Shown: piece by piece, positions 1 through 64,000 of the stretch | How the letters are laid out: every line of letters starts with the position of its first letter | Numbering within the stretch: the stretch's first letter is position 1 | Assembly: GCF_900120125.1 (NCBI RefSeq) | Contig: NZ_LT635544.1 | Coordinates: 325,458 to 389,457 of the forward strand | DNA: 64,000 nucleotides | DNA from: Gemella massiliensis | GTDB lineage: Bacteria; Bacillota; Bacilli; Staphylococcales; Gemellaceae | Reading direction: 5' to 3' | The notes under the pieces: generated by a model | What the model was told of the DNA's origin: nothing | Database searches by the model: none | The model's input: the letters and a program-made list of their open reading frames with translations, nothing else | Position numbers and translations under genes: made by a program

Positions 1-957
1 GATATTTACGTTCTTGATGAAATAACGAGTAACCTAGATCTTAAGGCTATAAAGCTAATTTCTACCATTATACAAAATTTGAAAAAAAATGGAAAAACGG
101 TTATTATTGCTGAACATAGAATATACTACTTAAAAGATTTAATAGATAGAATGTACATCATAAAAGACGGTAAAGTCATTCATTCTGTTGGTAAAGAAGA
201 ATTAAATAATTTTGACGGTAGAGCTTGTCAAACAAGACAAATAGATTTGAACAAAGTAGAGCTTGCTACAAGAAAAAGAGTTACAGATGGTAAAGAAAAT
301 TATTTAATGATAAATTCTCTTAGCTACAAGGTAAATAAAAAAAATATAGAAATAAAACGGGAAAACTTTTCAACTTCAAAAGTTTATGCCATTATTGGAG
401 ATAACGGCTGTGGTAAGACTACTTTTGCAAATGCGTTAAGTGGCTTAGTAAAAATTAAATATAATATAGAATTAGCCGGGGAAGTTATTTCTAAAAAAGG
501 TTTGTTAAAAAACACTTTCCAAGTAATGCAGGATGTTAATTATCAGCTATTTACCAATTTAGTGGATAAAGAAATAAAATTGGGTTGTAATAATATAGAA
601 ATGTTTGATAAAATAGTCGATAGTCTGGGTATAAGAAAACTGTTAGGAAGACACCCCAATACATTATCCGGTGGAGAAAAGCAACGGGTAGCTATTGCTT
701 CGGCTCTTTTATCAAAGAAAAAAATTCTTATTTTTGATGAACCGACAAGTGGTTTGGACTACATTAATATGATAGAATTGAGTAAATTAATTCATGAAAT
801 AGGAAAAAGCGATGTAGTTATTTTTATCATAACTCATGATTATGAATTTTTATGTACAGTTGCCGATGAAGTATTGCACTTTGATGAAAACGGGATAAGA
901 GAACGGATTGATCTAAACGTTGAAACAAAAGAAAAAATCTTAAAAATAATGAGTTAA
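1..957 (+). CDS. Double ABC ATPase, ECF/cobalt type, 5' end outside window
   Basis: The reading frame is open from base 1, so the start lies upstream. The visible 318 residues hold the end of one ATPase domain (Walker B DIYVLDE, D-loop SNLD, H-loop IIAEHR) and a complete second domain: Walker A GDNGCGKTT (about 133-141), signature LSGGEKQR (about 222), Walker B ILIFDEPTSGLD and H-loop ITHD. Two fused cassettes with Q-loops of the VMQDVNYQLF kind are typical of ATPases of energy-coupling-factor transporters, which use a separate T protein and substrate-binding S protein. Those partners are not visible; they may lie upstream. A terminator follows the stop codon. The substrate cannot be told from this part. 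Confidence 0.85.
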   Translation, partial: DIYVLDEITSNLDLKAIKLISTIIQNLKKNGKTVIIAEHRIYYLKDLIDRMYIIKDGKVIHSVGKEELNNFDGRACQTRQIDLNKVELATRKRVTDGKENYLMINSLSYKVNKKNIEIKRENFSTSKVYAIIGDNGCGKTTFANALSGLVKIKYNIELAGEVISKKGLLKNTFQVMQDVNYQLFTNLVDKEIKLGCNNIEMFDKIVDSLGIRKLLGRHPNTLSGGEKQRVAIASALLSKKKILIFDEPTSGLDYINMIELSKLIHEIGKSDVVIFIITHDYEFLCTVADEVLHFDENGIRERIDLNVETKEKILKIMS

Positions 958-959
958 AA

Positions 960-995
960 TAAATTCAAAGGGAAAAAAATCTCTTTGAATTTATT
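960..995 (+). terminator. Rho-independent terminator after the ABC ATPase
   Basis: The arms AATTCAAAG and CTTTGAATT pair perfectly around a short AG/A-rich loop. The hairpin follows the ATPase stop codon directly and a T-rich stretch follows it. Confidence 0.75.
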
Positions 996-1072
996 TTGAT
1001 ACACTAAAACAGTTGTCTATTAATGGCTATCATGGTAAAATAAAAAAGCTGAAGTAAAAAGGAGGGATTGGT

Positions 1073-2023
1073 GTGTCATATGCGTCGGATATGAAAAAAG
1101 AATTAACTCTAATAGAAATAACGAAAAAAGAAGAATTTTTATCAGAGTTATCAGCACTTATAAAAATGAATGGTGTTTTAACAATAGCAAATGGCAGACT
1201 AAGCCTTAACTTTCAAACTGAAAATGCCTCAATAGCAAGAAGAATGTTTTCTTTGGTGAAATATTTTTATAATGTTGACGTTCATATTTCGGTGCGAAAA
1301 AAATTAAAATTAAAAAAAAATAATGTCTATATTTGTCGTTTGGAACAAAATGTTAAAGAGATCTTAACCGAGTTATATATTTTAGGTGATGATTATACAA
1401 TGCGTGTGGATATAGCTAATGAATTAATAAATACAGATGAGAAAAAAAGAGCCTATTTACGTGGTGCATTTTTAGCAGGAGGGTCAATAAATAATCCGAG
1501 AACTTCAAGTTATCATATGGAAATTTTTTCATCTTATTTGGAACATATTAAAGAACTCAATGAGTTATTAAATTTTTATAAACTTAACTCAAGAACCTTA
1601 GAGAGAAAAAAAGGTTATATAGTTTATATTAAAGAGTCGGAAAAAATAGCGGAATTTATAAATTTAGTCGGTGCATATCAAGCGTTATTTCAGTTTGAGG
1701 ATGAAAGAATAGTTCGTGATATTAATAACTCCGTCAATAGAATGCAAAATTGTGATATGGCTAATATGAATAAAACGGTAAACGCATCTGCTAAACAAGT
1801 GGAAGATATTAATGTAATAGAAGAGCGGTTGGGACTTGATAATCTTGATGATAAACTTCGTGTTGTGGCAGAAGCACGTTTAAAATATCCGGAGTATCCG
1901 TTAAAAGAAATAGCGGAAATGATAGAGGATGGAAACTTATCAAAATCGGGGCTTAACCACCGTTTTAGAAAAATATCCAAAATTGCAAAAGAACTGAGAG
2001 ATGGAACATATAAGATAAAATAA
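1073..2023 (+). CDS. whiA: DNA-binding protein WhiA
   Basis: This 316-residue protein has the WhiA layout: an N-terminal half related to LAGLIDADG homing endonucleases (RGAFLAGGSINNP near residue 137, with the catalytic acidic residues lost, as usual in WhiA) and a C-terminal helix-turn-helix (YPLKEIAEMI...LSKSGLNHRFRKI). WhiA proteins bind DNA and affect cell division or chromosome segregation in Firmicutes. The GTG start is supported by a strong AAAGGAGGG site just upstream. In many Firmicutes whiA follows rapZ and yvcK; those genes are absent here. It lies 12 bp before a Nudix gene, so the two are probably cotranscribed. Confidence 0.95.
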   Translation: MSYASDMKKELTLIEITKKEEFLSELSALIKMNGVLTIANGRLSLNFQTENASIARRMFSLVKYFYNVDVHISVRKKLKLKKNNVYICRLEQNVKEILTELYILGDDYTMRVDIANELINTDEKKRAYLRGAFLAGGSINNPRTSSYHMEIFSSYLEHIKELNELLNFYKLNSRTLERKKGYIVYIKESEKIAEFINLVGAYQALFQFEDERIVRDINNSVNRMQNCDMANMNKTVNASAKQVEDINVIEERLGLDNLDDKLRVVAEARLKYPEYPLKEIAEMIEDGNLSKSGLNHRFRKISKIAKELRDGTYKIK

Positions 2024-2035
2024 AGGAGAATAGTA

Positions 2036-2647
2036 ATGAGCAAGTGGGATGAACAAATATTGGTCGTGAAAAGAGAAATTTTATTTAATAATGAGGAAAA
2101 TGATTTCTACGGTTTTTTACCAAAAGAAGACGAGAAAGTAAAAAAAATAGTAGATACATTTGAACATTACGAAGTAAAACGTCGTGGCGATATGGAAGAA
2201 AATCCAAAATATAAGCAACTTATCGGTTATGTGTTGGTAAAAGATAAAATAACTAAAGAAGTATTAGTATATCGTCGTCTGGTAGGAGGCGGTGAAGCAA
2301 GACTTCACGGGAAAGCATCTGTAGGAATTGGCGGGCATATGAACGAAGTAGCAGGAAAGACAATATACGAGATGTTAAAAGTTAATGCGGCAAGAGAATT
2401 GAACGAAGAGGTAGGAGTAGATGAGGATTACGCACTAAAAAATCTTCATTTTGTAGGCTTAATAAATGATGATAAAGAAGTTGTCGGTCAAGTACATGTC
2501 GGAGTAGTTTACACTTGTGAAGTTGATAAAGATAAAGTCGAAGTTAAAGAAAACGATACGCTTGTTATAAAGTGGGATAATACGGAAGAAGCACGTGCTG
2601 AAGAAAATTACGAAACATGGTCGGCATTTTTAAAACCGATAATGTAA
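2036..2647 (+). CDS. Nudix-family phosphoesterase-like protein
   Basis: The 203-residue protein carries a recognisable Nudix box: GGHMNE, then after a short insertion AARELNEEVGV (about residues 100-130). The REXXEE core supplies the metal-binding glutamates that cleave nucleoside diphosphates linked to another moiety. The N-terminal part (MSKWDEQILVVKRE, then YVLVKDKITKEVLVYRR) matches a Nudix subgroup with an extended first strand region. The substrate is unknown. It has a good GGAG ribosome site and sits 12 bp after whiA. A Nudix gene (yvcI) also neighbours whiA in Bacillus, although there it precedes rapZ. Confidence 0.8.
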   Translation: MSKWDEQILVVKREILFNNEENDFYGFLPKEDEKVKKIVDTFEHYEVKRRGDMEENPKYKQLIGYVLVKDKITKEVLVYRRLVGGGEARLHGKASVGIGGHMNEVAGKTIYEMLKVNAARELNEEVGVDEDYALKNLHFVGLINDDKEVVGQVHVGVVYTCEVDKDKVEVKENDTLVIKWDNTEEARAEENYETWSAFLKPIM

Positions 2648-2656
2648 CAATATTAT

Positions 2657-2713
2657 AAAGAAAGCTAGTCGGGTAAAAATAGATTTTGCTGTTTTGCCCA
2701 ACTAGCTTTTTGT
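2657..2713 (+). terminator. Terminator after the whiA-Nudix unit
   Basis: Long arms AAAGCTAGT-GGGTAAAA and TTTTGCCC-ACTAGCTTT form a near-perfect stem of about 17 bp, followed by TTTTTG and AT-rich sequence. Confidence 0.85.
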
Positions 2714-2841
2714 ATATATTTATATATAAAATATTATTTGTTGCTAATTCTATAGTGGTGGTAACCTTAAAAAATCAACCACAAAGGATAGAAACGAGCC
2801 TAATAACAATGTTTGTAAAATAATATATATTTATAATTACG

Positions 2842-2870
2842 TTGGTTTGGGTAAAAAAATTTGTTATAAT
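2842..2870 (+). promoter_or_regulatory. SigA-type promoter for sbcDC
   Basis: TTGGTT and TATAAT are spaced 17 bp apart just upstream of sbcD. The -10 box lies downstream of the first possible in-frame TTG codon, so that codon cannot be the translation start. The GTG near 2901 is favoured. Confidence 0.6.
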
Positions 2871-2900
2871 AATTATATTAAATATAGCGGAGGAATTGGT

Positions 2901-4037
2901 GTGAGAATATTACATACAGCCGATTGGCATATTGGGAAAAAATTACAAGGGATTAGTCTACTGGAAGACCAAGAATATATTATTAATCAAATTATTAATC
3001 AAATAGAGAAATATCATCCGGAATTACTTATTATTGCGGGTGATTTATACGATAAGAGTATCCCGAGTAAAGAGGCAACGCATTTGCTACAACAAGCACT
3101 TTCCGATATTAATATCAAACATAATTTACCGATTGTTGCGATTAGCGGTAATCATGATAGTAGAGAGCGACTTTCGGTAGGAGAGGCGTGGTTCAGTCAG
3201 CATAATTTCTACTTACATACAACACTTGAGCAAAGTTTTAAAAAAATAACATTTGATAATGTAGACATGTATTTGTTACCATATTTTGAGCCGTATGAAG
3301 CAAGGGAGTATTTTAACGATAATACACTTGATACACATCATAAAGCGACTAAGAGAGTTGTTGATGAAATATATAGTACGATGAGTGAGAAGAATATTAA
3401 TATTCTTGTTGCACATACTTTTGTTGCCGGTAGTTTGGAAACCGACTCCGAACGTGAAATTTCTGTCGGTACCGTAGAAAATGTGGCAGTTGATGTTTTT
3501 GAAAAATTTGATTATGTGGCACTTGGACATCTTCATAATCCGAATGCGTGTAATGAAGAAAAAATAAAATATAGCGGTAGTCCGTTAGCATATTCATTTA
3601 GTGAAGCAAAACAAATAAAAGGGACAAGGCTTATTAATATTACGAAAAATTCATTTGAAGAACAGTTTTTACCGTTGGAACCACTGCGAAAGCTACATAA
3701 TGTAGTGGCGGATTATAGCGAAGTAATGACTAAGGAGTTTCAAAAAAACTTTAATTTTAAGAATGATTTTTTTAGTATGGAACTTAGCGGATTGGACGGT
3801 ATAACAGATCCGATGCCAAGAATACAGGCAATGTATCCCAATACCCTATTATTAAAGAAAAAAACAAAAAAAGAAAATAACGAAAAAGAAAGTTTAACCA
3901 AAGAAATGTTATCAAAAACTCCGTTAGAACTTATAGAAAATTTTTATAAAGAAGAAGTTAGTGGAGAACTTACATATATTCAGAAAAAAACACTGGATAA
4001 TATTTTTAAGGCGGTGAATAGCGATGAAACCAATTAG
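2901..4037 (+). CDS. sbcD: Exonuclease subunit SbcD (Mre11 homologue)
   Basis: The protein, about 378 residues from the GTG at 2901, carries the Mre11/SbcD phosphoesterase motifs in order: HTADWHIGKK, AGDLYDKSIPS, ISGNHDS, VAHTFV and LGHLHNP. These bind two metal ions. A C-terminal capping domain follows. With SbcC it forms the SbcCD complex that opens hairpins and trims DNA ends during repair. GCGGAGGAA precedes the GTG; an earlier in-frame TTG overlaps the promoter and is unlikely. The last 14 bases overlap sbcC in another frame, which suggests translational coupling. Confidence 0.95.
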   Translation: MRILHTADWHIGKKLQGISLLEDQEYIINQIINQIEKYHPELLIIAGDLYDKSIPSKEATHLLQQALSDINIKHNLPIVAISGNHDSRERLSVGEAWFSQHNFYLHTTLEQSFKKITFDNVDMYLLPYFEPYEAREYFNDNTLDTHHKATKRVVDEIYSTMSEKNINILVAHTFVAGSLETDSEREISVGTVENVAVDVFEKFDYVALGHLHNPNACNEEKIKYSGSPLAYSFSEAKQIKGTRLINITKNSFEEQFLPLEPLRKLHNVVADYSEVMTKEFQKNFNFKNDFFSMELSGLDGITDPMPRIQAMYPNTLLLKKKTKKENNEKESLTKEMLSKTPLELIENFYKEEVSGELTYIQKKTLDNIFKAVNSDETN

Positions 4038-7000
4038 ATTAGAATTACAGGAGTTTGGACCATATAAACATGAAATAATAGAATGGAGTAAAATAATAAA
4101 TGAACCGATATTTCTTATAACAGGAAAAACCGGTGCAGGAAAATCAACTTTGTTTGATGCAATGGTTTATGCACTTTATAACAAAACTAGCGGTGGTAAG
4201 AATATTGATAGCTTACGCTCAAAAACTGCCGATGATAAAATTAAGACAAAGGTTATTTTTGATTTTGAGATAAAAGAAAAACGCTATCGTTTAGAAAGAA
4301 CGTTAGCGTATCTTAAAAAAGGAAACAGGTCGCTAACACCCGGTAAAGTTGAATTTATGCAAATAAACGGCGATAATATAAAAGTTATTGCGAGTAAAGA
4401 AACAACGGTGAATGAAAAAGTGATAGAACTGTTAGGGCTTGATGATAAACAATTTTGTCAAATTATAATTTTGCCACAAGGAGAATTTAAAAAGCTGTTA
4501 CTCTCAAAATCATCAGAAAAGGCTGCAATTTTACGCTCATTATTTAATACTTATTTATACCAAAAATTTGTAGAAAAATTACAAAATTACGCTAAAGAAT
4601 TAGCGAGTGAATACAAGGTAAAAGAAAAAGAATTGATAAATAGATTTAGTCATTTTAAATTTTCAAATAAGTTGGAAGAGGTAGAATATCTCCAAGAAAA
4701 TAGTTTTGATAATTTAAAAGAGGAGCTTAAAAAACAAGAACAAGAAAAAAATAATTTAGATCAAGACTTAAAAGAAAAAGAAATGGAGTTTTTAAAACTT
4801 CAAAATAAGTATTTAGAGTTAGGTAAAGTAGATGATAAGTTTATTCAGTTGGATAATTACAATAATGAATATGAAAACTTACAGGCTAAAGAAGAAAATA
4901 TTGCAAACCTTAATCAAATAATAGAGAAATTAGAAGAATTGGGGAAAAATAAACATAAAATAGAGTTGTATTATACTTTGTTGGAAAAAATAAAGAACGA
5001 AAAAGATAAAAGCGAAGAATTAATAAAGAAAAAAGAAAATTATATTAAGGAATTAGAGAAAAATAATAATTTAGGAGATTATTTAAAAAATATTGCCGAA
5101 ACAAAAGAAAAAGAATTAGAGTATGTAGAAGAAAGAAGTTATTTTTACAATAATATTAACAGCTATAAGGAAGCATTTTTTGATGAAAAAAAATATCTTT
5201 TGGAAATTAGTAATTTAGAAGCTGATAAGAACAAACTTAGGGAATATAAAATAGGTTTGGAAGAACAAATCGCTAAACAAAAGGAAATAGAAGAAGATAA
5301 TATCGTAGTGGAAAAAGAATTCAATAATATTAAGCTGGAAATTTTAAAGAAAGAATATGAAGTAGAAAATTTGGAAAATTATTATAACTTAACAACAGAA
5401 ATAGAAAATAAATTAAAAAAAGTTAAGGCTGATAAGACTAAATTAGAGGGGTTACTAATAACTAAAAAAGAGTTGGAAAATAAAGTAGCTGAAATAGAAA
5501 AAAATAAAAATAGAGAATTAATAAATAATTTAGTGGAGAAACTTCATATTGGTGATGATTGTCCACTTTGCAAGCAAAAGATAAAACATCTTCCCAAAAA
5601 AGAAAATGTAGTTCAGTTAGATTCTAATTTTAAAGATGAGTTGGAAAATATTACAAGGGAAATAATAAAATTGGAAACAACATTCCAAAAAAATAAAGAA
5701 GATATTTCTGAATTGGAGAAAAAATCTGCTACGCTGAAAATGGAGATAAATAAACAAGCAGCCGAAGAGTTGGAAGAATTAAGTAATAACGAGAGCAGAT
5801 TAAAAGAGAAAAGTGATAAAATAAAACAAAGTTTAAAAAAAATACAAAAAGCTGTAAATGAGTCGGAAAAAGAGATAGTACAATTAGAAGAAGTTTTGCA
5901 AAAAGAACAAAGCTATAAGGAAAAATTATTATCCGCTCAAATTAAAATAAGTCAATATAAAGAAAAAATAAAAGTTAATGTTGATGATTTTGAAAAATAT
6001 TATAATTCGCTACTGGACAGAATAAAAGATTTTCAGAAAAAAGAAAAAATATATATCGAAACAAAAAATAATTTGGTGCTTGCTGATGCTAAATTAGATT
6101 TTGAAATAAAAAATAATATAGAGCAGTTTGAAAAGTTGGAAATTGACAAAAGTAATTTAACAGAAGAATTTAATAATTCAAAATTAAAACAATACTATAA
6201 TAGTATTGAAACTGCCAATGATAATTTGTCTGAAATAAAAAAATTAGAGGAATACCGTTTAACGGTAAAAGAATATAATAATAACGTAAATATGTTATTG
6301 AATAATATTGAGAGATTGAAAAAAGAACTGCTAGGAAAACAACGCCCACAGTTGGAACAAATAAAACTAGAATTGGACAAAAAAGGAAATTCCTTAGAGG
6401 AAATAAAGAAAGAAGCGGTTGTCCTTGAAACAATTTTTAACACAAATAATGAGTTGTATAATGCTTTACTGGGTGAATATAATATATGGAAAAAAGATGT
6501 TGGTAACAGCAACGAAATTATCCATTTAAGTAATGTTATCAGCGGGAAAACCGATAACAAAAAATCCCTTGAAACATATGTTCAAGGTTATTATCTTGAT
6601 CTGATATTAGAAGCCGGCTCAAGGCGATTTTTAAAAATGAGCGAGGGGCGTTACAGTTTTATAAGAAAATTAGAACGTCAAAAAGGTAATGGACTTCAAG
6701 GTTTGGATATAGAAGTATATGACGTTAATTCAAACAGTAACAGAGATGTTAGTTCTCTTTCCGGAGGTGAGTTATTTTTAGCTTCGCTATCCCTAGCATT
6801 AGGACTTGCTGAAATTATTCAGCAAGAAAGCGGCAGTATTTCTCTTGAAACGATTTTTATAGATGAGGGGTTCGGTTCATTAGACAGCGAAACACTCGAT
6901 ACTGCCATCTCAACTCTTATTGAATTGCAGTCATATGGTAGAAATATCGGAATAATATCCCATGTTAGTGAATTAAAAGAGCGGGTACGAGCCGGAGTGG

Positions 7001-7050
7001 AAGTATATTCTGATAATAATTCATCAAAAGTAAAAATAGTAGGTATTTAA
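4024..7050 (+). CDS. sbcC: Exonuclease subunit SbcC (Rad50 homologue)
   Basis: This 1008-residue SMC-like ATPase has Walker A GKTGAGKST near residue 36, two long Lys/Glu-rich coiled-coil arms, a zinc-hook motif CPLC at about 513-516 between the arms, the signature LSGGE near 912 and Walker B TIFIDEGFGSLD near 945. SbcC clamps DNA and drives the SbcD nuclease by ATP hydrolysis; the hook dimerises through zinc. Length and order are as expected for Firmicute SbcC. It overlaps sbcD and ends the operon. Confidence 0.95.
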   Translation: MKPIRLELQEFGPYKHEIIEWSKIINEPIFLITGKTGAGKSTLFDAMVYALYNKTSGGKNIDSLRSKTADDKIKTKVIFDFEIKEKRYRLERTLAYLKKGNRSLTPGKVEFMQINGDNIKVIASKETTVNEKVIELLGLDDKQFCQIIILPQGEFKKLLLSKSSEKAAILRSLFNTYLYQKFVEKLQNYAKELASEYKVKEKELINRFSHFKFSNKLEEVEYLQENSFDNLKEELKKQEQEKNNLDQDLKEKEMEFLKLQNKYLELGKVDDKFIQLDNYNNEYENLQAKEENIANLNQIIEKLEELGKNKHKIELYYTLLEKIKNEKDKSEELIKKKENYIKELEKNNNLGDYLKNIAETKEKELEYVEERSYFYNNINSYKEAFFDEKKYLLEISNLEADKNKLREYKIGLEEQIAKQKEIEEDNIVVEKEFNNIKLEILKKEYEVENLENYYNLTTEIENKLKKVKADKTKLEGLLITKKELENKVAEIEKNKNRELINNLVEKLHIGDDCPLCKQKIKHLPKKENVVQLDSNFKDELENITREIIKLETTFQKNKEDISELEKKSATLKMEINKQAAEELEELSNNESRLKEKSDKIKQSLKKIQKAVNESEKEIVQLEEVLQKEQSYKEKLLSAQIKISQYKEKIKVNVDDFEKYYNSLLDRIKDFQKKEKIYIETKNNLVLADAKLDFEIKNNIEQFEKLEIDKSNLTEEFNNSKLKQYYNSIETANDNLSEIKKLEEYRLTVKEYNNNVNMLLNNIERLKKELLGKQRPQLEQIKLELDKKGNSLEEIKKEAVVLETIFNTNNELYNALLGEYNIWKKDVGNSNEIIHLSNVISGKTDNKKSLETYVQGYYLDLILEAGSRRFLKMSEGRYSFIRKLERQKGNGLQGLDIEVYDVNSNSNRDVSSLSGGELFLASLSLALGLAEIIQQESGSISLETIFIDEGFGSLDSETLDTAISTLIELQSYGRNIGIISHVSELKERVRAGVEVYSDNNSSKVKIVGI

Positions 7051-7251
7051 TTTTAACAAGGGTTATTCATATGTGAGAGATGCCGGATTAAATGTGTAAA
7101 AATATAATATATATAGGGTGGCTATATTCTTGAAATTAAAACTATTGTTGTAAAACCTTTTATCAGGATAACGAAAAAATAATTGAATTTGATATTTAAA
7201 ATAACAGGAAATAATAACAATCTAATTTTAGTATTATGATACGTTTTCTAA

Positions 7252-7280
7252 TTGAAATATGATAAAAAAAGTGATAGAAT
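7252..7280 (+). promoter_or_regulatory. SigA-type promoter for fbp
   Basis: TTGAAA and TAGAAT are spaced 17 bp apart, about 30 bases before the fbp ribosome site. The rest of the 262-base gap after sbcC shows nothing else recognisable. Confidence 0.5.
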
Positions 7281-7312
7281 GATAGGTATAAAACGATTTC
7301 AAGGAGAAAACT

Positions 7313-9259
7313 ATGGATATATCTAGGGAACATTTACGTTTATTATCAAATAATTTTAAAAATATTAATGAAACAATGAGAGAAATTATTAACCTTGAGG
7401 CGATTTTATCATTGCCAAAAGGAACAGAGCATTTTCTTAGTGATATTCACGGCGAATATGAGGCGTTCGACCATGTATTACGTAATGGTTCCGGTGTAAT
7501 TAAAGAAAAATTAAAAGAAGTTTTTGGTAATAGATTGCAACAAAAAGAGTTAAATTTATTGGCAACAATTATCTATTATCCGGAAGAAAAGTTAAATATA
7601 TTGAAAAAAGAATTTACTGAGAACGAATATAAAGAATATCAAAAGATTTTGCTTTTACGTTTATTAGAAGTAACTCAAATAGCGGCACGTAAGTATACAC
7701 GTTCAAAAGTAAGAAAAATTCTACCAAGTGATTTTAGTTACATCATTGAAGAATTGTTATACAAAATGCAAACACGTGATAAAGCTGATTACTATGAGAA
7801 AATTGTTGAAAATATCATTGAATTAGGAGCAGGGGATAAGTTTATTATTGAACTTAGTTTATCTATTCATAAACTGATTATTGACCACCTGCATATAGTG
7901 GGTGATGTTTATGATCGTGGGCCTTATCCTGATAAAATCATGGATCGCCTGCTTAATTATCATTCTGTAGATATTCAATGGGGTAATCATGATATGTTGT
8001 GGATTGGAGCATATTGTGGCGATGCAATTACTATGGCGAATGTACTGAGAATTTGTGCGAGATATGACAATTTGGATATTATAGAAGACAGATATGGAAT
8101 TTCTTTAAGAAGTTTATTAAATCTTAGTGAAACATATTATAAAGATGATCCTTGTAAGGAATTTATGCCGAAATTATCGAAAAATGACGAATTAAAATAC
8201 AGTGAACATGAAATTATGCAAATAGCACGTATGCACAAGGCTATAGCGGTAATTCAGTTTAAATTGGAAAAACAGGCAATTGATGCAAATCCGGAATTTA
8301 ATTTAGGTAGTCGTGCTTTACTTGATAAAATAAACTTTGAGAAAAAAACTGTAGAGGTGCGTGGGAAAACATATCCGATGACGTCATGTAATTTTCCGAC
8401 CGTTGATAGAAAAAATCCTTATAAACTGAGTAAGGAAGAAGAAAAAGTAGTGAAAAAATTAAGAGAGTTATTTACCACCAGTGAAAAATTAAAAAAACAT
8501 ATTGAATTATTTATAAATAAAGGTGCGATGTATAAATGTTATAACGGTAATCTATTAATTCACGGTTGTATGCCGGTTGATGTGAACGGTAATTTCCAAA
8601 CATTTACCTATAGGGGAGAAACTTATACAGGAAAAGCGATGTTGGACTTTTTTGATAAAAAAGTTCGTAGCATTTTTTACAGTAATGATCGAAGCGGTGA
8701 CGGATTATTTTTCTATCTATGGCAAGGGGAATATTCTCCGCTCTTCGGTAAACGTGATATGACTACATTTGAACGCTACTTTATTGAAGATAAGGCTTCT
8801 CACGAAGAAGTAAAAAATGCTTATTATAAATTACGTGATAACGAAGCGTTTTGTATTAAGTTATTAAAAGAATTTGGATTGTCAGAAAGTGGTCATATTA
8901 TTAACGGTCATACACCGGTTAAAGAAACAAAAGGAGAAAATCCGATTAAAGCAAACGGACGCACTATTGTTATCGACGGCGGTATGTCACGTGCTTATCA
9001 TAAAACTACGGGGCATGGTGGATATACATTAACTTATAATTCTTATGGATTGCAGATTATGCGACATGATATATTTCAAAGTAAGAAAAAAGCTCTTAAA
9101 GATGAAACGGATATTGTGTCGACACGTCGTGTTGTTGATAAGAAAGTTGAGCGAAAAACAATAGCTGATACAGATACCGGTCAAGAGATAAAAATACAGA
9201 TAGAACAGCTGAAAGTGTTGCTTGATGCTTATAAAGACGGAACATTAGTTGAAAGATAA
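7313..9259 (+). CDS. fbp: Fructose-1,6-bisphosphatase class 3
   Basis: The 648-residue length and the phosphoesterase motifs DIHGEYEAFDHVL, GDVYDRGPYPD, WGNHDMLWIGA and NGHTPVKETKGENP identify the class 3 (Firmicute-type) fructose-1,6-bisphosphatase, unrelated to class 1 FBPase. It converts fructose 1,6-bisphosphate to fructose 6-phosphate in gluconeogenesis and is cytosolic. AAGGAG precedes the ATG, and it stands alone between a promoter and a terminator. Confidence 0.96.
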   Translation: MDISREHLRLLSNNFKNINETMREIINLEAILSLPKGTEHFLSDIHGEYEAFDHVLRNGSGVIKEKLKEVFGNRLQQKELNLLATIIYYPEEKLNILKKEFTENEYKEYQKILLLRLLEVTQIAARKYTRSKVRKILPSDFSYIIEELLYKMQTRDKADYYEKIVENIIELGAGDKFIIELSLSIHKLIIDHLHIVGDVYDRGPYPDKIMDRLLNYHSVDIQWGNHDMLWIGAYCGDAITMANVLRICARYDNLDIIEDRYGISLRSLLNLSETYYKDDPCKEFMPKLSKNDELKYSEHEIMQIARMHKAIAVIQFKLEKQAIDANPEFNLGSRALLDKINFEKKTVEVRGKTYPMTSCNFPTVDRKNPYKLSKEEEKVVKKLRELFTTSEKLKKHIELFINKGAMYKCYNGNLLIHGCMPVDVNGNFQTFTYRGETYTGKAMLDFFDKKVRSIFYSNDRSGDGLFFYLWQGEYSPLFGKRDMTTFERYFIEDKASHEEVKNAYYKLRDNEAFCIKLLKEFGLSESGHIINGHTPVKETKGENPIKANGRTIVIDGGMSRAYHKTTGHGGYTLTYNSYGLQIMRHDIFQSKKKALKDETDIVSTRRVVDKKVERKTIADTDTGQEIKIQIEQLKVLLDAYKDGTLVER

Positions 9260-9276
9260 TAAGGGTAAATATGAAA

Positions 9277-9332
9277 AAACAAACAGTTGCGGAATAAATT
9301 GTAAAATTTATTTTTGCAGCTGTTTACTTTTA
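9277..9332 (+). terminator. Terminator after fbp
   Basis: AAACAGTTGC pairs with GCAGCTGTTT, and an inner AATAAATT/AATTTATT segment extends the stem. T-rich sequence follows. The -35 region of the next gene lies on the 3' arm. Confidence 0.7.
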
Positions 9333-9341
9333 TTGTATAAT
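9314..9341 (+). promoter_or_regulatory. Promoter for the pentapeptide gene
   Basis: TTGCAG and TATAAT are spaced 16 bp apart and followed by a GAGGTGATG ribosome site before the ATG at 9360. Confidence 0.5.
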
Positions 9342-9359
9342 AGTATGTGAGGTGATGAT

Positions 9360-10055
9360 ATGAAAATAGTTAACCTTGATAAATTAAAAAACATGCTGCA
9401 CAATAGAACTGGTAGATTGAATTTGTCGGATATTATATTGGAAAATTGTGATTTAAGAAACTATGATTTAAGCAATATCGACTTTTCAAATTCTAATTTT
9501 ATTAATGTCCGTTTAGATAATGTTAATTTTTCAAACAGTAGTTTGAAAAATTGTTTGTTAGATGATTGTTCATTAAAAAATGCTAATTTTAAAAACTCTA
9601 ATCTACAAACAGCTTCACTTCGTAGGGCAGATTTAGAAGGAGCGAATATTAGCGGAGCAAATTTATATGGTGCGATTTTAGAGAATGCCAATTTAAAAAA
9701 TATAAAATTTGATAATATGACTAAAAACTTTACATTACATTGCCCCGAAGAGGGAGCATTTATCGCTTATAAAAAATGTATCAATAATTTAATAGTAAAG
9801 TTATTGATACCCGGCGATGCTAAAAGAGTATCGTCAACGATGAATTGTTGCAGATGCGACAAAGCTAAAGTTTTAGAAATAAAAAGTTTTGATGGGACGA
9901 AGCATTACGATGAAGCATGGTCGACTGTTGATAACGACTTTTGCTATAAATTAGGAGAATGGGCTTTTGCCAAAAATTTCAATGAAGATCGTTGGTATGA
10001 TTCAACAGGTGGTATTCATTTTTGGATGAGTGAAGAAGAGGCAAAAGCTTATTAA
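9360..10055 (+). CDS. Pentapeptide-repeat protein
   Basis: Residues about 20-118 are tandem A(D/N)LXX-type pentapeptides (for example NANFKNSNLQTASLRRADLE), which fold into a right-handed quadrilateral beta helix. The C-terminal 110 residues form a separate domain with a Cys pair (NCCRCDKAKVLEI) and a W-rich end (GGIHFWMSEEEA). This resembles the C-terminal domain found after pentapeptide repeats in several Firmicute proteins. There is no signal peptide, so it is probably cytosolic. The role is unknown. Some pentapeptide proteins protect DNA gyrase, but nothing here shows that. Confidence 0.75.
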   Translation: MKIVNLDKLKNMLHNRTGRLNLSDIILENCDLRNYDLSNIDFSNSNFINVRLDNVNFSNSSLKNCLLDDCSLKNANFKNSNLQTASLRRADLEGANISGANLYGAILENANLKNIKFDNMTKNFTLHCPEEGAFIAYKKCINNLIVKLLIPGDAKRVSSTMNCCRCDKAKVLEIKSFDGTKHYDEAWSTVDNDFCYKLGEWAFAKNFNEDRWYDSTGGIHFWMSEEEAKAY

Positions 10056-10130
10056 GACATAAATGGAATAATCTATTATCCATAAAAATTTTATGGTTGG
10101 ATATAGGAAAAATTACTAAGGAGGAATAAT

Positions 10131-10922
10131 GTGAGGGTAGTTTTACTTTGTAGATATGACGGGAGCGGCTATCACGGTTTTCAAATTCAGCCGAATAATA
10201 ATACCGTTCAAGCAGAAATAGAACAGAGTTTAAAAAAAATACACAAAAAAGATGTGCGTATTTATATGAGTGGGCGTACCGATAGCAAGGTGCATGCCTA
10301 TGGCCAAGTGTTACATTTTGATAGTGATTTAAATATTTCGGGTGAGGCATGGAAAAGGGCAATAAATGCAAATTTACCTAAAGACATTCGTATTGTATCT
10401 GCAATGTTAACGGATAATGATTTTCATGTGAGATATAATAGCATAAAAAAAACATATCTTTATAAATTATATATCGGAAAAGAAGTAGATCCTCTGTTAA
10501 TTAATTATGTAGGGCATCAACCTTTTCGTTTTGATTTAGAAAAAGCGCAGAGTACAATACAATATTTTTTAGGAGAACATGATTTTACCTCATTTTGTTC
10601 AAAAAATAGCAGTGTAGAAGACAAAGTTCGAACAATTTATGATTTTTCTATAGAACGTGACAGTTTAAATGATAATATAATTAATTTTGAAATTACCGGT
10701 AATGGTTTTTTATATAATATGGTAAGAATTATTGTCGGGACTATAATAAATGTTGCAAATGGAAAATATGAAGCTGAATATATTGAAGAAATATTTAAAA
10801 AACAAGATAGACAATTTGCCGGAGCACGTGCTGACGCACAAGGTTTATATTTAAAATGTGTAGAATATAATAATGAAGTTGTTAATAGATTTATAAAAAA
10901 TGCTTTAAAATATTATAAATAA
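10131..10922 (+). CDS. truA: tRNA pseudouridine(38-40) synthase TruA
   Basis: The 263-residue length and core motif SGRTDSKVHAYGQ, with the catalytic Asp in RTD, identify TruA, which isomerises uridines 38-40 in the tRNA anticodon arm. Most TruA proteins have a Gly after the variable residue (RTDxGVHA); here it is Lys. The GTG start follows AAGGAGGAATAAT; the overlapping ATG is followed by a stop. In many Firmicutes truA directly follows ecfT. Here it precedes the ecf genes, separated by about 540 bases. Confidence 0.93.
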   Translation: MRVVLLCRYDGSGYHGFQIQPNNNTVQAEIEQSLKKIHKKDVRIYMSGRTDSKVHAYGQVLHFDSDLNISGEAWKRAINANLPKDIRIVSAMLTDNDFHVRYNSIKKTYLYKLYIGKEVDPLLINYVGHQPFRFDLEKAQSTIQYFLGEHDFTSFCSKNSSVEDKVRTIYDFSIERDSLNDNIINFEITGNGFLYNMVRIIVGTIINVANGKYEAEYIEEIFKKQDRQFAGARADAQGLYLKCVEYNNEVVNRFIKNALKYYK

Positions 10923-11068
10923 TGATGTTAGATTTATTAGCTTATGATGAGAAAATGGTGAAAATTATCAGAACGAGCTTAGTAAAAGAAAAGTTAGATA
11001 TTCCGAGAACTGCTTTAATTCCGGTGATAAAATTATACGAATTATTAGGTTTTAAACAGATTGAATAA
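10922..11068 (+). CDS. Small hypothetical protein, 48 residues
   Basis: The ATG overlaps the truA stop codon by one base (TAATG), the arrangement used for translational coupling. The product starts MMLDLLAYDEKMVKIIRTSL and ends LYELLGFKQIE, with no signal peptide or membrane segment. Its amino-acid use looks like real coding sequence. It could be a real coupled small protein or the start of a decayed gene. I do not recognise the family. Confidence 0.45.
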   Translation: MMLDLLAYDEKMVKIIRTSLVKEKLDIPRTALIPVIKLYELLGFKQIE

Positions 11069-11210
11069 GAGGAAGAAATTATACATAGTACCACGGGTTA
11101 TTTTTCCCTTAAAGAAATTTAAAATTAAGATAAAAACCGGTTTGGGGTATGGGGTAATAGAATTAGGGAAAATACTTAATCGCCGTTTTGGTGAAAAAGG
11201 TTTTTCTTAA
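11061..11210 (+). pseudogene. Possible gene remnant, 49 codons from a TTG
   Basis: In a different frame, overlapping the end of the previous small gene, an open stretch encodes VPRVIFPLKKFKIK followed by GLGYGVIELGKILNRRFGE before a stop. It has no ATG and no convincing ribosome site. The composition looks protein-like, so this and the 48-residue ORF may be pieces of one frameshifted gene. The rest of the gap up to 11459 is AT-rich, with four CCGG-containing spots (AACCGGTT and similar) and the ecf promoter. Confidence 0.25.
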
Positions 11211-11399
11211 TTCTTTTTTATCGAAAAAATTGAGTGAAAGGAAATATTTGAGAAAAATTCTAAAATATTATATTGATATTGAAAAAACAAATCAGAACCG
11301 GTTATGATATTAAAAAATAAAATTATTATTTTTGAAAAAATTAAAAATACCGGATATTTTGTTTTTTATAGAATTTTAATTTTCAACCGGTACTAAAGT

Positions 11400-11428
11400 T
11401 TGAGAAATATAAAGAAATTTGGTATAAT
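11400..11428 (+). promoter_or_regulatory. Promoter for the ecf operon
   Basis: TTGAGA and TATAAT are spaced 17 bp apart, 31 bases before the ecfA1 ATG. Confidence 0.55.
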
Positions 11429-11459
11429 AAAATGATATTGTTAAGGCAAGGACATAAAG

Positions 11460-12290
11460 ATGATAAAATTTGATAATGTAAGTTTTATATATAATAACAC
11501 TAAAAAAAAAGTATTGAAAAATATTACTTTTGTGGTAGAAAAGGGCAGTTGGTTAACCGTCCTTGGAGAAAATGGTAGTGGTAAATCAACATTAATGAAA
11601 TTAATTTATGGACAGAATATTGCAAGTAGCGGTAATATTTTTCTAAATAATAAAAAATATTCAAAAGAAATACTGAATGAAATTCATAGTAAAATAGCGG
11701 TTGTATTTCAAAATCCTGATAATCAATTTGTAGGTAGCACCGTTGAAGAAGATATAGCCTTTGGACTTGAGAATAATAATATTCCTCGTGAAAAAATGGA
11801 TATGATTATTGATGAAGTTTTGGAGATTGTTGATATGAAAGAATATCGAAAGTCCGAACCGACAGCATTATCCGGTGGACAAAAACAGCGCGTTGCGTTG
11901 GCATCCGCTCTGGCACTTAAACCGCAACTATTAATATTGGACGAGGCGACAAGTATGCTTGATCCGGGGGCAAGAAGTTATGTATTAAAATATATAAAAA
12001 AAATTAACAAAGAGCAAAAATTGACGATTATTTCGATAACGCATGATGCGGAAGAAAGCATCTATTCTGATAATATAATTATTTTAAAAGAAGGTGAAAT
12101 AGTATATAAAGGAGATTATAATAGTTTATATAATAATGCCCTAATATTGGAAAATTATCATTTAGAAGTACCTTTTCTTGAGAAATTTAAACGAAACCTA
12201 AATGAATATACAAATAGCGATATATTTACAGTAACAGATAGCGAAAAGAGCGTGGTAGATAAATTATGCAAATTAGTTTTAAAAACGTAG
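11460..12290 (+). CDS. ecfA1: ECF transporter ATPase EcfA1
   Basis: This 276-residue ABC ATPase has Walker A GENGSGKST (about 37-45), Q-loop VFQNPDNQFVG, signature LSGGQKQRVALA and Walker B LLILDEATSMLD. The VFQNPDNQ Q-loop and DEATSMLDP are characteristic of EcfA (CbiO) ATPases that power group II energy-coupling-factor vitamin transporters. It pairs with EcfA2 as a heterodimer beneath EcfT and exchanges S components encoded elsewhere. Its end overlaps ecfA2 by 25 bases. Confidence 0.95.
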   Translation: MIKFDNVSFIYNNTKKKVLKNITFVVEKGSWLTVLGENGSGKSTLMKLIYGQNIASSGNIFLNNKKYSKEILNEIHSKIAVVFQNPDNQFVGSTVEEDIAFGLENNNIPREKMDMIIDEVLEIVDMKEYRKSEPTALSGGQKQRVALASALALKPQLLILDEATSMLDPGARSYVLKYIKKINKEQKLTIISITHDAEESIYSDNIIILKEGEIVYKGDYNSLYNNALILENYHLEVPFLEKFKRNLNEYTNSDIFTVTDSEKSVVDKLCKLVLKT

Positions 12291-13153
12291 ATTATAATTA
12301 TAATGAAAAAACCCCTTACGAAAGAAAGGTACTAAAAAATATCAATATAGATATACAAGACGGCAGTTATACTGTTATCGTAGGCAAGACGGGCAGTGGA
12401 AAATCGACGCTAATAGAACATATAAACGGTTTATTGGTACCAAGCACGGGAGAAGTTACGGTCGGTACGACAGTCTTAAGACAAGCAAAAAATAAAAAAG
12501 AACGTAAAGAACTGGCAAAAACATTACGTAATCTTAGAGAACAAGTAGCTGTACTTTTCCAATTTTCCGAACAACAGCTATTTGAAACAACTGTGTTAAA
12601 AGATATTATTTTTGCTCCGTTAAACTACGGTGTTGACGAACGAACAGCGATAAATCGTGCAAAAAGATTAATTAATCTGGTAGGACTTAGTGAAGAATAT
12701 TTGGATAAATCGCCATTTGAACTATCCGGCGGAGAGATGAGAAAAATCGCTCTTTGCGGTGTTTTGGCACTTAAGCCTAAAACACTGATACTTGATGAAC
12801 CGACGGTAGCACTTGATTATAAAAGCAGAACAGAGATTATGAAACTTATAAGTAAATTAAAAGAACAGTTAAATATGACAATTGTCTTAGTAACACATAA
12901 TATGGAATATGTGCTTGAGTATGCCGATAAGGTCTTTGTAATGAAAAAAGGTAGAGTAGTGTTTAGCGGAAGTGCGGAAGAACTTTTTACCAATAAAACG
13001 ATATTAACGGAAAATGCACTGGAATTGCCGGAAGTATTAAAAATGTATAATAAATTAAAAAATCAGGGAATAGACATAGGGTTATTCCCAAGAAAATATT
13101 CTGATTTAACAAAGGGCATAAAATTATTACTGGAAAGGGCTAAAGATGAATAA
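12266..13153 (+). CDS. ecfA2: ECF transporter ATPase EcfA2
   Basis: This 295-residue ABC ATPase has Walker A GKTGSGKST, Q-loop LFQFSEQQLFE, signature LSGGEMRKIA and Walker B LILDEPTVALD. The FQFSEQQLFE and GGEMRKIA motifs mark it as EcfA2, the second ATPase of the ECF module. The ATG start lies inside ecfA1, and the 3' end overlaps ecfT by 8 bases, so the three genes are translationally coupled. Confidence 0.95.
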   Translation: MQISFKNVDYNYNEKTPYERKVLKNINIDIQDGSYTVIVGKTGSGKSTLIEHINGLLVPSTGEVTVGTTVLRQAKNKKERKELAKTLRNLREQVAVLFQFSEQQLFETTVLKDIIFAPLNYGVDERTAINRAKRLINLVGLSEEYLDKSPFELSGGEMRKIALCGVLALKPKTLILDEPTVALDYKSRTEIMKLISKLKEQLNMTIVLVTHNMEYVLEYADKVFVMKKGRVVFSGSAEELFTNKTILTENALELPEVLKMYNKLKNQGIDIGLFPRKYSDLTKGIKLLLERAKDE

Positions 13154-13934
13154 TTCATTAATTAGTAAATATATACCGCTAGGAACAGTTATTCATAATT
13201 TAGATCCGCGACTAAAACTGTTTTTTGTAACGGTGTATTTAGTTGATGTATTTATAGCAACTGATATTGTAGAATTTTTGATATTATTTATAATATTGAT
13301 AATAAGTGTACACTTATCTAAAACAACATTAAAGCAATTAATATTCAGTATCAAATCGGTTAGTGTATTAATCTTTTTTACATCACTAATACACTTGGTG
13401 TTTAATAGAACGGGGGAAAAGTTAATTGAGTATTACGGTTTTGTATTATACAGCGGTGCGTTGTACGGTATAATACTTATTACCTGTCGTTTTTCGTTGG
13501 TAGTAATGATTATGATAGTCTTTATGATGACAACTTCTCCAACGGAAATTACCCACGCAATAGAAAAAAGTCTTGGATTTTTAAATAAAATTGGTGTACC
13601 TATTTCGACTTTCGCCTTAGTTTTATCTATTTCACTGCGTTTTATTCCAACGATTTTGGAAGAAGCTAATAGAATAATTAATGCTCAAGTATCACGCGGT
13701 TCAGATTTTAATGAGGGGAATATACTCCAAAAAACAAAAAAAATTATTCCTATACTTATCCCGTTGTTTATAGCTACTCTTAAAAGGGCTGATGAACTGG
13801 CAACGGCAATGGAAGTGCGGGGCTATAATACAACAGCTAAAAGAACACGATACAAGGTATTACATTATCAAAAATATGATTATTTAAGCTATGTATTAAT
13901 TATAGCTATTACAATATTTATAGTGATATTATGA
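13146..13934 (+). CDS. ecfT: ECF transporter transmembrane protein EcfT
   Basis: The 262-residue membrane protein starts YIPLGTVIHNLDPRLKL, the usual EcfT opening, and has about five hydrophobic segments. The coupling-helix motif AQVSRGSDF and a second region RADELATAMEVRGY provide the two Ala-Arg-Gly signatures that contact the EcfA subunits. It is the shared scaffold for vitamin S components. None is encoded here. The next gene starts 56 bases later with its own ribosome site. Confidence 0.95.
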   Translation: MNNSLISKYIPLGTVIHNLDPRLKLFFVTVYLVDVFIATDIVEFLILFIILIISVHLSKTTLKQLIFSIKSVSVLIFFTSLIHLVFNRTGEKLIEYYGFVLYSGALYGIILITCRFSLVVMIMIVFMMTTSPTEITHAIEKSLGFLNKIGVPISTFALVLSISLRFIPTILEEANRIINAQVSRGSDFNEGNILQKTKKIIPILIPLFIATLKRADELATAMEVRGYNTTAKRTRYKVLHYQKYDYLSYVLIIAITIFIVIL

Positions 13935-13990
13935 CTTTTATTAATTAAAATAATTAGTCTGAATTTCACCTAATAATGTAAGGAGAATAT

Positions 13991-15022
13991 ATGGAAACGG
14001 AAATAATTAATATAAATACAAGCACTGATAAGGAGAGTATTTATAAAAAATTAAAACAATATTATAATGAAAATAAATTAGTTGCTATTCCGACAGAAAC
14101 GGTCTATGGATTAAGTGCTGATGCAACTAAAGATGAGGCGGTTGGAAAAATTTATACTGCTAAGGGAAGACCGAGTGACAATCCGCTTATTATCCATTTT
14201 TATGAAATTAGCCAGTTGGATAATATTGTTGATTATTCAGATGAATGTGTAAAAAAATTAGCAGAGTATTTTTGGCCTGGCCCGATGACCCTTATTTTAA
14301 ATGCAAAAGTTAATAACAATATATCAAAAAAAGCTAGTGCAGGGTTAAAAACATTGGCGGTAAGAATGCCGTCGAATAAAACGGCACGAAATATTTTAAA
14401 AGAAACACGTATATTACTTGCAGCACCGAGTGCCAACACCAGCGGGAAACCGTCACCGACACGTTTTTCGCATGTTTACCATGATTTGAACGGGAAAATA
14501 GAGGTAATAATCGAAGATGAACAAGCGGAATTTGGGTTAGAGAGTACGGTGATTGACTGTACACGAACACCGCTCGTTATAGCAAGACCCGGAGAGATAA
14601 CAAAAGAAAATATTGAAGTTGTACTAGGTACAGGCAGTGTAAAATATAATGACGAAATAATGACTGAAACTAAAGCCCCGATAGCGCCGGGAATGAAGTA
14701 CCGACACTATTCACCGGAAGCGGAACTTATAGTTTATCATGATACTTTAGACAAATTGATAGAATATTTAAAAACAAAAAATAAAAAAACAGGTTTAATA
14801 ACTTATAGTGATAATGAAAAAAAAGTAGAAGACTTACCGGTAGTAGTAAAATTTCTTGCGAACAACGAAAAAAATATTGAACAATCGAATAAAAATTTAT
14901 ATAATATTCTAAGAGAGTTCGATAATGAGAAGGTAGATGAAATATATATGCTACCCATAAAAGAAACTAAAGAAAACGTAGCTTTGCTTAATAGACTTAA
15001 TAAAGCGATTAGTAAAAAGTAA
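13991..15022 (+). CDS. ywlC: Threonylcarbamoyl-AMP synthase, Sua5/YwlC type
   Basis: The 343-residue length shows the longer Sua5 form: an N-terminal YrdC domain (IPTETVYGLSADAT, KGRPSDNPLIIH, PGPMTLIL, PSANTSGKPSPT) and a C-terminal Sua5 domain reached by the linker PIAPGMKYRHYSPEAEL. It makes threonylcarbamoyl-AMP from threonine, bicarbonate and ATP, the first step of t6A37 modification in ANN-decoding tRNAs. AAGGAG precedes the ATG. It heads a close run with the glycosyltransferase 14 bases downstream. Confidence 0.94.
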   Translation: METEIININTSTDKESIYKKLKQYYNENKLVAIPTETVYGLSADATKDEAVGKIYTAKGRPSDNPLIIHFYEISQLDNIVDYSDECVKKLAEYFWPGPMTLILNAKVNNNISKKASAGLKTLAVRMPSNKTARNILKETRILLAAPSANTSGKPSPTRFSHVYHDLNGKIEVIIEDEQAEFGLESTVIDCTRTPLVIARPGEITKENIEVVLGTGSVKYNDEIMTETKAPIAPGMKYRHYSPEAELIVYHDTLDKLIEYLKTKNKKTGLITYSDNEKKVEDLPVVVKFLANNEKNIEQSNKNLYNILREFDNEKVDEIYMLPIKETKENVALLNRLNKAISKK

Positions 15023-15036
15023 TTAGGAGATTAGTA

Positions 15037-15993
15037 ATGAAAAAACTATATGTGGTAATACCTTGCTACAATGAAGAAGAGGTATTAAACGAAACGGCAA
15101 AACGTTTAGAAATAAAAATGAACACTATGATAGAGGAAAACTTGATTGCCGAAGATAGTCGAGTTGTCTTGGTGAATGACGGTTCAAAAGATAAAACATG
15201 GGAAATGATAGAAAAATTACACAAAAATAATCCGTTATTCAGCGGAATAAACTTAAGTCGTAATCGTGGACATCAAAATGCACTTTTAGCCGGACTTATG
15301 ACGGTAAAAGATTATTGTGATGTGAGTATTTCAATGGATGCGGATCTTCAAGATGATATTGATGCCATGAATAAAATGATAAAAAAATATTATGACGGTT
15401 GTGATATTGTTTATGGAGTACGTTCAGCTCGAACAACCGATACATTTTTTAAACGTTTTACAGCAGAAGCCTTTTATCGTATGATGGAAAAATTAGGGGC
15501 TAATACGGTGTTTAACCATGCTGACTATCGCTTAATGAGCAAACGTGCTTTGGAAGGTTTGGCAGAATTTAAAGAAGTTAATTTATTTTTACGCGGTATC
15601 GTTCCTATGATCGGGTATCCGACAGATGTTGTTACTTATGAACGTGCGGAGCGTTTTGCGGGGGAAAGTAAATATCCGTTGTCAAAAATGCTTGCATTCG
15701 CTTTTGAGGGAATTACGTCATTGTCGGTAAAACTAATTCGTTTTATTACAGTCGGTGGAATGTTGATGATTTTTATAGCGGTGATTGTATTTTTCTACAC
15801 ATTATACAGCTATTTTGCAGGTTCTGCACGTCCGGGCTGGTCAAGTACAATGATTTCAATGTGGTTTATCGGAGGGATGATTATGATTTCTCTGGGAATT
15901 GTTGGCGAATATGTAGGAAAAATTTATCTTGAAACAAAAGAGCGTCCACGCTTTATTATTGAAAAATTTTTAAACGAAGAAACAAAGGAATAA
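15037..15993 (+). CDS. GT2 family glycosyltransferase, GtrB/CsbB type
   Basis: The 318-residue protein has a GT2 catalytic domain (PCYNEEEVL, NDGSKDKTW, SRNRGHQNALLAG, MDADLQDD) followed by two C-terminal membrane segments (about 235-260 and 273-297). This is the layout of polyprenyl-phosphate glycosyltransferases such as CsbB and GtrB. They load a sugar onto undecaprenyl phosphate, for use outside the membrane by a polytopic transferase. The next gene encodes a candidate for that partner, 3 bases away. The sugar is unknown. Confidence 0.88.
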   Translation: MKKLYVVIPCYNEEEVLNETAKRLEIKMNTMIEENLIAEDSRVVLVNDGSKDKTWEMIEKLHKNNPLFSGINLSRNRGHQNALLAGLMTVKDYCDVSISMDADLQDDIDAMNKMIKKYYDGCDIVYGVRSARTTDTFFKRFTAEAFYRMMEKLGANTVFNHADYRLMSKRALEGLAEFKEVNLFLRGIVPMIGYPTDVVTYERAERFAGESKYPLSKMLAFAFEGITSLSVKLIRFITVGGMLMIFIAVIVFFYTLYSYFAGSARPGWSSTMISMWFIGGMIMISLGIVGEYVGKIYLETKERPRFIIEKFLNEETKE

Positions 15994-15996
15994 TCT

Positions 15997-17532
15997 ATGA
16001 GTAAGGAAATATTATCTAAAATTGCTAATTTTTTAATAAAAGTAATAGCCATTATATTCTTTTTATTAATGGGATTTAATACACTATTAGTTTTAACAAA
16101 AACAGCAATATTTCCAAGAGATTATCAAGAAACATTATATTATAAACAAGATAATACTATACTAAATATTATTTTTCTCGTAATATTTAGTATAGTTATC
16201 TTAATGTGTACAAAATATCTAAAAAAAATTATTAGTGTAAAGCGTTTGGTACTTATTGTAATGATTTATGCTTTTATAATGAGTATATTATTCGCAATTT
16301 TACGACGTGATTATGTACAGTTTGATCCATTTAATGTTATTGATCAAACAAACAACTTTATTCGTGGTAATTATAGTGGGCTTGATAAAGGAAATAATTA
16401 TTTATATATATACTCACACCAAATAACGACTATTTTTATATTCCAAATAATACTTAATCTTTTTGGAAGAGCAACATTTATTTTGTATATTATGCAAAGT
16501 TTTTCGATAAGTTTTATCATAATGATGTTATATAAAATATCTAATATATTATTTGATGATGAAGATACAAATTATCTTGTAGTTATTCTTGGTGCATTGT
16601 GTTTTCCTTTAGTTTTTTATGTAGCATTTGTTTATGGTATATTGCCGGGAATGTTTTTAACACTTGTAGCTTATTATTATTTTATAAAGTATACAAAGCA
16701 AAAACAATGGTATATGTTGGTTATCAGCTTATTTGCACTTAATCTTTCGATTATTTTGATAGGTAATAATATTATTCATATGTTGGCGATTTTTAGTGTT
16801 GCGATGGTGTACTTTATTAAGAAAAAAGACAAAAAGATACCATTATTTATTATTTCATGTCTTTTTGTAATGATAGCAGGTAAAAGTATTATTTATAATT
16901 ATTACGAGGTGAAATCGCAAAGGGAAATTTCTAGCGGAGTAAATAAAATAACTTGGATTGCTATGGGTATGCAGGAAGGTGAAAGAGAAGCAGGTTGGTG
17001 GAATAGATTTAACTATGATATTATGCCGGAAGAAGAATATAATGATGAAAGAATAAAAGAAATCGCAAAAAATTCTATTAAACAAAGATTAAATGTTTTT
17101 AAAGAAAATCCTAGTTATGCACTGGATTTTTATAAGAGAAAATATGAAAATCAATTTATAGAACCGACGTTTCAAAGTTTATTGGTGACGGCACCACAGC
17201 GTAATTTTGACAGTGAAACACAACTGGAAAAGGTTAAAGATTTTTTTGTTAAACAGATTTACTTTAATGAAACACATAGTTTCTTAAACTTTTTAATGAA
17301 GATATTTCAAGTGTTTATTTATATATTCACCTTTGTTTTTTCGGTAGTAATATATAGACGTAAACAGGAAGTATATGCACTTATACCGATAGCATTTGTA
17401 GGTGGAACTCTATTCCATATGATTTGGGAAGCGAAGAGCAGATATGTTTTTCCGTATTTTGTTTTTCTTCTACCCTTAGCGGCTTATGGATTAGTTGTCG
17501 TTAAAAATAAAATATTAACATATAAAAAATAA
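15997..17532 (+). CDS. Polytopic membrane protein, probable GT-C glycosyltransferase
   Basis: The 511 residues form about ten to twelve hydrophobic segments. An early extracytoplasmic loop holds FDPFNVIDQTNNFIRG, placed like the acidic loop of GT-C enzymes (ArnT/PMT type). A soluble loop of about 100 residues (about 300-430) lies before the last membrane segments. With the GT2 gene directly upstream it fits the second step of a three-component glycosylation system that moves a lipid-linked sugar onto a surface acceptor. I see no flippase gene here. The exact family is not certain. Confidence 0.65.
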   Translation: MSKEILSKIANFLIKVIAIIFFLLMGFNTLLVLTKTAIFPRDYQETLYYKQDNTILNIIFLVIFSIVILMCTKYLKKIISVKRLVLIVMIYAFIMSILFAILRRDYVQFDPFNVIDQTNNFIRGNYSGLDKGNNYLYIYSHQITTIFIFQIILNLFGRATFILYIMQSFSISFIIMMLYKISNILFDDEDTNYLVVILGALCFPLVFYVAFVYGILPGMFLTLVAYYYFIKYTKQKQWYMLVISLFALNLSIILIGNNIIHMLAIFSVAMVYFIKKKDKKIPLFIISCLFVMIAGKSIIYNYYEVKSQREISSGVNKITWIAMGMQEGEREAGWWNRFNYDIMPEEEYNDERIKEIAKNSIKQRLNVFKENPSYALDFYKRKYENQFIEPTFQSLLVTAPQRNFDSETQLEKVKDFFVKQIYFNETHSFLNFLMKIFQVFIYIFTFVFSVVIYRRKQEVYALIPIAFVGGTLFHMIWEAKSRYVFPYFVFLLPLAAYGLVVVKNKILTYKK

Positions 17533-17544
17533 AAGAGGAACAAA

Positions 17545-18753
17545 ATGAAAAAAGTAATGTGTAGTGTTTTTATGATTGCAACTTTGAGTTTAATGACTTC
17601 ACAGTTTAATACAAAAATCGTTTCTGCCGGTGATATTTACGTTCCGTTCGGAAAAAAGGATTTATCAAAGGAAGAAAGTGGACAAATAATAGACTTTGAA
17701 GATTTGAATTTAAAAGAATCATTATTGGAATATTATAAATTTCATATTGATAAAAATTATAAAGGAAAAGATATTACTGTAGGAATGATGAAACAATTTA
17801 CAAGTTTGTCATTACCGTGGATGAATATTTTTTCTTTAAAAGGGTTAGAGTATGCAACAAATTTAAAAACATTGAATCTATCCAATAATTTTATTGAAGA
17901 TTTATCGCCACTCGAAAATCTTAAAGAAATAGAAGATTTGAATTTAACTAATAATAAAATAAAAGATACAAAAAGTTTGGCACAGCTAAAGAAATTAAAA
18001 CAACTGTCATTAAGAAAAAATTTAATGAATAATTTAGATTTTCTTAATGAATTAAATGTAGAGTCGCTGGATATTTCAATAAACGGAGCTTTAAAAGATT
18101 ATGTCCCGAATAACTTAAAACTGGACAATATAAGGAGTTTAAATATTTCAGGAATTGGTTTTGACAATATAACATTTTTAAAAAATGCGAAAAAATTGGA
18201 AAGTTTGATTGCAGAAGAAAATTCAATAAAAGATCTAACTCCGCTTGAGAGCTTAAACAATATAAGAATTTTATATTTAGATAGAAATAATATAATAGAT
18301 ATAAGCCCACTAAGAAAACTAGAAAATTTGGAAGAGTTATTGTTATACAAAAACAGTATTGAAGATATAAGAGCATTGTACGGCAAGAAATATTTATATC
18401 GTCTAATGCTTAATGATAATTTGGGATTAAAAGATATTTCTCCACTAGCCACCGCAGGTAATTTGGCAAGTTTGGATATTTCCAATACAGCGGTAGAAGA
18501 AATAAAACCGTTAAATGATTTGAAATATATTTATTATGTTGCGGTAAAAAATACAAAAATCAGCAATAACGACTTGGAAAAATTTGAAGAACATAACAAA
18601 GTTGTTAAAAAGAATAATAATATTGATAAAAAGATCGAAGTTATAAAAACGGAAGCATCAAAGTATTTCAGTATTAAAAATTATATATTTATGTTTATAA
18701 TAGTATTAATAACACTAACAGGAATACGAAGTTATTGGAGAAAAAATAAATAA
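17545..18753 (+). CDS. Secreted, membrane-anchored leucine-rich-repeat protein
   Basis: The 402-residue protein starts with a signal peptide (MKKVMCSVFMIATLSL...VSAGD). About nine internalin-type repeats of 21-22 residues follow (around 95-320; LKTLNLSNNFIEDLSPLENL is typical). It ends in a membrane segment (about 375-395) and a short basic tail. There is no LPxTG motif, so it should stay in the membrane with the repeats outside. Such repeats usually bind proteins. It lies 12 bases after the GT-C gene and may be an acceptor or accessory factor of that system (inference). Confidence 0.85.
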   Translation: MKKVMCSVFMIATLSLMTSQFNTKIVSAGDIYVPFGKKDLSKEESGQIIDFEDLNLKESLLEYYKFHIDKNYKGKDITVGMMKQFTSLSLPWMNIFSLKGLEYATNLKTLNLSNNFIEDLSPLENLKEIEDLNLTNNKIKDTKSLAQLKKLKQLSLRKNLMNNLDFLNELNVESLDISINGALKDYVPNNLKLDNIRSLNISGIGFDNITFLKNAKKLESLIAEENSIKDLTPLESLNNIRILYLDRNNIIDISPLRKLENLEELLLYKNSIEDIRALYGKKYLYRLMLNDNLGLKDISPLATAGNLASLDISNTAVEEIKPLNDLKYIYYVAVKNTKISNNDLEKFEEHNKVVKKNNNIDKKIEVIKTEASKYFSIKNYIFMFIIVLITLTGIRSYWRKNK

Positions 18754-18766
18754 AGGAGGTGTTTTT

Positions 18767-19123
18767 ATGGCAATGTCTATAAATACTAAAGTAGTTTACA
18801 ATACAAAGGCTAATTTTTTATCGGGTGGAATAGGTAATAAACATGGTGATATTTTAGTAGGAGATAAAGCTATAGAATTTTATAATCATCGTAACCCTGA
18901 AGACTATATCCAAATACCGTGGGAGCAAATCGAAAGGGTAAGAGCGCAAATATTTTTCAAAGATAAATATATTCGAGGATTTTTTATAGATACTAAAAAA
19001 GATGGCAGTTTTAATTTTGTAGTAAAAAATGCCGGAAAATGTCTTAAAGAAATGAGGAAGTTTATCGGCAACGAAAAAATAGTCAGAAACAAGCCTTTAA
19101 TTTCGTTGAGAAGATTATTTTAA
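18767..19123 (+). CDS. DUF956 family protein (ManO-like)
   Basis: The 118-residue protein matches DUF956: an N-terminal TKVVYNTKANFLSGG segment, then IEFYNHRNPEDYIQIPWEQIERV and a C-terminal LISLRRLF. DUF956 proteins such as ManO are usually encoded with mannose-type PTS transporters and influence their expression. No PTS gene is nearby; it follows the leucine-rich-repeat gene by 13 bases with a very strong AAAGGAGGT site. The function in this setting is open. Confidence 0.75.
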   Translation: MAMSINTKVVYNTKANFLSGGIGNKHGDILVGDKAIEFYNHRNPEDYIQIPWEQIERVRAQIFFKDKYIRGFFIDTKKDGSFNFVVKNAGKCLKEMRKFIGNEKIVRNKPLISLRRLF

Positions 19124-19260
19124 AAAAATAATCAAAAGTAATTTTGGTTGTTCCTTTTGAAAAAGGATAAAATAATTTCAGGATTAGTTCAAGTTAGTTG
19201 TGGGGGTTCATATCACTACCTAATTATTGCGGAAATATTTGTAAAATATATATAAGAATA

Positions 19261-19319
19261 TTGACAAAAGAGTAATAAAATGATAATATGTATTTGTACC
19301 TACTAGTAGGTACAAATAC
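19261..19319 (+). promoter_or_regulatory. Promoter with 30-bp perfect palindromic operator
   Basis: A consensus TTGACA (19261-19266) and a TAATAT box 17 bp later (19284-19289) run straight into a perfect 30-bp palindrome at 19290-19319, centred on ACTAGT with TACCTACTAGTAGGTA as core. Its place over the expected start point is that of a repressor operator. The tetR gene close by is the natural candidate regulator. No protein gene follows on this strand. Confidence 0.65.
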
Positions 19320-19392
19320 TTTCTTTTATATAATTTCTAATTTATTCTATGGTTGATTTTATCGAACATAAGAATATTCTACAAGGTTAACC
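19320..19392 (+). ncRNA. Possible short untranslated RNA between operator and terminator
   Basis: Transcription from the palindromic promoter would give an RNA of about 130 bases ending at the terminator near 19430. The only ATG frame (19349) encodes 13 residues without a ribosome site. Either this is a regulated small RNA, or the gene once driven by this promoter was deleted. Confidence 0.3.
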
Positions 19393-19432
19393 TGATGACA
19401 GTCGTTTTATGTGACTGTCATCATTTTTATTT
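19393..19432 (+). terminator. Plus-strand terminator at the 3' end of tetR
   Basis: TGATGACAGTC and GACTGTCATCA form a perfect 11-bp stem followed by TTTTTATTT on the plus strand only. On the minus strand no T tract follows, so it does not serve tetR. Confidence 0.8.
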
Positions 19433-19999
19433 AAGATATTTATTCTTTAGTAAATTCAAATTATCTTTGAAAACATTTATGTCTTGTGTTGCCTTAAGGA
19501 GAAGAGTATTTCCTTGAATTACAGCAATAATAAATTTTGCCTCGTTAAAAGCTACATTATAGGTATTAAAACTGTTGTTATTTAATTCCATTAAATTTTT
19601 TGCGATTAAATCAGCAAAAGTAAGCAATAAATCACTTAATAAAGTTCTAAAATGTTCTTCTTTAGCAGAAAATTCGACAATTAGATTTCCTATATGGCAA
19701 CCATGAAATACCGGCTTTCCCGATTCTTGTGCCTTAGAAAACCAATCAATCATATCGCAAAATATTTTATCAGGATTATTGTTGCTCATTAAAATAGGTT
19801 TAAAAAGTTTTTGTTCCCACTCAGAAATATTTAACTCAATAATTTTTAAAGCGATATCATGTTTTGATTCGAAATAATGATAAAACTGCCCCTTGCCGAC
19901 ATTAGCAGCTACTAAAATATCATTGACAGAAGTTCCTGCATAACCATTTTCGTAAATAAGATCTCGTGCGGTTATTAAAATTTTCTCTTTCGTATTCAT
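19427..19999 (-). CDS. TetR/AcrR family transcriptional regulator
   Basis: The 190-residue protein has the TetR helix-turn-helix (GYAGTSVNDILVAANVGKGQFYHYFESK, about 21-48) and a C-terminal ligand domain containing FHGCHIGNLIVEF, a motif of the YxaF/LmrA and AcuR-like subgroup. It should bind palindromic operators and release them on binding a small ligand. An 18-bp palindrome overlaps its own promoter, and a 30-bp palindrome lies beyond its 3' end. Ribosome site AGAGGAATTGT precedes the ATG. It sits downstream of the haem transporter operon, but whether it regulates it is unknown. Confidence 0.85.
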   Translation of the reverse strand: MNTKEKILITARDLIYENGYAGTSVNDILVAANVGKGQFYHYFESKHDIALKIIELNISEWEQKLFKPILMSNNNPDKIFCDMIDWFSKAQESGKPVFHGCHIGNLIVEFSAKEEHFRTLLSDLLLTFADLIAKNLMELNNNSFNTYNVAFNEAKFIIAVIQGNTLLLKATQDINVFKDNLNLLKNKYLK

Positions 20000-20014
20000 A
20001 CAATTCCTCTTTTT

Positions 20015-20032
20015 AAATAGTATATACTATTT
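20015..20032 (-). promoter_or_regulatory. Palindromic operator upstream of tetR
   Basis: AAATAGTATATACTATTT is a perfect 18-bp palindrome 15-33 bases before the tetR start and overlaps a TATACT -10 candidate. This is the usual place for TetR autorepression. Confidence 0.6.
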
Positions 20033-20227
20033 TTATTGTAGCAGTAATTTTCAGCGGAGTAAAGTTTAAAGAACTACATTTTTTACAATAAAATATAGTG
20101 AGATATAAATAGGAGTGACTTTATAGAATAGTTGAGATTACAACTTTTAAGTCGATCCTTACTCCTTAATTGGGAAATTATTAGATATGAGAAGTAAAAA
20201 AATACGTATTTTCTAGGTAAAAATTTT

Positions 20228-20255
20228 AAAAAACCTAGAGATTTTCTAGGTTTTT
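20228..20255 (-). terminator. Terminator of the haem transporter operon
   Basis: AAAAACCTAGA and TCTAGGTTTTT form a perfect stem with A and T tracts on both sides, just after the ATPase stop codon. It can act on both strands. Confidence 0.85.
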
Positions 20256-20260
20256 AAGTA

Positions 20261-21025
20261 TTACCAGCTAATAACAGTTTTATCTTTAATCTGTATATCA
20301 GCATCAAAAATGGTATTTAGCAGCTTTGTATTATAAAATTCACTTGCTTTATCTTGTTTTACTACCATGCCATTATGCAATGCTATAATATTATCACTGT
20401 ATGTCAACGCTTGGTTAATATCATGAAGCACCATAATAATAGTTATACCGAAACGTGCATTCAACTCTTTTACCAACGTCATAATTGATTTTTGATATTT
20501 AATATCAAGAAATGTTGTCGGTTCATCAAGTATTATAATATCGGTGCTTTGAGCAAGGCACATCGCAATATAAACACGTTGTAATTGACCGCCGGATAAA
20601 GCATCAACACGTTTATCTTTATAATCGGTAAGATTGGTTTGTTCCAATGCAAAATCAATTTTTTCTATATCTTCCGGTGTTTTTCTGTAGAAAAAGATAT
20701 TTTGATATGGAAGTCGAGCAAAGCTGACCATGTCATAGACTGTAATTTCTTTAGGAGTTTCATTTTTTTGATAAACTATGGAAAGTGAACTTGCCAATTG
20801 TTTTAAAGAATAATTTTTTAATTCTTTGTTTTCCAAGAGAATACTACCACTATGATAAGGAAGATTTTTTGCCAGTATTTTAATTAAAGTGCTTTTACCA
20901 CAACCATTTTTACCGAGTAGGGTGGTAATTTTTCCTTTTTCAATAGCTAATGACAGATTATTAAAAATCACGGTGTCATTATTATATTTGAATGATAAAT
21001 TATTAATTTCAATAATATGTTCCAT
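20261..21025 (-). CDS. Haem/siderophore ABC transporter ATPase
   Basis: The 254-residue ATPase has Walker A GKNGCGKST (about 38-46), signature LSGGQLQRVYIA and Walker B IIILDEPTTFLD, with the H-loop LHDINQA. This matches the FepC/FhuC group that drives FecCD-type permeases. The DEPTTFLDI and LHDIN motifs are typical. Its ATG overlaps the permease stop codon (TAATG), so it is the third gene of isdE-isdF-ATPase. Staphylococcal Isd loci lack a dedicated ATPase gene of this kind; here it is linked. Confidence 0.93.
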   Translation of the reverse strand: MEHIIEINNLSFKYNNDTVIFNNLSLAIEKGKITTLLGKNGCGKSTLIKILAKNLPYHSGSILLENKELKNYSLKQLASSLSIVYQKNETPKEITVYDMVSFARLPYQNIFFYRKTPEDIEKIDFALEQTNLTDYKDKRVDALSGGQLQRVYIAMCLAQSTDIIILDEPTTFLDIKYQKSIMTLVKELNARFGITIIMVLHDINQALTYSDNIIALHNGMVVKQDKASEFYNTKLLNTIFDADIQIKDKTVISW

Positions 21026-21999
21026 TAGTTAACCCCTCTCTTAACAAGAATAATAAATGCAGGGCCACCAATAATCATCATAATTAGATCCGCAGGGATT
21101 TCTACAGGGGCAAACACCACACGTCCTAAAGTATCAAAAAGTAGTAATACAAATGCACCTAAAACAGCACTAAAAGGTATTGTGTAGAGATGATTACGCC
21201 CGATAATAATTTTTGCGATATGTGGTACTATAAGTGCTAAAAATACTAAAACACCGGCAACCGCAGTTGCAACAGAGGCAAGTGCTACTGCAACAAATGA
21301 AATAAGTAAACGTATATTGTTAATGTTAATTCCGAGTGAAGCAATAATATTGTCATCAAGTGTAAAAATATTACATAGTTTTGCTAAAAACAAACTGATA
21401 ATTAATAACGCAGGAATCCATATTAAAAGAAGTCGCACATCTTCCCAGTTTTTAGTTCCAAGGGAAACGGTTTTAGCAGCTGATGATGTAGACGGACTTG
21501 ATTGAGTAATATACTGTATACTACTTAATATTCCTGTAAAGAAATAACTGATAGCAATACCGATAAGAATGATCTTGACATTATTTTTAGTATGACCTGC
21601 AAGGTAATAGATAATAATAAATCCAATTATCCCCCCTATAATAGAAAAAACTGTTTTGAACATTAATAATTGGGGAAATAGTCCAATACCAAGATATAAA
21701 AATAAGTTAGCTCCGCTGGATACTCCAATAATACTTGGGTCAACGAGCGGATTTTTTAAGACGGTTTGAAGCAGTAAACCACTAACACCGAGAGCCGCTC
21801 CCACTAAAATCGTAATAATAATACGGGGAAAACGTACATCTACAATAGCATTAACATTAGCGTATTTGTTATTAAAAATTCCAACAACAAGTTCATAAAC
21901 ACCCGCCTTAATACTACCGCTGTTTGCGGAAACAAATATTGTTGTCAGCAATAACAAGACAAGAACAATAAAAGAGATTATTTTTTTATTACGCAACAT
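21025..21999 (-). CDS. isdF: FecCD-family haem permease (IsdF-like)
   Basis: The 324-residue membrane protein has about nine to ten segments and typical FecCD motifs: DVRFPRIIITILVGAALGVSG, NPLVDPSIIGVSSGA, LIVPHIAK and the C-terminal VEIPADLIMMIIGGPAFI. It forms the channel through which the binding protein delivers haem or a siderophore. The neighbouring binding protein looks like IsdE, so haem is the likelier substrate. The specific symbol is by context. Confidence 0.85.
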   Translation of the reverse strand: MLRNKKIISFIVLVLLLLTTIFVSANSGSIKAGVYELVVGIFNNKYANVNAIVDVRFPRIIITILVGAALGVSGLLLQTVLKNPLVDPSIIGVSSGANLFLYLGIGLFPQLLMFKTVFSIIGGIIGFIIIYYLAGHTKNNVKIILIGIAISYFFTGILSSIQYITQSSPSTSSAAKTVSLGTKNWEDVRLLLIWIPALLIISLFLAKLCNIFTLDDNIIASLGININNIRLLISFVAVALASVATAVAGVLVFLALIVPHIAKIIIGRNHLYTIPFSAVLGAFVLLLFDTLGRVVFAPVEIPADLIMMIIGGPAFIILVKRGVN

Positions 22000-22114
22000 A
22001 ACTTCCTCCTTTCTAAATGCGAATAAATAAAGTTGATTGTAAAAATTTATAAATATATTTAGTGATTATTAGGAAAATCCAGAAGAGGCATATGCTACTT
22101 CCGGATTGGTAACA

Positions 22115-23071
22115 TTAATTTCCATAAAATACTTGGTATAAGTTATTAAGACCTTTTTGATAGTCATATGTAGCGGTCATGCCGAATATGGAATTATCAA
22201 GGTCAATTACTTTATTATTTTTAACTGCATCGAAGTGTGACCAGCTTTTATTTGTTTCAAATTCCTTTTTGAACATTTCCATTACAGTTTCAGGCATAGC
22301 ATGTGCCGTACGTAAAATATAGTCCGGTTTTTCATTAAGTGCAGTTTCTAAGTTTAATTGTGTAAATTCTTCAGAGCCTTTAATAATATTTTCTCCACCT
22401 GCAAGTTTTACTAAATTACCCACATATGATTTTTCGGTAGCAGCCATGTAACTGCCGGGTAATCCCATTAAAACTAATACTTTAGGTTTCTTTTTGTCGG
22501 CTATTTTTTTATTAAACTCTGCAAAAAATGTATCATGTTCTTTTTTTAGTTGGTTAAATTTTTCAGTTTTTCCAAACTCTTTGGCTAAATCTTCTGTTAC
22601 AGAATATAAACCGCTGACACTACGAATATCAACAAACTTGTATGGAATATTATTTTTTTCAAATCCTTCTTTAATCCAATCTTGTAAACTGTCAGGTGAA
22701 TAAACGATTGACGGATTTATTGATTTAATTACTTCCATATTCGGATTCATAGGCAAACCGATTTGAACGGTGTTTTCATATCTTTTTGGCATATGACCTA
22801 ATCTTGTTGTAGGAATACCCGCAAGTTTAATATCAAGAACATCTGCAACTTGACAAAGAGCCACAGAATCCATTACAACACGTTTACCGTTTTCTTCTTC
22901 GGATTTTTTATCTTTGTTAACTCCCGTAAGGTCAATAGTTTCATTAAAAGCCTTATCAGCAATATTTGGTTCATCTCCGGTTGTGTTAGCGTTCTTGTTG
23001 GAAGAACAAGCAGTTAAAATCAGTGAAAAACTCAAAAGAATCGTTAATAATAGTGATAATTTTTTTTTCAT
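22115..23071 (-). CDS. isdE: Haem-binding lipoprotein, IsdE-like
   Basis: The 318-residue protein begins with a lipoprotein signal ending in the lipobox LTAC (Cys near residue 22). The class III binding-protein fold is shown by RVVMDSVALCQVADVLDI, AGIPTTRLGHMP and PSIVYSPDSLQDW. IsdE binds haem through one Met and one His; matching candidates are the Met in IGLPMNPNM and the His in LRTAHAMPE. It receives haem from surface NEAT proteins and feeds the downstream permease 115 bases away. It follows the NEAT-Shp gene by 14 bases. Confidence 0.88.
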   Translation of the reverse strand: MKKKLSLLLTILLSFSLILTACSSNKNANTTGDEPNIADKAFNETIDLTGVNKDKKSEEENGKRVVMDSVALCQVADVLDIKLAGIPTTRLGHMPKRYENTVQIGLPMNPNMEVIKSINPSIVYSPDSLQDWIKEGFEKNNIPYKFVDIRSVSGLYSVTEDLAKEFGKTEKFNQLKKEHDTFFAEFNKKIADKKKPKVLVLMGLPGSYMAATEKSYVGNLVKLAGGENIIKGSEEFTQLNLETALNEKPDYILRTAHAMPETVMEMFKKEFETNKSWSHFDAVKNNKVIDLDNSIFGMTATYDYQKGLNNLYQVFYGN

Positions 23072-23085
23072 ATTTTTATGACCTC

Positions 23086-24438
23086 TTATTCGTTTTCTTC
23101 TTTGATTTCTTCGGTAGGGTTTTCGGTAACTACATTATTTTTACGTTTTTTAACGCCAATGAAGATGCCGGCGATTAGTACAAGAACAACAGCACCGCCG
23201 CCAAGGTAGTACGGTAGGTAATTTTTTTCTTTTATTACTTCCATATCAAGATTACCGTTTCCGTTTTGAATGGTATCGGTATTTACTTCAACGAAAAATC
23301 TAACCGGACGATTCATAGGTTCTACATACATTTGAACCATCGCTAAGAAGTTTTCATTCGGTACTTCAAAACGATAGTCAACATAGCTGTCTTTATATTG
23401 TTCAATATTAACTTTTGTTTCGGTGGCTGTAACTTGTTTAAATTCTCCGTCTTTTTGCAATACTTTAATAAAAGGTCCTTGCTCTTTACTACGTTGAACC
23501 CAGTTCATTAAGTGAATTCTAACGGTAGCATATAATTTTCCATCTTTAGTTCGTTGTAATAAGGCTTTAGACCAACGTTTTTCTCCACCCGCTTTTTGAT
23601 TTTTAAGAGCATCGTTTAAGTTCCCGCCGGAATTAACGGGAGATATAACTCCTTGAACCATACCTTCACCGATTGCGGCATTTTTAGTTCCGCCGTCAGC
23701 GGTAATTCCGGTTAATGGGCTTAGGTAAGAGCCTGTTATATCAAGGTTATAAACACCGGTGTTTTTAGTTTTTTGATCTTCTTTAAAGTAATCTTCTAAT
23801 TTCTTAGTAACAAACCCTTCCGGTGCTTTATTTTCATCTTTTTTCTCAGTATCTTTGTTTTCTTCTTTTTTATTCTTATCTTTATCGGCATTACCGTCTT
23901 CAGTACCTGAAACCAGTTTTGCAGCTGACCAGTTAAATTTTATAATAGCATTTTGAGAAGCGTCGCCACCCATAATTTTATTCATAGCATCAACAGAAAC
24001 TCTAACTCCGACTTTATCGGGTTTAGCAGTTCCAAAGTCAAAACTTAAATTGCTAGGGTAGGTACTGGTTCCACCGTCAAGGTTAGTATCGTTATAGGTG
24101 CTTACGACAGAAGCCGGAGTTAATTTACCGGAAAAAATCGGTGATGAATAAATGCTTAATGATAGTAAATGACCGTGCATATTATTAAAATCCATCGGAA
24201 CGAATTGAACGGTAATTGATGAGGTGTTATTATCGTGAACCTTAACGGTAGCATGTGTAGCTAATGCCTTATTTCCCATCGATAAACGCCCGGTATTTTC
24301 AGAATGCCATAGCTCAATCGGAACATTATAAACTTTATCTGCAGCTTGTACTTTATGATTTAACTGAACATTACTTGATGTTACAATAAACGCTAAAGTA
24401 GTAATTGTTATTGCAACAAATTTCAATATTTTTTTCAT
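23086..24438 (-). CDS. Membrane-anchored NEAT plus Shp-like haem relay protein
   Basis: The 450 residues show a signal peptide (1-32), a NEAT domain (about 38-175, with the haem-pocket element RLSMGNKAL), a charged Lys/Glu linker (180-215) and a domain like streptococcal Shp (about 228-395: GSYLSPLTG, GEGMVQGVISP with Met260, MYVEPMNRPVRFFVEV with Met370 and Met375). A membrane segment (about 411-428) and a cytoplasmic tail end it. Shp ligates haem through two Met residues and hands it to its ABC binding protein, from family knowledge. There is no LPxTG. Direct linkage to isdE suggests it is the last surface carrier. The NEAT has MxxxM (152/156) where YxxxY is usual. Confidence 0.8.
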   Translation of the reverse strand: MKKILKFVAITITTLAFIVTSSNVQLNHKVQAADKVYNVPIELWHSENTGRLSMGNKALATHATVKVHDNNTSSITVQFVPMDFNNMHGHLLSLSIYSSPIFSGKLTPASVVSTYNDTNLDGGTSTYPSNLSFDFGTAKPDKVGVRVSVDAMNKIMGGDASQNAIIKFNWSAAKLVSGTEDGNADKDKNKKEENKDTEKKDENKAPEGFVTKKLEDYFKEDQKTKNTGVYNLDITGSYLSPLTGITADGGTKNAAIGEGMVQGVISPVNSGGNLNDALKNQKAGGEKRWSKALLQRTKDGKLYATVRIHLMNWVQRSKEQGPFIKVLQKDGEFKQVTATETKVNIEQYKDSYVDYRFEVPNENFLAMVQMYVEPMNRPVRFFVEVNTDTIQNGNGNLDMEVIKEKNYLPYYLGGGAVVLVLIAGIFIGVKKRKNNVVTENPTEEIKEENE

Positions 24439-24479
24439 TATTATTACTCACTTTCTAAATAAATATATCTTTTCAAAAA

Positions 24480-24508
24480 TAAAAAGCGGGAATAAATTTT
24501 CCCGCTTT
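24480..24508 (-). terminator. Hairpin between the two NEAT genes
   Basis: AAAAGCGGGAA and TTCCCGCTTTT form a strong stem with flanking A and T tracts, so it can end transcription after the two-NEAT gene. A second inverted repeat, GTTAGTAG...CTACTAAC, lies at about 24513-24551. Read-through here would set the ratio of surface LPxTG protein to transporter. Confidence 0.7.
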
Positions 24509-24564
24509 TAGAGTTAGTAGTAACATGCCAAAATAAGAGCGGGGCTACTAACTATATTTAATTA

Positions 24565-25914
24565 TTATTTTTGTTTTCTTCTACCAAGTAAAACAGCACC
24601 CATTAATGTAATAGCACCTGCTAATAGAGAAGAAGACGTTTCTAAACCGGTTCTAGGTAGTATGCTGTTATCAACTCGACCACCATTATCTGATGGACCG
24701 CCGATACCACCATCAACCTTAGGAGTTGAACTTGTAGGGACTGTACGCTCATCTAATTTAGCTTTACTCCAATCAAATGTAAGAATAGCTTTTTTACGAC
24801 CGCCTCCCGGCATAATTTTTTCCATGGTATTAACAAAGACTTCAACTTCTACTTTGTCCAGTTTTTTAGTGCTAGTGAAAACAGCTTGTTTAGGGTGAAG
24901 AAGTCCCGGTATTTTTACTTCATACAAGTCAACTTTTTTACCGTTAACCCAAAAAGCACTAACACCGTCTGTTTGACCTAAGAAAGTAATATCCTTCATA
25001 GTTATAACATAATTATATACACCATTTTCTTGATAAACAAAAGCATCTACCATAGCAGCATGCCCCATAGATAATTTGTTGTTTTCATAATAATTAAGTA
25101 ACTTTATAGGTACAACGTATCCAGATTTAACAACTGTTTGTTGAATTTGATTATTTTGTTGTACAACTTTTGTACCGACTTCAATTACTTCGTCAACAGG
25201 TTGTTGCGTAATGGATTCTGATTTAACAGTTTTTGTTTGAGTACCGTCAGCTTTAGTAACTACTGTATAGACAACAGTTTTAACACCTTTTTTACCCGGT
25301 GTTTTGACTTTTTCAGTTCCTTTTTCAAGATTAGGATTTTCTACTTTTGTAGTTTTATATGGAATTTCTTCAGTTTTTGTTTCTTCAGAAGTAAGATCAT
25401 TTATTGAAGAAGGGACTTTTGAAGTATCAAAAGTGAGTTTTGCTTTTTGACGACCGGCACCCGGCATAATTTGTTCCATAGCATTAACAAATACTTCTAC
25501 ATCAAAAGAATCTTTAAGTGCAGGACTCATAAATTCCACTTGAACAGGATTTTTAACATTAGGATCCGGATAAGTTATAGATTTAAGAGGTATTTTTTTT
25601 CCTTCAACCCAGAATTTTCTGATTCCGTCACTCATTCCTAAAAATGTGATATCTTTTAGTATTACAGTATATTTGAATTGATTACCTATTTTTTGTACGG
25701 TAGCTTTTACCATTGCAGCGTTACCCATAGATAGCTTATTAGGTGTATAATAGTTCATCAGTTTAACAGGAATATCATACACAGCTGAACTAGGTGTATT
25801 TTCAGCAGCTGTTGCTACTTTTGCAGGTATTTGCACATTAGAAAGTTCGGTCACTGATAATGTGGATACAATAACAGCGGCAGAAAAAACTTTTAATAGA
25901 TTATTTTTTTTCAT
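24565..25914 (-). CDS. Two-NEAT-domain LPxTG surface protein
   Basis: The 449-residue protein has a signal peptide (1-36), NEAT1 (about 43-170), a linker with a VKTPGKKGVKTVVYTVVTK segment, NEAT2 (about 270-395) and a sortase signal LPRTG followed by a hydrophobic stretch and RRKQK. Both NEATs have the LSMG(N/H)AAM pocket motif. At the usual YxxxY position they have MEQIM (146-150) and MEKIM (364-368), each followed by PG(A/G)GR. It should be wall-anchored and bind haem, passing it to the NEAT-Shp protein. A Fur-box-like site lies upstream. Confidence 0.88.
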   Translation of the reverse strand: MKKNNLLKVFSAAVIVSTLSVTELSNVQIPAKVATAAENTPSSAVYDIPVKLMNYYTPNKLSMGNAAMVKATVQKIGNQFKYTVILKDITFLGMSDGIRKFWVEGKKIPLKSITYPDPNVKNPVQVEFMSPALKDSFDVEVFVNAMEQIMPGAGRQKAKLTFDTSKVPSSINDLTSEETKTEEIPYKTTKVENPNLEKGTEKVKTPGKKGVKTVVYTVVTKADGTQTKTVKSESITQQPVDEVIEVGTKVVQQNNQIQQTVVKSGYVVPIKLLNYYENNKLSMGHAAMVDAFVYQENGVYNYVITMKDITFLGQTDGVSAFWVNGKKVDLYEVKIPGLLHPKQAVFTSTKKLDKVEVEVFVNTMEKIMPGGGRKKAILTFDWSKAKLDERTVPTSSTPKVDGGIGGPSDNGGRVDNSILPRTGLETSSSLLAGAITLMGAVLLGRRKQK

Positions 25915-25995
25915 ATCTATTATCTCCTTTTATTTTTTATATTTTATTTAACTTAACTATTATTATAGTATAAAAATAACAAAAAATAAAGTAGT

Positions 25996-26014
25996 AAATG
26001 ATAATCATTATTAA
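25996..26014 (-). promoter_or_regulatory. Fur box upstream of the two-NEAT gene
   Basis: AAATGATAATCATTATTAA closely matches the GATAATGATTATC core of Firmicute Fur boxes and lies about 85 bases before the start codon. Iron-dependent repression of the haem genes is inferred. Confidence 0.75.
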
Positions 26015-26086
26015 TTCTTTTAGTATCTTTAACTTAAAAAATATTAGAGTAATGTAAAACCTACACTACTCTAATAAAATTATTTA

Positions 26087-28055
26087 CTACTTATTAATTT
26101 TTCTGCGAAAAATTAATGCAGAAAGAAGAGTTAAGAAACCAAGTCCGCTAAAGGTAGCGGTTGCAATACCGGTATTAGGTAATACTTTTTTATTATTTGA
26201 AATATTACCGACAGAACTTTGATTATTTAAGTTATTGCTACCAAGTTGAGAAGTTTTATCTGTTTTATTTTTATCTTTTTCTTTAATAGAAGTTTCTTGT
26301 TCAACTTTTTTATTATCTTCTTTAGTATTATTTTCTTGTTTATCTTCTTCTTTAGGCAGTTTGTTTTTATCTTTAATGCCGGGTTCTTGTTCTTTTGGAA
26401 GTTTATTATCTTCTTTGTTATTAGGAACTTGCTCTTTAGTTAAAGGAGTAGCTTTAGACCAGTCGAACGATAGACGTGCCGGCGTATTTGCATGGAATAA
26501 TTTTCCACCGACAGAAATATCCATAGTGACAGGTGCAGTGGTTAATTTTTCAGAGCTGGTGAAATGATATTGTTTTTCATGGTCATTACCACCAAGGTCT
26601 TTTACTTCCGCCTCTTTACCGTTAACTGTAAGACGACTTACATTACCTACAATAGGTCCTACATGTAAGTCTTTAAATGTTACGTAGTAGTGATATGTAT
26701 CACCGATTTTTTCAACACGAGTTTTTTCACTAACTAAGGCCGGATTTCCCATAGAAAGATTATCGGTATTGGCATTAAGAAGTTTAGCCGGAACGCTATT
26801 ATAAGGACTGTCAGCTTTTTCTACCATCGGGAAGTTTAAAGCCAAAGTAGTTTCCGTCGTTCTATCTTCATAACGAGGTTTTGCACCGGCTTTTACCCTT
26901 ACATTAACGATAACATCCAGCTGAATTTTGTCCAATAAACTATCGGTAATAATTTTACCCTCATATAATTTAGTGGTTGAATCTATTTCAGTAAGTGTTA
27001 TTTCCTTACCTTTATAATAAATTTTAGAAAGGGTAAACGGTTTGTTACGAAGCAACATATTAGACGATGTTCCCTCTTTTACTTGGATAGTATATTGATA
27101 TTTGTTGCCAATTTTTTCAACTTTTACATCTTTAACAAAAGCGTTAGAATAAATAGAAGAATCATCACGATTTCTCCCGTTAAGTTCTCCTTTTACTGTG
27201 GTCGGGAAAGTATTAGGCACTTTATTAGCCTCAGCTTCGTGGTCTTCGGCAATAGGTTTAGCCGGGGTAGGTTCTTCTTTAGGTTTTTCCGGTTTTACAG
27301 GTTTAGTAGGTTTTGGAGTAATCGGTTCAGTAGAACCATCTTTTTCAACGATAGGTCTGTCTTCCCATTTACGAGCAGTTTCGTAATACAGTTGCAATGT
27401 GACAAAGTGAGACATATCACGTCCGTCGGGATATTTAGAAGTACCGTCTAATTGAATTTTATCCAATAATTTATCTGATGTAATAGATGCTTCTTTAATA
27501 CGTTGTTTTTCGCTTAATGTTTTTAATTCCAGCACCTTATCTTGATATAATTTTACTTAATTCAAAATTGTAAAATTCTCCGCCGACGTCGGTAATTCCC
27601 GGTTTAATTCTAAACGTATATTTATATTTATTACCGATTTTTTCGACTTTAACATTGTTATCTAATGCCGGTTCATATAGTGACGGTTCATCATTATTGT
27701 TTGCATTTCTTAGATGCCCTTGGACATTAAGTGGAAATTCTTTTTTTACAGTTTTTGAATCAACCTCTCTGTCTTTATTCGGGTTTTTATATGTAGCAGC
27801 CTCGTAGTTGTCAGCTGTAACTTTTTTACCTCCATCATTTTTTAAGTTTTTACCATCTTGTTTAGTGGTAGTCGAAGTAGTAGCGGTAGTTTGTACTTTC
27901 GGAGTGGTGTTGGGTGTGCTTACTCCTGTTGTAGCATGAATAGCACTATCTTCCGCAGCGTATGCAAGTTCGTCCTGATTGTAGGCTTCTATGGCTGCTA
28001 TTGCAGAGAAAATTGCCGTAGCAGAAAGAACTTTTAATAATGTGTTGTTTTTCAT
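26087..28055 (-). pseudogene. NEAT-domain LPxTG protein gene broken by a frameshift
   Basis: Two open frames form one gene. The first part (28055-27537, 172 residues) has a signal peptide and most of a NEAT-like domain, and stops after NFELSKIISR. The second part (from about 27535 to 26087, 482 residues) continues the same domain in another frame (YQDKVLELKTL...LLDKIQLDG), then a second NEAT-like domain, a third NEAT (NLSMGNPAL) and the sortase signal LPNTG with a hydrophobic tail. The second domain keeps the intact sequence at the break (LSKIYYKGKEITL), which shows where the first is shifted. Intact length would be about 655 residues. Without correction no anchored product is made, unless slippage or a sequencing error is involved. 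Confidence 0.8.
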
Positions 28056-28144
28056 ATTGATAAATCTCCTTATTTATATGTAATCGATTTTTTAAAAATC
28101 GCTAAGCAATATTATATTATAAAATCTGTAAAAAATAAAGAAGA

Positions 28145-28163
28145 AAATGATAATCATTCTTAA
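28145..28163 (-). promoter_or_regulatory. Fur box upstream of the frameshifted NEAT gene
   Basis: AAATGATAATCATTCTTAA shares its first 14 bases with the Fur box near 26000. It lies 90 bases before the start codon. Confidence 0.75.
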
Positions 28164-28289
28164 TTTATTTAAAAAAATATATAATTTCAGTAAAATATAA
28201 GGTTATTATCTTTGTTTTATTATAAAAATAAAGATAATTTTCAATGATTTAAGTGATATATAAAAATAAATAAAACGATTGCATTAAGA

Positions 28290-28318
28290 TTGACATTTTT
28301 AAAAAAGTCTGTTACGAT
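28290..28318 (+). promoter_or_regulatory. Promoter of the thiamine operon
   Basis: A consensus TTGACA and TACGAT are spaced 17 bp apart, about 20 bases before the TPP aptamer. Confidence 0.6.
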
Positions 28319-28337
28319 AGGGTGGTAAATTAAATAT

Positions 28338-28422
28338 AAGCACTAGGGGTGCCTTTAGGCTGAGATAACAAATGTTAGACCCTTTGACCTGAACTAGATA
28401 ATGCTAGCGTAGGAAATGTGAT
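28338..28422 (+). ncRNA. TPP riboswitch (THI element)
   Basis: The conserved core is present: GGGGTGCC...GGCTGAGA, then ACCCTTTGACCTGAAC, TAGATAATGCTAGCGTAGG. This is the thiamine-pyrophosphate aptamer. A terminator hairpin follows at 28461-28493, so TPP binding should stop transcription of the tenA operon. Confidence 0.95.
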
Positions 28423-28460
28423 AAAAATTTGTCTTTTTATGTAAATATTAATACACTTTT

Positions 28461-28493
28461 TAACTCCCATGCACTACGTTTGGGAGTTTTTTA
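28461..28493 (+). terminator. Expression-platform terminator of the TPP riboswitch
   Basis: AACTCCCA and TGGGAGTT form a stem followed by TTTTTT, 40 bases before tenA. Confidence 0.85.
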
Positions 28494-28533
28494 GGTTGTG
28501 TTTATAATCAAATAAAATACTGAGGGGGATATA

Positions 28534-29217
28534 TTGATGAAACAAATTACAGATATAATGGAAGAAAAGGCACTACCGATTATTGATAAAATTTATTATG
28601 ACGGCTTTATTCAAGGATTAATTCATGCTGATTTATCAGAGGAAGCAGTTGTTCATTATTTAAAAGCGGATGCGTTGTATTTAGCTAATTTTAGCGATAT
28701 TTACGCATTATTACTGGCAAAAAGTGATAATAAAGATGAAAAAAATTTCTTTTTAAGTCAAATAAATTTTGTTTTAAATGAAGAAATTGCCGCTCATAAA
28801 AACTTAGCCGATTATATAGGACGTGATTACAATGAAATTATTAAAGGTGGTGAGTGGTATCCGTCGGCTGATCATTATATAAAGCATATGTATTATAATG
28901 CCTATGCTTTCGGTATGGCAGAAACACTTAGTGCTATGGCACCGTGCCCATGGATTTATGCGAAAATAGCAGAGAAAATTTTGGCAGAAAATAAATTGGC
29001 AGATGATCACCCGTTAAAATTTTGGGTTGAGTTCTATGCCGGAGATTTGGCAAAAGATTGTTTACATTGGTATTATAGAATAATTAATCGTTTAGCTGAG
29101 CATATGTCTATTGCTGATAGGAAACGACTTATTAAAAATTTTTTGGAAAGTTGCGAACATGAAAGAAAATTCTTTAATATGGCATATACACAAGAATGTT
29201 GGGAGTTGAAAGAATAA
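28534..29217 (+). CDS. tenA: Thiaminase II / aminopyrimidine aminohydrolase TenA
   Basis: The 227-residue all-helical protein has the TenA pattern FIQGLIHADL, a conserved Asp-Ala-Leu-Tyr block (LKADALYLANF), the AETLSAMAPCPWIYAKIA segment with the active-site Cys and the C-terminal ESCEHERKFFNMAY Glu. TenA salvages the thiamine pyrimidine (HMP) from degraded thiamine. It leads a TPP-controlled operon and overlaps thiD by one base. Confidence 0.95.
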   Translation: MMKQITDIMEEKALPIIDKIYYDGFIQGLIHADLSEEAVVHYLKADALYLANFSDIYALLLAKSDNKDEKNFFLSQINFVLNEEIAAHKNLADYIGRDYNEIIKGGEWYPSADHYIKHMYYNAYAFGMAETLSAMAPCPWIYAKIAEKILAENKLADDHPLKFWVEFYAGDLAKDCLHWYYRIINRLAEHMSIADRKRLIKNFLESCEHERKFFNMAYTQECWELKE

Positions 29218-30011
29218 TGAGTAAGTTAAATATTGCGTTGACGATAGCCGGCACAGACCCGACAGGAGGAGCGGGTATTATGGCAGATTTGAAAACATTT
29301 CAGGCACGTGGTGTCTATGGTATGGCGGTAGTAACCAGTGTTGTTGCCCAAAATACTTTGGGTGTTCAATATATTCAACATCTGAATTTGGAAACGATAG
29401 AAGCACAGTTGAACAGCGTATTTAACGATATAGCACCCCACGCTATTAAAACCGGAATGATAGCTAATGCTGATATGATGAGATTAATAAAACGATATAT
29501 ACCGAAAAATCATCTGTACGTAGTTGATCCGGTTATGGTAGCCACAAGTGGAGATAAACTTATAGATGATAAAGCAAGAAGAAATTTAAAACAAGAAATT
29601 TTACCTTTAGCTACGGTTATTACACCGAATATTCCGGAGACAGAAGAAATAGTAAATTTTGAAATAATAACGGAGTCGGATATTAATAAAGCAGGAAAAT
29701 TTATTATATCGGAAGTGGGATGTCAGTCGGTTGTTATTAAAGGCGGTCATCTTACAGGTAATGCTACGGATTATTTGTTTACCAAAGACGGTTCACGTCA
29801 TATATTTTTAAGCGAACGTGTAAATACACGTCATACACATGGGACAGGTTGTACATTTTCTGCGGTCATTACAGCGGAGTTGGCAAAAGGGCGTGATTTG
29901 GTTGAAGCGGTGGCAACAGCTAAAAAATTTATATCAACGGCGATATCCGAAGCACCGGGGATAGGGCATGGGAATGGACCCGTTAACCATTTGGCATACA
30001 AGGGAGAATAA
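29217..30011 (+). CDS. thiD: Hydroxymethylpyrimidine/phosphomethylpyrimidine kinase ThiD
   Basis: The 264-residue protein has ThiD motifs [43 protein letters not shown] and the ribokinase-type anion hole [11 protein letters not shown]. It phosphorylates HMP twice to HMP-PP. The ATG at 29217 overlaps the tenA stop (TAATG) and has GGGAG upstream; the in-frame codon 21 bases earlier lies inside tenA and is less likely. thiM follows 4 bases later. Confidence 0.95.
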
Positions 30012-30015
30012 TATA

Positions 30016-30798
30016 ATGAGTAGTATAAAATTAATAAAAGAAAAATCTCCGTTGGTTATTTGTATTACTAATGACGTTGTGAAAAATTTCACAGCAAACG
30101 GATTGGTAGCACTCGGAGCATCACCGGCAATGAGTGAGTATAAAGATGATTTGGAAGATTTATTACGTTATGCGAGTGGATTATTTATTAATATCGGTAC
30201 ATTAACCGATGAGAATTGGCAACTTTACAAAGATGCGTTAACGATTGCCGAGCGTTATAAAGTACCGGCGGTGCTTGATCCGGTTGCTTGCGGAGCGAGT
30301 GCTTACCGTAAAAGAGTGGTTAATGATTTAATTAGTAATCATAAATTAGCCGTAATACGTGGTAATGCGGGAGAAATCGGCAGTTTAGTAGGAATGAATA
30401 TAGAATCAAAAGGCGTTGACAGTGCAACGGTAGATAATGTAGCGGAGCTAGCGTTATTGGCGAACAAAAAATATAATATTCCGATAGTAGTGACGGGCAA
30501 AGTAGATGCGATAGCGGTAAATGGCGAAGTTCGTACTATATATAATGGTAGTGCAATGATGCCTAAGGTTATAGGAACGGGTTGTCTTTTAGGTGCGGTA
30601 TTGGCAAGTTTTATCGGAGTAGACGAAGATAATCTGTTAGTTGCTTTGGAAACCGCTTTGCTGACATATAATATTGCCGGAGAAATTGCGGAAAAAATGC
30701 CACGTGCAGACTTACCGGGTACGTATAAAGTAGAATTTATTAACGCTTTATATACGGTAGCGGACGAAGATATAGCACATTATAAAAGGGTGAAATAG
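30016..30798 (+). CDS. thiM: Hydroxyethylthiazole kinase ThiM
   Basis: The 260-residue protein has [53 protein letters not shown] and the GTGCLLGAV anion hole. It phosphorylates salvaged hydroxyethylthiazole. The ATG at 30016 has AGGGAGAAT upstream; an upstream in-frame start would lie inside thiD. thiE begins 2 bases after its stop. Confidence 0.95.
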
Positions 30799-30799
30799 T

Positions 30800-31432
30800 A
30801 TGTTTAATAGACAAGTTTTACGATTGTATTTTATTTGCGGAACGACTACTTGTGATAATAAATATCTACCTGATGTTGTTGAAGAGGCACTTAAAGGTGG
30901 TATAACAATGTTTCAATTTCGTGAAAAGGGTATGGGAGCATTAAAAGGTGATAAAAAAGAACAAATGGCACGAACGATCCAAAACCTATGTAAGCAATAC
31001 AATGTACCATTTATTATTAATGATGATGTTGATTTAGCAATAAAGCTTCAAGCAGATGGTGTCCATGTCGGTCAGGAGGATATTGATGTAGAAAAAATTC
31101 GCAAATTACTTCCAAAGGCAATTATCGGGTTGTCAGTAGGGAATACCGTAGAGTATAAAAATTCAAAACTAGCCTATGTTGATTACATTGGAGTGGGACC
31201 TGTCTTTTCAACAATATCCAAAAATGATGCAGGTAGTGCAATAGGATATACCGGCTTAAACAAAGTAAAAGAATTGGCAAAAGATTTGCCAATCGTCGCA
31301 ATAGGCGGTATTAATATACAACATATTAAAGATATTATAGACATTGGGATAGATGGTGTATCAATTATTTCTGCCATTTCCTATGCAGGTAATATAGAAG
31401 AAACCGTTAAAACCATGATAAAACAATTATAA
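30800..31432 (+). CDS. thiE: Thiamine phosphate synthase ThiE
   Basis: The 210-residue TIM barrel has FQFREKGMG, FIINDDVDLA, ADGVHVGQED, GLSVGNT, YIGVGPVFSTISK and AIGGI. It joins HMP-PP and thiazole phosphate into thiamine phosphate. With tenA, thiD and thiM it completes thiamine salvage. De novo genes (thiC, thiG, thiS) are absent from the operon. Confidence 0.95.
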   Translation: MFNRQVLRLYFICGTTTCDNKYLPDVVEEALKGGITMFQFREKGMGALKGDKKEQMARTIQNLCKQYNVPFIINDDVDLAIKLQADGVHVGQEDIDVEKIRKLLPKAIIGLSVGNTVEYKNSKLAYVDYIGVGPVFSTISKNDAGSAIGYTGLNKVKELAKDLPIVAIGGINIQHIKDIIDIGIDGVSIISAISYAGNIEETVKTMIKQL

Positions 31433-31448
31433 AAAGCCTCCAAAGGAA

Positions 31449-31525
31449 ATCACTTTTTTGAAGACGATTCGCAAAGTGATAAAAAGGATATACACTAAAT
31501 TAATAGTGGTATATCCTTTTTTAGT
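31449..31525 (+). terminator. Two hairpins ending thiE and the large NEAT gene
   Basis: An ATCACTTT/AAAGTGAT inverted repeat (about 31449-31482) is followed by a longer stem, AAAGGATATAC-ACT...AGT-GTATATCCTTT, with T6 (31479-31523). The second has A and T tracts on both sides and can serve both convergent units. Confidence 0.8.
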
Positions 31526-31527
31526 AA

Positions 31528-34500
31528 TTATTTATTATTTTTTCTACGAAGAACCAAAGCGAAAAGCAGTGTCAAGAAACCTAAGCCGGCAGTGGCTGTA
31601 GCATGAATACCGGTACTAGGTAATTTTTTACCGTTATCGGTAGGTTTATTGTTATTATTGTTATTATTGTTATTGTTGTTATTGTTGTTATTGTTGTTAT
31701 TGTTGTTATTGTTGTTATTGTTGTTATTGTTGTTATTGTTATTATTGTTGTTATTGTTATTATTGTTATTATTGTTGTTATCGCCGGATTTATTTTCTTC
31801 GTTTTGTTTTTTCGCATCTTCTAAGATTTTATTAGCTGAATTAATATCTTTTGCATCATTTAATTGTTTAACAAATTTTTCTTTTTGTTCTTTAGTTAAA
31901 TCAGGTAATTTTTCAATCTCAGTTTTTGCATTTTCAACGGCTTCTTTTAGTTTTTTTGCTGCCATTTCTTCGTCATTTGGCGCTTCAGGACGATTAATGG
32001 TGGTAGAGAAAACTAATTTTGCCTCCGGTCTTGAAGTTCCCATTCCGTCATTAGGTACACGAACATCATAGCTGGTTTTTACATCTTTTTCTAATTCAAC
32101 AAGCAATTTTTTATTAAAGTTACCGATTTCTCCGGTTAGCGAATTAAGATCATCGTATTTATTAACGACATGATATGGTAGTTTTTCTCCATCAAGTTGG
32201 TCTTTAAAAATATCAAAATCTAATAAATGAGCATGTACTGAACCGAAAATCATAGTTTTTAAATCAATATCCAAGTAAGTTTTAGTTGGAGTGAAGATTA
32301 ATTTTCCTTTGTTAACAAATACATTATTTGCCATTGAAGTTTCTTCCGGGCGATGGAATTTTTTAATAGCGAACTCAACATCTTGAGTAGGGTACTTGTA
32401 CTCTAATGTATTTAATGCGGTTTGCAAGTCTTTTAGGTTTTTAGATAGTGCTTCGGTATCTGTTAATGAATTATTTACACGTGTTTTTAACTCATTTAAA
32501 GAAGAAAGTTTTTCAGGTGTTAATAATTGTTTTAAAATATCAGAATCAACAATATCACTTAGAGTTTTAGCATTTTTTTGTAAGTATTTTATATCTGTTG
32601 TTTTTTCAGATTTTAAAATTTTTATATTTTTATCCATGTTTTCCAGATGAAGAAGAACAGCGTTTAATGTAAAACTATTTTTTTTAATTTTTTTCTTAAC
32701 TTTTTGCAATTCAGCTTCTAAATTAGATTTTGCAGTAGAAATGCTGGTAGTTTCAGCAAGAATTTTTTCCGCTTCTTCAGCTTTTTCTTTAAGTTCCGCG
32801 ACTTTTTCTTCAGTTAATGCTTTTGTATCTTTTTCAGCGATAACAAAGTATGCTTCATCGCTGTTAACATTGAATTGCAAAGTAGATTTAGAAACTGTTG
32901 CTGTTGTCGGAACCGGACGAAGAATACCGTTTTCATAGATATAAGCATGAGTATTAGTTGTTGCTTTATAATTCTCCAGTTTTAAAGTAAAGATTGGGTT
33001 TTCATCAATATTCCAACCGTTTTTGGTAGTAGGAGTAAATTTAGAACCATCTTTTTTAGTAATATTTAATTTTAAAGTTTTAGCATTTTTTAAGCCTAGT
33101 TCATTAATCTTGCTGTCCAGTGTTTTATTTATTATTTCTTCAGAAATAGGAGTAGCTTCAAGACGTGCGTTTTCATCAAGTAAGAATTTTCTGTCAGAAG
33201 ATAATGTAGCTTTGTACTTGGTACCATCCATGTCAACGGTAGTTTCTGTTTTGTCAAGTGTTTCTTTGTCAAAAGGTAATACGTAAGTTTTTGTTTCACT
33301 ACTTTCTTTACCGTCTTCACTAAATGCTTTTACTTTTAATGTTAAGTTTCCACCGGTAGTTGGTACTTTAGAACCTTCTTCAAAAGGATCTATGTTTAAG
33401 TTGTAGTAAAATTCCGGTTTATGTGGATTTGCATTAGCGAAACGTGCTACGGCATCTCGTGATGAAAATGTCGGTTCGCTGCCATCTAAGGTATATTTTA
33501 AATAACGAGTTTTAGTATTCACAAGACTAGGTCGTTCAAATGCAGCTTCTAATGAGAAGAAGTAGTTATTAGCTAATTTGAATTTATCGCCATTAATACC
33601 GTTATATGGTGAATAATCAACACCATCTTTAGAAAAATCGAATTCTTGTTTAGGGTCACCGGCTTTTTTAACGGTAGTTCCATGTACTACAGGTTTAAGA
33701 GAAAATAGTTTAGGAGCATCTACTTTAGGGGATTTGTTGATATTAACATTTTTATCGTCCCAAGTGACGGTTCCGTATTTTCTGAATATACCTGCCGGAT
33801 ATTGAAAATCACCGTAAACAAAAACTTCTTTTTTACCGGTAACGGGGATTTTAGCTTGAGAAATTTCAAAAACGGATTCGGAAGTTTTTAAAGTTTGAAT
33901 TACTTTTACCTCTGTAGGAGTTTTTAAATCAGAGTCTTTAGCATTTTCAATAGCTTTATCCGCATATTTAATATTTTGAAGACCGTTGTTATTTTTTCCT
34001 TCACCTATTTTACTATAATAGGTAAGAACTAAGTATTCTTGTCCATTTTCTTGAACTAATTTTCCGATAGTATCAACATTTTTTCTAACTACAGGAGATA
34101 CTATAGTATCATCTTTAACATGAATGTTAACATATCGTTCAACAGGTTTCGGATCTTCTGTTACTTTAATTACTTTAAGTGTACTAAAATCATGATTTAG
34201 TATAATGTTTTGTGTTCCAAGACCCTCGCTAATAGAATCCATAACAGGGACGTAGACCTGACCGAAAGCAATTAATTTATTGTCGGCAGTTATTTTATTT
34301 TTATCAACAGGATATTCTACTGTTTTAGGATAAGCAGTTCGAGAAGGATAGTGTTTTTTATAAGTATCGAAAAAGTCATCTTTTTCGTTAGTGTTATAGT
34401 TTTCTACTATTGTTGCTTCTTTAAATTCATTATCAGCGATTTTCATTCTATCAGCATAAGATTTATCACCGCTGTAATATTTTAAATCACCTAAGTAACC

Positions 34501-34830
34501 TCTGAATTTTTGACTTCCCATACCATGTTCAATCGGTTGGAAAGAAAGTCTTATAAAATATTGCCCGTTTCTAACAATAAGACGTGTGTTTTCTCTTTTT
34601 ACAGCACCGTCTGCCATCGATGCCGCTTTTCCATTGCTGAAATTTAAGATTTTCACATCAAATGAGTATTCCCCGTCTTTTAGATTTTTAATATCTAAAG
34701 TTTTGTTGGTAGCGGCAGTTTTATCGGTAGCATTTGCTACGTTATTATGATTGAGTGTCGTATAAGGTGCACTTATACCGGTTGTTACAACTCCTGCCAG
34801 CAACAACGTAAATAAATTATTTTTTTTCAT
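31528..34830 (-). CDS. Large NEAT-domain LPxTG haem/haemoprotein-binding surface protein
   Basis: The 1100 residues comprise a signal peptide (1-33), a NEAT-like domain (about 45-215, with KAASMADGAV and a C-terminal VPVMDSI...GLGTQ), a second NEAT-like domain (about 243-385), a chitobiase/hexosaminidase-C-like beta domain (YTLDGSEPTFSS, about 405-520), a beta region (about 530-660), a coiled-coil stretch (about 675-830), a third NEAT (about 840-985, TSMANNVFV, FGSVHAHLLDFDIF), a helical segment, 44 consecutive Asn, and LPSTG with a hydrophobic tail and RRKNNK. The Asn tract should span the wall. NEATs around helical linkers suggest binding and extraction of haem from haemoproteins (inference). 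A Fur-box-like site precedes it. Confidence 0.85.
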   Translation of the reverse strand: MKKNNLFTLLLAGVVTTGISAPYTTLNHNNVANATDKTAATNKTLDIKNLKDGEYSFDVKILNFSNGKAASMADGAVKRENTRLIVRNGQYFIRLSFQPIEHGMGSQKFRGYLGDLKYYSGDKSYADRMKIADNEFKEATIVENYNTNEKDDFFDTYKKHYPSRTAYPKTVEYPVDKNKITADNKLIAFGQVYVPVMDSISEGLGTQNIILNHDFSTLKVIKVTEDPKPVERYVNIHVKDDTIVSPVVRKNVDTIGKLVQENGQEYLVLTYYSKIGEGKNNNGLQNIKYADKAIENAKDSDLKTPTEVKVIQTLKTSESVFEISQAKIPVTGKKEVFVYGDFQYPAGIFRKYGTVTWDDKNVNINKSPKVDAPKLFSLKPVVHGTTVKKAGDPKQEFDFSKDGVDYSPYNGINGDKFKLANNYFFSLEAAFERPSLVNTKTRYLKYTLDGSEPTFSSRDAVARFANANPHKPEFYYNLNIDPFEEGSKVPTTGGNLTLKVKAFSEDGKESSETKTYVLPFDKETLDKTETTVDMDGTKYKATLSSDRKFLLDENARLEATPISEEIINKTLDSKINELGLKNAKTLKLNITKKDGSKFTPTTKNGWNIDENPIFTLKLENYKATTNTHAYIYENGILRPVPTTATVSKSTLQFNVNSDEAYFVIAEKDTKALTEEKVAELKEKAEEAEKILAETTSISTAKSNLEAELQKVKKKIKKNSFTLNAVLLHLENMDKNIKILKSEKTTDIKYLQKNAKTLSDIVDSDILKQLLTPEKLSSLNELKTRVNNSLTDTEALSKNLKDLQTALNTLEYKYPTQDVEFAIKKFHRPEETSMANNVFVNKGKLIFTPTKTYLDIDLKTMIFGSVHAHLLDFDIFKDQLDGEKLPYHVVNKYDDLNSLTGEIGNFNKKLLVELEKDVKTSYDVRVPNDGMGTSRPEAKLVFSTTINRPEAPNDEEMAAKKLKEAVENAKTEIEKLPDLTKEQKEKFVKQLNDAKDINSANKILEDAKKQNEENKSGDNNNNNNNNNNNNNNNNNNNNNNNNNNNNNNNNNNNNNNNNNNNNKPTDNGKKLPSTGIHATATAGLGFLTLLFALVLRRKNNK
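31648..31779. repeat. 132-bp trinucleotide tract encoding 44 asparagines
   Basis: Read on the minus strand this is an uninterrupted run of AAT and AAC codons just before the LPxTG signal of the large NEAT protein. On the plus strand it appears as GTT/ATT triplets and makes a spurious poly-Leu frame. Such tracts can change length by slippage without breaking the frame. Confidence 0.95.
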
Positions 34831-34910
34831 TAAGATAACCTCTCTTAGTATATTTATTGTTTAAAACTTTATTGTGTGTTTTTTTAAATAATCTCTAAAG
34901 AAATCACGAT

Positions 34911-34929
34911 AAAGATAATCGTTATCAAT
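34911..34929 (-). promoter_or_regulatory. Fur-box-like site upstream of the large NEAT gene
   Basis: AAAGATAATCGTTATCAAT has GATAAT and a mirrored TTATC around CG, like the Fur core. It lies about 85 bases before the start, the same distance as the other two sites. Confidence 0.65.
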
Positions 34930-35003
34930 AGGTGTTTAAAAAAAATACACAACTAGGTTGCTCACTAAATATATTACCATGACTTACAGAAAAATACAAA
35001 TAA

Positions 35004-35028
35004 AAACTTAAAATAAACTTAAAAATAA
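35004..35028. repeat. Left target-site duplication of the IS (25 bp)
   Basis: The 25 bases AAACTTAAAATAAACTTAAA-AATAA directly left of the IS recur exactly at 36364-36388. A neighbouring shared A makes 26 bp possible. Confidence 0.85.
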
Positions 35029-35069
35029 TGTAGTGTTACAATAGATGTGAGACATATAATAAAAAAAAG

Positions 35070-35126
35070 AAGAGTAAATCCTGTATAATGAAGTTACCTA
35101 CAAATCAAAAAAAGGAATTTACTCTT
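35070..35126 (+). promoter_or_regulatory. Leader inverted repeat and promoter in the IS
   Basis: AAGAGTAAATCC and GGAATTTACTCTT form a near-perfect stem directly before the transposase ATG, and a TATAAT box lies at about 35084. RNA entering from outside would fold the ribosome site into this stem. RNA starting inside would lack the left arm, which limits transposase expression. Confidence 0.5.
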
Positions 35127-36197
35127 ATGAAAACTATTATAACAGAAAATATAGAAAAAACACAACGATATATACCTCATACTTTACAAACAAGAATAGC
35201 TGCAGTTAAAACTTATAGAAATGGTAACTCTATCCGCTTTATTTGTAGGCGCTATAAAATATCAAAAGCCTCTCTTTTGCGTTGGAATAAAAAATATGAC
35301 GGTACTAAAGAGTCTCTTATAGATAAGTCTCATAGACCTCATTCTATTCACCCTAACGCCCATACAGTTGAAGAATTGTCTTGGATTAAAAATCTTATTA
35401 AACGTAATCCTAATATTTCTATGATTGAATTATATGCTAAACTTAAATTCAACAAAGGTTATAAAAGACATCCTTGTTCTTTATTTAGAGTACTTAGAAA
35501 ATTAGGCTTTTATAAAGATACTAAGAAAAAAGTAATTCCTTATAAACCTAAACCTTATGACACACCTACTGAAATTGGTAAAAAATGGCAACTTGATGTG
35601 AAATATGTTCCTAAACGTTGTTATGTAGGAGAAATTCCTGATAAATTTTATCAATATACTATCATTGATGAAGCTACTAGGGAAAGATTTATTTTCCCTT
35701 TTAAAGAACAATCATCATACTCTACTGTTCAATTTGTTAAAATGGCTATTGATTATTTTGGGTATAAACCCAAGATAATTCAAACTGATAATGGTTTTGA
35801 ATTTACGCATTTTAAAGATACTAAACGAATACACCCTTTTGATGTATTGTGTAATAATCTTGGCATTAAACATCAACTTATTAGACCTAGAACTCCTAGA
35901 CATAACGGTAAGGTTGAACGTAGTCATAGAAATGATAATGAACGTTTTTACAGGCATTTATCTTTCTTTTCGTATGATGATCTTATATCTCAGATGAAAA
36001 AGTATCTATATCGCTCTAACCGTCTTCCTATGCAGACTTTAAATTGGCTTTCTCCTGTTGAAAAAAGAAAAGAGCTACGGAAAGAGTCTATAAAAATATG
36101 CCGGCTTTATAATTCCTTGTTAGATAATAGATTTCACAACTTATTTGTCAAGGACAAGGGCTACGCCTTTTTCAAATCCTTGACAAATAAGTTTTAG
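35127..36197 (+). CDS. IS transposase, DDE/rve integrase type
   Basis: The 356-residue protein (from the ATG at 35127) has an N-terminal helix-turn-helix (RIAAVKTYRNGNSIRFICRRYKIS...LLRWNKKY) and an integrase core: the first Asp in KKWQLDVKYVP, the second in IIQTDNGFEF, and the Glu in PRHNGKVERSHRNDNERFY. All three DDE residues are present, with no frameshift, so it may be active. It resembles IS481/IS1202-like transposases. An upstream in-frame ATG at 35088 overlaps the -10 box and lacks a ribosome site, so 35127, with AAAGGA upstream, is chosen. Confidence 0.9.
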   Translation: MKTIITENIEKTQRYIPHTLQTRIAAVKTYRNGNSIRFICRRYKISKASLLRWNKKYDGTKESLIDKSHRPHSIHPNAHTVEELSWIKNLIKRNPNISMIELYAKLKFNKGYKRHPCSLFRVLRKLGFYKDTKKKVIPYKPKPYDTPTEIGKKWQLDVKYVPKRCYVGEIPDKFYQYTIIDEATRERFIFPFKEQSSYSTVQFVKMAIDYFGYKPKIIQTDNGFEFTHFKDTKRIHPFDVLCNNLGIKHQLIRPRTPRHNGKVERSHRNDNERFYRHLSFFSYDDLISQMKKYLYRSNRLPMQTLNWLSPVEKRKELRKESIKICRLYNSLLDNRFHNLFVKDKGYAFFKSLTNKF

Positions 36198-36231
36198 AAA
36201 TCTGAAATGTTCTCTAAGGAATTAAAGCTGG
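36102..36231 (+). terminator. Very long hairpin at the 3' end of the transposase gene
   Basis: A perfect 16-bp stem (36139-36154 with 36177-36192, ACTTATTTGTCAAGGA) lies inside the last codons. Outer segments also pair (AGATTTC/GAAATCT-like, ATTCCTT/AAGGAAT, GGCTTT/AAAGCTGGC), giving arms of about 60 bases. It may stop transcription entering from the right. Confidence 0.6.
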
Positions 36232-36363
36232 CAAATCTAATCAAATAATGTAATTTACGTCGGGGGCTTCATACGGTTTACATAGAAGCTAGCTTCTATG
36301 TAATTCTATTATATCCAGTATTTATTTTTTACTTTTTTGTCTCACATCATTTACAAATGTACA

Positions 36364-36388
36364 AAACTTAAAATAAACTTAAAAATAA
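36364..36388. repeat. Right target-site duplication of the IS (25 bp)
   Basis: This is an exact copy of 35004-35028, directly right of the IS end. Confidence 0.85.
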
Positions 36389-36389
36389 C

Positions 36390-36440
36390 TGTGGAGTTAC
36401 AGTAAATGTAAAACAAAAAAGTAAATCATATTATGAAATA
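36390..36440 (+). repeat. Degenerate IS-end-like sequence beside the insertion
   Basis: TGTGGAGTTACAGTAAATGT-AAAACA matches the IS left end at 20 of 26 positions and continues into GTAAATCATATTATGAA, similar to GTAAATCCTGTATAATGAA inside the IS. It is either a relic of an older related element or a preferred target sequence. The remaining gap to 36832 holds a small AACTTT/AAGTT hairpin with T6 (about 36548-36571), a GGAGGAT/ATCCCCCC pair (36608-36630) and otherwise AT-rich DNA. Confidence 0.5.
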
Positions 36441-36832
36441 AATTTATAGAGTTTATTTTATATTATTGAAAATTTATATATAGAAAAATATGGTATAAAA
36501 TAAATAGAAAAAACTAACATTGTTAGTAAAGAGATGCTTCACTTAAACTTTTGATAAAGTTGTTTTTTCTTGTTGACTATTAAGCTACTTGTTTTAAAAA
36601 AATGCAGGAGGATGTGTGGTTAATCCCCCCTTAGATTTTTACTAAAATTTTTCTATCTAAATTTAATATTAACATTTGGTAAAAGTAAAATATATTAAAA
36701 TTTTGTTAAAGTTCTATAAATTATAAATACTTTCAAAAAATATATTTTTCAAACACTCTCAAAATAATTTTATTTTTTTGTTAATTAAAGTATAATAAGT
36801 GTAAAATTTAATTTACTAAAGGAGATAGTGTT

Positions 36833-37597
36833 ATGAAGAATATTGTTTTGATTCATGGTACATGGTGTGACGGAAGTGTCTGGGGAGAATTCGCTGTGGA
36901 ATTGGAAAAACTAGGTTTAAGAGTTTATACACCAAGTCTTCGATACCATGATTTACCGTATAAAGAAGTTGAAGAAAAAGTCGGAACGGTAAGCCTTAAT
37001 GATTATGTGGAGGATATTGTGCAACTGGTAGAAAGTTTAAATGAACCGCCGATAATATTAGGGCATTCACTCGGTGGATTGATAGCACAACTAGTAGCTG
37101 TTAGAACAAAGGTAGAGGGTATTGTACTTATGGGAACGGCACCGGCTACAGGAATTTTTGCTTTTTATCCAAATATGATAATTTGTTTTTATAAACATTT
37201 TTTACGTTGGGGTTTTTGGAAAAAGCCTATGCCACCATATAAGCATGCTTTTTATGATTACTGTATGAATAATCAGGAATTACATGATAAAGAAAGAGAA
37301 TTTGCTAAGCTGGTTCCGGAGTCCGGTTTTGTATATTTTCAAATGGCATTACCGTTTTTAGATAGACAAAAAGGTGCAAGTGTAGATTTTGATAAAGTAA
37401 CAGAACCGGTTCTAGTAATAACCGGCACAGATGATAAAATGGTTTCACCCAATATCGCAAAAGCTACAGCGAAACGTTATAAAAATTCTGAATTAAAAAT
37501 TATTCAAGGTTCTGATCATATGTACGAAGCACCGAAATTTAGAAGTGTTACAATATCAATTATAAACGAGTGGTTAGAAAAAAATAATTTTAAATAA
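36833..37597 (+). CDS. Alpha/beta hydrolase
   Basis: The 254-residue protein has the oxyanion motif LIHGTWCDGSVW, nucleophile elbow GHSLGG (Ser near residue 79), the acid in TGTDDKMVSP and the His in GSDHMYEAP. This is a complete catalytic triad. There is no signal peptide, so it acts in the cytosol. It resembles small esterases and lysophospholipase-like hydrolases, with no clue to the substrate. It stands alone, with AAAGGAGAT before the ATG. Confidence 0.85.
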   Translation: MKNIVLIHGTWCDGSVWGEFAVELEKLGLRVYTPSLRYHDLPYKEVEEKVGTVSLNDYVEDIVQLVESLNEPPIILGHSLGGLIAQLVAVRTKVEGIVLMGTAPATGIFAFYPNMIICFYKHFLRWGFWKKPMPPYKHAFYDYCMNNQELHDKEREFAKLVPESGFVYFQMALPFLDRQKGASVDFDKVTEPVLVITGTDDKMVSPNIAKATAKRYKNSELKIIQGSDHMYEAPKFRSVTISIINEWLEKNNFK

Positions 37598-37754
37598 AAA
37601 ATTTGTGTTATTTTATTGATTATTTAGGAAAATGTATTTTTTAGATAGACAAACGCCCAAATTAAAACCTTTACAAAAAAGAATTTTCAAAAAATTTAGT
37701 AAAAAGTTAGAAAAACTATTGACAATTAATACCGATGGTGATAAGATATATTCA

Positions 37755-38040
37755 AGTTAAGAATTACCAATATTCAAATAAGTAGTATATAAGAACTTTT
37801 TCAGAGAGTGTGGGTAGGTGTAAGCACATAATGTAGACGATATATGAAAATGGTTTGAATGGTAAAAAGAGTGAGTTTTAAACAAACTCTTTTCGTGTGC
37901 ATTACGTTATAAATGCACATTATCTTTGGATATATAATATATTCAAATGTAGTGATTGAGTTCGTATTTACGAAAAGTAAGGTGGTACCGTGAAATTGAT
38001 TTCGCCCTTATTCTCTTAGGAGAGTAGGGGTGTTTTTATT
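37755..38040 (+). ncRNA. T-box leader controlling metQ
   Basis: The stem I signature AGAGAG...GGGTAGGTG with AAGCAC is followed by the T-box sequence AAGGTGGTACCGTGA (37979-37993) and a terminator stem CGCCCTTATTCTC/GAGAGTAGGGGTG with T5 (38003-38036). Several ATG triplets occur in the specifier area, which fits tRNA-Met and the downstream metQ. I could not fix the specifier codon. Confidence 0.9.
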
Positions 38041-38096
38041 TTATGGAAAACTCACAGTTAACAAAAAAATATTATAATATAAAAGGAGATTTTCAT

Positions 38097-38954
38097 ATGA
38101 AGAAAATATTATCATTCGTTGCAAGTCTTTTAGCACTTGTAGTAGTTTTAACAGCTTGTTCAAGTAAATCAAGCGAGAAAAAAGGTATTGATGTTGAAAA
38201 ATTAGACCCGAGCAATCCTGTAACTGTTAAAGTAGGAGCAACTAACGTTCCACATGCGGTATTATTGGAGCATGTTAAACCACAGTTGGAAAAAGAAGGA
38301 ATCAAATTAGATATTATTACTTACCAAGATTATTATGTACCTAACAAAACGTTAAACGATAAAGAAATAGATATTAACTATTTCCAACACCTACCGTTTT
38401 TAGAAAATGCGGTCAAAGAAAATGGTTATAAAATTGAAAATGCCGGCGCAGTACACTTAGAACCGATCGGGTTATACTCTAAAAAAGTAAAAGATGTTTC
38501 TGAGTTAAAAGATGGAGCACAGATATTAGTAAGTAATAATAAATCTGAGTGGGGACGTGTAATTAAATTATTAGCTAAAAAAGGATTGGTAAAAGTTAAA
38601 GATGGTGTTGATCCGATAACAGCTACATTTGATGATATTTCTGAAAACCCTAAAAACTTGAAATTCAGTTACGAGAATGATCCTGCCTTAATGACTAAGT
38701 TCTACGAAAATGGAGAGGGTGATTTAGTTTCTATTAATGCCAATTTTGCGGTTGATAATGGTTTGAACCCGATAAAAGATCCTGTTTTGGTTGAAGAAGC
38801 AACAGAAGATAACCCATATGGTAACATTTTGGCAGTACGTGAAGGAGATAAAGATAAAATTGTTGTTAAGAAAATTTTGGAAGCATTAAAATCGGAAGAT
38901 ACTAAAAAATTCATTCAAGAAAAATGGAATGGTGCGGTATTACCTGTTAAATAA
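38097..38954 (+). CDS. metQ: Methionine ABC transporter binding lipoprotein MetQ
   Basis: The protein, about 285 residues from the ATG at 38097, has a lipoprotein signal (MKKILSFVASLLALVVVLTAC) and the NlpA/MetQ fold: VKVGATNVPHAVLLEHV, DYYVPNKTLNDKEIDINYFQHLPFL, AVHLEPIGLYS, GNILAVREGD. It should bind L- or D-methionine outside the membrane. AAAGGAG precedes this ATG; an in-frame ATG 54 bases upstream lies in the T-box terminator. metN and metP, usually linked, are not here, so the transporter must be completed elsewhere. Confidence 0.93.
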   Translation: MKKILSFVASLLALVVVLTACSSKSSEKKGIDVEKLDPSNPVTVKVGATNVPHAVLLEHVKPQLEKEGIKLDIITYQDYYVPNKTLNDKEIDINYFQHLPFLENAVKENGYKIENAGAVHLEPIGLYSKKVKDVSELKDGAQILVSNNKSEWGRVIKLLAKKGLVKVKDGVDPITATFDDISENPKNLKFSYENDPALMTKFYENGEGDLVSINANFAVDNGLNPIKDPVLVEEATEDNPYGNILAVREGDKDKIVVKKILEALKSEDTKKFIQEKWNGAVLPVK

Positions 38955-38972
38955 TGAATAGACACGAAAGAT

Positions 38973-39000
38973 AAAGGCAGCCAAAAAGCTGTCTTTATTT
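38973..39000 (+). terminator. Terminator after metQ
   Basis: AAAGGCAGC and GCTGTCTTT pair around AAAAA and are followed by ATTTTA. Confidence 0.75.
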
Positions 39001-39080
39001 TAGGTTAAAATCTATTTTAAAATATTTTTCAGTATGATACAATAAGGCTATAAATGTTATTTATTTTAGGGAGAAATAAT

Positions 39081-39809
39081 ATGGAAAAGGGAGTATTACT
39101 TTGTTTTTATGTTGTAATAATGAGTGTATTTGCAAGTGGAATAAAATGTTTTATTGACAGTAGCAATAAAAGAAGTTTCTTATATAGAAGAAGTTGTTGC
39201 GATAGCTGTAAGCACCTATTGGGGTTAAGTGATTTAATACCGATTGTGAGTTTTATTATCAGTAAAGGGCGTTGCCGCTATTGTCATACTCATATTCCTA
39301 TTGATATTTTTATGTATGAAGTTGTTGCAAGTACGTTAACCTTATTATATTTTATTTTTCAGGAGCAGTTTATTTTTTTAAGTATTTTTCATCTTGTAAT
39401 TGCTGTTTTACTTTCCTTTATTTCTATTGAAGATGTGAAGCATTTTGAAGTGGTTGATGAATTATTTTTCCCGTTATTATTTTGCAGTATAATTTTTGCA
39501 ATTTATAATTTTAAATTTTTTTCTTTCTATAATTTTTTTGGATTAATTGTTCTATTTCATATTTTATATTTTTTAACACGTTTTAAAATGGGATACGGTG
39601 ATATAAAAATTTTTTGTATTTTAGCTCTTAGTCTTAATTTTTACGAGGGATTGTATTTGCTGATTTTTACTTTTTTATATGCCGGAGGTTTTGCGGTAGG
39701 GTTATTAATTTTAAATAAAGTAAAAAAAGGGTCTAAGATTGCTTTGGTGCCGTTTATTACTTTATCCTATTTAACAATAATTTTAATAAGGGAGGCAATT
39801 TTATGGTAA
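39081..39809 (+). CDS. Prepilin peptidase, A24 family
   Basis: The protein, 242 residues from the ATG at 39081, has the N-terminal region of type 4 prepilin peptidases with two CxxC pairs (CCDSCK and CRYC) that bind zinc, several membrane segments, and the aspartate sites IEDVKHFEVVDE and KMGYGDIK (GxGD motif). It would cleave and perhaps methylate prepilin leaders, such as the ComGC-type competence pseudopilins. No pilin genes are near. The start with TTAGGGAG is preferred to an upstream ATG with none. It overlaps radC by 7 bases. Confidence 0.88.
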   Translation: MEKGVLLCFYVVIMSVFASGIKCFIDSSNKRSFLYRRSCCDSCKHLLGLSDLIPIVSFIISKGRCRYCHTHIPIDIFMYEVVASTLTLLYFIFQEQFIFLSIFHLVIAVLLSFISIEDVKHFEVVDELFFPLLFCSIIFAIYNFKFFSFYNFFGLIVLFHILYFLTRFKMGYGDIKIFCILALSLNFYEGLYLLIFTFLYAGGFAVGLLILNKVKKGSKIALVPFITLSYLTIILIREAILW

Positions 39810-40579
39810 AGGGATATACGATTAAAGAGTTAGAGATGGATGAACGCCCAAGGGAGAAATTAAGAACACTTGGTGCAACATCTCTTAGTGATAGAGAAAT
39901 TTTGGCAATACTTTTAAGAACGGGAACAAAAGAAAAAAATGTGTTAGAACTTGCTACCGGTATTTTAAAAGATGCCGGAGGAATAAGGAATCTTCGTGAG
40001 GTAACTTTTAATGAATTAACTAAGCATAAAGGAATTGGTGATGAAAAAGCCATTCATATACTAGCAAATATTGAATTTGCAAGAAGAATTTATGCAACCG
40101 AGCAACCTGAAGTAATATGCAATAACCCTAATGTAATAGCACATTATTTAAAATCCTCATTAGAAAATTTAACACAAGAAATTTTTATTACACTTGATAT
40201 TAATACAAAGGGAAAAATCTTACAACAGCGAGAAGTCTTTAAAGGTAGTCTTAGTATGTCAATTATTCACCCGCGAGAAATTTTCAAAAATGCAATAAAA
40301 AACAGTGCATCAAGTGTAATATGTATTCACAATCACCCGAGTGGTGATGCAACACCATCGTTGGAAGATATTAAAACAACGGTTAATTTATTAGAAGTTG
40401 GGGAGATAGTGGGAATAGAGATGTTAGACCACATTATTATAGCAAAAACCGGTTATGTAAGTATACGACGTGTTTTAAATTATTTAACTGAGGAAAATAT
40501 CGATTATAAAAAAGAAAAAATCACACAAAAACAGTTGCAACATATTATTAGAAAATATAAAATTGTAAATAAATATTAA
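39803..40579 (+). CDS. radC: RadC family JAB/MPN-domain protein
   Basis: The 258-residue protein has the RadC layout: N-terminal MDERPREKLRTLGATSLSDREILAILLRTGT, a helix-hairpin-helix (LTKHKGIGDEKA) and a JAMM metalloprotease motif with EVFKGSLS, HPREIF and HNHPSGDATPS. RadC was once called a DNA repair protein; its biochemical role is unsettled. A C-terminal Lys-rich extension of about 30 residues (LTEENIDYKKEK...KYKIVNKY) exceeds the usual end. In several Bacilli radC also lies next to the prepilin peptidase gene. Confidence 0.92.
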   Translation: MVKGYTIKELEMDERPREKLRTLGATSLSDREILAILLRTGTKEKNVLELATGILKDAGGIRNLREVTFNELTKHKGIGDEKAIHILANIEFARRIYATEQPEVICNNPNVIAHYLKSSLENLTQEIFITLDINTKGKILQQREVFKGSLSMSIIHPREIFKNAIKNSASSVICIHNHPSGDATPSLEDIKTTVNLLEVGEIVGIEMLDHIIIAKTGYVSIRRVLNYLTEENIDYKKEKITQKQLQHIIRKYKIVNKY

Positions 40580-40661
40580 ATTTATGTTAATAAAGATGAG
40601 GAATATACCAAATACGGGGCATAAGAAAAAGTAAACAGGTGCTAAATAAAAAAGATTGTAT

Positions 40662-40745
40662 ATGGTGTTACAGCAACTCAATTATGGTAATGCCGATACT
40701 TTTAAGTTATACAAAGTACAAAAATATAAGCTGTATAATAAATAG
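40662..40745 (+). CDS. Small ORF, 27 residues
   Basis: The frame MVLQQLNYGNADTFKLYKVQ followed by KYKLYNK ends five bases before the GGAG site of the next small gene. The composition is protein-like, but there is no clear ribosome site and a stop lies just upstream. It may be a remnant of a larger gene lost from this accessory patch. I do not recognise it. Confidence 0.25.
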   Translation: MVLQQLNYGNADTFKLYKVQKYKLYNK

Positions 40746-40759
40746 AGGAGATGGAAAGA

Positions 40760-40963
40760 ATGATGTGTATCCAAAATCCTGTAAGAAGAATACTTGAAGT
40801 ATTAAATATAACGAATAAGTTATTACACGGTGATGCTACAATCAATAACTTAATTGATGTAGCCCAAGAGGAATGTGAGATAATGGACAAGGTAGGGTTA
40901 ATAGACTTACTAGTGCCGGTTATGACTACAATAAAGTGCAACAAAAAGCAAATGAATTATTAA
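40760..40963 (+). CDS. Small hypothetical protein, about 67 residues
   Basis: The frame starts MMCIQNPVRRILEVLNITNK and continues through DATINNLIDVAQEECEIMDKVG, predicted mostly helical, ending in a basic KCNKKQMNY tail. GAGGAG at about 40745 is well spaced from the ATG at 40760 and too close to the ATG at 40751. There is no signal peptide. I do not recognise the family. A terminator follows at 40974-41013. Confidence 0.45.
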   Translation: MMCIQNPVRRILEVLNITNKLLHGDATINNLIDVAQEECEIMDKVGLIDLLVPVMTTIKCNKKQMNY

Positions 40964-40973
40964 GGTAAGATGT

Positions 40974-41013
40974 GAGCCTACTGTAGAAATAAATTCTATG
41001 GTAGGTTTATTTG
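40974..41013 (+). terminator. Terminator after the 67-residue ORF
   Basis: AGCCTAC-GTAGAA and TTCTAT-GTAGGTTT form a stem of about 14 bp, followed by ATTTG. Confidence 0.65.
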
Positions 41014-41082
41014 TATAAACTAAATATTTTGTAATATATTATATTGGAACATATTAGTTATTTTGATATAATATTTTTATAA

Positions 41083-41184
41083 ATGAAGAAAATGCATAAG
41101 AGAAACAAAGTAATTATTAAGGTAATAGTATTATTAAATATAATTTTATCTATTTGGTATATAATTAGTCTATGGAAAGGATAA
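41083..41184 (+). CDS. Small membrane peptide, 33 residues
   Basis: The frame encodes MKKMHKRNKVIIKVIVLLNI followed by ILSIWYIISLWKG: a basic start and one hydrophobic segment of about 22 residues. A TATAAT box lies about 10 bases before the ATG, so the mRNA would have almost no leader. It ends 5 bases before the ABC ATPase ATG, and its last codons contain that gene's AAAGGA site, which favours translational coupling. It may be a small transporter subunit or an immunity-type peptide. Both are inference. Confidence 0.45.
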   Translation: MKKMHKRNKVIIKVIVLLNIILSIWYIISLWKG

Positions 41185-41189
41185 AAAGG

Positions 41190-41813
41190 ATGAAATTTAA
41201 AAATTTTTCTTTGAAAGTAGGAAATAAAAAATTATTTGATGATGTAAATATAGAGTTTAGTAGCGGAATATCGCATTTAATAGGCAGAAATGGATCTGGG
41301 AAATCTTGTCTAGTAAAGACATTGGAGAAAAGATTTGATTATTCTGGAGAAGTGTGTGCAACTGATTTTGTAATAATAGCTTCATATAGTAATATTCCTT
41401 CTGACTTAAAGTGGAGCGATTTAGAGAGAGTATTAAATAATGACAAGTGTTTTATTGATAAATTAAAAGATACACTTAATATGCAAAATATAGATAAAAA
41501 TATTCAAATATCAAAATTAAGCGATGGACAAAAACAAAAATTAAAATTATTATTTTATTTAATGAAAAAACCTAAGATTATTATTTTTGACGAATTTACA
41601 AATGGACTAGATAAACAAACTACATTAGAATTGTATAAATTCATAAAAAATTATATTAACGAATTTAAAGAAACTATATGTTTAAATATTACACATAACA
41701 TGGCGGATTTGTCTGAGTTAGAAGGGAAATATTATTTAATAGAGAATAATAATATAAAAGAGTATAAAAACAAAGAAATAGTTATTGAAAAATATATAAA
41801 AGGAGATATATAA
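41190..41813 (+). CDS. ABC transporter ATPase
   Basis: The protein, about 207 residues from the ATG at 41190, has Walker A GRNGSGKSC, a signature degraded to LSDGQKQKLKLL, Walker B KIIIFDEFTNGLD and H-loop ITHNM. It is short, like ATPases of small exporters or peptide-resistance systems. The DEFTNGLD and LSDGQ variants still keep the Walker Lys, Asp and Glu, so it should hydrolyse ATP. An in-frame ATG 18 bases upstream lacks the ribosome site. The permease gene begins 3 bases after the stop. Confidence 0.85.
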   Translation: MKFKNFSLKVGNKKLFDDVNIEFSSGISHLIGRNGSGKSCLVKTLEKRFDYSGEVCATDFVIIASYSNIPSDLKWSDLERVLNNDKCFIDKLKDTLNMQNIDKNIQISKLSDGQKQKLKLLFYLMKKPKIIIFDEFTNGLDKQTTLELYKFIKNYINEFKETICLNITHNMADLSELEGKYYLIENNNIKEYKNKEIVIEKYIKGDI

Positions 41814-41815
41814 AT

Positions 41816-42523
41816 ATGGAATTTAGACGATCTTTAAATAATAAATTGTTTTTATTCATAACTTTATCGTCATATGTTATGTTTGTATTTGGATATATTT
41901 TGCTGAAGACTATAGATAATATAAATCAAGTTAATTATTATCAATTTATTCTGTCTGTATATACGGTATTTACTCAGTTCGGTCCGTTAATAATATCTAT
42001 TCCTATTATAAATTTTATTAATGTTGATTATAAAGAAAAAAATATTATATTTTATAAAACTTTAAACTATACAGTTTTTAAATATTTTTTCGAAAAAATT
42101 TTAGTGGTTTGTTTTTGGTATTTCCTATCGACTATATCATCACTGATAATACTATCTCTGTACTATAATAAATTTGATGATTTTTTAATAATATGTTTTT
42201 ATTTTATTAGTGTAATTATTAGTATTTTATTAACTTCCGGTATCTTTGCATATTTATTTTCTAATATACTTTTTTCATTCGGAGTGAATATAGTTTTTTG
42301 GATAGCAGGAATAGTTATAAATAGCATATTAGGTGGAAGTTCAATTTTTTCTTTCTTTGACGCTACCAATAAGACTTACAAAGGTTTTGAAAAGTATTTT
42401 TCTACAGGTGATTATAGTATGTTAAATATACCGGAAATTTTACTATATATTGCTTCTATTTTTGTTTTAGTATTAATAATATTAGGAGTTATGAAAAAGT
42501 CTTGGATAAAGAACGGTATTTAA
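41816..42523 (+). CDS. ABC-2-like membrane protein, partner of the upstream ATPase
   Basis: The 235-residue protein has six hydrophobic segments (about 12-32, 45-65, 88-110, 120-145, 150-175, 208-228), the pattern of small exporter permeases. There is no family motif I can name. It starts 3 bases after the ATPase gene, with AAAAGGAGA overlapping the ATPase end. Together with the 33-residue peptide they form a three-gene unit. The substrate is unknown. Confidence 0.75.
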   Translation: MEFRRSLNNKLFLFITLSSYVMFVFGYILLKTIDNINQVNYYQFILSVYTVFTQFGPLIISIPIINFINVDYKEKNIIFYKTLNYTVFKYFFEKILVVCFWYFLSTISSLIILSLYYNKFDDFLIICFYFISVIISILLTSGIFAYLFSNILFSFGVNIVFWIAGIVINSILGGSSIFSFFDATNKTYKGFEKYFSTGDYSMLNIPEILLYIASIFVLVLIILGVMKKSWIKNGI

Positions 42524-42622
42524 TTTATGGTAAAAACATATATAAAGAAAATTCATAAAAACAATAGTTATGTTGTAAAAAACATTAATATATAGAAAAA
42601 TTTAAAAATATGAGGAAATATC

Positions 42623-43501
42623 ATGAAAGAGATAATTATTGTTAAAAGACTTAGTAAAGACTACATAATAAAAAATAGAATTAGCTTTTTCAATACGGAA
42701 AAGATAATTAAACAAGCATTGAAGGACATAAATTTTAGTATAAAAGAAGGTGAAATTGTAGGATATATAGGAAATAATGGAGCTGGGGAATCCACAACTA
42801 TAAAATTACTGTTAGGGATACTAACTAGTACAAAAGGATCAATAAAAGTGTTTGGTAAAGATCCATTTGTTAATAGGCAAAAAAATGCTGAAAATATAGG
42901 TGTGCTATTTGGACAAAAATCACATTTATGGTGGGATTTACCATTAATTGATTCTTTTGAGTATTTATCAAAAATCTATGAAGTAGATAATAAAAAATGG
43001 TTAGATTATTTGATAACAGAATTAAATGTAAAAGAGTACTTATATCAACCAGTGAGGCAACTTTCTTTAGGACAAAGAATGCGCGGAGAATTTATAGCTA
43101 GTATTATTCATAAGCCTCAATTGGTGTTCTTAGATGAACCAACAATTGGTTTAGATATAGAAACAAAGAAGAAGATTATGGAATTAATACTAAAAATAAA
43201 TGAGAAGTATAATACAACTATCATACTAACAACTCATGAGATTTCGGATATTGAAAAAGTATGTAAGAGAATGATTTTAATTAGTGATGGTGAAATAAAC
43301 TATGACGGTGAAGTGAAAAGCTTTAAGAAAATTTTTAATAAATATAAAAAATTAAAAATGCATGGAGAAAATATAGTAGATTTAAATGAAGAAGGAATAT
43401 TTCCTTTACGTACAAATATTGATTCTAAAGAATTTGTTTTTGATGAAAATAAGTTTAGTGTTTTAGATATAATAAAATTAATACCAATCTATAAGTTTTA
43501 A
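42623..43501 (+). pseudogene. ABC-2 type ATPase with defective Walker A, truncated by an IS fragment
   Basis: The 292-residue frame matches ATPases of the daunorubicin-resistance/viologen-exporter type: LSKDY, the FGQKSHLWWDLPLIDSFEY Q-loop region, signature LSLGQRMRGE, Walker B LVFLDEPTIGLD and H-loop THEIS. The Walker A reads GNNGAGEST, with Glu (codon GAA at 42788) where Lys is required, a change of one base from AAA. The last four codons and the stop lie in an inverted IS fragment, so the natural C-terminal end (about 30 residues in relatives) and any permease genes are missing. It is probably inactive. Confidence 0.8.
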
Positions 43502-43677
43502 CTGCAGCTATTCTTGTTTGTAAAGTATGAGGTATATATCGTTGTGTTTTTTCTATATTTTCTGTTATAATAGTTTTCATAAGAGTAAATTCCTTTTTTT
43601 GATTTGGTGTAACTTCATTATACAGGATTTACTCTTCTTTTTTTTATTATATGTCTCACATCTATTGTAACACTACA
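43488..43677 (-). mobile_element. Inverted left-end fragment of the same IS
   Basis: The reverse complement is nearly identical to 35029-35217: it contains the complete left terminal repeat, the leader inverted repeat and the first 30 codons of the transposase, then stops. Only a few bases differ (ACACCAAATC for ACCTACAAATC). The right part and any target duplication are gone, so a deletion followed insertion. It supplies the stop codon of the ABC ATPase frame. Confidence 0.92.
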
Positions 43678-43721
43678 TCAATGTGATATGATTTTTCTTT
43701 TTTTCTATGAGAAAATAATGT

Positions 43722-44085
43722 TATCTGATATAATATATGTATAGAACTAGGCGAAAACAGATTTGTAGAATATTATTAAAACAATATTGATAAAAATCGT
43801 AGACGGTCTTGACTAAACTTTCAAGCGTCACTTTGTTTCTTTGAAAGTAAGTCTTCGTTGCATACGCTGTACCTAAGTTTTTTGTCGTCGCTTTGCTTCT
43901 AAAAACACAAATGTACAATGCAATGCCCCCTAAGAGGGCTTTGCCCCTCCCAGCAGTTACAACTAGCAATTATCTTCATCACTTTGTGATTTGATAATTC
44001 CAGTTGTTTTTGCATACGTTGTACGTAATGATTTATGCGTCACTTTGTTCCTATAAATCAAAACGTACCACGCATAGTAAATTAA
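43722..44085 (+). repeat. Array of hairpins with a conserved loop
   Basis: Downstream of a TATAAT box (about 43729) lie four hairpins with different stems but one loop sequence: 43811-43853 (GACT..CTTTCAA stem, loop GCGTCACTTTGTTTC), 43860-43921 (GCAT..TGTAC stem, loop TCGTCGCTTTGCTTC), 43959-44004 (AACT..AATTATC stem, loop TTCATCACTTTGTGAT) and 44010-44077 (stem of about 22 bp, loop GCGTCACTTTGTTCC). A GAGGGC/GCCCCTC hairpin sits at 43932-43950. It may be a structured RNA, a leader of the HAD gene, or a dispersed intergenic repeat. Confidence 0.6.
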
Positions 44086-44100
44086 AAAAGGAGCTAATGT

Positions 44101-44910
44101 ATGATAAAATTAGTTGTTACAGATGTAGATGATACATTGCTGAACAGCAAACATGAAATTTCTAAAAAAAATAGAGAAATAATCGAAAGATGTAAGAAAA
44201 AAGATATTAAAGTAGTTTTGGCATCAGGTAGACCGGATTTTGGAATGTTACCAATGGTAAAAGAATTAGGTTTGAATAATTATGATAATTATTTATTATC
44301 TTTTAATGGTGCAAAAATAACCAATATAAAAACGAAAGAGTAAGTATATGAAAAATTTTTATCAAAAGAGAGATTAAAGTTTTTGGTAGATGTAGCTTTA
44401 AAAAACAATTGCGATATTTTAACTTATCAAAATGGGAAAATACTTACGAATAGTGATAATAAATATGCAAGAATAGAATCAGAACTGGTGGGTGCTGAAC
44501 TTTCGATAAAGGAAAACATGAAAGATTATATTAATGAGGGTGCAGCAAAAGTAATTGTTTTAAAAGAACCAACTGAAGCATTAAGAATAAAGGAAAAATT
44601 AGAAAAAGAGCTTAGTGATAGTTACGAAGTCGCAATGTCAAAACCATTTTTTATAGAAATTAATGATAAAGGAATATCAAAGGGTGTCTCTCTTAGTGCT
44701 TTGTGTAAAAAGTTAGGATTTAAAAGAGAAAATGTTATCGCACTTGGTGATGGGTTAAATGATTTAAGTATGATAGAGTTTGCAGGTGTAGGTGTGGCAA
44801 TGGCAAATGCCGGTGATGTAGTAAGGGAGAAGGCGGATTTTATTACAAAGTCGAATGATGAAGATGGTTTTGCCTATGCAGTAGAAAAATTTGTTTTCGA
44901 AAGAGAGTAA
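44101..44910 (+). pseudogene. Cof-type HAD hydrolase gene with an in-frame stop
   Basis: One frame of 270 codons has HAD motifs at both ends: VVTDVDDTLLNSKHEISKKN (nucleophile Asp), VLASGRP, then after the break SKGVSLSALCKKLG and ALGDGLNDLSMIEFAGVGVAMANA (motif IV). A TAA at 44341-44343 interrupts it between KTKE and VYEKFLS with no frame change, so one substitution (for example from GAA, CAA or AAA) explains it. The second part could start at an internal TTG (44383) but would lack the catalytic Asp. The Cof family dephosphorylates sugar phosphates, FMN or similar. AAAAAGGAG precedes the start. Confidence 0.85.
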
Positions 44911-44913
44911 AAA

Positions 44914-45390
44914 ATGAAAGTAACATTGTTATGTGTTGGAAAGGTAAAAGAAAAATTTTATAGAGAAGCTATAAAAGAATATGAAAAACGCCTTAGTGCA
45001 TATGTTAAATTAACAACGGTTGAAATACCGGATGAAAAGGTTAAAGTTGAAAATTCATCAGAAATAGCAGTTGCGATGGAAAAAGAGGGAAACAATATTT
45101 TATCCAAAATAAAAGATACGCAATATGTTATTACCTTGGAAATACTCGGTGAAAGTATTTCAAGTGAGAAATTTTCAGAAAAAATCAATAACTTAATGAC
45201 AACTGGAAAGAGTGATGTGGTACTTGTGATAGGTGGAAGTTATGGATTATCCGATAGTGTCAAAAAACGAAGTAACTATGCACTTTCATTTAGTAAAATG
45301 ACTTTCCCACATCAAATGATGCGTGTTATTTTACTTGAACAGGTATATAGGGCATATCGTATAATTATGGGAGCAAGTTATCATAAGTAA
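44914..45390 (+). CDS. rlmH: 23S rRNA (pseudouridine1915-N3)-methyltransferase RlmH
   Basis: The 158-residue SPOUT methyltransferase has [18 protein letters not shown] at its start, [27 protein letters not shown] and the C-terminal knot [35 protein letters not shown]. It methylates pseudouridine 1915 of 23S rRNA. It begins 3 bases after the HAD frame. The 300-base gap after it is AT-rich and shows nothing recognisable. Confidence 0.96.
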
Positions 45391-45700
45391 AAAAAATAAG
45401 TTTTTTGATAAATTTTAACAATAATTGATAGTGGTATGGATACTTGGAGATAATTCGAAAGTCTTAATTTTTAATAAAAACGTTTATAATTTAATTTAGA
45501 CGCAGGTAGTTTGCCGATATTCAGATTTGTTTTACAAAAATTTTTGGGTACCTCTAGTAAATTTTGAAGATACGGCTTAACAAAATCCAACTTTAAGAAA
45601 TTGAGATTTTCTAGTTGCATCCGGAATAAATATCATTATCAAGTTTAATCATTATTTATATACAATTCTTAAAAAAAACATAAAAAAGGAGATGGGAACA

Positions 45701-46507
45701 ATGGATTTTACAGATTTTACGGATTTTACAACAGGATTGTTAGTAGCAATAGCCATAATTGTGGGAATAATACTATTAATGGCATATATTATAAATGTTG
45801 TTTTTTGTGCAATTTTATTTGAGGTACTTGGAGTGAAAAAAGGACTTGCCTTTATACCTATTTATAATACATACCGATTATACAAAGAATACAAAGGAAG
45901 AGTGTGGAAAAGTAATTGGGGAATAGTATATGTAGCAGTTACGGTAATATCTTTTCTGTTATATGTATTTTTAGTAGTAATATTTTTAGAATTTATTCCA
46001 ATGTTAATAACAAATGTAACAAGTGGTATGAATGCAGAAGATGCTATATTAGATATTATTTCGAGATTATTTTTATGGTTAATAGTGATTATGGTGCTGG
46101 GAGTAGTATCAACTGTTTTTAACATTATCCTTTCTGTCATTCTATATTGGCCTCTAATGTTAACTACAGCAAGAAAGGTTATCTTGGTATTATATTTAAT
46201 TTTCGGTGTATCGCAAATTGCCGGAATAATGAACATCACAGCTGAGAATAATCCGGATTTAAAATCGACTGTTAATTTAATTACGATAGCTATAACAATA
46301 ATATTTATCGTCGTCGCTTTATATTCAGCAGGTGACATAAGAAGACAAGTACAAAGCGGTAAGAAAATACTACATGATAAGTTAGATTATAATTCATTGG
46401 ATAATATACAGATAAATGAAATATTAGTAAGTAGAAAACGTTGTTTAGTAGCGGATAATAATCAAGCACAGCATAATAACAGTATTCAAAATATGGAATA
46501 TATCTAA
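45701..46507 (+). CDS. Membrane protein, DUF5684-like
   Basis: The protein, about 268 residues, begins MDFTDFTDFTTGLLV, a short repeat encoded by three ACAGATTTT-type units. It has five or six membrane segments. The region ILFEVLGVKKGLAFIPIYNTYRLYKEYKG resembles the FxKAGxxGWxxxIPxYNxY pattern of DUF5684-type proteins. The C-terminal 60 residues are soluble and polar. AAAAAAGGAG is well spaced from the ATG at 45701; the ATG at 45692 is too close. It stands alone and its role is unknown. Confidence 0.65.
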   Translation: MDFTDFTDFTTGLLVAIAIIVGIILLMAYIINVVFCAILFEVLGVKKGLAFIPIYNTYRLYKEYKGRVWKSNWGIVYVAVTVISFLLYVFLVVIFLEFIPMLITNVTSGMNAEDAILDIISRLFLWLIVIMVLGVVSTVFNIILSVILYWPLMLTTARKVILVLYLIFGVSQIAGIMNITAENNPDLKSTVNLITIAITIIFIVVALYSAGDIRRQVQSGKKILHDKLDYNSLDNIQINEILVSRKRCLVADNNQAQHNNSIQNMEYI

Positions 46508-46661
46508 CAAAAATATATAAATAACCTTGGGAATTTTTTTGAAAAAACTAATCTCAAGGTTATTTTTGCGTTTAATTGTTATAAAATTTGACATATATTT
46601 TAAAAAATAATCATTAATAAGTATAATAGTGAATATAAAAATTTATTAAGGAGATTATAGA

Positions 46662-48092
46662 ATGGATAATTTGTTAACATGGTTAACTAATTTAAACGAT
46701 TTTATATGGACGTATTTTCTAATAGGGCTTGTTGTGGTGACGGGGGTATATTTTACATTCAGTACAAATTTTATACAGTTCACTTATATAAAAGAAATGT
46801 TTAGATTAATTACAGAAAAACCGAAAATAGGAAAAAATGGAGAAAAAAAAGGAGTATCGGCATTTCAAGCATTTACAATATCAGCAGCATCACGTGTTGG
46901 AACGGGGACTATAGCAGGGGTTGCAATTGCGATCGCAATGGGAGGACCCGGTTCTGTATTTTGGATGTGGATTGTTGCACTTTTTGGTGGTGCTTCTTCA
47001 TTTGCGGAGTCAACACTTGCTCAAGTATATAAAGTAAGAGATAGAAAGGGTGTCTATCGTGGAGGACCGGCTTATTATATGGAAAAAGGTCTTGGGCAGA
47101 AATGGATGGCGATACTGTTTGCCATTGTTATTTCAATAACTTACGGAATTGCATTTAACTCAGTACAAACTAATACAATTGCTCAATCACTGGCGGTTTA
47201 TAATATTAATCCAAAAGTAGCCGGAGGCGTGTTGTTGGCACTTACTGTTTTTGTTATTTTTGGTGGAGTAACTAAGGTTGTAAAAATAACGCAGTGGTTA
47301 GTTCCGATTATGGCAGTCATTTATCTTTTTATTGTTTTAATAATAATGGTTATTAATTATGATAAACTCCCAACAGTGTTAGGACAAATAGTGAAATCAG
47401 CTTTTGGTATTGAACAGGTTGGTGGTGGAGTAATTGGAATGGCGACTTCTATTCTTCTTGGGGTAAAACGTGGAATGTTTACCAATGAAGCGGGGTTGGG
47501 ATCGACACCGAATGCTGCAGCGACCGCAGAGAGTTCACATCCGGCGAAGCAGGGATTTATCCAAACACTTGGAGTATATTTTGACACTTGTCTGGTTTGT
47601 ACAGCAACAGCATTTTTAATTCTTTTGTATCCGGGAGTAGAATACGGCAACGATAAACTTCAGGGTATTAAATTAACGCAAGCTGCATTAACTTCTCAAA
47701 TAGGAAGTATCGGAACAATATTTTTAATTGTTGCAATTTTCTTATTTGGATATAGTTCAGTAATTGGAAATTACTATTATGGAGAAACTAATATTCAGTA
47801 TTTAATACCTAAAAAATGGGCGGTAAATATATATCGTGTTATAGTTTGTATTTTTGTTTATATTGGAAGTGTCATGGATTTGAACTTAGTTTGGGGACTT
47901 GCCGATGTAACAATGGGTGTAATGAGTTTGCTTAACTTAATTGCTATAATAGGCTTATCATCGATAGTTTATGTGGTATTAAAAGATTATGTTAAACAAC
48001 ATAAACAAGGGAAAAATCCGGAGTTTTATCTGGATAATTTACCGATAAAAATAGATAATGCTGATTGTTGGAAAAATAAAAAAGAAAACTAA
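46662..48092 (+). CDS. Alanine/glycine:cation symporter (AGCS family)
   Basis: The 476-residue protein has about eleven membrane segments and the AGCS signatures GVSAFQAFTISAASRVGTGTIAGVAIAI, GGASSFAESTLAQ, GGPAYYMEKGLG and GMFTNEAGLGSTPNAAATAE. It takes up alanine, glycine or a related amino acid (glutamine in some members) with sodium or protons. A terminator hairpin (AATTAGTAT/ATACTAATT with T5) lies at 48176-48212. Confidence 0.94.
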   Translation: MDNLLTWLTNLNDFIWTYFLIGLVVVTGVYFTFSTNFIQFTYIKEMFRLITEKPKIGKNGEKKGVSAFQAFTISAASRVGTGTIAGVAIAIAMGGPGSVFWMWIVALFGGASSFAESTLAQVYKVRDRKGVYRGGPAYYMEKGLGQKWMAILFAIVISITYGIAFNSVQTNTIAQSLAVYNINPKVAGGVLLALTVFVIFGGVTKVVKITQWLVPIMAVIYLFIVLIIMVINYDKLPTVLGQIVKSAFGIEQVGGGVIGMATSILLGVKRGMFTNEAGLGSTPNAAATAESSHPAKQGFIQTLGVYFDTCLVCTATAFLILLYPGVEYGNDKLQGIKLTQAALTSQIGSIGTIFLIVAIFLFGYSSVIGNYYYGETNIQYLIPKKWAVNIYRVIVCIFVYIGSVMDLNLVWGLADVTMGVMSLLNLIAIIGLSSIVYVVLKDYVKQHKQGKNPEFYLDNLPIKIDNADCWKNKKEN

Positions 48093-48175
48093 AGATTTTT
48101 ATGGTAATTAGTTTAAAATTTAGTGAAATCTCAGTTGATTAGTAGAAAATGGAATATAATAATGGATATATAATA

Positions 48176-48212
48176 ATTAGTATGGATAGTAAAACTATAC
48201 TAATTATTTTTA
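48176..48212 (+). terminator. Terminator after the AGCS gene
   Basis: AATTAGTAT-GATAG...CTATACTAATT forms the stem and ATTTTTAT follows. Confidence 0.75.
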
Positions 48213-48236
48213 TAATCGTAAATTATTAAAGCAGAA

Positions 48237-48288
48237 AATATCCTTAAAATGAGCCGGGTTAGAAGATTAGTTCATTTTAAGGATATAA
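48237..48288 (-). terminator. Terminator after serS
   Basis: ATATCCTTAAAATGA and TCATTTTAAGGATAT form a perfect 15-bp stem just past the serS stop, followed on the minus strand by TTTTCTGC. Confidence 0.75.
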
Positions 48289-48292
48289 TAAA

Positions 48293-49860
<1,568 letters not shown>

Positions 49861-49867
49861 AGTATTT

Positions 49868-52800
49868 TTAGCCATTTAATTGAGTTTTTTCAAAAGTAGC
49901 CAGTGCTTGTAAATATCCATCGGTCGCTGTTACGTGCCAAGCTAGGCTGACTTCTCTGAAATTATTAAGCCATGCTAAAACTTTTCTTAATTTAGCAGGA
50001 TTTTTAGCTAAAACGACTTTTGCTTTGTTTTCCAATTCGGTTATTTTGTTATTAACAACAGCTTCATCAATGGTTCCTTTTACTTTTGGAATTTCAATAT
50101 AAGGTATTTTATTTTGGTTGTATAATCTCCATCCCGGACTTTTTATCGGATAATAGTGATTGTGATCACCATGATTAACTATCATTTGTCCGTCTTGAAC
50201 TTGGATATGTTCAACCGTTGTATTCATGCTGGTAGCCAGTGCGGTAATTTCTTTTTCAAAATCTGCTTCTAAGTCATCGCTCATCGCCGGAACGGTTATG
50301 TCACTAAGTACCAATCGTTTGACAGTACCTTTGTAGTTAAAGACTAATGTATTATTTTCGACTTTAATGTCAGTTTCTTTTATTCCGTAGAATAGGGCGA
50401 TATAATTTTTCTTTTTAGCTAAAGTTTCTTTATCGGTAGTGGTTGAACCGTTTTCTTTGTTTGCTAAAAATTTCTTAGCTTGTTCTAATTGTTCAGCGGT
50501 TAAATCCGATTTTTTAACAAAATGATTGTGATCGCCATGTTTTACAATATAGCCGTCACCTTCTTCACGAATTATATTATTAACATCAAATTCAAATTTA
50601 TGTTCTTCGTTTTCATCGTGGTGAGAGTTTTGATTTCCTTGATTATCATTATTATGCGATGTTTGATTATTAGTTAAACGTTCTTTAACATCTTTGCGTA
50701 TTTCATTAAGTTGTTTTTCTAAGCTGATTAATTTATTTTTACTTTTATCTATACTGTATGTAATATCAAGATCAATGAGACGCGCTTTTTGTTTTAATTC
50801 GTCAGCAATTTTAGAATCTAATTTTTTCTCATTTTTAAGTTTTAAAATTTCTTCTTGAAGTTTTTTTGCTTCATTGGTAATATAATCGGCAGATAGTGTG
50901 TAGTTATCTTTAACATCACCGCCGTCAACTTTTTCGAAATTATCTGCTATACCTTTAGGAATCTTTTTCCCGCTAGGAATGGTTAATTCTTCTTTTGATA
51001 TATTATTATGACTAATATCTAAATATTCAAGTGTTTTGTTTTTTTCTTTTAGCACTAGTGTCGATACATAATTATTAGACATTGTTAAATATTTTAATGC
51101 AGTAAGGTTGTTCACATTTTCCAGTGTTGTGATTTTGTTATTACTTAGTGTTAAATTAACTAGTTTGTTGTGTTTATTTGTTGGAAGTTCGCTAATTTCA
51201 TTATCGCTTGCATCAAGATTTTCAAGTGATGTTAATTTATGTATGTTATTAATATTATCCAGTTTGTTGTTTTTAATTTCCAAACTTGTAATAGTATTGT
51301 TCTCAAAGTCTAAACGATCTATATTATTGTTATTTACTTCAACTGAATCTAAACTTTTAGCATTTTTAAGATGCGAAAGGGTGGAAATTTTATTATTATT
51401 TGCTACCAAGTTTTTTAATTTAGGTAGGTTGGAAACAACACTTAAATCACGAATATTACAGTTATTTACCGTTAATTGTTCAAGGTTATTATTTTTAAGT
51501 GTAGCAAGTTCTAAACCGCCGTTATTAGATAAGAATAAGCGACTTAACTCAGGTTTATTATTAAAGGCATCAAGTTTTGTAATATTATTATTTTCCAAAC
51601 TTACCGCTTTTAAGTGTGTTAAATCTTTTAGAGCGGAAATATCGCTAATTTTATTGTTATCAAGGTTTAATGATTCCAAGTTTTTAAGATTTTTAAGAAC
51701 ATCAATATTTTTAATATTATTTCCGGCTGCGGCTACTAATTTTAGATTAGGATAATCTTTTAAGAACGAAATATCATCAACATCATTTTCGGAAAAGTCA
51801 ATTCCTTCCAGTGTTGGTATATTTTTAATAAATGAATAGTCTTTAATACCGGTTTTTGATACATATAAGTGTCTTAATTTTTTGAATTTATAAACCGGTG
51901 TAATATCGTCAATCGGTGTAAATCCTACACCAAGAACTTCAATGTTAGGCATAAGGTCAAGACCTTTACGTTTTAGTGGGTCTTTATTTTGTCCTATATT
52001 TAGATATTTGACAGTTTTTAACCATTCTTTCATTTTTTCTGTATCAGTTTCATGAGTAGGGAAATCGGTATCCGCAGAAGCATGTTGAATATCATGGATA
52101 ATATCATCGTCAAAACCTAGTTTTTTAAGTGTATCGGCACCGGCATTGTGATGTGGATCTTCTATCGGTTTAGAAGTATCAATGTCTTTTGCTAAGATAG
52201 TATGACTGTGATCGCCATGCGGATATACTAATGCTTTTCCTTTGTCGGTATCAATAACTTTAATAGTAGATGGGTCGATATTTAACGATTTTGCTAAATA
52301 ATTGATTTTTTCTTGTAGTGATTTATCTTCATCTGTGTCATTAGGTTTTGTGTTATCTGCTGTATTGTCGATAACAATATCTTTTAACAACGTTGTTTTA
52401 CCTTTAAATTCAATTGCATTACCTTCATTTGTCACAACAAAATGAAATTCTTTAGCATCAGCATTATTTTTACGTGCAAGGTAATTAATTTTTTTAGTTA
52501 CTTCTTGCTCCAGTTTTGCATATTCATCTTTTGCTTTATCTTTATATTCACTAGGAATTAAGTTTTCAAATTTACTATTAACAAGTTGGTAATAGTAGAT
52601 AAAATGTTCATGTTTGCCATGTTTTACTGAAATTCCGGAAGAAGTAGTAGTGATTTTGTCGTTTTCGCTCAATAAAAATCCGTCGCTTGTGGTAAAATGA
52701 ATTCCCGGGAATTTTAAGATGCTGTTAAAATCTTTTTTGTCATCTTGTGTGGGTGTATTCGGTTTAGGTTTATCCGGTGTTTGTGTGCCGTTATTGGAAT

Positions 52801-53770
52801 TATTATTTTTTTTCGGAATATAATGATAATGGTCACCATGTTTAACAATATAACCATTTTCATCTTCAGAAACAACATCTTTAGGATTAAAAGTGTAGTT
52901 ATCTTCTGTAGAAGGTACAGAAGGTGTGTTATTATGATTATGAGATGGTGTTGAAGGTGAAGATAATAGATATTCCCATTTTGTGCCACGTAACTGGCTA
53001 TATGGAATAAAGTGTTGGTGATTACCGTGACGAACGATAAAACCTAAACTATTTCTGCCTATAATATCACGTTCTCCTTTGAAAATATAACCGTCACTTG
53101 TGGGTGTGGTAATTCCGGCTGTTGACGATGCTAATACTGTATTGACACCGTGTTTTTTTGCTTGTGCTAATTGTTGGGCGGTTAAATCACTTTTTTTAAT
53201 ATAGTGGAAGTGATCGCCGTGACGAACTACATAGCCGTCAGCAGTTTCACTAACAATATCTTTAGGATTAAAAGTGTAGTTATCTTCTTTTTCACCTTCG
53301 GAATGGCTATGATGATGTGAATGTGCTGTTATTTCTCTTGCAGTTTTTTCGTCAACAACATTTGTTTGGGTTACTCCCTTTTTAGGGTAGTAGTAAAATT
53401 TACCATTTACTTTAATAACATAACCTTGAGCTAATTCGTATTGAATATCTTCATCTTTAAGGACGTATTTATCATCTTTATAAACAAGAGATTCTAAAAT
53501 TTTGGCATTATATGGTACAAGCCCTTTTACAAAATGGCTATGATCACCATGTAAAGTAGCATAACCGTCTTCAGTTATTTCACTTACAACGACAGTGCTG
53601 ATTTTATCGGCATAGTTTATTTTTTTCGCTTGTGCTATGTTGTGGATTGGTTGATGAGGATAATTATTAGAATATTTGCCATATTCATATCCGGCAAAGG
53701 CTGATAATCCAATGACAACCGTACCACATGCACCTGTAATAATTATTTTTTTCTTATTATTTTTTGTCAT
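49868..53770 (-). CDS. Surface protein with eight histidine triads and leucine-rich repeats
   Basis: The 1300-residue protein starts with a membrane or export segment (KKKIIITGACGTVVIGLSAFAGY). It has eight HxxHxH motifs: HGDHSH, HGDHFH, HGNHQH, HGDHYH and HGKHEH in the first 400 residues, HGDHSH near 520, and HGDHNH twice in the last 250. A block of about 14 leucine-rich repeats (about 600-935) and a coiled coil (about 990-1045) lie between. The triads bind zinc, and related streptococcal Pht proteins pass zinc to the AdcA importer. No LPxTG motif is seen. The DNYTFNPKD(I/V)VSE unit recurs twice, showing internal duplication. Confidence 0.9.
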   Translation of the reverse strand: MTKNNKKKIIITGACGTVVIGLSAFAGYEYGKYSNNYPHQPIHNIAQAKKINYADKISTVVVSEITEDGYATLHGDHSHFVKGLVPYNAKILESLVYKDDKYVLKDEDIQYELAQGYVIKVNGKFYYYPKKGVTQTNVVDEKTAREITAHSHHHSHSEGEKEDNYTFNPKDIVSETADGYVVRHGDHFHYIKKSDLTAQQLAQAKKHGVNTVLASSTAGITTPTSDGYIFKGERDIIGRNSLGFIVRHGNHQHFIPYSQLRGTKWEYLLSSPSTPSHNHNNTPSVPSTEDNYTFNPKDVVSEDENGYIVKHGDHYHYIPKKNNNSNNGTQTPDKPKPNTPTQDDKKDFNSILKFPGIHFTTSDGFLLSENDKITTTSSGISVKHGKHEHFIYYYQLVNSKFENLIPSEYKDKAKDEYAKLEQEVTKKINYLARKNNADAKEFHFVVTNEGNAIEFKGKTTLLKDIVIDNTADNTKPNDTDEDKSLQEKINYLAKSLNIDPSTIKVIDTDKGKALVYPHGDHSHTILAKDIDTSKPIEDPHHNAGADTLKKLGFDDDIIHDIQHASADTDFPTHETDTEKMKEWLKTVKYLNIGQNKDPLKRKGLDLMPNIEVLGVGFTPIDDITPVYKFKKLRHLYVSKTGIKDYSFIKNIPTLEGIDFSENDVDDISFLKDYPNLKLVAAAGNNIKNIDVLKNLKNLESLNLDNNKISDISALKDLTHLKAVSLENNNITKLDAFNNKPELSRLFLSNNGGLELATLKNNNLEQLTVNNCNIRDLSVVSNLPKLKNLVANNNKISTLSHLKNAKSLDSVEVNNNNIDRLDFENNTITSLEIKNNKLDNINNIHKLTSLENLDASDNEISELPTNKHNKLVNLTLSNNKITTLENVNNLTALKYLTMSNNYVSTLVLKEKNKTLEYLDISHNNISKEELTIPSGKKIPKGIADNFEKVDGGDVKDNYTLSADYITNEAKKLQEEILKLKNEKKLDSKIADELKQKARLIDLDITYSIDKSKNKLISLEKQLNEIRKDVKERLTNNQTSHNNDNQGNQNSHHDENEEHKFEFDVNNIIREEGDGYIVKHGDHNHFVKKSDLTAEQLEQAKKFLANKENGSTTTDKETLAKKKNYIALFYGIKETDIKVENNTLVFNYKGTVKRLVLSDITVPAMSDDLEADFEKEITALATSMNTTVEHIQVQDGQMIVNHGDHNHYYPIKSPGWRLYNQNKIPYIEIPKVKGTIDEAVVNNKITELENKAKVVLAKNPAKLRKVLAWLNNFREVSLAWHVTATDGYLQALATFEKTQLNG

Positions 53771-54074
53771 AATAACTCCTTTTAGTTTTTTAATTCAAAA
53801 TTATTCCGATTTAGTATATCATAAATATTTTGTTTTGTAAATAGTATTGTTTCCGATTTAAAATTATATTCCTAAAGTTAGTAAATATTTAAAACCTATA
53901 TTATTAGATAATTCGTTTTAAAGGATATATTTAACTTTTTATTTTATACATACCTTAAAATGTATTAGTACAAAATATTTAGAAATAGGTTGAAAATAAG
54001 TGGAAAATATGATTTTTATTTTGGGATATGTTATAATAATTCGTATATTAAATAATTAGAAAGGAACGGTAAAT

Positions 54075-54920
54075 ATGACAAAATTTGATTTTAGAAAATT
54101 AGTGGATGTAGAGTATTTATCGCAAAATAGAGATAACGATAATCTTGTCGTGATTGATGCACGCGGCGGAATGTTGGAAGAAGGTGCATTAATGTATGAT
54201 AGAGCAACTGTTGTCGATTGGACGAATATTAGTTTGCTTGGAGAGTTCGGAGGGGAAGAATTAGGGAAATTATTAACTAAGGAAAATTATCAACAAATTT
54301 TTTCAAAACTTAATATTACCCCTGATTCAGAAGTAATAGTTTACGGATTTACAATGCCCGATCAAGGTTTTGGTGATGAAGGGCGTATTATATATACATT
54401 TAATTATGTAGGCTTCGATAATGTGAAAATAATTGACGGTGGATTTAAGCAAGTAGAAAAATTAGGTTTTAATAAAAAATATAATCCGAAACAAGATAGA
54501 ATAGATGTAAGTGATATTGAAAGAAAAGAGGCTGTTAATAATAGAAAAGCTATTTTTACAGATGAACTGTTATCTTTGATAGGAAAAGAAGATGTTCAAA
54601 TTATTGATACACGTTTGGAAGTAGAATATAATGGAAGAGTAATTTATGGAGAAAATAAAGCAGGGCATATACCTAATGCTATATCATTGCCGTTTAATTC
54701 ATTAGTAGATGAAAATGGTTTTATAAAAACAAGAACAGAGTTGGAGAAGTATGTAGAAAACAAAGGGTTGGATAAACATAAACAGTTGATTACATATTGC
54801 ACTACCGGTGTTCGTGCTGCGTATGTTGCAATTATTTTAGAAGAATTAGGTTATAGTGTAAGAAATTATGAACCTTCATTTGCAAAATATGCCAATGTTG
54901 GAGAAGTAGAAAATAAGTAA
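54075..54920 (+). CDS. Thiosulfate/3-mercaptopyruvate sulfurtransferase (rhodanese)
   Basis: The 281-residue protein consists of two rhodanese domains. The inactive N-terminal one starts LVVIDARGG. The C-terminal one (about 165-275) has IIDTRLEVEYNG, GHIPNAISLPFNSL and the active-site loop ITYCTTGVRA with the catalytic Cys. It transfers sulfur to an acceptor such as cyanide or a thiol. It sits 26 bases before a GNAT gene, probably in one transcript. The 304-base gap upstream is AT-rich with no clear regulatory site. Confidence 0.9.
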   Translation: MTKFDFRKLVDVEYLSQNRDNDNLVVIDARGGMLEEGALMYDRATVVDWTNISLLGEFGGEELGKLLTKENYQQIFSKLNITPDSEVIVYGFTMPDQGFGDEGRIIYTFNYVGFDNVKIIDGGFKQVEKLGFNKKYNPKQDRIDVSDIERKEAVNNRKAIFTDELLSLIGKEDVQIIDTRLEVEYNGRVIYGENKAGHIPNAISLPFNSLVDENGFIKTRTELEKYVENKGLDKHKQLITYCTTGVRAAYVAIILEELGYSVRNYEPSFAKYANVGEVENK

Positions 54921-54946
54921 ATAGAGTATAGGAGCAATATATTATT

Positions 54947-55498
54947 ATGATAAGAAAAGCTACTAAAGAAGATAAGAAGGTACTTGAAGGGCTTGGTGAG
55001 TTTATTGAATCATTGGAGATTGATATACTAAAAGAAGTATCGATGAAAACATTTCAAGAAATTTTAAATTACGTTTTTGAATCGGAAGAAGATAGGTTTA
55101 GTCATAAATATTGTACAGTTTACGAAGAAAATGGGGAAATACTTGGATTTTCATTTGGTTACCATTATAATAAATTAGATGAAATGAGAGATTTTTGGTT
55201 TAATGATGCAGGGAAAAGGTTTGATCTACAACCTGAAACAATTATTTTTGATTATGATGAATTGCTGCCTAATGAATATTATTTGGATACATTGTATGTT
55301 TTTAGCGACAGTCGTGGAAAAGGTGTTGGCAATAAGTTACTTACGCAGTTTGTAAAAGAGAACTATAGTTTAAAAAGTCTAAATGTGGCACAATCGAATC
55401 ATGGAGCAAGAAGACTGTATGAAAGTTACGGTTTTAAAAAAGATTGTGAAATATATATCGGTCATGAACATTATGATCATATGATTGTAAAAAAATAA
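54947..55498 (+). CDS. GNAT-family N-acetyltransferase
   Basis: The 183-residue protein shows the GNAT core in order: GEILGFSFGYHY (beta 4), LDTLYVFSDSRGKGVGNKLLTQFV (acetyl-CoA loop V/R-x-x-x-G-x-G) and QSNHGARRLYESYGFKKD (motif B). The N-terminal 55 residues are helical. The substrate is unknown. It follows the sulfurtransferase with a weak GGAG site and ends at a strong terminator. Confidence 0.88.
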   Translation: MIRKATKEDKKVLEGLGEFIESLEIDILKEVSMKTFQEILNYVFESEEDRFSHKYCTVYEENGEILGFSFGYHYNKLDEMRDFWFNDAGKRFDLQPETIIFDYDELLPNEYYLDTLYVFSDSRGKGVGNKLLTQFVKENYSLKSLNVAQSNHGARRLYESYGFKKDCEIYIGHEHYDHMIVKK

Positions 55499-55506
55499 TA
55501 TATTGA

Positions 55507-55548
55507 AAGTGGAATAAAGTTAAGAACATTTTCTTTATTCCACTTAAT
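55507..55548. terminator. Bidirectional terminator between GNAT and NhaC-like genes
   Basis: AAGTGGAATAAAG and CTTTATTCCACTT form a perfect 13-bp stem between two convergent genes, followed by AATTTATATTT on the plus strand. Confidence 0.8.
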
Positions 55549-55560
55549 TTATATTTAATT

Positions 55561-56922
55561 TTATGCTTTAGTGCTTGCTACTGGAGCGTGTGTTTCATAA
55601 TCCCATTCTGTCTTATCTTTATCAAACGGAATAAATACAGAAATTACCGTACTTAATATCAATAAGAAGAAGTACCATAAATATGGTATTAAATGAACGG
55701 GAGCGACTGCTCCGTTAGAATAGCTGGTTACCATCAATGCTTGTGCTCCATATGGAATAAGACCTTGAGTAACACAGGCGGCTACGCAGACGATACTTGA
55801 CATTTTTCTAGGGTCAACTTTGAAATTTTTAGAAACGTCGCCAAGAACTGCTCCGGTTATAATAACCGATACAGTATTGTTGGCTAAAGCGATGTTAACA
55901 ATCATCATCATTAATAATGATACGATTTGTGCAGATTTTTTTCCTTTTATAAATTTTTTCAAGTTAACATTTAGCCATTCTATACCCCCGTGTTGCTGAA
56001 CCATATAAGCAAGCCCACCGATAAGTAAAGAGAATATTAATACATCGATGACTCCCATAAACCCTTCATTAATACTGGTAGTAAATTTTAAAAGGGTAAA
56101 GTCTTTGGTTGCAATACCAATCATACCTGATAAAATAATTCCACAGGTTAATACCATGAAGACGTTGACGCCGATCAAGGCGACGACTAAAACAAAAATA
56201 TATGGAATAATTTTTACAAAACTGAAGTCACCTATATTAATGTTCCCGATATCTTTTGGAGAACCGAAAACAAGTAGTAAAATCACGGTTAACACGAAAG
56301 CTGGGACAACTAATTTTAGATGATTTTTAAATTTTGAATTAATATCTATATTTAAGATTTTAGTTGATGCAATAGTTGTCATAGAGATTACAGTTAATCC
56401 GTCCCCAAACATTGCACCGCACAAAAGAGTAGCGAGCATCAATGCAGGAGAGATGCCGGTTTTACTGGCAAGCTCAAAGACTATTGCTCCCATGGTAGCG
56501 ACGGTACCGACGCTTGTTCCGATAGAAAAGGAAACGAAAGAAGCAATAATAAATACTCCGGCCGCTAAAAATTGAGGTGGGATGTATGTTAGTCCAAGGT
56601 TAACAACAGAATCTACGCTACCCATATTGGCGGTAACTTTTGAAAAAGCACCTGCCAACAAGAAAACAAGACACATAATAATAATGTTGGACTCCCCACA
56701 ACCTGCAACAAGTTGTTCAAATTTTTTATTAACTGAATCTCTAAATAAAATAAAGGCTGCAATAATACCGACAATAGTAGAAATATAAGCGGGAACGGTG
56801 TAAAATCCTAACTTATCTCCATTAAGTGTTAGGATAATACCGACCCCTAAATACATACCAACGAATATTATAAATGGCAATAAAGCCAATCCATTGGGTT
56901 TAATTTTGTTATTCTCATTCAT
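55561..56922 (-). CDS. NhaC-family Na+/H+ or substrate antiporter
   Basis: The 453-residue protein (from MNENNK) has about eleven to twelve membrane segments. NhaC-type features include VSFSIGTSVGTVATMGAIVFELA and LLCGAMFGDGLTVISMTTIAST, which corresponds to the GDKLSPLSDTTN motif of NhaC, and LANNTVSVIITGAVLGDV. Several NhaC-like proteins exchange amino acids or other organic acids, not only sodium. It is the third gene of a unit with a PhnD-like protein and a flavoprotein, so it may carry their substrate (inference). An upstream TTG start is possible. Confidence 0.85.
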   Translation of the reverse strand: MNENNKIKPNGLALLPFIIFVGMYLGVGIILTLNGDKLGFYTVPAYISTIVGIIAAFILFRDSVNKKFEQLVAGCGESNIIIMCLVFLLAGAFSKVTANMGSVDSVVNLGLTYIPPQFLAAGVFIIASFVSFSIGTSVGTVATMGAIVFELASKTGISPALMLATLLCGAMFGDGLTVISMTTIASTKILNIDINSKFKNHLKLVVPAFVLTVILLLVFGSPKDIGNINIGDFSFVKIIPYIFVLVVALIGVNVFMVLTCGIILSGMIGIATKDFTLLKFTTSINEGFMGVIDVLIFSLLIGGLAYMVQQHGGIEWLNVNLKKFIKGKKSAQIVSLLMMMIVNIALANNTVSVIITGAVLGDVSKNFKVDPRKMSSIVCVAACVTQGLIPYGAQALMVTSYSNGAVAPVHLIPYLWYFFLLILSTVISVFIPFDKDKTEWDYETHAPVASTKA

Positions 56923-56939
56923 AATAATTTTTCCCAAGG

Positions 56940-57034
56940 GGTGATTTTGAAATCACAACTAGGATAATATAACTTATTTATTTTGTCAGTGAAATCCTTT
57001 GTGATTTCACCCCAATACAATTTGTACAACAAAT
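56940..57034 (-). promoter_or_regulatory. Inverted repeats between the PhnD-like and NhaC-like genes
   Basis: GGGGTGA...AAATCAC near 56940-56958 pairs with GTGATTTCACCCC at 57001-57013. A separate palindrome CAATTTGT-ACAAATTG lies at 57016-57034. No T tract follows, so these may be mRNA processing or attenuation structures rather than a terminator. Confidence 0.4.
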
Positions 57035-57064
57035 TGATACCTTTCTAATTTATAATTGTTATTT

Positions 57065-57874
57065 TTAATCAAAATATTTTAAATAATCAACAGCTTTTTC
57101 TAATAGGGTAAAGCCTGAGCGTCTGCCCGGAACCCATTTTTTAAGACCTTCCATGTCCATCATTTCTTTATGTTTAGGATTGTTATAATCCATAGCAGAA
57201 AGAATTTGTTCCCATTTTTCTAATAGATCTTTAGGGAATCCTTCTCTTACAGAGAATATACAGTGGTCATATAGTCCGGTAGTAGAACAAACTATAATTT
57301 GGTTAGGATCTAATTTACCGCTAAGTTCCCATGAACGACGGTTATTATCAGTTGTTACACAAGCATCTACTTCACCGCGTCTTAGTGCTTCCAATGCATC
57401 ATACTCTCCACCTTCGTGGTCACCGTCTAAACCTAAAGCAACATCAAAAGTTACTTCTTTGTAATCTTTATTATACTCAAGGCCGTTTTCTCTAAGATGT
57501 TGAATCGGTATCAAACGGGCTTGAGGTGAATCAACGGCTCCGAAGCCGATTGTTTTTCCACGTAAATCTTCGGTAGTTTTTATACCGCTGTCTTTTTTAG
57601 TAAGGAAACAACTGGTTCTGTCTTGGTCAGTATCTCTCATATAGCTATAAGTAGCTTTTGAGTTAGATTTTATGTCACACTCAACAAATGCTAAAGGAGA
57701 GTTCCAAATAATATCTACTTCGCCGTCTAAAAGTGCTTTATCTTGAGAACGATAATCTTTGAAGAATACTGTTTCAATTTCCATGCCGGCTTCTTTAAAA
57801 TAGTCAGCGATAATTCCCCAAATAACAGTTACCTGTGGAGCATAAACAACAGCTCCTACTTTTATCTTACTCAT
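57065..57874 (-). CDS. PhnD-like periplasmic-binding-fold protein without signal peptide
   Basis: The 269 residues match the PhnD/phosphonate-binding (type 2 binding protein) fold: KVGAVVYAPQVTVIWGIIADYFKEAG at the start, DGEVDIIWNSPLAFVE, SGIKTTEDLRGKTIGFGAVDSPQ and EALRRGEVDACVTTDNN. There is no signal peptide or lipobox; the domain begins at residue 3, so it should stay in the cytosol. No ABC permease or ATPase is linked. It lies between the flavoprotein gene and an NhaC-like gene. It could be a sensor, a carrier or an enzyme using the binding fold; thiamine-pyrimidine synthases of the THI5/NMT1 type are one known example of such reuse. Confidence 0.8.
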   Translation of the reverse strand: MSKIKVGAVVYAPQVTVIWGIIADYFKEAGMEIETVFFKDYRSQDKALLDGEVDIIWNSPLAFVECDIKSNSKATYSYMRDTDQDRTSCFLTKKDSGIKTTEDLRGKTIGFGAVDSPQARLIPIQHLRENGLEYNKDYKEVTFDVALGLDGDHEGGEYDALEALRRGEVDACVTTDNNRRSWELSGKLDPNQIIVCSTTGLYDHCIFSVREGFPKDLLEKWEQILSAMDYNNPKHKEMMDMEGLKKWVPGRRSGFTLLEKAVDYLKYFD

Positions 57875-57924
57875 AACAATAATTCTCCTTGTTTTCTCTT
57901 TTTAAATTATAAATATAGTATGGT

Positions 57925-59046
57925 TTATTTCATGATTGCTAAATAATCTAAGTCAGCAAGTAATCTACCAAGCCAAATACGAAGTACATCAATACCGGGA
58001 GCCATAACTTGACCCGCTAGAGAATCACGCATTAAGCGTTCCATAGGTAGATGATTTCTAACATATCCGATACCGCCACAAACACGCATTCCTTCGTGCC
58101 CATTTTCAACAGCTGCTTTTGTAGATGTAACACGTGCTGCGATACAATTTTTAAATGCGTCTTCATCATTATTATCAACGCTACGAGCAGCTGAGAACAG
58201 TGTTTCACGTGCAGCATAAGCTCTTGAATATAAATCACCTAAATGAGTTTCAACAGTTTCAATTTCGGCTAAAGATTTTCCGCTTGTATATTTTCTTGAT
58301 GTTGTGTATCTAACAGCTTCATCAGCAATAGCCATAGAAATTCCGGCACAAGCCGATGCAAGACCGACAACAAAGATAAGTCTGTCGCCGTCACCGTTAC
58401 CGTCTATTTTATAGAAATGGTCAACTTTAGTATCTTTTAGATACATTTGTTCCGAAACATTTCCGCGTAAACCGACACCATTCCAACCGGCTTCATCAAA
58501 TGTTAAACCGTTGCTGTCAGCAGGAACAAGCCACAAATTAATAGTGCCGTCCACAATGGATTTTGTAATAGTTAAATAATAATCTGCTTCACGTGCAGTA
58601 GTTACGAAGCTTTTTTTACCATTTAGAATAGAGTAACCGTCATGCGGTTCTTCTGTCATATCAGGTTTGTAAAAATGTGTGCCTGATCCGGTTTCACTGT
58701 AAGCTAATCCTAAGATAATTTCTCCGCTAGCAACTTTCGGTAAAATTTCCTGTTTTAATTCTTCGCTGGCATATAATGATAGACAGTATGAACCTACATT
58801 ACTCATCATATAGCATAATGAAGCGGAAGCACAACTTTCGGCTAGACCGGTACATACTTCGGCGTGAGCTAATACCCCTTTACCTTGTCCGCCGTATTTA
58901 GTAGGGATAACCAGTCCAAAATATCCGGCATCTCTTAGCGCTTGAATTCCTTCTTTTGGGAAACGACCTTTAATGTCAACATCTTTTGCTTCCGGTAATA
59001 GATGAGTTTTCCCGAATTCTTTTGCGGTGTTATATAATGTGTCCAT
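57925..59046 (-). CDS. Acyl-CoA-dehydrogenase-fold flavoprotein lacking the catalytic Glu
   Basis: The 373-residue protein has the full fold: N-terminal helices (FPKEGIQALRDAGYFGLVIPTKYGGQG), FAD-binding YSETGSGTHF and SFVTTAREADYY, and C-terminal GGIGYVRNHLPMERLMRD. The segment after this normally contains the catalytic base (IYEGTSEIQR). Here it reads VMAPGIDVLR, so Glu becomes Ala in an ungapped alignment. The alternative Glu of isovaleryl-CoA dehydrogenase (RE-AFG) is Lys (RK-YTS). No electron-transfer flavoprotein or beta-oxidation genes are near. It may be a monooxygenase-like or other non-acyl-CoA flavoenzyme (inference). Confidence 0.82.
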   Translation of the reverse strand: MDTLYNTAKEFGKTHLLPEAKDVDIKGRFPKEGIQALRDAGYFGLVIPTKYGGQGKGVLAHAEVCTGLAESCASASLCYMMSNVGSYCLSLYASEELKQEILPKVASGEIILGLAYSETGSGTHFYKPDMTEEPHDGYSILNGKKSFVTTAREADYYLTITKSIVDGTINLWLVPADSNGLTFDEAGWNGVGLRGNVSEQMYLKDTKVDHFYKIDGNGDGDRLIFVVGLASACAGISMAIADEAVRYTTSRKYTSGKSLAEIETVETHLGDLYSRAYAARETLFSAARSVDNNDEDAFKNCIAARVTSTKAAVENGHEGMRVCGGIGYVRNHLPMERLMRDSLAGQVMAPGIDVLRIWLGRLLADLDYLAIMK

Positions 59047-59518
59047 TATTGAATTCTCCTTAAAAATTATATTAAATTTATAAATTGCATGATTGGTTAT
59101 TCTTTAGCTAAAGTATTATATTATATCACTGCAGTTTTATTGTACAATTAAAATAAAACATTGTCAATAAATATTAAAAATATGTATGTATTATTAATAT
59201 TATATTTTAAAACATAAAAAATTAGCTCATCTATACACTGAAAGGCTATATAATCAAATTTTATAAAATATCATATTAAAAATATTTTTTTAATAGGTAT
59301 TTAATATATATCGCTAATGCTGTTTTTTCTAAAGATACTACTGTAGTTTTATAGGTATAAAAGTTTGTAATTAACATCTTTTAAAATAAACTCATATAGC
59401 AGATGATAGGTATAGTAAATTTTAAAAAATATTTTTAAATATTATAGCAATATTTTTGCAATATTGTAATGAAAACTGTTATAATTGTAAATAATTATAT
59501 TATATAAGGAGGAATAAT
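59047..59518. other. Intergenic region with divergent starts
   Basis: This is AT-rich DNA between two divergent genes. A TTGCAA/TATAAT pair (59456 and 59480, 18 bp apart) with AAGGAGGAATAAT serves pepF, and a CAATATT/AATATTG inverted repeat overlaps its -35 box. I see no gene or RNA in the rest. Confidence 0.5.
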
Positions 59519-61327
59519 ATGACAGAATTATTAAGAAAAGATCAAAAACCGGAAAATACATGGGATTTATCCTCAATATTTTCAACTGACGAAGATTTTT
59601 GGAAAGAATTTAAAGCTGTGGAAAATTTTATCCCGCAAATCAAAAATTACCAAGGGAAAGTAGCACAAGGCGCAAAAGAATTGTTAGAAGTTTTTAAAAC
59701 TACTGAAGAGTGGGGGTTAAGACTTGAAACGATATTTATTTTTGCACATCTTAGAAATGATCAAGACAGCACAGATGCTGTGAATAAAGAAATGTATGCT
59801 AAAGCTAGCGGTTTGGTTGCACAATATGGTGCGGAGTGGTCGTTTTTAACACCGGAATTATTAGCTGTTGATGAAAATAAATTAAACAGCTATTTAAACG
59901 AATTAGATGATTTAAAAATATATAAATTTGAATTAGAAAAAATTAATAAAAAACGTCCGCATACATTGGATAAAGAACAGGAAAAACTTATTGCAATGGC
60001 GAGTGAGGCACTTAATGCCAGTGATGAAACATTTGCAGCTTTAAATAACACTGATGTAATATTTGATGATGTAAAAGACAGTGACGGTAATGAACATACT
60101 TTAACTCATGGTACTTATGGTGCGTATATGGAAAGTCCGGATAGAGAACTGAGAAAAAATACTTTCTTTTCATTATATAGTTATTTTGAAAAACATATAA
60201 ATACACTGGCATCTACTCTGGGAGGAAATTTAAAAGCGAAAAAATACCGTGCGGATACTCATAAATATGTTTCTACACGTAACCATGCTTTATCAGAAAA
60301 TCTTATCCCGGAAGAAGTTTATGATAATTTAGTATCGGTTGTTAATAGTCATATTGATGAATTGCATAAATACTACAAACTTCACAAAAAAGTAATCGGT
60401 TATGAAGATTTTAGATTATATGACAGATCAGTTTCGATGATTGATGGAGAACCTATTAAATTTACCTTTGAAGAAGCACGTGATATTGTGCTGGAGGCGG
60501 TAAAACCAATGGGTGAAGAGTATGTCAATGATATGCGAAAAGCATTTGAAGAGCGTTGGATTGATATTTATCCAAATAAAGGGAAACGTTCAGGTGCTTA
60601 TTCATGGGGAGGTTATAAGACAAAACCGTTTATCTTATTGAACTTTGACGGTACATTAAATGATGTTTACACATTAATTCATGAGTTAGGTCATTCTATG
60701 CACTCTTATTATACAAGAAAACATCAACCGGTGGTTTACGGCGGATATTCAATTTTTGTTGCAGAGGTTGCGTCTACATGTAATGAAGCATTATTAACAG
60801 AATATTTGTATAATAAATTCGAAAAAGAGGGTAATAAAGAAGCGATGCTAAGAGTACTTAACCAAGCATTGCAAGGTTTTGTTGGAACAGTATTCAGACA
60901 AACTCAGTTTGCAGAATTTGAACACATGATGAACCGCCATTTACAAAATGGTGGGGCATTAACGGCAGAGTTTTTAAACACGGAGTATCTAAAACTTATT
61001 AAAAAATATTACGGTGATGTATTTGAATATGATGAGGAAATTAAATATGAGTGGTCAAGGGTACCGCATTTTTATTATAACTACTACGTATATCAATATG
61101 CAACAGGATATTCGGCTGCACAAGCTCTATCACGTTTAATTTTGGAAGATAGTAAAAATGCAAAAATATATATTGATGAATTTTTATCAAAAGGGGATTC
61201 GAATTATCCTATAGCTGTTTTAAAAAATGCCGGTGTAGATATGTCTAAGCCGGAAGCTATTGAATCGGCATTACAAGATTTTGCAGAAAAAATAGCTAAA
61301 TTTGAAAAATTATATTTTGAAAAATAA
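59519..61327 (+). CDS. pepF: Oligoendopeptidase F
   Basis: The 602-residue length and the zinc site HELGHSMHSYY (His388, Glu389, His392), with a further Glu in EVASTCNEALL, identify an M3B family oligoendopeptidase F. The N-terminal LLRKDQKPENTWDLSSIFSTDEDF is typical. It cleaves peptides of about 7-17 residues in the cytosol, for nutrition or removal of signal fragments. A strong AAGGAGG precedes the ATG and a terminator follows. Confidence 0.95.
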   Translation: MTELLRKDQKPENTWDLSSIFSTDEDFWKEFKAVENFIPQIKNYQGKVAQGAKELLEVFKTTEEWGLRLETIFIFAHLRNDQDSTDAVNKEMYAKASGLVAQYGAEWSFLTPELLAVDENKLNSYLNELDDLKIYKFELEKINKKRPHTLDKEQEKLIAMASEALNASDETFAALNNTDVIFDDVKDSDGNEHTLTHGTYGAYMESPDRELRKNTFFSLYSYFEKHINTLASTLGGNLKAKKYRADTHKYVSTRNHALSENLIPEEVYDNLVSVVNSHIDELHKYYKLHKKVIGYEDFRLYDRSVSMIDGEPIKFTFEEARDIVLEAVKPMGEEYVNDMRKAFEERWIDIYPNKGKRSGAYSWGGYKTKPFILLNFDGTLNDVYTLIHELGHSMHSYYTRKHQPVVYGGYSIFVAEVASTCNEALLTEYLYNKFEKEGNKEAMLRVLNQALQGFVGTVFRQTQFAEFEHMMNRHLQNGGALTAEFLNTEYLKLIKKYYGDVFEYDEEIKYEWSRVPHFYYNYYVYQYATGYSAAQALSRLILEDSKNAKIYIDEFLSKGDSNYPIAVLKNAGVDMSKPEAIESALQDFAEKIAKFEKLYFEK

Positions 61328-61337
61328 ATATTAGTAC

Positions 61338-61375
61338 AAAAACATCGACTTGGGGTTTCCGGGTCGATGTTTTTA
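61338..61375. terminator. Terminator between pepF and the phosphoesterase
   Basis: AAAACATCGAC and GTCGATGTTTTT form an 11-bp stem with A and T tracts on both sides, between convergent genes. Confidence 0.85.
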
Positions 61376-61386
61376 CAAGGTTTACC

Positions 61387-62217
61387 TTAAAATTTTTTTA
61401 GTGTGATTATTACCAATTCTATTTGATTGTTTATTCTAAGTGGAAATGAACTGTTACCTAAACCACAAGAAACAACCAGAGTTGTATTATTTTCTTTATA
61501 TATTCCTTTTGAATATTTTGGGAAAAATCCTTGACTTGGGGAAAATACTCCGCCGATAAAAGGAATTTGCCATTGTCCGCCATGTGCATGACCGGAAAGA
61601 ACTAAGTTGAAGCCTGTGAGGACGTAATTTTTAATTTTTTCCGGGCGATGCGATAGAAGGATATTAAATTTATCATTAGAGTGTAAGTTATTTAACTTAG
61701 TATTAAAAGAGTTTCTATGGTCTAAAGATTTTTTAAAAAAGTTGTAATCTTCAACACCTGCCAAATTTATGTTTTCATTTTCTTTAGTAAGAAAAACATT
61801 AGAATTGTTTAAATTGACAATTCCAAGTTTAGCTAAAATAGTTTTAAGTTTTTCATATTCATCAGGAAGTCGTAATTCATGATTACCGGAAACAAAATAA
61901 GTCGGTGCAATCTCAGATATTTGGCTGAGAATATTGTAAACACAGTCCATGTCATTTTTGTAACTATCAAGCATATCTCCGGTAATAACTATAATATCGG
62001 GATGTTCATTTTTTAATTTTTTTATAAAAATTAAATCACTAATGCCAATTTTAGCGGAGTGAATGTCACTAATGTGAGCGATTTTAAAATTATGAAAATT
62101 TTTCGGAAGATTTTTAAACGGCAAGTTAAAATGACTTAGTTTTAATTTTTTATTTTGTTTAATTAAAGAAGCGGCACTCACAATAGATAGTGCCAATGCT
62201 AATTTTTTATAATTCAT
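61387..62217 (-). CDS. Metallophosphoesterase, YaeI/YkuE-like
   Basis: The 276-residue protein has one N-terminal hydrophobic segment (LALALSIVSAASLI) and the calcineurin-like motifs IAHISDIHSAK, DIIVITGDMLDS, YFVSGNHELR, NILLSHRPE and LVLSGHAHGGQWQIPFIGG. This group acts at the outer membrane face on phosphate esters; YaeI-like members are described as lipid phosphoesterases. It is alone, with AAAGGGGAC before the ATG. Confidence 0.88.
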   Translation of the reverse strand: MNYKKLALALSIVSAASLIKQNKKLKLSHFNLPFKNLPKNFHNFKIAHISDIHSAKIGISDLIFIKKLKNEHPDIIVITGDMLDSYKNDMDCVYNILSQISEIAPTYFVSGNHELRLPDEYEKLKTILAKLGIVNLNNSNVFLTKENENINLAGVEDYNFFKKSLDHRNSFNTKLNNLHSNDKFNILLSHRPEKIKNYVLTGFNLVLSGHAHGGQWQIPFIGGVFSPSQGFFPKYSKGIYKENNTTLVVSCGLGNSSFPLRINNQIELVIITLKKF

Positions 62218-62328
62218 GTATGTCCCCTTTATTATACTGTTTTCAATATATTTATTACAAATATTATAACATATGGGAACTTTATGATAAAATAAAAGAT
62301 GATTAATTAGATTTTGAGGATTTAGATA

Positions 62329-64000
62329 ATGATTAAGATTGATAAAATAGATAAATTTACGTTAAATAAAAAATATCCGCCAACGCCGGCACAATGGCAA
62401 GCTATAGGGATAGACGGTGCTGATATATTAGTAGCTGCGGCAGCAGGAAGTGGGAAAACGGAAGTTTTATCAGAGAGAATTTCAAGGAAAGTGGCAACAG
62501 ATAGATGGGATATTGATAAAATTTTAGTACTTACTTTTACAACGGCGGCGGCAAAAAATATGAAAGTAAGAATAGAAAATAAAATAGCAGATAGATTGTT
62601 GAGTTTTGATAACGAAGAGGCTTTGCACTTTTTAAGAAAGCAGAGAATGTTGATGAATGATGCTTTGATAACTACGATAGATAGTTTTTGCTTGAGTGTA
62701 TTGAGAAAATTTTATTATCTTGTTGAAGAAAATATTGACGGGGAAATGATTTATTTATCACCAAACTTTAATGTACTGCCAAATAGTAAGACCTTGTTAA
62801 CTCAAGTAATAAATACAGTTTTAGAAAATACTGTGGAAATTTCTCCAAAATTAACAGATATTTTATTTACAGTGTTTAATGGAAAAAAGGATATTGTAGC
62901 TAGTTTACAAGATACTTATTATAAATTGCTCACAATTCCTAACTTTGAAAATTATTTGGAAAAAGAGTTTTTGATTAATATAAATTCAACGGTTAAAAAT
63001 TTTGATGAAAGTGTCTTGTCTGAATTTAATTTGTTAACAGATTTAACAACGAATAATTCGTTGCAAACGGCAAGGCAATTTACAAAATATTTAGAAAGTT
63101 TTATAGAAAATGATAAAAATATTAGAAGAATAGAAGACATTGTTATTTCTGTCGATTTGAATAATGTAAAAAAAGAAAAAATATTCAATTTTTTTAGTGG
63201 AGATATAGAACAAGAAACGATTTTTGGTAGTAGAATAGAAAATAAGACTAAACTAAAGAAAATAGTTAATATTTTAGATGAAAATATTTTTCTAATGCAG
63301 GATACAAAACAAATTAATGCTCAGTTGCTTGAAACAACTTTTTTAGAATTAAAAAGTTATTCCGAAAAATTTAATATTTTAAGAAGTATAAAAGATTTTG
63401 CCTGTTCTTATCAAAAAATACTTAGAACAATTCATTTCGAGTTTGTAAAAACGAAGAGAAAAAGTAATTTTTTAGATTTTTCCGACTTAAATCATTTAGC
63501 AATAAAAGCTTTGACTAAAAAAGAAAATGGAAAAATGATATTAACGGCTGCTGCTAAATATTATCAAAAATATTTTTTAGAAATTTATGTAGATGAATAT
63601 CAAGATAATAATAATCTTCAGGAGTATATTCTAAACATTATTCGTGGGGAGAATGTCTATTTTTTTAGAGTAGGTGATGTAAAACAGGCGATTTATGGGT
63701 TTAGAGGTTCAAATCCGGATCTTTTTGAAGAAAAATATAATAGTTATGAAAAGTTGAATATAGAAGACTACAGCATGGAAAAAGAATATCATTTGAAAAC
63801 AACCAAAACCGGAATTTGTGTAATGTTGAAAGAAAATTTCCGCAGTGAAGTAAATGTTTTAAGTAGCTGTAACTATATTTTTAATCGACTTATGAAGAAT
63901 TTTAACGCCGGAATTAGTTATGATAAAGAAAATGCTCTTTACTATCCGGCTGTTAAAGAAAAGACGAAATTAACAATACCGACAAAGATAATAAATGGTA
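62329..64000 (+). CDS. addA: ATP-dependent helicase/nuclease subunit AddA, 3' end outside window
   Basis: The frame runs open from the ATG at 62329 to the last base (557 codons). The start TPAQWQAIGI with Walker A AAAAGSGKTEVLSERI, motif Ia VLTFTTAAAKNM, the DSFCLSVLRKF segment, Walker B EIYVDEYQDNNNLQ and motif III VGDVKQAIYGFRGSNPDLF identify AddA (RexA), a UvrD-like helicase with a C-terminal nuclease domain not seen here. With AddB it processes double-strand breaks for RecA. No addB lies upstream, where it is usually found; a phosphoesterase is divergent instead. TGAGGA precedes the start. Confidence 0.93.
   Translation, partial: MIKIDKIDKFTLNKKYPPTPAQWQAIGIDGADILVAAAAGSGKTEVLSERISRKVATDRWDIDKILVLTFTTAAAKNMKVRIENKIADRLLSFDNEEALHFLRKQRMLMNDALITTIDSFCLSVLRKFYYLVEENIDGEMIYLSPNFNVLPNSKTLLTQVINTVLENTVEISPKLTDILFTVFNGKKDIVASLQDTYYKLLTIPNFENYLEKEFLININSTVKNFDESVLSEFNLLTDLTTNNSLQTARQFTKYLESFIENDKNIRRIEDIVISVDLNNVKKEKIFNFFSGDIEQETIFGSRIENKTKLKKIVNILDENIFLMQDTKQINAQLLETTFLELKSYSEKFNILRSIKDFACSYQKILRTIHFEFVKTKRKSNFLDFSDLNHLAIKALTKKENGKMILTAAAKYYQKYFLEIYVDEYQDNNNLQEYILNIIRGENVYFFRVGDVKQAIYGFRGSNPDLFEEKYNSYEKLNIEDYSMEKEYHLKTTKTGICVMLKENFRSEVNVLSSCNYIFNRLMKNFNAGISYDKENALYYPAVKEKTKLTIPTKIING

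Follow-up and report, generated by a model that had tools for sequence, protein, structure and literature searches.

BOX elements of Streptococcus pneumoniae are outlined in PMC3049150 as modular, hairpin-forming repeats of the form boxA-boxB-boxC. The REP superfamilies, as summarized in PMC3733652, are marked at one end by a tag, GTAG or CGTC, that stays unpaired, and those with GTAG associate with transposase genes; in REPINs the palindromes are paired (PMC3116915, in outline). How hairpin stems arise has been treated separately: template switching is said, in the account of PMC8794818, to leave fully inverted loops and multiple compensatory stem changes, and is there proposed as both creator and keeper of hairpin stems. 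We describe here a hairpin repeat of the genus Gemella. Covariation between the arms of such stems is commonly read as evidence of functional RNA.

The Gemella unit compares with each of these systems in part. With BOX, as far as the outline of that system goes, it shares modular interspersed hairpins in an oral or nasopharyngeal Gram-positive bacterium and variable numbers of internal modules; it differs, BOX being compared by description only, in having, in place of boxA-boxB-boxC, double hairpins of ~120 bp whose stems have diverged and whose junctions are GCA/TGC. Like REP, BIME and REPIN sequences, as these are summarized (PMC3733652, PMC3116915), it consists of extragenic palindromes in pairs and clusters, but it is much longer, has no end tag as a rule and no association with Y1 genes. 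Like a MITE it is non-coding, short, dispersed and intergenic, and in two genomes units also lie inside a 288-650-bp element bounded by terminal inverted repeats (TIRs), as in MITEs with TIRs such as RUP-like elements; the unit itself has no TIRs, and it also occurs alone outside the MITE, in the window and in other species. Integron attC ends carry RYYYAAC and GTTRRRY boxes. The unit is somewhat like attC in that structure is kept while sequence varies and in forming arrays at fixed sites, but the core boxes are absent at its ends (0 of 75 distinct copies, on either strand). A TnpB-derived PATE (IS605) was rejected, with PF07282 in none of the nine Gemella genomes. Because REP tags, Y1 association and attC boxes all fail, we file the unit as a new genus-restricted variant working like MITE, BOX and REPIN repeats.

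The window is the whole stretch of 64,000 nucleotides of Gemella massiliensis that was analysed (contig NZ_LT635544.1, positions 325,458 to 389,457; positions below are those of the window, and its genome is called G000). Reading of 42.8-45.2 kb found four hairpins between 43811 and 44075, all on the forward strand. By sequence reading, hairpin 1 (43811..43853) has arms GACTAAACTTTCAA / TTGAAAGTAAGTC around a loop at 43825-43836, and hairpin 2 (43859..43922) has arms TGCATACGCTGTAC.. / ..GTACAATGCA and its loop at 43885-43896. Hairpin 3 (43953..44013; arms GCAGTTACAACTAGCAATTATC / GATAATTCCAGTTGTTTTTGC, loop 43976-43987) was placed by reading and folding, and hairpin 4 (44011..44074; arms TGCATACGTTGTACGTAATGATTTAT / ATAAATCAAAACGTACCACGCA, loop 44037-44048) by reading and repeat alignment. 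The preliminary description had reported four successive hairpins with one loop motif around stems that differ yet remain self-complementary. All four loops do fit one motif, KCRTCRCTTTGY, and the alignment of hairpins 2 and 4 over 65 bases is real (72% identity by repeat finding, which also aligned hairpins 1 and 4 over 26 bases at 81%). The four hairpins are there too, but the repeating unit is not one hairpin; it is a pair of about 120 bp, present twice in tandem.

Both tandem copies were matched on the plus strand by a covariance model of the unit, R1, whose alignment also contains them: copy 1 (hairpins 1 and 2; 43803..43922; G000:C5:369260-369379) at 106.8 bits, E 3.6e-19, and copy 2 (hairpins 3 and 4; 43953..44074; G000:C5:369410-369531) at 114.2 bits, E 9.7e-21. 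Copy 2 folds far beyond its shuffles (z -5.8, equalled by 0 of 200), whereas copy 1 taken alone does not (z -0.61, equalled by 53 of 200) and is recognized through its match to the repeat family. Folded singly as RNA, hairpins 1 and 2 are unremarkable (z -0.43 and -1.25) and hairpins 3 and 4 remarkable (-3.82 and -2.82). The copies are separated by a small GC-rich inverted repeat read in the sequence, GCCCCCTAAGAGGGC (43925..43939, no strand assigned); a related block lies beside a unit in G001 and G002 and occurs without one in G005. The loop word CGTCRCTTTG, with at most one mismatch, occurs eight times in the window against 2.96 expected, four of the eight being the array loops, and a longer form fitting loops 1 and 2 has no other occurrence in G000. 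Rfam gave no match on the array at gathering score and nothing meaningful over it at E<=10; a sub-threshold Spy392987 match lies upstream, at 43579-43640. The sole Rfam match in the window at gathering score is a TPP riboswitch at 28335-28433.

The unit has a simple grammar: GCAGT, hairpin 1 (outer stem AACTA/TAGTT), TTTTGCATAC, hairpin 2 (outer stem GTACSTAA/TTACGTAC) and GCA, together ~120 bp. In each hairpin the outer stem is the more constant, the inner stem is variable but self-complementary, and the tip is often CTTTG-like. GCA stands at the start in 52 and at the end in 35 of 75 distinct copies, and there is no inverted-repeat relation between the two outer ends of the unit. An nhmmer search with eight seed units gave 53 distinct copies in the loci collected by then, 32 of them near full length. 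R1 was made from 25 of these 32, seven being left out as truncated, low-scoring or cut; some rows of its alignment were widened by a few bases, and member copies match the model by construction.

Among the genomes searched, the unit is found only in the genus Gemella. Blastn of the array against 40 genomes, its own included, matched 12, of which nine are the whole genus, often matched several times; the three matches from other genomes (G009, G014, G037) are only 24-46 bases long and touch the gene start or sequence beyond the hairpins. R1 found the unit in all nine Gemella genomes, with 96 matches at E<=0.01 and 3 to 18 per genome, 18 of them in G000 (this total, and that of 100 used below, include some overlapping both-strand matches of one palindrome). 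With stricter filters, R1 matches in the order were confined to Gemella (9 of 157 genomes, 0 of the 148 others), and in a sample of the class to the unit's own genome, G000 (1 of 398). Of 14 stretches in a pattern scan of named genomes, seven were from G. haemolysans, G. sanguinis and G. bergeri; the rest were single matches outside Gemella, including one in a Staphylococcus, and by estimate lie near chance. The same kind of scan gave four single matches in viral contigs, and the array was without match in phage and plasmid collections and in distant blastn. Literature on Gemella, covered as titles and the beginnings of abstracts among the matches listed, held no paper on such a repeat. The covariance-model search of relatives that the preliminary description had proposed thus returned many dispersed copies, with real covariation. 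As to a known simple palindromic repeat family, also envisaged there, the unit is not a GTAG- or CGTC-tagged REP, and no Rfam family matches it at gathering score.

The covariation is strong. With 25 copies aligned without structure (alignment A1, by MAFFT), 18 of 26 RNAalifold pairs had changed on both sides. For the 36-pair structure 89.9% of cells are paired, a percentage that leans towards the structure in an alignment fitted to it, as A2 was to the model's. Cells changed on both sides numbered 137, where shuffles gave 44.6 +- 4.8 and slid structures no more than 27. One pair near the base of hairpin 1 (6-62 in A1) is a constant G-T, in 25 of 25 rows of A1 and 67 of 71 cells of A2; amid mostly Watson-Crick pairs this mismatch gives hairpin 1 a polarity, or strand mark.

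Selection on RNA pairing should leave G-U pairs far above A-C. In 73 distinct non-overlapping copies, drawn from the best 78 of 100 rows and with the constant pair omitted (GT in 67 of 71 cells), 2141 cells are Watson-Crick, 60 G-U, 78 A-C and 170 other. Folding is equally indifferent to strand: the element strand has a mean z of -4.88 and the opposite strand one of -4.76, with 36 of 73 copies lower on the element strand (p 0.69). Before removal of overlaps the values were similar (z -4.83 and -4.91 in 83 copies; 64 G-U and 79 A-C in 75), and raw energy, which has no shuffle correction, favoured the minus strand, where 58 of 83 copies had the lower value (p 3.5e-6). The glmS ribozyme served as a control in nine genomes, with mean z -0.84 in sense against -0.03 and sense better in eight of nine; the single TPP riboswitch gave a wrong-way strand result, and the strand control is a modest one. 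Covariation that is strand-blind and almost only Watson-Crick makes the pairing look like a property of DNA. The earlier interpretation holds as to a repeated, dispersed structural element with real covariation; a function at the RNA level is unsupported.

Copies lie between genes. Among the best 78 of 100 matches, 74 overlap no ORF of at least 100 aa by more than 30 bases, and the matches face their neighbouring ORFs in no uniform direction (67 of 78 are flanked by an ORF on each side; orientations are relative to mechanical ORFs of 100 aa or more). Neighbours less than 400 bases apart are arranged -+ in 11 cases, ++ in 8, -- in 7 and +- in 3, a few overlapping matches included. Certain sites recur. 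Directly behind the rplQ terminator, units occur in six of nine genomes, the arrays beginning at the T run of the terminator in five and a few bases later in G001. The first ~190 bases here are common to G003, G007 and G008, and G001, G002 and G004 differ; arrays at one site that differ among species suggest rearrangement since the species split. G000 has at this site a similar-looking hairpin that is without R1 match. Behind the rpmH terminator (rpmH-rnpA) there is a unit in one of nine genomes, G001. In four genomes arrays stand downstream of the glmS ribozyme and ahead of the glmS start codon (L007 1370-1620, L009, L006, L074), in some overlapping the last bases of the ribozyme model, and would therefore be part of the mRNA. 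Units also lie at or near the 3' end of guaA, beside islands, in G001, G002, G003, G005 and G007. At the borders of the guaA islands (L069, L019, L073, L018) the terminal bases of guaA recur, exactly or nearly so, after each unit, and at the G001 locus (L069) two units flank a gene for a serine resolvase (Pfam Resolvase, E 1.4e-25).

G000 and G006, the relative nearest to it, also carry units within an element bounded by TIRs (TATATATTATTTTACAAA ... TTTTGTATATAAATATATA), whose TIR and core blocks matched only these two of the nine genomes. This nested-hairpin MITE, of ~190-650 bp with TATATATTATTTTACAAA TIRs, was seen at L203 (G000:C7:178111-178752), at L204 and at many further places in both, and short relics of it lie in the window at about 2713-2826 and near 19193-19254. 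Copies of this MITE are distinguished by hairpin modules that are interchangeable. A 642-base reference holds units at 64-182 (-), 192-310 (+) and 461-579 (+), and many other copies have only parts of 1-65, 311-455 and 580-642, so the MITE exists both with and without units. On its right side the empty form ..CTGCGTAGCAGTTAGTTC.. compares with the filled form ..CTGCGTACGTTA[GCAGT..]AGTTC..; in short copies the left pair of units is replaced by another hairpin stretch of ~40 bases, which is not plain insertion. Copies with units in G000 are 91-96% identical over their full length.

At the window locus the array lies ahead of a gene for a Cof-like HAD hydrolase (44101..44910, +; Pfam Hydrolase_3 on 44383-44907). 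The frame has an in-frame stop at 44341-44343, which splits it into ORFs 44101-44343 and 44383-44910 and is either a pseudogene mutation or a sequencing error; in G006 the frame is open. Upstream, at 43707..43734 (+), is a promoter-like block kept in related loci (ATGAGA-16-TATAAT, with TG before the -10), the probable promoter of the HAD gene. The TATAAT noted earlier is present at 43729-43734, and although it is not significant in itself (the promoter scan gave 6 matches, 3.8 being expected), the block around it is kept in relatives. The array does stand between this block and the gene start, and the repeats would accordingly lie in the HAD leader, but the distance to the start needs correction from 15 to about 26 bases, the last hairpin ending at 44074-44075 and the ATG being at 44101. 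The HAD leader has a unit in G000, G002 and G006, and a second copy of the HAD start has one in G001 and G005; the gene is without a unit in its leader in G004, G005, G007, G008 and G003 (in G003 over 132 upstream bases).

The array had also been said to adjoin IS-scarred DNA. A better description of the neighbourhood is a junction that recurs at the HAD 5' end and at which gene modules seem to have been added in tandem. The junction string, TGTATGATAAAATTAGTTGTTACAGA (44098..44123, +; identified by recurrence in relatives), has extra copies with at most three mismatches and no HAD gene following in six of the eight other genomes of the genus (G001, G002, G003, G004, G005, G008), and after it comes AATAACAACGTAAAG in G002, G003, G005 and G008 and other sequence in G001 and G004. 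The HAD start ATGATAAAATTAGTTGTTACAGA, or nearly that, stands at extra positions in G008 (C14:24931 and 27837), G002 (C1:293434) and G001 (C25:1696 and 5262), where it borders stretches ~2-4 kb apart, in G005 (C1:1338536), where they are 50 kb apart, and further in G003 (C61:2679) and G004 (C9:70554); four of the cases encode, as read, the short peptide MIKLVVTEITT-stop. The modules at HAD-side junctions encode an ABC transporter and small unassigned proteins. No recombinase was seen by eye among ORFs of at least 80 aa in three HAD-side loci, nor by Pfam in nine ORFs scanned, and from its recurrence the string looks like an integration or duplication junction without a visible recombinase. Junctions of this type occur without a unit at 293434 in G002, on C61 in G003 and in G008. 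Since only some junctions carry units, the units ride on the junctions and do not cause them.

How the stems change can be followed where copies share a site. The guaA copies and a first HAD group show few differences, all one-sided, and three rplQ copies show several one-sided changes and no two-sided ones. In the glmS group, G002/G007 against G003/G008, there are 3 to 4 two-sided changes and they are confined to hairpin 2; the HAD pair G000/G002 has six, five of them in hairpin 2. These hairpin-2 differences look, in the aligned copies, like exchange of a whole hairpin or re-copying of one arm, not stepwise compensation. In one copy, L210 of G000, an 18-base loop is inverted relative to its sisters L203, L205, L206 and L209; the loop and the left flank have a single mismatch each. 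The five other inverted-loop pairs listed each involved an opposite-strand match of a palindrome already in the set and were left uncounted, and a 3-base loop difference between L070 and L076 was too short to count as an inversion.

We read the array as a palindromic DNA repeat of Gemella, modular and non-autonomous, that stands here in two tandem copies and is of the BOX, REPIN or MITE kind, and give this a probability of roughly two in three. The unit would spread as a folded or palindromic DNA substrate, perhaps helped by an enzyme acting in trans or by recombination and slippage between arrays. Stems may keep their match through re-copying of one arm from its partner, by template switching at hairpins during replication, and also through exchange of hairpins between copies. 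At the window locus the unit likely has no required role in the probable HAD leader. This reading is supported by sites found both with and without the unit (the HAD leader, the rplQ terminator and rpmH-rnpA), by MITE copies of both kinds, and by arrays, tandem as well as inverted, that several species have at common sites. Against it, no constant target-site duplication was found by eye in the flanks of 32 copies, although TA stands on both sides of the unit at the HAD site of G002; no site is a perfectly clean empty one, the nearest being the HAD pair G005/G002; searches of the nine genomes for Y1 and TnpB were negative as movers, and no mobilizing enzyme was identified; and the evidence for template switching is the one 18-base inversion. 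The one-sided changes at rplQ, the modest strand control, the lower raw energy of the minus strand, the polarity of hairpin 1 and the lack of inverted repeats at the outer ends of the unit count against it as well. A further possibility is decayed remnants only, old MITE debris whose palindromes persist by hairpin mutational bias with no current mobility. The copies are diverged and many are partial, no transposase was found, and template switching as proposed in outline (PMC8794818) would make and maintain the stems. That remnants are the whole explanation we think unlikely, given that six of nine species have rplQ-site arrays, of which three share their first bases and the other three differ, and that the unit-holding MITE copies of G000 remain so nearly identical. 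It overlaps with the mobile-repeat reading, and the odds given to the readings do not sum to one.

The alternatives that assign the unit a more specific role or mover fare less well. The preliminary description had raised a leader RNA, and a structured RNA acting when transcribed, its stems kept by selection on RNA pairing, would account for the strong covariation and for the HAD and glmS elements lying between a promoter block or ribozyme and a gene start. We hold it very doubtful: G-U cells do not exceed A-C (60 and 78), folding z has no strand preference, orientation to neighbouring ORFs is mixed, the rplQ and rpmH units sit behind a terminator, no Rfam family matches at gathering score, and relatives have the HAD gene without the element. 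Units do stand beside module junctions (the HAD 5' end, the guaA 3' ends) and are repeated at module borders in G001 and G005, one pair flanking the G001 resolvase gene; arrays recur at rplQ, and structure is kept where sequence is not, all of which would fit a recombination or attachment site where a recombinase adds gene modules at folded hairpins, in the manner of an integron or an island attachment. But the HAD junction also occurs without a unit, which is thus not needed for module addition, and with attC-like boxes lacking and no recombinase seen among the HAD-side ORFs read or scanned we consider such a site quite improbable.

Paired extragenic palindromes in tandem and inverted clusters, as REPINs are portrayed in PMC3116915, would suggest a REP/REPIN family that a Y1 (IS200-type) transposase, of the REP-associated kind, mobilizes. 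Yet the end tag GTAG occurs in 3 of 75 copies and CGTC in none (CGTC is in many loops), and the unit is 3-6 times the length of a REP. Y1 (PF01797) is found in five of nine genomes and units in all nine, G004-G007 having units and no Y1; 12 of the 13 Y1 matches were examined as loci and none of them has a unit. The reading is largely refuted for Y1 enzymes that Pfam recognizes, and as a whole it is highly improbable. A bolder and rather improbable proposal is that a Gemella DNA system, with an enzyme of undescribed type, would recognize folded single-stranded hairpins by their GCA/TGC junctions and tips, and add, swap or invert hairpins at fixed sites to give integron-like arrays. The covariation would then be wholly at the DNA level, and DNA processes alone would have made covariation as strong as that of a classical RNA family.

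The mobile-repeat reading carries a related lesson for Gemella, whose repeat has strong covariation and nevertheless, by its strand-blind and almost purely Watson-Crick pattern, points to DNA. It could therefore serve as a negative control for RNA discovery, and as a test set for how hairpin stems evolve by template switching, arm conversion and module exchange. It could also lead to a new mobilizing enzyme, and could become a typing repeat for this oral genus as BOX is for the pneumococcus.
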